Source: Methanomicrobiales archaeon
Lineage (GTDB): Archaea; Halobacteriota; Methanomicrobia; Methanomicrobiales; JACTUA01
Direction of reading: 5' to 3'
Length of the DNA: 7,963 nt
NCBI GenBank assembly: GCA_028678635.1
Contig: JAJRDC010000285.1
Coordinates: 1-7,963 of the forward strand
Shown: one piece after another, positions 1 through 7,963 of the stretch
How the letters are laid out: every line of letters begins with the position of its first letter
Numbering within the stretch: the first letter of the stretch is position 1
Translations under genes and position numbers: made by a program
The notes under the pieces: model-generated
What the model was told of the DNA's origin: nothing
Seen by the model: the letters and a program-made list of their open reading frames with translations, nothing else
The model's database searches: none

Positions 1-2
1 AG

Positions 3-386
3 TGGAAGGAGGCGGGCGGGAACGAGATGGTGACGGTCAGGGTCCAGGAGAAGGAAAAGAATAAGCCGAAGGGAACGGAAGGATCAGGTACCGAAACCCC
101 GACGGCAAATCCGTCTCCTGACGAGACAGAGCCTGGCACGGTACCGACCACCTCCGACGATCAGAAGCCCGGGGCGGGACAGGGTCGTGGCCAGGACAGG
201 GACAGGCCGAAGGGAACGGATGATGTCATCACGGGAACCCTGACTTCGGCCCCCGCGGCTGAATCCACCACGGTCCCGACCACCCAGGCAACGCCGCAGC
301 CCGGGGCTGGAGATCAGGGAAAAGACAAGGACAAGGACGCTGATGGGAACGCCAAGGGATCCGACCACTCTGGCAAGGAGGGCTGA
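3..386 (+). CDS. C-terminal low-complexity tail of an unidentified protein (5' partial)
   Basis: I do not recognise a family. The frame is open to the left edge and stops with TGA at 384-386. An ATG at 27 has a GGAAGGAGG stretch (4-12) about 14 bases upstream, so a separate protein of 119 residues is possible. However, there is no signal peptide or hydrophobic core, and the whole visible part is a hydrophilic Thr/Pro/Asp/Lys/Gly-rich tract, so I favour the tail of a longer, perhaps secreted, protein. The tract contains an imperfect internal duplication: TVPTT...PGAG blocks recur with a 44-codon offset, and a PKGT block recurs with a 47-codon offset. The tail ends in a highly charged, Lys/Asp-rich stretch. 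Such tails are often linkers or surface-exposed disordered regions, but no specific role can be stated. The next gene starts 81 bases downstream on the same strand. Confidence 0.5.
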   Translation, partial: WKEAGGNEMVTVRVQEKEKNKPKGTEGSGTETPTANPSPDETEPGTVPTTSDDQKPGAGQGRGQDRDRPKGTDDVITGTLTSAPAAESTTVPTTQATPQPGAGDQGKDKDKDADGNAKGSDHSGKEG

Positions 387-432
387 AGCCCGAATCCCCT
401 CAGCGTATCGATCTCCCGTCATCCCATCCTCA

Positions 433-446
433 CTTTTTCAGATATT
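433..446 (+). promoter_or_regulatory. possible AT-rich promoter element before the wHTH membrane protein
   Basis: The gap 387-467 is mostly GC-rich, but it contains a short AT-rich patch (CTTTTTCAGATATT) about 22 to 35 bases before the ATG at 468. This is the distance expected for an archaeal TATA element with a very short leader. It does not match the TATA consensus well and has no clear purine-rich BRE, so this is only a weak candidate. Confidence 0.2.
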
Positions 447-467
447 CCCTGACACCGGAGTGTGCGC

Positions 468-1424
468 ATGAAGGGGGCACGGCACACCGGAGCGGCAGGA
501 GTCCTTTTCCTCTGCCTGTTCCTCGTTGTCCTCGCGCCTGCGGCAGGCCAGACCGGATCCCGGGAGACAACGACGTACAGCATCCAGATCCATGAGGACG
601 GATCTGCCCTCTGGACCGTCGAGTTCCGGACCCTCCTCGCCGGCGATGCCGATGAGACTGCCTTTGCGAACTACACCCGGGAATTAAAGCCAATCCACCT
701 CCCCGAGTTCCAGGCCCTCATGGAGCGATCGGTCAGCCAGGCGGCCGTAGCCACAGGCCGGTCGATGCAGGCCCGGGACTTCACCTCCGACTCCGCCATC
801 CAGACGGTGCCCACCGGCACCTACGGCGTGGTCCGGTACACGTTCACCTGGGACGGCTTTGCGGAGAAGGGCGGGGACCTGGAGGTGGGAGACGCCTTCG
901 TGGGGGGCCTCTACCTGACCCGGGACCACACGCTGGTCCTCCAGCCGCCTGACGGCTATGTTGTCCGGGAGGCGGATCCTGCCCCGGACCGGGCCCAGGG
1001 GGACCTGGTCTGGTACGGGATGCGCTCCTTCGGCCCCGGTGAACCGGAGGTGGTCCTTACTAAGGAAGGACTCCCCATCACCGTCATCTGGGCTGCCGCG
1101 GCCGCCGGCGCCATCATCCTTCTCGTTGCTTTCGTCTTCCTGCGGAGGAAGAAGGAGGTACCGTCCCCGCCAGAGCCTGCTGTTCCGGAACCGGCACCCC
1201 TCCCCGAGGTGGAGGAGAGGAATCTGGAAGACCGGATCCTCCACCTCCTGGAGACCGTAGGAGGGGAGATGTACCAGTCCGAGATGACACAGCGGCTGGG
1301 CATGCCCAAGTCCACCGTCTCTGCTGCCCTCGCGGTCCTCCACGAGAAGAAGGCCATCGTCAAGGTGAAGAAGGGGCGCGAGAACCTGATCCGCCTCTCC
1401 CACGGGGAGAGCGGGCCCGAGTAA
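468..1424 (+). CDS. membrane-anchored winged-helix transcriptional regulator (COG2512-like)
   Basis: This is a 318-residue type I membrane protein with a predicted intracellular DNA-binding domain. Residues 1-28 form a signal peptide: a basic start, a Leu/Val-rich core, and an APAAGQ cleavage-like site. Residues about 29-200 form an extracytoplasmic domain that begins with a beta-rich segment (YSIQIHEDGSALW, 37-49). Residues about 203-225 form one transmembrane helix, followed by the stop-transfer RRKK. A Pro/Glu-rich linker leads to a winged helix-turn-helix at about 252-312, with MPKSTVSAALAVLHEKK as the recognition-helix region and a basic wing. This order is known from archaeal predicted membrane-associated regulators (COG2512). 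GTG at 462 is also in frame, but GGAG at 457-460 lies 7 bases before the ATG at 468, so I chose the ATG. The ligand and targets are unknown. It lies 49 bases upstream of carbamate kinase, which makes arcC a plausible target by inference only. Confidence 0.85.
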   Translation: MKGARHTGAAGVLFLCLFLVVLAPAAGQTGSRETTTYSIQIHEDGSALWTVEFRTLLAGDADETAFANYTRELKPIHLPEFQALMERSVSQAAVATGRSMQARDFTSDSAIQTVPTGTYGVVRYTFTWDGFAEKGGDLEVGDAFVGGLYLTRDHTLVLQPPDGYVVREADPAPDRAQGDLVWYGMRSFGPGEPEVVLTKEGLPITVIWAAAAAGAIILLVAFVFLRRKKEVPSPPEPAVPEPAPLPEVEERNLEDRILHLLETVGGEMYQSEMTQRLGMPKSTVSAALAVLHEKKAIVKVKKGRENLIRLSHGESGPE

Positions 1425-1441
1425 ACGGATCACCCCCTCTC

Positions 1442-1450
1442 CTTATATCT
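1442..1450 (+). promoter_or_regulatory. TATA-like element before arcC
   Basis: The sequence CTTATATCT is the only clear TATA-like string in the 49-base gap between the regulator gene and arcC. Its centre lies about 28 bases before the arcC ATG. If used, transcription would begin nearly at the start codon, giving a leaderless message and making the Shine-Dalgarno site just upstream redundant. The bases before it are pyrimidine-rich and do not resemble a BRE. arcC could instead be read from the upstream gene. Confidence 0.3.
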
Positions 1451-1472
1451 CCCCTCCCGCGCAAAGGAGGGG
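1451..1472 (+). promoter_or_regulatory. arcC ribosome binding site inside a possible hairpin
   Basis: AAAGGAGGGG (1463-1472) is a strong Shine-Dalgarno match directly before the arcC ATG at 1474. The core GGAGGGG (1466-1472) is perfectly complementary to CCCCTCC at 1451-1457, with an 8-base loop. In any transcript starting upstream of 1451, such as read-through from the regulator gene, this 7-bp GC-rich stem would hide the ribosome binding site. A transcript starting downstream of 1457 would leave it free. The pairing is seen directly in the sequence; the regulatory effect is inferred. Confidence 0.4.
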
Positions 1473-1473
1473 T

Positions 1474-2409
1474 ATGAAGCTGGTCGTGGCCCTGGGAGGG
1501 AACGCCATCCTGCGGCGGGGGGAGCGGGGGACCGCGGAGGAGCAGCAGGCCCACGTGGAGTACGCGGCAGCTCACATCGCGGGGCTCGTGGCCCTCGGTC
1601 ACCGGGTGGCCATCACCCACGGAAACGGGCCGCAGGTGGGTGACATCCTGCTCCGGATGGAGTGTGCGCAGGAGATCCTTCCCATGATGCCCCTGGACAT
1701 CTGCGGGGCAGAGAGCCAGGGCCTCATCGGGTACCTGATCCAGCAGGCACTGGAGAATGCCCTGCGCCGGGCCGGGGTGCACCGACGGGTCATCACGCTC
1801 GTCACCCAGACCGTCATCGATCCCGCAGATCCCGCCTTCGGCCGGCCCGAAAAGCCCATCGGGCCGTTCTACACGCGGGAGGAAGCCACCGCCCGCACCG
1901 GCCGCCCGGGATGGACCCTCCACGAGGTGGAACCGGGGAGGTTCCGCCGGGTGGTTGCCTCGCCCGAACCGGTGCGCATCGTGGAACAGAACTCCCTCCG
2001 GATCCTCTGCGACGAGGGCTTCATCGTGGTGGCCGCCGGGGGCGGCGGGATCCCGGTCGCGGCCGATGCGGATGGGACCCTCCGGGGCGTGGAGGCGGTG
2101 ATCGACAAGGACCTGACCGCCGGGCTCATGGCCGACGCGCTGGATGCCGACGTGCTCCTGATCCTCACCGACGTCCCCCACACCTCCCTCTTTTATGGAA
2201 CCCCGCGGGAACGGCCCCTGGGGCGGATTTCGGCAGCGGAGGCGGAGCGGTACCTCGCAGAGGGGCATTTCCCGGAGGGCTCCATGGGCCCAAAGGTGAA
2301 GGCCTGTATCCGCTTCGCCCGGTCCGGGGGAAAGGCCGGGATCATCACGTCCCTGGAAGATGCACCCCGAGCCCTCCAGGGCCAGGCCGGCACCTGCATC
2401 ACCCCGTGA
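1474..2409 (+). CDS. arcC: carbamate kinase
   Basis: This 311-residue protein has the normal family length. It reversibly converts carbamoyl phosphate plus ADP to ATP plus carbamate (which decays to CO2 and ammonia), the ATP-yielding last step of the arginine deiminase pathway; it acts in the cytoplasm. Amino-acid-kinase family signatures run the full length: ALGGNA (6-11), THGNGPQVG (48-56), GAESQGLIGY (78-87), the carbamate kinase lid motif PEKPIGPFY (125-133), AAGGGGIPV (187-195), VIDKDLTA with the phosphate-binding Lys (K212), LTDV (231-234), MGPKV with a second active-site Lys (K274), and the typical C-terminus GTCITP. The start is fixed by the Shine-Dalgarno site and by the canonical N-terminus MKLVVALGGN. 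It is convergent with arcA across a 295-base gap. No frameshift or missing residue is visible. Ornithine carbamoyltransferase is absent from the window. Confidence 0.97.
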   Translation: MKLVVALGGNAILRRGERGTAEEQQAHVEYAAAHIAGLVALGHRVAITHGNGPQVGDILLRMECAQEILPMMPLDICGAESQGLIGYLIQQALENALRRAGVHRRVITLVTQTVIDPADPAFGRPEKPIGPFYTREEATARTGRPGWTLHEVEPGRFRRVVASPEPVRIVEQNSLRILCDEGFIVVAAGGGGIPVAADADGTLRGVEAVIDKDLTAGLMADALDADVLLILTDVPHTSLFYGTPRERPLGRISAAEAERYLAEGHFPEGSMGPKVKACIRFARSGGKAGIITSLEDAPRALQGQAGTCITP

Positions 2410-2416
2410 GGGCACG

Positions 2417-2435
2417 GGAGATCTGGATTATCTCC
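2417..2435 (+). terminator. possible hairpin downstream of arcC
   Basis: GGAGAT (2417-2422) and ATCTCC (2430-2435) form a 6-bp stem with a 7-base loop, starting 8 bases after the arcC stop. The competing pair CTGGA/TCCAG (2423-2427, 2433-2437) overlaps it. No U-tract follows, which is the main signal for archaeal termination, so a terminator role is weak. Confidence 0.25.
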
Positions 2436-2682
2436 AGTCCCGGAACACCGGGGGGATGCCCACGCGGCGGGGCGGAGCCCCAAAAGCGTCCCGGTACTCA
2501 TGAGCATGAGAGAACGCTGATCCGTCCTTGTGAACGGTGCCGTGGAGCGATGTGGGCCTGGCAAGCCCCCGAAAGCGACGTAATGATAGTGCTCTCGTAC
2601 AGCAAGAGATGAGATTCACCGGCTGGCCTGACTGGCTGCGTCCCGGCCGCAGGAATTTCGGTTTCCTGGGTGTTCGACGAAC

Positions 2683-2697
2683 GTGACCACCGGTCAC
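2683..2697 (-). terminator. possible hairpin downstream of arcA
   Basis: GTGACC and GGTCAC form a perfect 6-bp inverted repeat around a 3-base centre, only 7 bases beyond the arcA stop on the minus strand. It is followed on that strand by a second near-palindrome (GTTCGTCGAAC). There is no T-tract. It could be a processing or termination structure for arcA, a bidirectional barrier between the convergent genes, or part of the structured element that fills the gap. Confidence 0.3.
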
Positions 2698-2704
2698 CAC
2701 ACGG

Positions 2705-3988
2705 TCAGCGGGAGAGCGTGCAGGTCATGCAGTGGGCACCGCCGTATCCACCGGTGGCGTTCGTCAGGATCAGGGGGGTCATCTCCAGGCCCTGGCGGTG
2801 GACCGCCCGGGAGTGAGGGAAGAACTCGGCGTCCGAGGAGAGGATGGCATACTCGTGCTCTGCCTGCCGGAGCAGCGGGCCGTACTTCTCAGGCGAGCAC
2901 GCGGCCTTCTCCCGGAGCCGGGAGAGGATGAGGGGCGCCAGCTGCTCGGTATCCGGGGTGATGCAGGTGCCGCTCCGGATGCAGAGGAAGTTCGTGGCAA
3001 AGCAGAGCTGCTCAAGGGTCGAGATCTCCACGAGATCCATCCCCTTTTCCCGCAGGTACGATTCCAGGTCTCCGGGTCCCGGTGCCGGGACGTAGCCGTC
3101 CCCGGCCCGGTGCAGGACCGTGACCTTTGCCGCCCGGAGTAAGAGGGGGCAGCCCACCGCCACCCCCTCTGCCGGGAAGTTCAGGTACGTGTCCAGGTGC
3201 ATGCAGACCATGGGGTCCCTGCCATGGATCAGCGGGTGGACCGGTTCCTCCACCACCACCACCTCGTCCACGCCAACCCCGCCCTCCAGGACCTCCCCCA
3301 CGCCGCGGGCATCGGTACGGGACCCCCTGCCGATGAAGGCCGCGTCGCCGGCCGGGAGGAAGTCGCCACCCTCGAACCTGCCCGCCGTGACCCGGGCGGT
3401 GGGGGTGATCCCCAGGGCAGCGAGGCCCAGGCCGCAGAGGGCCGCCTCCCCCTCCCGTTCCGCCGTGGCCATCCGGCCGGTGCAGATACCCCGGTCCGTG
3501 GCCGCCTGCTGGTCCCGCATGAAGTACAGGTTGTGGAGCGGTCTCCCCAGGGAAACCTGCACCCCGTCCCCGGAGAAATCCAGGTGCGGGTCCAGGAGCA
3601 CAATCCGGGCCAGGTGGCCGGGATCCCGGAAGCGGAGGGCCAGGGGATCCCCCTCTGAGGCGCCGGTGAACTGCGCCTCGCAGCGGATCCCTCTCGTGCC
3701 CCCGGCGTGCATCCGGGAGGCGGCCAGGGAAACCAGGGATTCGCGGATCTCCGGCCGTACCGCGGCCTCCTCAGTGATCGTATCCGTCAGCCGGTGCACG
3801 CGGACCCCGAAGGATCCATGGAGGAGGTCGCAGAGCTGCCGGTGTTCCCTCCGGGCCTGGCCCTGGTCAAAGAACCGTTCGTAGAGGTAGTGCCAGGGAG
3901 AGAGGAGGGCAAAGAAGACCTCGATCCCGGGCTCGTGGACCATCACGTGCCGCAGTGGGTGCCACTCGGCCCGTGCACCGGCCTGCAT
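2705..3988 (-). CDS. arcA: arginine deiminase-like protein (guanidine-modifying superfamily)
   Basis: This 427-residue cytoplasmic enzyme probably hydrolyses arginine to citrulline and ammonia, the first step of the arginine deiminase pathway. Family motifs appear in order: VMVHEPG (15-21), NLYFMRD (153-159, substrate-binding Asp 159), FEGGD (205-209), MHLDT (263-267, catalytic His 264), the segment ATNFLCIRSG (331-340), and a C-terminal GGAHCMT (417-422) with the nucleophilic Cys 420. Length fits the family. The Cys motif differs from the usual arginine deiminase GPRCMS and recalls the GGxxHCxT of agmatine and peptidyl deiminases, so another guanidine substrate is possible; the convergent carbamate kinase favours arginine. 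The frame is open for another 61 codons upstream, but those overlap cas1 and lack family sequence. ATG 3988 gives the VMVHEPG start region. A strong AAGGAGGAG (4013 to 4005) lies 16 bases upstream, farther than usual, with no start codon in between. Confidence 0.88.
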   Translation of the reverse strand: MQAGARAEWHPLRHVMVHEPGIEVFFALLSPWHYLYERFFDQGQARREHRQLCDLLHGSFGVRVHRLTDTITEEAAVRPEIRESLVSLAASRMHAGGTRGIRCEAQFTGASEGDPLALRFRDPGHLARIVLLDPHLDFSGDGVQVSLGRPLHNLYFMRDQQAATDRGICTGRMATAEREGEAALCGLGLAALGITPTARVTAGRFEGGDFLPAGDAAFIGRGSRTDARGVGEVLEGGVGVDEVVVVEEPVHPLIHGRDPMVCMHLDTYLNFPAEGVAVGCPLLLRAAKVTVLHRAGDGYVPAPGPGDLESYLREKGMDLVEISTLEQLCFATNFLCIRSGTCITPDTEQLAPLILSRLREKAACSPEKYGPLLRQAEHEYAILSSDAEFFPHSRAVHRQGLEMTPLILTNATGGYGGAHCMTCTLSR

Positions 3989-4004
3989 GGGGGTTGTGTG
4001 GGCG

Positions 4005-4013
4005 CTCCTCCTT
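4005..4013 (-). promoter_or_regulatory. arcA Shine-Dalgarno site with unusually long spacing
   Basis: AAGGAGGAG on the minus strand is the best ribosome binding site upstream of arcA, but 16 bases separate it from the ATG at 3988. No ATG, GTG or TTG occurs in frame between them. Either the long spacing is tolerated or initiation uses a non-standard codon. Confidence 0.5.
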
Positions 4014-4049
4014 GATAGCCTTGATCCCGCCGGCGACGCACGGAATCGC

Positions 4050-4062
4050 GTCCTTTTTATGG
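4050..4062. promoter_or_regulatory. shared AT-rich promoter element between divergent arcA and cas1
   Basis: CTTTTTATG, read as CATAAAAAG on the minus strand, is the only AT-rich patch in the 112-base divergent gap (3989-4100), which is otherwise GC-rich. On the plus strand it lies about 44 bases before the cas1 ATG, which predicts a leader of about 18 bases. On the minus strand it lies about 68 bases before the arcA ATG, which predicts a leader of about 40 bases containing the Shine-Dalgarno site. The minus-strand reading looks more like a TATA box. A palindrome CGCCGGCG (4028-4035) sits between it and arcA. Confidence 0.35.
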
Positions 4063-4100
4063 CAGGCAGGCGAGATACTCCACAGAGAAGTTCTGCCCCC

Positions 4101-5045
4101 ATGGAGAACGAAGGCACTGTGCAGGTCCCGTGGGTCACCGTCACCGGCTTCGGGAGCCACATCCGGTCCACGCAGTCCCAGCTGCAGATCCAGAAGGGCG
4201 GCCGGGTCCAGACGGTGCCCCTCTCGGGCGTGAGCCACCTCCTGATCGTGGGCGGTCATCACCTCCACACCTCGGCCGTCATCAACCTGCTGAAGCGGGG
4301 AGCCTCCCTCTCCTTCTTTGATGCCGACGGGACACCCCTCGGATTCCTCCACCCCCACGGGGATCACCCCGACGAGCAGGTGCGGGCTGCCCAGGCCTCG
4401 GCACCTGCCCACCGCTACGCCGTGGCCATCACCACCGCTGCCATGCGGGCACGGCTCATGAGCCTGGAGCAGCTCCAGGAGAAGAAGGGCGGGGCCCTCT
4501 TCTACCAGGGCGAGCACGAGGTGCTGCAGCAGTCCCTCGCAGAGGTGGAGTTTTTGGTGAAGCTGGACGAGATCCGGCGGATCGCCACCCTTACGTCGGA
4601 CATGTACTATGAGGTGATCTCCCGCACCCTCCCTCCGGAGCTGGGATTCCGGAGGCGGACCCGGCGGCCCCACCAGGATCCGGTGAACGCCATGCTCTCC
4701 CTGGGATACGCGGTGCTCTACTCCCAGTGCCACCTCTCCCTCTCGGGTGCACGGCTGGATCCGGAGCGGGGGATGCTCCACGAGGGGGCAGGGGGACTCG
4801 TCTATGACCTGATGGAGTCCCTGAAACCGCGGATGGTGGACGAGGTGGTGTTTTCCATGGCAAGAGTATCCCTCAGCCAGGAGGACTACGAATGCAGCGC
4901 CCCCCGCTGCCACCTCTCGGAGGGGACTGCCCACCGGCTGGTACAGCAGCTGCATGCCTCCATCGGCAGAGACGAGATCGATGCCTACGCGGGCAGGCTG
5001 CTCGAGTCAGTGACCGCCCGGCAGCCCTTCACTGCCATGGTCTGA
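4101..5045 (+). CDS. cas1: stand-alone Cas1-family protein with altered active site
   Basis: This 314-residue protein covers the whole Cas1 length. Cas1 is the metal-dependent integrase that, with Cas2, inserts spacers into CRISPR arrays. The N-terminal beta domain carries VTGFGSHIRSTQSQLQI (14-30) and SHLLIVGGHHLHTSAV (45-60), then the FFDADGTPLG hallmark (72-81). The helical catalytic domain carries RRTRRPHQDPVNAMLSLGYA (185-204), GMLH (224-227) and VYDLMESLKP (234-243). His 227 and Asp 236 are retained. The catalytic Glu, normally in an I-E-G motif before the helix that leads to the LP and RRP segments, aligns with Ala 162 (I-A-T). The His-to-Asp spacing is 9 rather than about 12-13. No cas2, other cas gene or repeat array is in the window, so it belongs with the known solo Cas1 proteins of archaea. 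An in-frame ATG at 4059 lacks a ribosome binding site; ATG 4101 fits the family N-terminus. Integrase activity is doubtful. Confidence 0.93.
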   Translation: MENEGTVQVPWVTVTGFGSHIRSTQSQLQIQKGGRVQTVPLSGVSHLLIVGGHHLHTSAVINLLKRGASLSFFDADGTPLGFLHPHGDHPDEQVRAAQASAPAHRYAVAITTAAMRARLMSLEQLQEKKGGALFYQGEHEVLQQSLAEVEFLVKLDEIRRIATLTSDMYYEVISRTLPPELGFRRRTRRPHQDPVNAMLSLGYAVLYSQCHLSLSGARLDPERGMLHEGAGGLVYDLMESLKPRMVDEVVFSMARVSLSQEDYECSAPRCHLSEGTAHRLVQQLHASIGRDEIDAYAGRLLESVTARQPFTAMV

Positions 5046-5067
5046 CGGCACTTGATTCGGAAACCGT

Positions 5068-5081
5068 GGGGCCCAGGCCCC
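5068..5081 (+). terminator. GC hairpin in the convergent gap after cas1
   Basis: GGGGC (5068-5072) and GCCCC (5077-5081) form a 5-bp stem with a 4-base loop, 22 bases beyond the cas1 stop and between two convergent genes (gap 5046-5139). Only a short CTGTT follows, so a role in termination is plausible but weak. Nothing else is visible in this gap. Confidence 0.3.
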
Positions 5082-5139
5082 TGTTCGGATATCCCGGAGT
5101 ATTCCGCATCACCGGGGTTATCGTCCGGAACCTCTGATC

Positions 5140-5415
5140 TCACTCTGTCAGGCGCCGGATGGAGAAGCCGGGATACGACTGGGGCTCTCTCTCGGTGATG
5201 GCCAGGGAGCGGATGACGACCCGGGGGCACTCGTGGAGGAGGGAAACGAATTTCTCCAGGAGCGCAGGGTCCGCGCTGGCGCAGATCCGGACCCGGCCGT
5301 CCGGGAGGTTCATCACCTCCCCGGTGATCCCCAGGTGAGAGGCAATCTTGCGGGTGCAGGCCCGGAACCCGACAGACTGGACCCTTCCGGAGACGTGGAT
5401 CTCCACCGTCTTCAC
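5140..5415 (-). CDS. acyP: acylphosphatase
   Basis: This 91-residue protein has the standard acylphosphatase length and fold signature. It hydrolyses acyl phosphates such as acetyl phosphate or carbamoyl phosphate to the acid and phosphate in the cytoplasm. The motif GRVQSVGFR (10-18) supplies the phosphate-binding loop and catalytic Arg 18, and GEVMNLPDGRV (32-42) supplies catalytic Asn 36. The start is GTG at 5415, preceded by GAGGAG with an 8-base spacing that lies inside the end of the upstream gene. The GTGA start/stop overlap with the large solenoid gene (4 bases) indicates one transcript and probable translational coupling. Its biological substrate in archaea is not settled. Carbamoyl phosphate from the nearby arginine deiminase pathway is chemically possible, but that link is only inference. 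Confidence 0.95.
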   Translation of the reverse strand: MKTVEIHVSGRVQSVGFRACTRKIASHLGITGEVMNLPDGRVRICASADPALLEKFVSLLHECPRVVIRSLAITEREPQSYPGFSIRRLTE

Positions 5416-7963
5416 GCGAGATGCTCCTCAATGATGCGGAGCGCCACGTCCAGCTCGTGGAAGATACTGTCCCGGAGTTCGTCCTCGCGTATGTTCATGG
5501 CCGCGTACACGGCCATTCCCAGGATATCACGGCTCGTCTCCTCGTCCCCGGCGGAATAGACGTTGAGGGCGAGGTCCCCCAGGACAAAGGCCCTGCGGGA
5601 GAGGGGCCGGATGATGGAGGCCTCATCGAGGGCAGCCTGGAGCATCCGTTCCGCCACACGATCGTCCTTGGCCTTCAGGTACAGGGAGTAGAGGTCCACG
5701 TAGTACCGTGCCCGCTTCGCCCGGTCGGGCAGGCTGTTGATCAGGTGGGTGACCGCCGAGATCTCGGCCATGGTGTTCTTCCCTTCCCGGATCTTTTCCC
5801 TCAGGGACCGGAAGGCCTGGGGGATGGGGCCCGGCTGGACCTCCCGCCGGTCCACCCCTAGCTGGGACAGGAGCTGGGTCCGGACCGTGTCGTCGTCGAT
5901 CTGGGAGGCCACCTCCCTCGCCCACTTCGTCATGGCCTCATCCCCCCGCTTGAAGGCCACCATCTGCATCACCTGGACCAGGCCCTTCTTGGCCATGGTG
6001 GAGATGAAGGGAATGGAGATGGCCTCGATATCGGTGTTGGCCTGTTCCAGGAGGCGTATCGCGTCGCCCTTCTCCCCGTACTGCTCGGCCATGGGCACAA
6101 CGGAAACGAGCATCTCCACCCGCTCGTAGGTGGAGGGGATCCGGGCAATCGCATCGTAGATGGACCGAAGGATCTGCCTGCTCCGGGGGCCGGGGATGAC
6201 CATCCGGAGGATGGAGATAAAGGCATTCACGTACTCCACGGGATCATCGATCTGTTCCACGAGGGAAAGGGCAGTCTCCACGTTCTCCTCCCGGGGAGTG
6301 ATGGCCTGCAGGCTCACGATGGAGAAGATGATGTGGCGGCGGACGATCGAGCCCTGCTCCCCCTTGATGCGGTCCAGGAGCTCCTGGGCCTGCTCCAGGC
6401 AGGAGTGGGCGAGGCCCTCGTCCACCCGGGAAAGCATGCCGGTCAGGTCAGAGAGGATCAGCGCCTTCTCGTAAGGATCGGTGAGGGCATCCCGGGAGGC
6501 GTGGACACTGAGGAGGATGGCCCTCCCCTTCTCGTTCTCCCTGATGGCCAGGTAGGAATCGGCCAGGTTGCAGAGGGCAGAGAACTTCTTGTAGGAGTCC
6601 GGCGTCTGCTCCAGCAGCCGGTAGATCAGGTTGAGCACGATGGGGGAGATGTGGTCGCTCTGGAGCTTCTGGAGCACCGTCGCGATGATATCGTAGGGAT
6701 CCGTGGAGTCCAGGCTCTCCATCACGTCACTGAAGGTGCCGACGATCCGGAAGAACATGGCGTTCCTCTCCAGGCTCTCCTCGATCTCCAGGATGAACAT
6801 GGTGAGGGGGATCAGGAAATCGATCCGGTTGGACTTCTGGGAGTATTCCAGGATGATGTCCACGTACTTGGAGATCTTGAGGGAGAGCTGGGCCCGGTTC
6901 ACGCTCTCCATCAGGAGCTGGAGGGCCTGCTGGAAGGGTTCCACCTGGAAGGCCATGTCGTCGGGGGTCGGGGGCGTCTCAGCCGCGCCGAACCTGAGGC
7001 ACCCCACCCGGATCAGCCCCTCGATGATGGCCTCCCTCTGCTGCTGCTGGAGGGAGGGGTCCTCCACCGAGCGGGTGATCTGGTACGCCTCGGAGAGGGC
7101 CTTGGGCGACCGGTGGTGGATCCCGTAGGTGATCATCCCCTTGATGACGCTGTCAATGGCATAGAGCTTGAAGTCCCGGTCGAGAAGCGATCCGGTCCAC
7201 CGCATCATGCGGTGGAGCAGGTCCAGGTCACCCTGTTCCACGGCCAGGATGGTGGCCTGGTCGATGACGTGACCGAGCGCCTCGGAACGGGGCCGCTGCT
7301 CCTGGATCTCGCAGGAAAGCCCCACAGCCCGCTGCAGGAGATCACGGTTCTTCAGGGCCACACCCACCCTGGCAATCCCGATGACAATCGCCGAGATGAC
7401 CCCCTCCCGGTCCGCCCGGTTCGGTATCTGTTCTGCAAGGGTGAGGAGGGCCGACGGGTCCTGGGACTCGATGAATCCCCGGTCAATGAGGATCCGGATG
7501 CACTCCGGGATCACCGTTCCCGGGGCCGAATGCTCCCTGGCCATTTCCTGGAGCGAGGCCAGATGCTGGACCATGTCCGGGAACTGGACATCCCTGCAGA
7601 GGTCGGCCAGGGCCCGTGAGATGACCAGGTCCCGCTGACCCGTCTCCATGGGGGCAAGGATCTTCTCCTTTACATAGGGGATCTCATCCCTGACCACGCC
7701 CTCCCGCAGGATCCGTACACAGGTCTCTGTGGCATTCTTGTTGGCAGACTCCCGGGGGCCGCCGATCCGGGCAAAGATCTCGATGGCGTTCCGGATCTCC
7801 CCCCGCTTGAGAAGGGTATCCGAGAGGAGCAGGTACTGGGAGAGGAAGGACTCGCTGGAGGTCCCGGCCGCCACGTCCAGCAGGGGCACGATCCGGAGGA
7901 GGAGCCCGATGTCGCCGGTCCGTTCCACCACGACGCTGGCTGACGACACGATCTCTTTCACGG
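5412..7963 (-). CDS. large alpha-helical repeat (TPR/HEAT-like solenoid) protein, N-terminus outside window
   Basis: At least 849 residues are visible. The frame remains open at the right edge; a GTG at 7961 is available but the true start is probably further upstream. The sequence consists almost entirely of amphipathic helices of about 15-20 residues in pairs, with degenerate TPR-like phrases such as ALCNLADSYLAIRENEKGRA, LALNVYSAGDEETSRDIL and YVDLYSLYLKAKDDRVAERM. There is no signal peptide in the visible part, no transmembrane segment, no nucleotide-binding loop and no catalytic motif, and cysteines are few. This indicates a cytoplasmic scaffold or protein-interaction solenoid. A middle part (IDFLIPLTMFILEIEESLERNAMF) is more hydrophobic and less repeat-like. 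The family is not one I recognise. It is the upstream partner of acyP in a 4-base overlapping pair. The open frame across about 2.5 kb supports a real gene over the many antisense frames. Confidence 0.85.
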   Translation of the reverse strand, partial: VKEIVSSASVVVERTGDIGLLLRIVPLLDVAAGTSSESFLSQYLLLSDTLLKRGEIRNAIEIFARIGGPRESANKNATETCVRILREGVVRDEIPYVKEKILAPMETGQRDLVISRALADLCRDVQFPDMVQHLASLQEMAREHSAPGTVIPECIRILIDRGFIESQDPSALLTLAEQIPNRADREGVISAIVIGIARVGVALKNRDLLQRAVGLSCEIQEQRPRSEALGHVIDQATILAVEQGDLDLLHRMMRWTGSLLDRDFKLYAIDSVIKGMITYGIHHRSPKALSEAYQITRSVEDPSLQQQQREAIIEGLIRVGCLRFGAAETPPTPDDMAFQVEPFQQALQLLMESVNRAQLSLKISKYVDIILEYSQKSNRIDFLIPLTMFILEIEESLERNAMFFRIVGTFSDVMESLDSTDPYDIIATVLQKLQSDHISPIVLNLIYRLLEQTPDSYKKFSALCNLADSYLAIRENEKGRAILLSVHASRDALTDPYEKALILSDLTGMLSRVDEGLAHSCLEQAQELLDRIKGEQGSIVRRHIIFSIVSLQAITPREENVETALSLVEQIDDPVEYVNAFISILRMVIPGPRSRQILRSIYDAIARIPSTYERVEMLVSVVPMAEQYGEKGDAIRLLEQANTDIEAISIPFISTMAKKGLVQVMQMVAFKRGDEAMTKWAREVASQIDDDTVRTQLLSQLGVDRREVQPGPIPQAFRSLREKIREGKNTMAEISAVTHLINSLPDRAKRARYYVDLYSLYLKAKDDRVAERMLQAALDEASIIRPLSRRAFVLGDLALNVYSAGDEETSRDILGMAVYAAMNIREDELRDSIFHELDVALRIIEEHLA

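Follow-up and report, generated by a model that had tools for sequence, protein, structure and literature searches.

A stand-alone Cas1 protein of Methanomicrobiales with a probable non-catalytic role independent of CRISPR

The window analysed here, a 7,963-nucleotide stretch of DNA taken at its full length, carries a gene that, as judged from sequence comparison, almost certainly belongs to Cas1-solo group 1 and is maintained by purifying selection. This group was reportedly first defined by Makarova et al. in 2013. The explanation that we favour holds that an ancestor of Methanomicrobiales would have kept a stand-alone Cas1, that the metal-binding Glu of this protein would have been lost, together with the His in many lines, and that the Cas1 fold would have been recruited for a non-catalytic function outside CRISPR. 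The window gene would then belong to Cas1-solo group 1 by vertical descent. Leaving aside the kind of partner, we give this explanation as a whole a probability of roughly 60%. Its firmest functional component is the predicted lack of standard Cas1 catalysis: integrase and nuclease activity are very probably missing. As a weaker suggestion, the protein might work by binding a partner through residues R118, R160, M168, E171, R175, R185 and R269.

Results

An intact cas1 gene standing alone in the window

The cas1 gene and its neighbours lie as follows.

2705..3988, minus strand: arginine deiminase-family gene (Pfam PF02274), divergent and upstream of cas1
4101..5045, plus strand: solo cas1 (Cas1-solo group 1), 314 aa, with its ATG at 4101 and a stop codon ending at 5045
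5140..5415, minus strand: acylphosphatase gene acyP (Pfam PF00708), convergent to cas1
5412..7961, minus strand: large ORF, 849 aa in the window and about 1190 aa in relatives

The first-pass annotation had described cas1 as intact and uninterrupted, and the reading frame is indeed open from 4101 to 5045. The window protein matched the Pfam Cas_Cas1 profile with 182.5 bits (cut-off 22.3 bits), and its AlphaFold2 model (mean pLDDT 91.2, pTM 0.88) had Cas1 and casposase chains as top structural matches. Among the seven window ORFs scanned with Pfam there were no cas genes, this profile scan finding no cas2 in the window and no PolB within its 8 kb. No CRISPR-like array or array-like repeat was found in the same 8 kb, and the inverted repeats in this limited span were short, with 79-85% pairs. 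Viral contigs searched with the window protein gave no match, nor did an Rfam scan, and PHROGs returned a single family match of 60.9 bits with function unknown. A sigma-70 promoter scan, a method not suited to archaea, found none, and a terminator predictor equally unsuited to archaea indicated three terminator-like sites.

Register of the active site

Active-site positions were assigned from a MAFFT alignment of 112 group-1 sequences, 18 ordinary Cas1 sequences and E. coli Cas1 (L111). The group-1 set consisted of the window protein, L001-L110 minus the degenerate L098, L130 and L131, and the ordinary set (L112-L129) was a non-random one, hand-picked among the matches listed. L110 ends at a contig end and was omitted from the charge and dN/dS calculations; counts involving this omission are given out of 111. 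The positions concerned are these.

4584..4586, plus strand: Ala162 (GCC), in the place of the catalytic Glu, E. coli E141
4779..4781, plus strand: His227, equivalent to E. coli H208; 59/111 group-1 sequences have His
4806..4808, plus strand: Asp236, equivalent to E. coli D218 rather than D221; 110/111 have Asp
4815..4817, plus strand: Glu239, equivalent to E. coli D221; 68/111 have Glu and 32/111 Asp

The replacement of the catalytic Glu by Ala, which the first-pass annotation had proposed, is real: PDB alignments (A. fulgidus 4n06, Synechocystis 7cr6) put A162, with no intervening gap, at the position of E. coli E141, and the MAFFT alignment with the 18 ordinary Cas1 sequences and E. coli Cas1 upheld this register. 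H227 (4779) and D236 (4806) had likewise been located correctly, but D236 had been equated with D221, a mis-registration, as it aligns with D218 and the place of D221 is filled by E239. The accompanying claim of a shortened His-Asp loop, which set 9 against 13, shares this mis-registration. The H227-D236 spacing in the window protein is 9, the H208-D218 spacing in E. coli is 10, and in ordinary Cas1 the spacing is 12 in 18/18, so that the window protein falls one residue below E. coli and three below ordinary archaeal Cas1. Across group 1 the spacing was 9 in 100 of the 112 sequences and 16 in 11, L110 being cut off at this point. The eleven sequences with a spacing of 16 (L092, L093, L094, L096, L100 and L102-L107) are exactly those that have Phe at 162 and Tyr at 227.

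Loss of the metal site across group 1

Since Glu at position 162 occurred in only 8/112 group-1 sequences vs 18/18 ordinary Cas1, Ala162 is not a local accident. We therefore rejected the view that it is an oddity of the window gene and regard it as one clade state of a family-wide trait. Ten residues were found at this position among the 112 sequences (H 46, S 26, F 14, E 8, A 4, Q 4, Y 4, D 4, N 1 and L 1), and the states at both 162 and 227 differ by clade. Equivalents of E141 and H208 were both kept in one homologue of 112, L051 (10001-10927), the other 111 being without the Glu, without the His, or without both; L051 is also the sole member of the set with all four catalytic residues (EHDE). 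Going by sequence, some group-1 members, L051 for example, may be active. L060 and L079, the tree neighbours of L051, keep the Glu and have Asn at the His position.

Changes were counted on a quick LG+G4 tree built without columns 162, 227 and 239, for which long-branch warnings were given. On this tree, position 162 changed at least 14 times and position 227 at least 20 times; the 112 group-1 rows made up one side of a branch with an SH-aLRT of 97, a value to which the long-branch warnings of this quick tree also apply. The site rates at 162 and 227 were at the 34th and 42nd percentile, respectively, which is moderate and under the median, and the pocket is thus not unconstrained. Of eight aligned positions that are invariant in 18/18 ordinary Cas1, group 1 retains five, namely Y169, R186 and N196 (112/112 each), D236 (110/111) and D247 (111/111), and has lost E162, H227 and F241. 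F241 was unchanged in 23/111 group-1 sequences, and its loss implies that the release is not confined to metal positions.

One reading of these data is an active enzyme with a changed site, in which a metal or some new chemistry would rest on other residues, such as His162 together with His227, or the Arg, Glu and Cys residues that are fixed. His is the commonest state at 162, and H162 and H227 occurred together with D236 and E/D239 in 24/112 sequences (HHDD 14, HHDE 10). Consistent with the same reading, E138, E171, D236, D247 and C270 are conserved in at least 99% of group 1. Yet there is no set common to the group, the two positions change repeatedly on the tree, and the window protein has Ala, which together make such an enzyme improbable. 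As a fixed feature, the changed metal site that the first-pass annotation had offered does not agree with ten residues at position 162 and His in 59/111 at 227. D167 (97/112) and E171 (112/112), considered as stand-in ligands, probably do not fill the metal site either, since they face away from 162 at 140 and 180 degrees, respectively, angles that hold for an ideal helix only.

Near-universal retention and purifying selection

A group-1 match with E 9.4e-72 or better was present in 181/185 Methanomicrobiales genomes, one of them the degenerate copy in G109. Ribosomal protein S7 was detected in 179/185 of the same genomes, including all four that are without a group-1 match. Three of these four absences coincide with contig ends: the G114 contig breaks off after the first 25 residues of the gene, that of G045 runs out past acyP, and that of G077 stops with the adjoining large ORF; the fourth absence is in G133. 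In a phylum sample, 30/146 genomes had a group-1 match, all of them belonging to the order set, and the next best match was at 1.6e-33. A protein search gave 775 matches, and among the 120 listed, those named by organism were Methanomicrobiales. The genome-contig search, taken over 80 of 148 relatives, gave Methanomicrobiales or 'Euryarchaeota archaeon', with Methanomicrobiales MAGs as the nearest loci of the window. In the G109 copy (L098 and L139) the RRxRP..DPVN motif is gone, and its frame is open, but about 119 codons pass before the first ATG/GTG/TTG. Among the matches listed, one genome of 185, G118, had a pair of group-1 copies on separate contigs (L131 and G118:C67), which may stem from a duplication or a mixed assembly.

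Presence of the gene did not depend on cas2. The PF09827 cas2 family was found in 78/185 genomes of the order, and the group-1 gene occurred in 78/78 genomes with it and in 103/107 without it; PF09827 gave no match in the E. coli control, so that some cas2 types are missed in these counts. In 76/185 genomes the group-1 gene was the sole Cas1-family match. Some other genomes contain it together with another Cas1, as would be expected of an accessory subunit that pairs with an active Cas1 in CRISPR adaptation. With the many genomes that have no second Cas1 or no PF09827 match, and with a window that has no cas gene, such a subunit is nearly refuted.

Selection was estimated as dN/dS. Within the clade of the window, in the six pairs formed by the window gene and the three orthologues nearest to it, dN/dS was 0.12-0.21. 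Over 277 close pairs of group-1 cas1 (dN under 0.15, dS 0.05-1) the median was 0.175 and the maximum 0.34; the neighbouring genes acyP (241 pairs) and the large ORF (227 pairs) had medians of 0.189 and 0.144, respectively. A wider set of 646 cas1 pairs, with a median of 0.284 and a maximum of 0.92, included saturated pairs and is superseded by the close pairs. No internal stops occurred in the group-1 rows among the matches listed.

These results bear on the possibility that group 1 is a vestigial gene in decay, which excerpts of PMC9755687, where it serves as an outgroup, read as 'probably vestigial'. The loss of active-site positions and the degenerate copy in G109 agree with decay. It is contradicted, to the point of being hardly credible, by prevalence and selection: the gene is held by nearly the whole order, the group-1 rows among the matches listed are free of internal stops, its dN/dS resembles that of neighbouring genes, and it has ten or more fixed positions. 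A protein that has lost part of its active site and is nevertheless retained in almost all genomes examined from the order probably has another job. Taken together, dN/dS, prevalence, clade-variable metal positions and fixed residues speak against a relic in decay as well as against a new metal site that has become fixed. Selection for a function other than spacer integration, as put forward in the first-pass annotation, gains support from the low dN/dS in the clade of the window and the lack of cas2 and array in the window, and, among relatives, from the 103/107 and 76/185 counts.

A new set of fixed residues and a loss of basic charge

Group 1 has acquired conserved positions of its own, located in the window gene as follows.

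4578..4580, plus strand: Arg160, in 112/112 group-1 and 0/18 ordinary Cas1 sequences (Gly in 16/18)
4602..4625, plus strand: M168-YYE-R175 segment, with M168, E171 and R175 each in 112/112 of group 1
4653..4658, plus strand: Arg185-Arg186, both in 112/112 of group 1; R186 also in 18/18 ordinary Cas1
4905..4910, plus strand: Arg269-Cys270, R in 109/111 and C in 111/111

To these can be added R118, present in 107/112 group-1 sequences. Each of R118, R160, M168, E171, R175, R185 and R269 was present in only 0-4 of the 18 ordinary Cas1 sequences. In ordinary Cas1 the conservation moment along helix 155-176 lay 21 degrees away from position 162 (permutation p 0.018); in group 1 it lay 193 degrees away and was not significant by itself (p 0.11).

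Taking residues 89-310 as the C-terminal domain, we found a net charge above zero in 0/111 group-1 sequences vs 13/18 ordinary Cas1. The fraction of basic residues fell from 0.89 in ordinary Cas1 to 0.02 in group 1 at position 108, from 0.83 to 0.05 at 277, from 0.78 to 0.03 at 287, and from 0.67 to 0.01 at 127. Eight of the ordinary Cas1 sequences come from the same order, and since three of these have negative C-terminal domains, with a further one near zero, the charge shift may partly be a lineage effect. A non-catalytic nucleic-acid binder, in which the Cas1 fold would hold branched or bent DNA without cutting it, for example in repair or replication, is made less likely by the loss of these basic positions and by the consistently non-positive domain. 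The DNA binding mentioned in the first-pass annotation is weakened by the loss of basic residues and keeps a minor share of the probability. Because the basic residues of ordinary Cas1 are largely gone, a protein or specific ligand is slightly likelier as the partner than Cas1-style DNA handling, an assignment that we make tentatively.

Variable neighbours

The gene acyP adjoins cas1 in convergent orientation in 80/80 loci (80 of 148 relatives), and was found in 6/31 further group-1 loci (L084, L091, L095, L097, L099 and L131). It was not found in the flanks of the other 25 group-1 loci, some of which end with the contig; by their tree position these 25 would be Methanospirillum- and Methanocorpusculum-like. 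As an obligate partner acyP was rejected on the grounds of its convergent orientation and its presence in only 6/31 further loci within the flanks examined. The large ORF (5412-7961) has no family match in Pfam, NCBIfam or PHROGs. It lies beside acyP and solo cas1 in 49/80 loci (80 of 148 relatives) and was found in 99/185 genomes of the order (E up to 1e-10); we would guess that it forms helical repeats. The arginine deiminase-family gene, whose start was chosen by eye as a Met common to relatives, was rejected as a partner because it is the upstream neighbour in only 12/80 loci (80 of 148 relatives). It scored 52.2 bits, far under the arcA cut-off of 489.1, and is convergent (minus strand) with a carbamate kinase gene on the plus strand, the pair spanning 1474-3988 of the window.

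A fixed operon partner elsewhere was also rejected, as the neighbours vary (glyoxalase-like, M54 peptidase, OBG-like GTPase and TBP genes); M48 peptidase, PGK and DEAD helicase genes are further examples. Phosphoglucomutase and DUF5806 genes lie near L132, L133, L134 and L139 without acyP, and near L140 with acyP. In two genomes (L136, 6914-7621, and L137, 7063-7779), a same-strand archaemetzincin-like (M54) gene lies directly against the start of solo cas1 or overlaps it. That no partner gene is fixed across loci counts against the explanation that we favour.

Discussion

The window protein resembles Cas1-solo group 1 in its confinement to the order, its separate clade, its incomplete active site, the lack of a link to CRISPR-cas and the lack of signs of horizontal transfer, and nothing speaks against its membership. 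In excerpts of Krupovic et al. 2014 (PMC4046053), group 1 is restricted to Methanomicrobiales, with no evidence of horizontal transfer, and none of its members has a full active site, so that they are termed 'unlikely to be active endonucleases'. The same excerpts cite work in which Ala at E141, H208, D218 or D221 abolished the nuclease activity of E. coli Cas1, and a stronger vertical trend is described for solo cas1 genes in excerpts of PMC5704561. Active-site loss is therefore known at the family level, the window protein being an additional member, and the full residue set of L051 is a small exception to the 'none' of the PMC4046053 excerpts. Casposases (Cas1-solo group 2) are described there as having all four catalytic residues and as belonging to casposons with polB; the window protein does not have the full residue set, and no PolB was found among the seven ORFs scanned in the 8 kb. 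Casposons would also have terminal inverted repeats around cas1, whereas the inverted repeats found in this span are short. With CRISPR-associated Cas1 (A. fulgidus 4n06, E. coli) the window protein shares the fold and Y169, R186, N196, D236 and D247; unlike them it has no catalytic Glu, no cas2 or array within 8 kb, and a C-terminal domain that is not basic.

An open-access literature search recognised no experimental study of group 1. In the excerpted literature searched we did not meet the near-universality, dN/dS, cas2 independence, residue pattern or charge change; what is added here is the prevalence, the selection, the residue pattern, the charge change and the L051 exception.

Beyond the favoured explanation, a non-catalytic and repurposed Cas1, group 1 may be an order-wide core cellular protein in which R118, R160, M168, E171, R175, R185 and R269-C270 form a new binding or catalytic surface, serving neither CRISPR adaptation nor transposition. 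Excerpts of PMC4046053 and PMC9755687 set group 1 aside as inactive or vestigial. If almost the whole order keeps it under purifying selection without a metal site, Cas1 would have a non-enzymatic role outside CRISPR. Such a role would bear on the origin of Cas1, and the present analysis names the residues and the hosts in which it could be tested.
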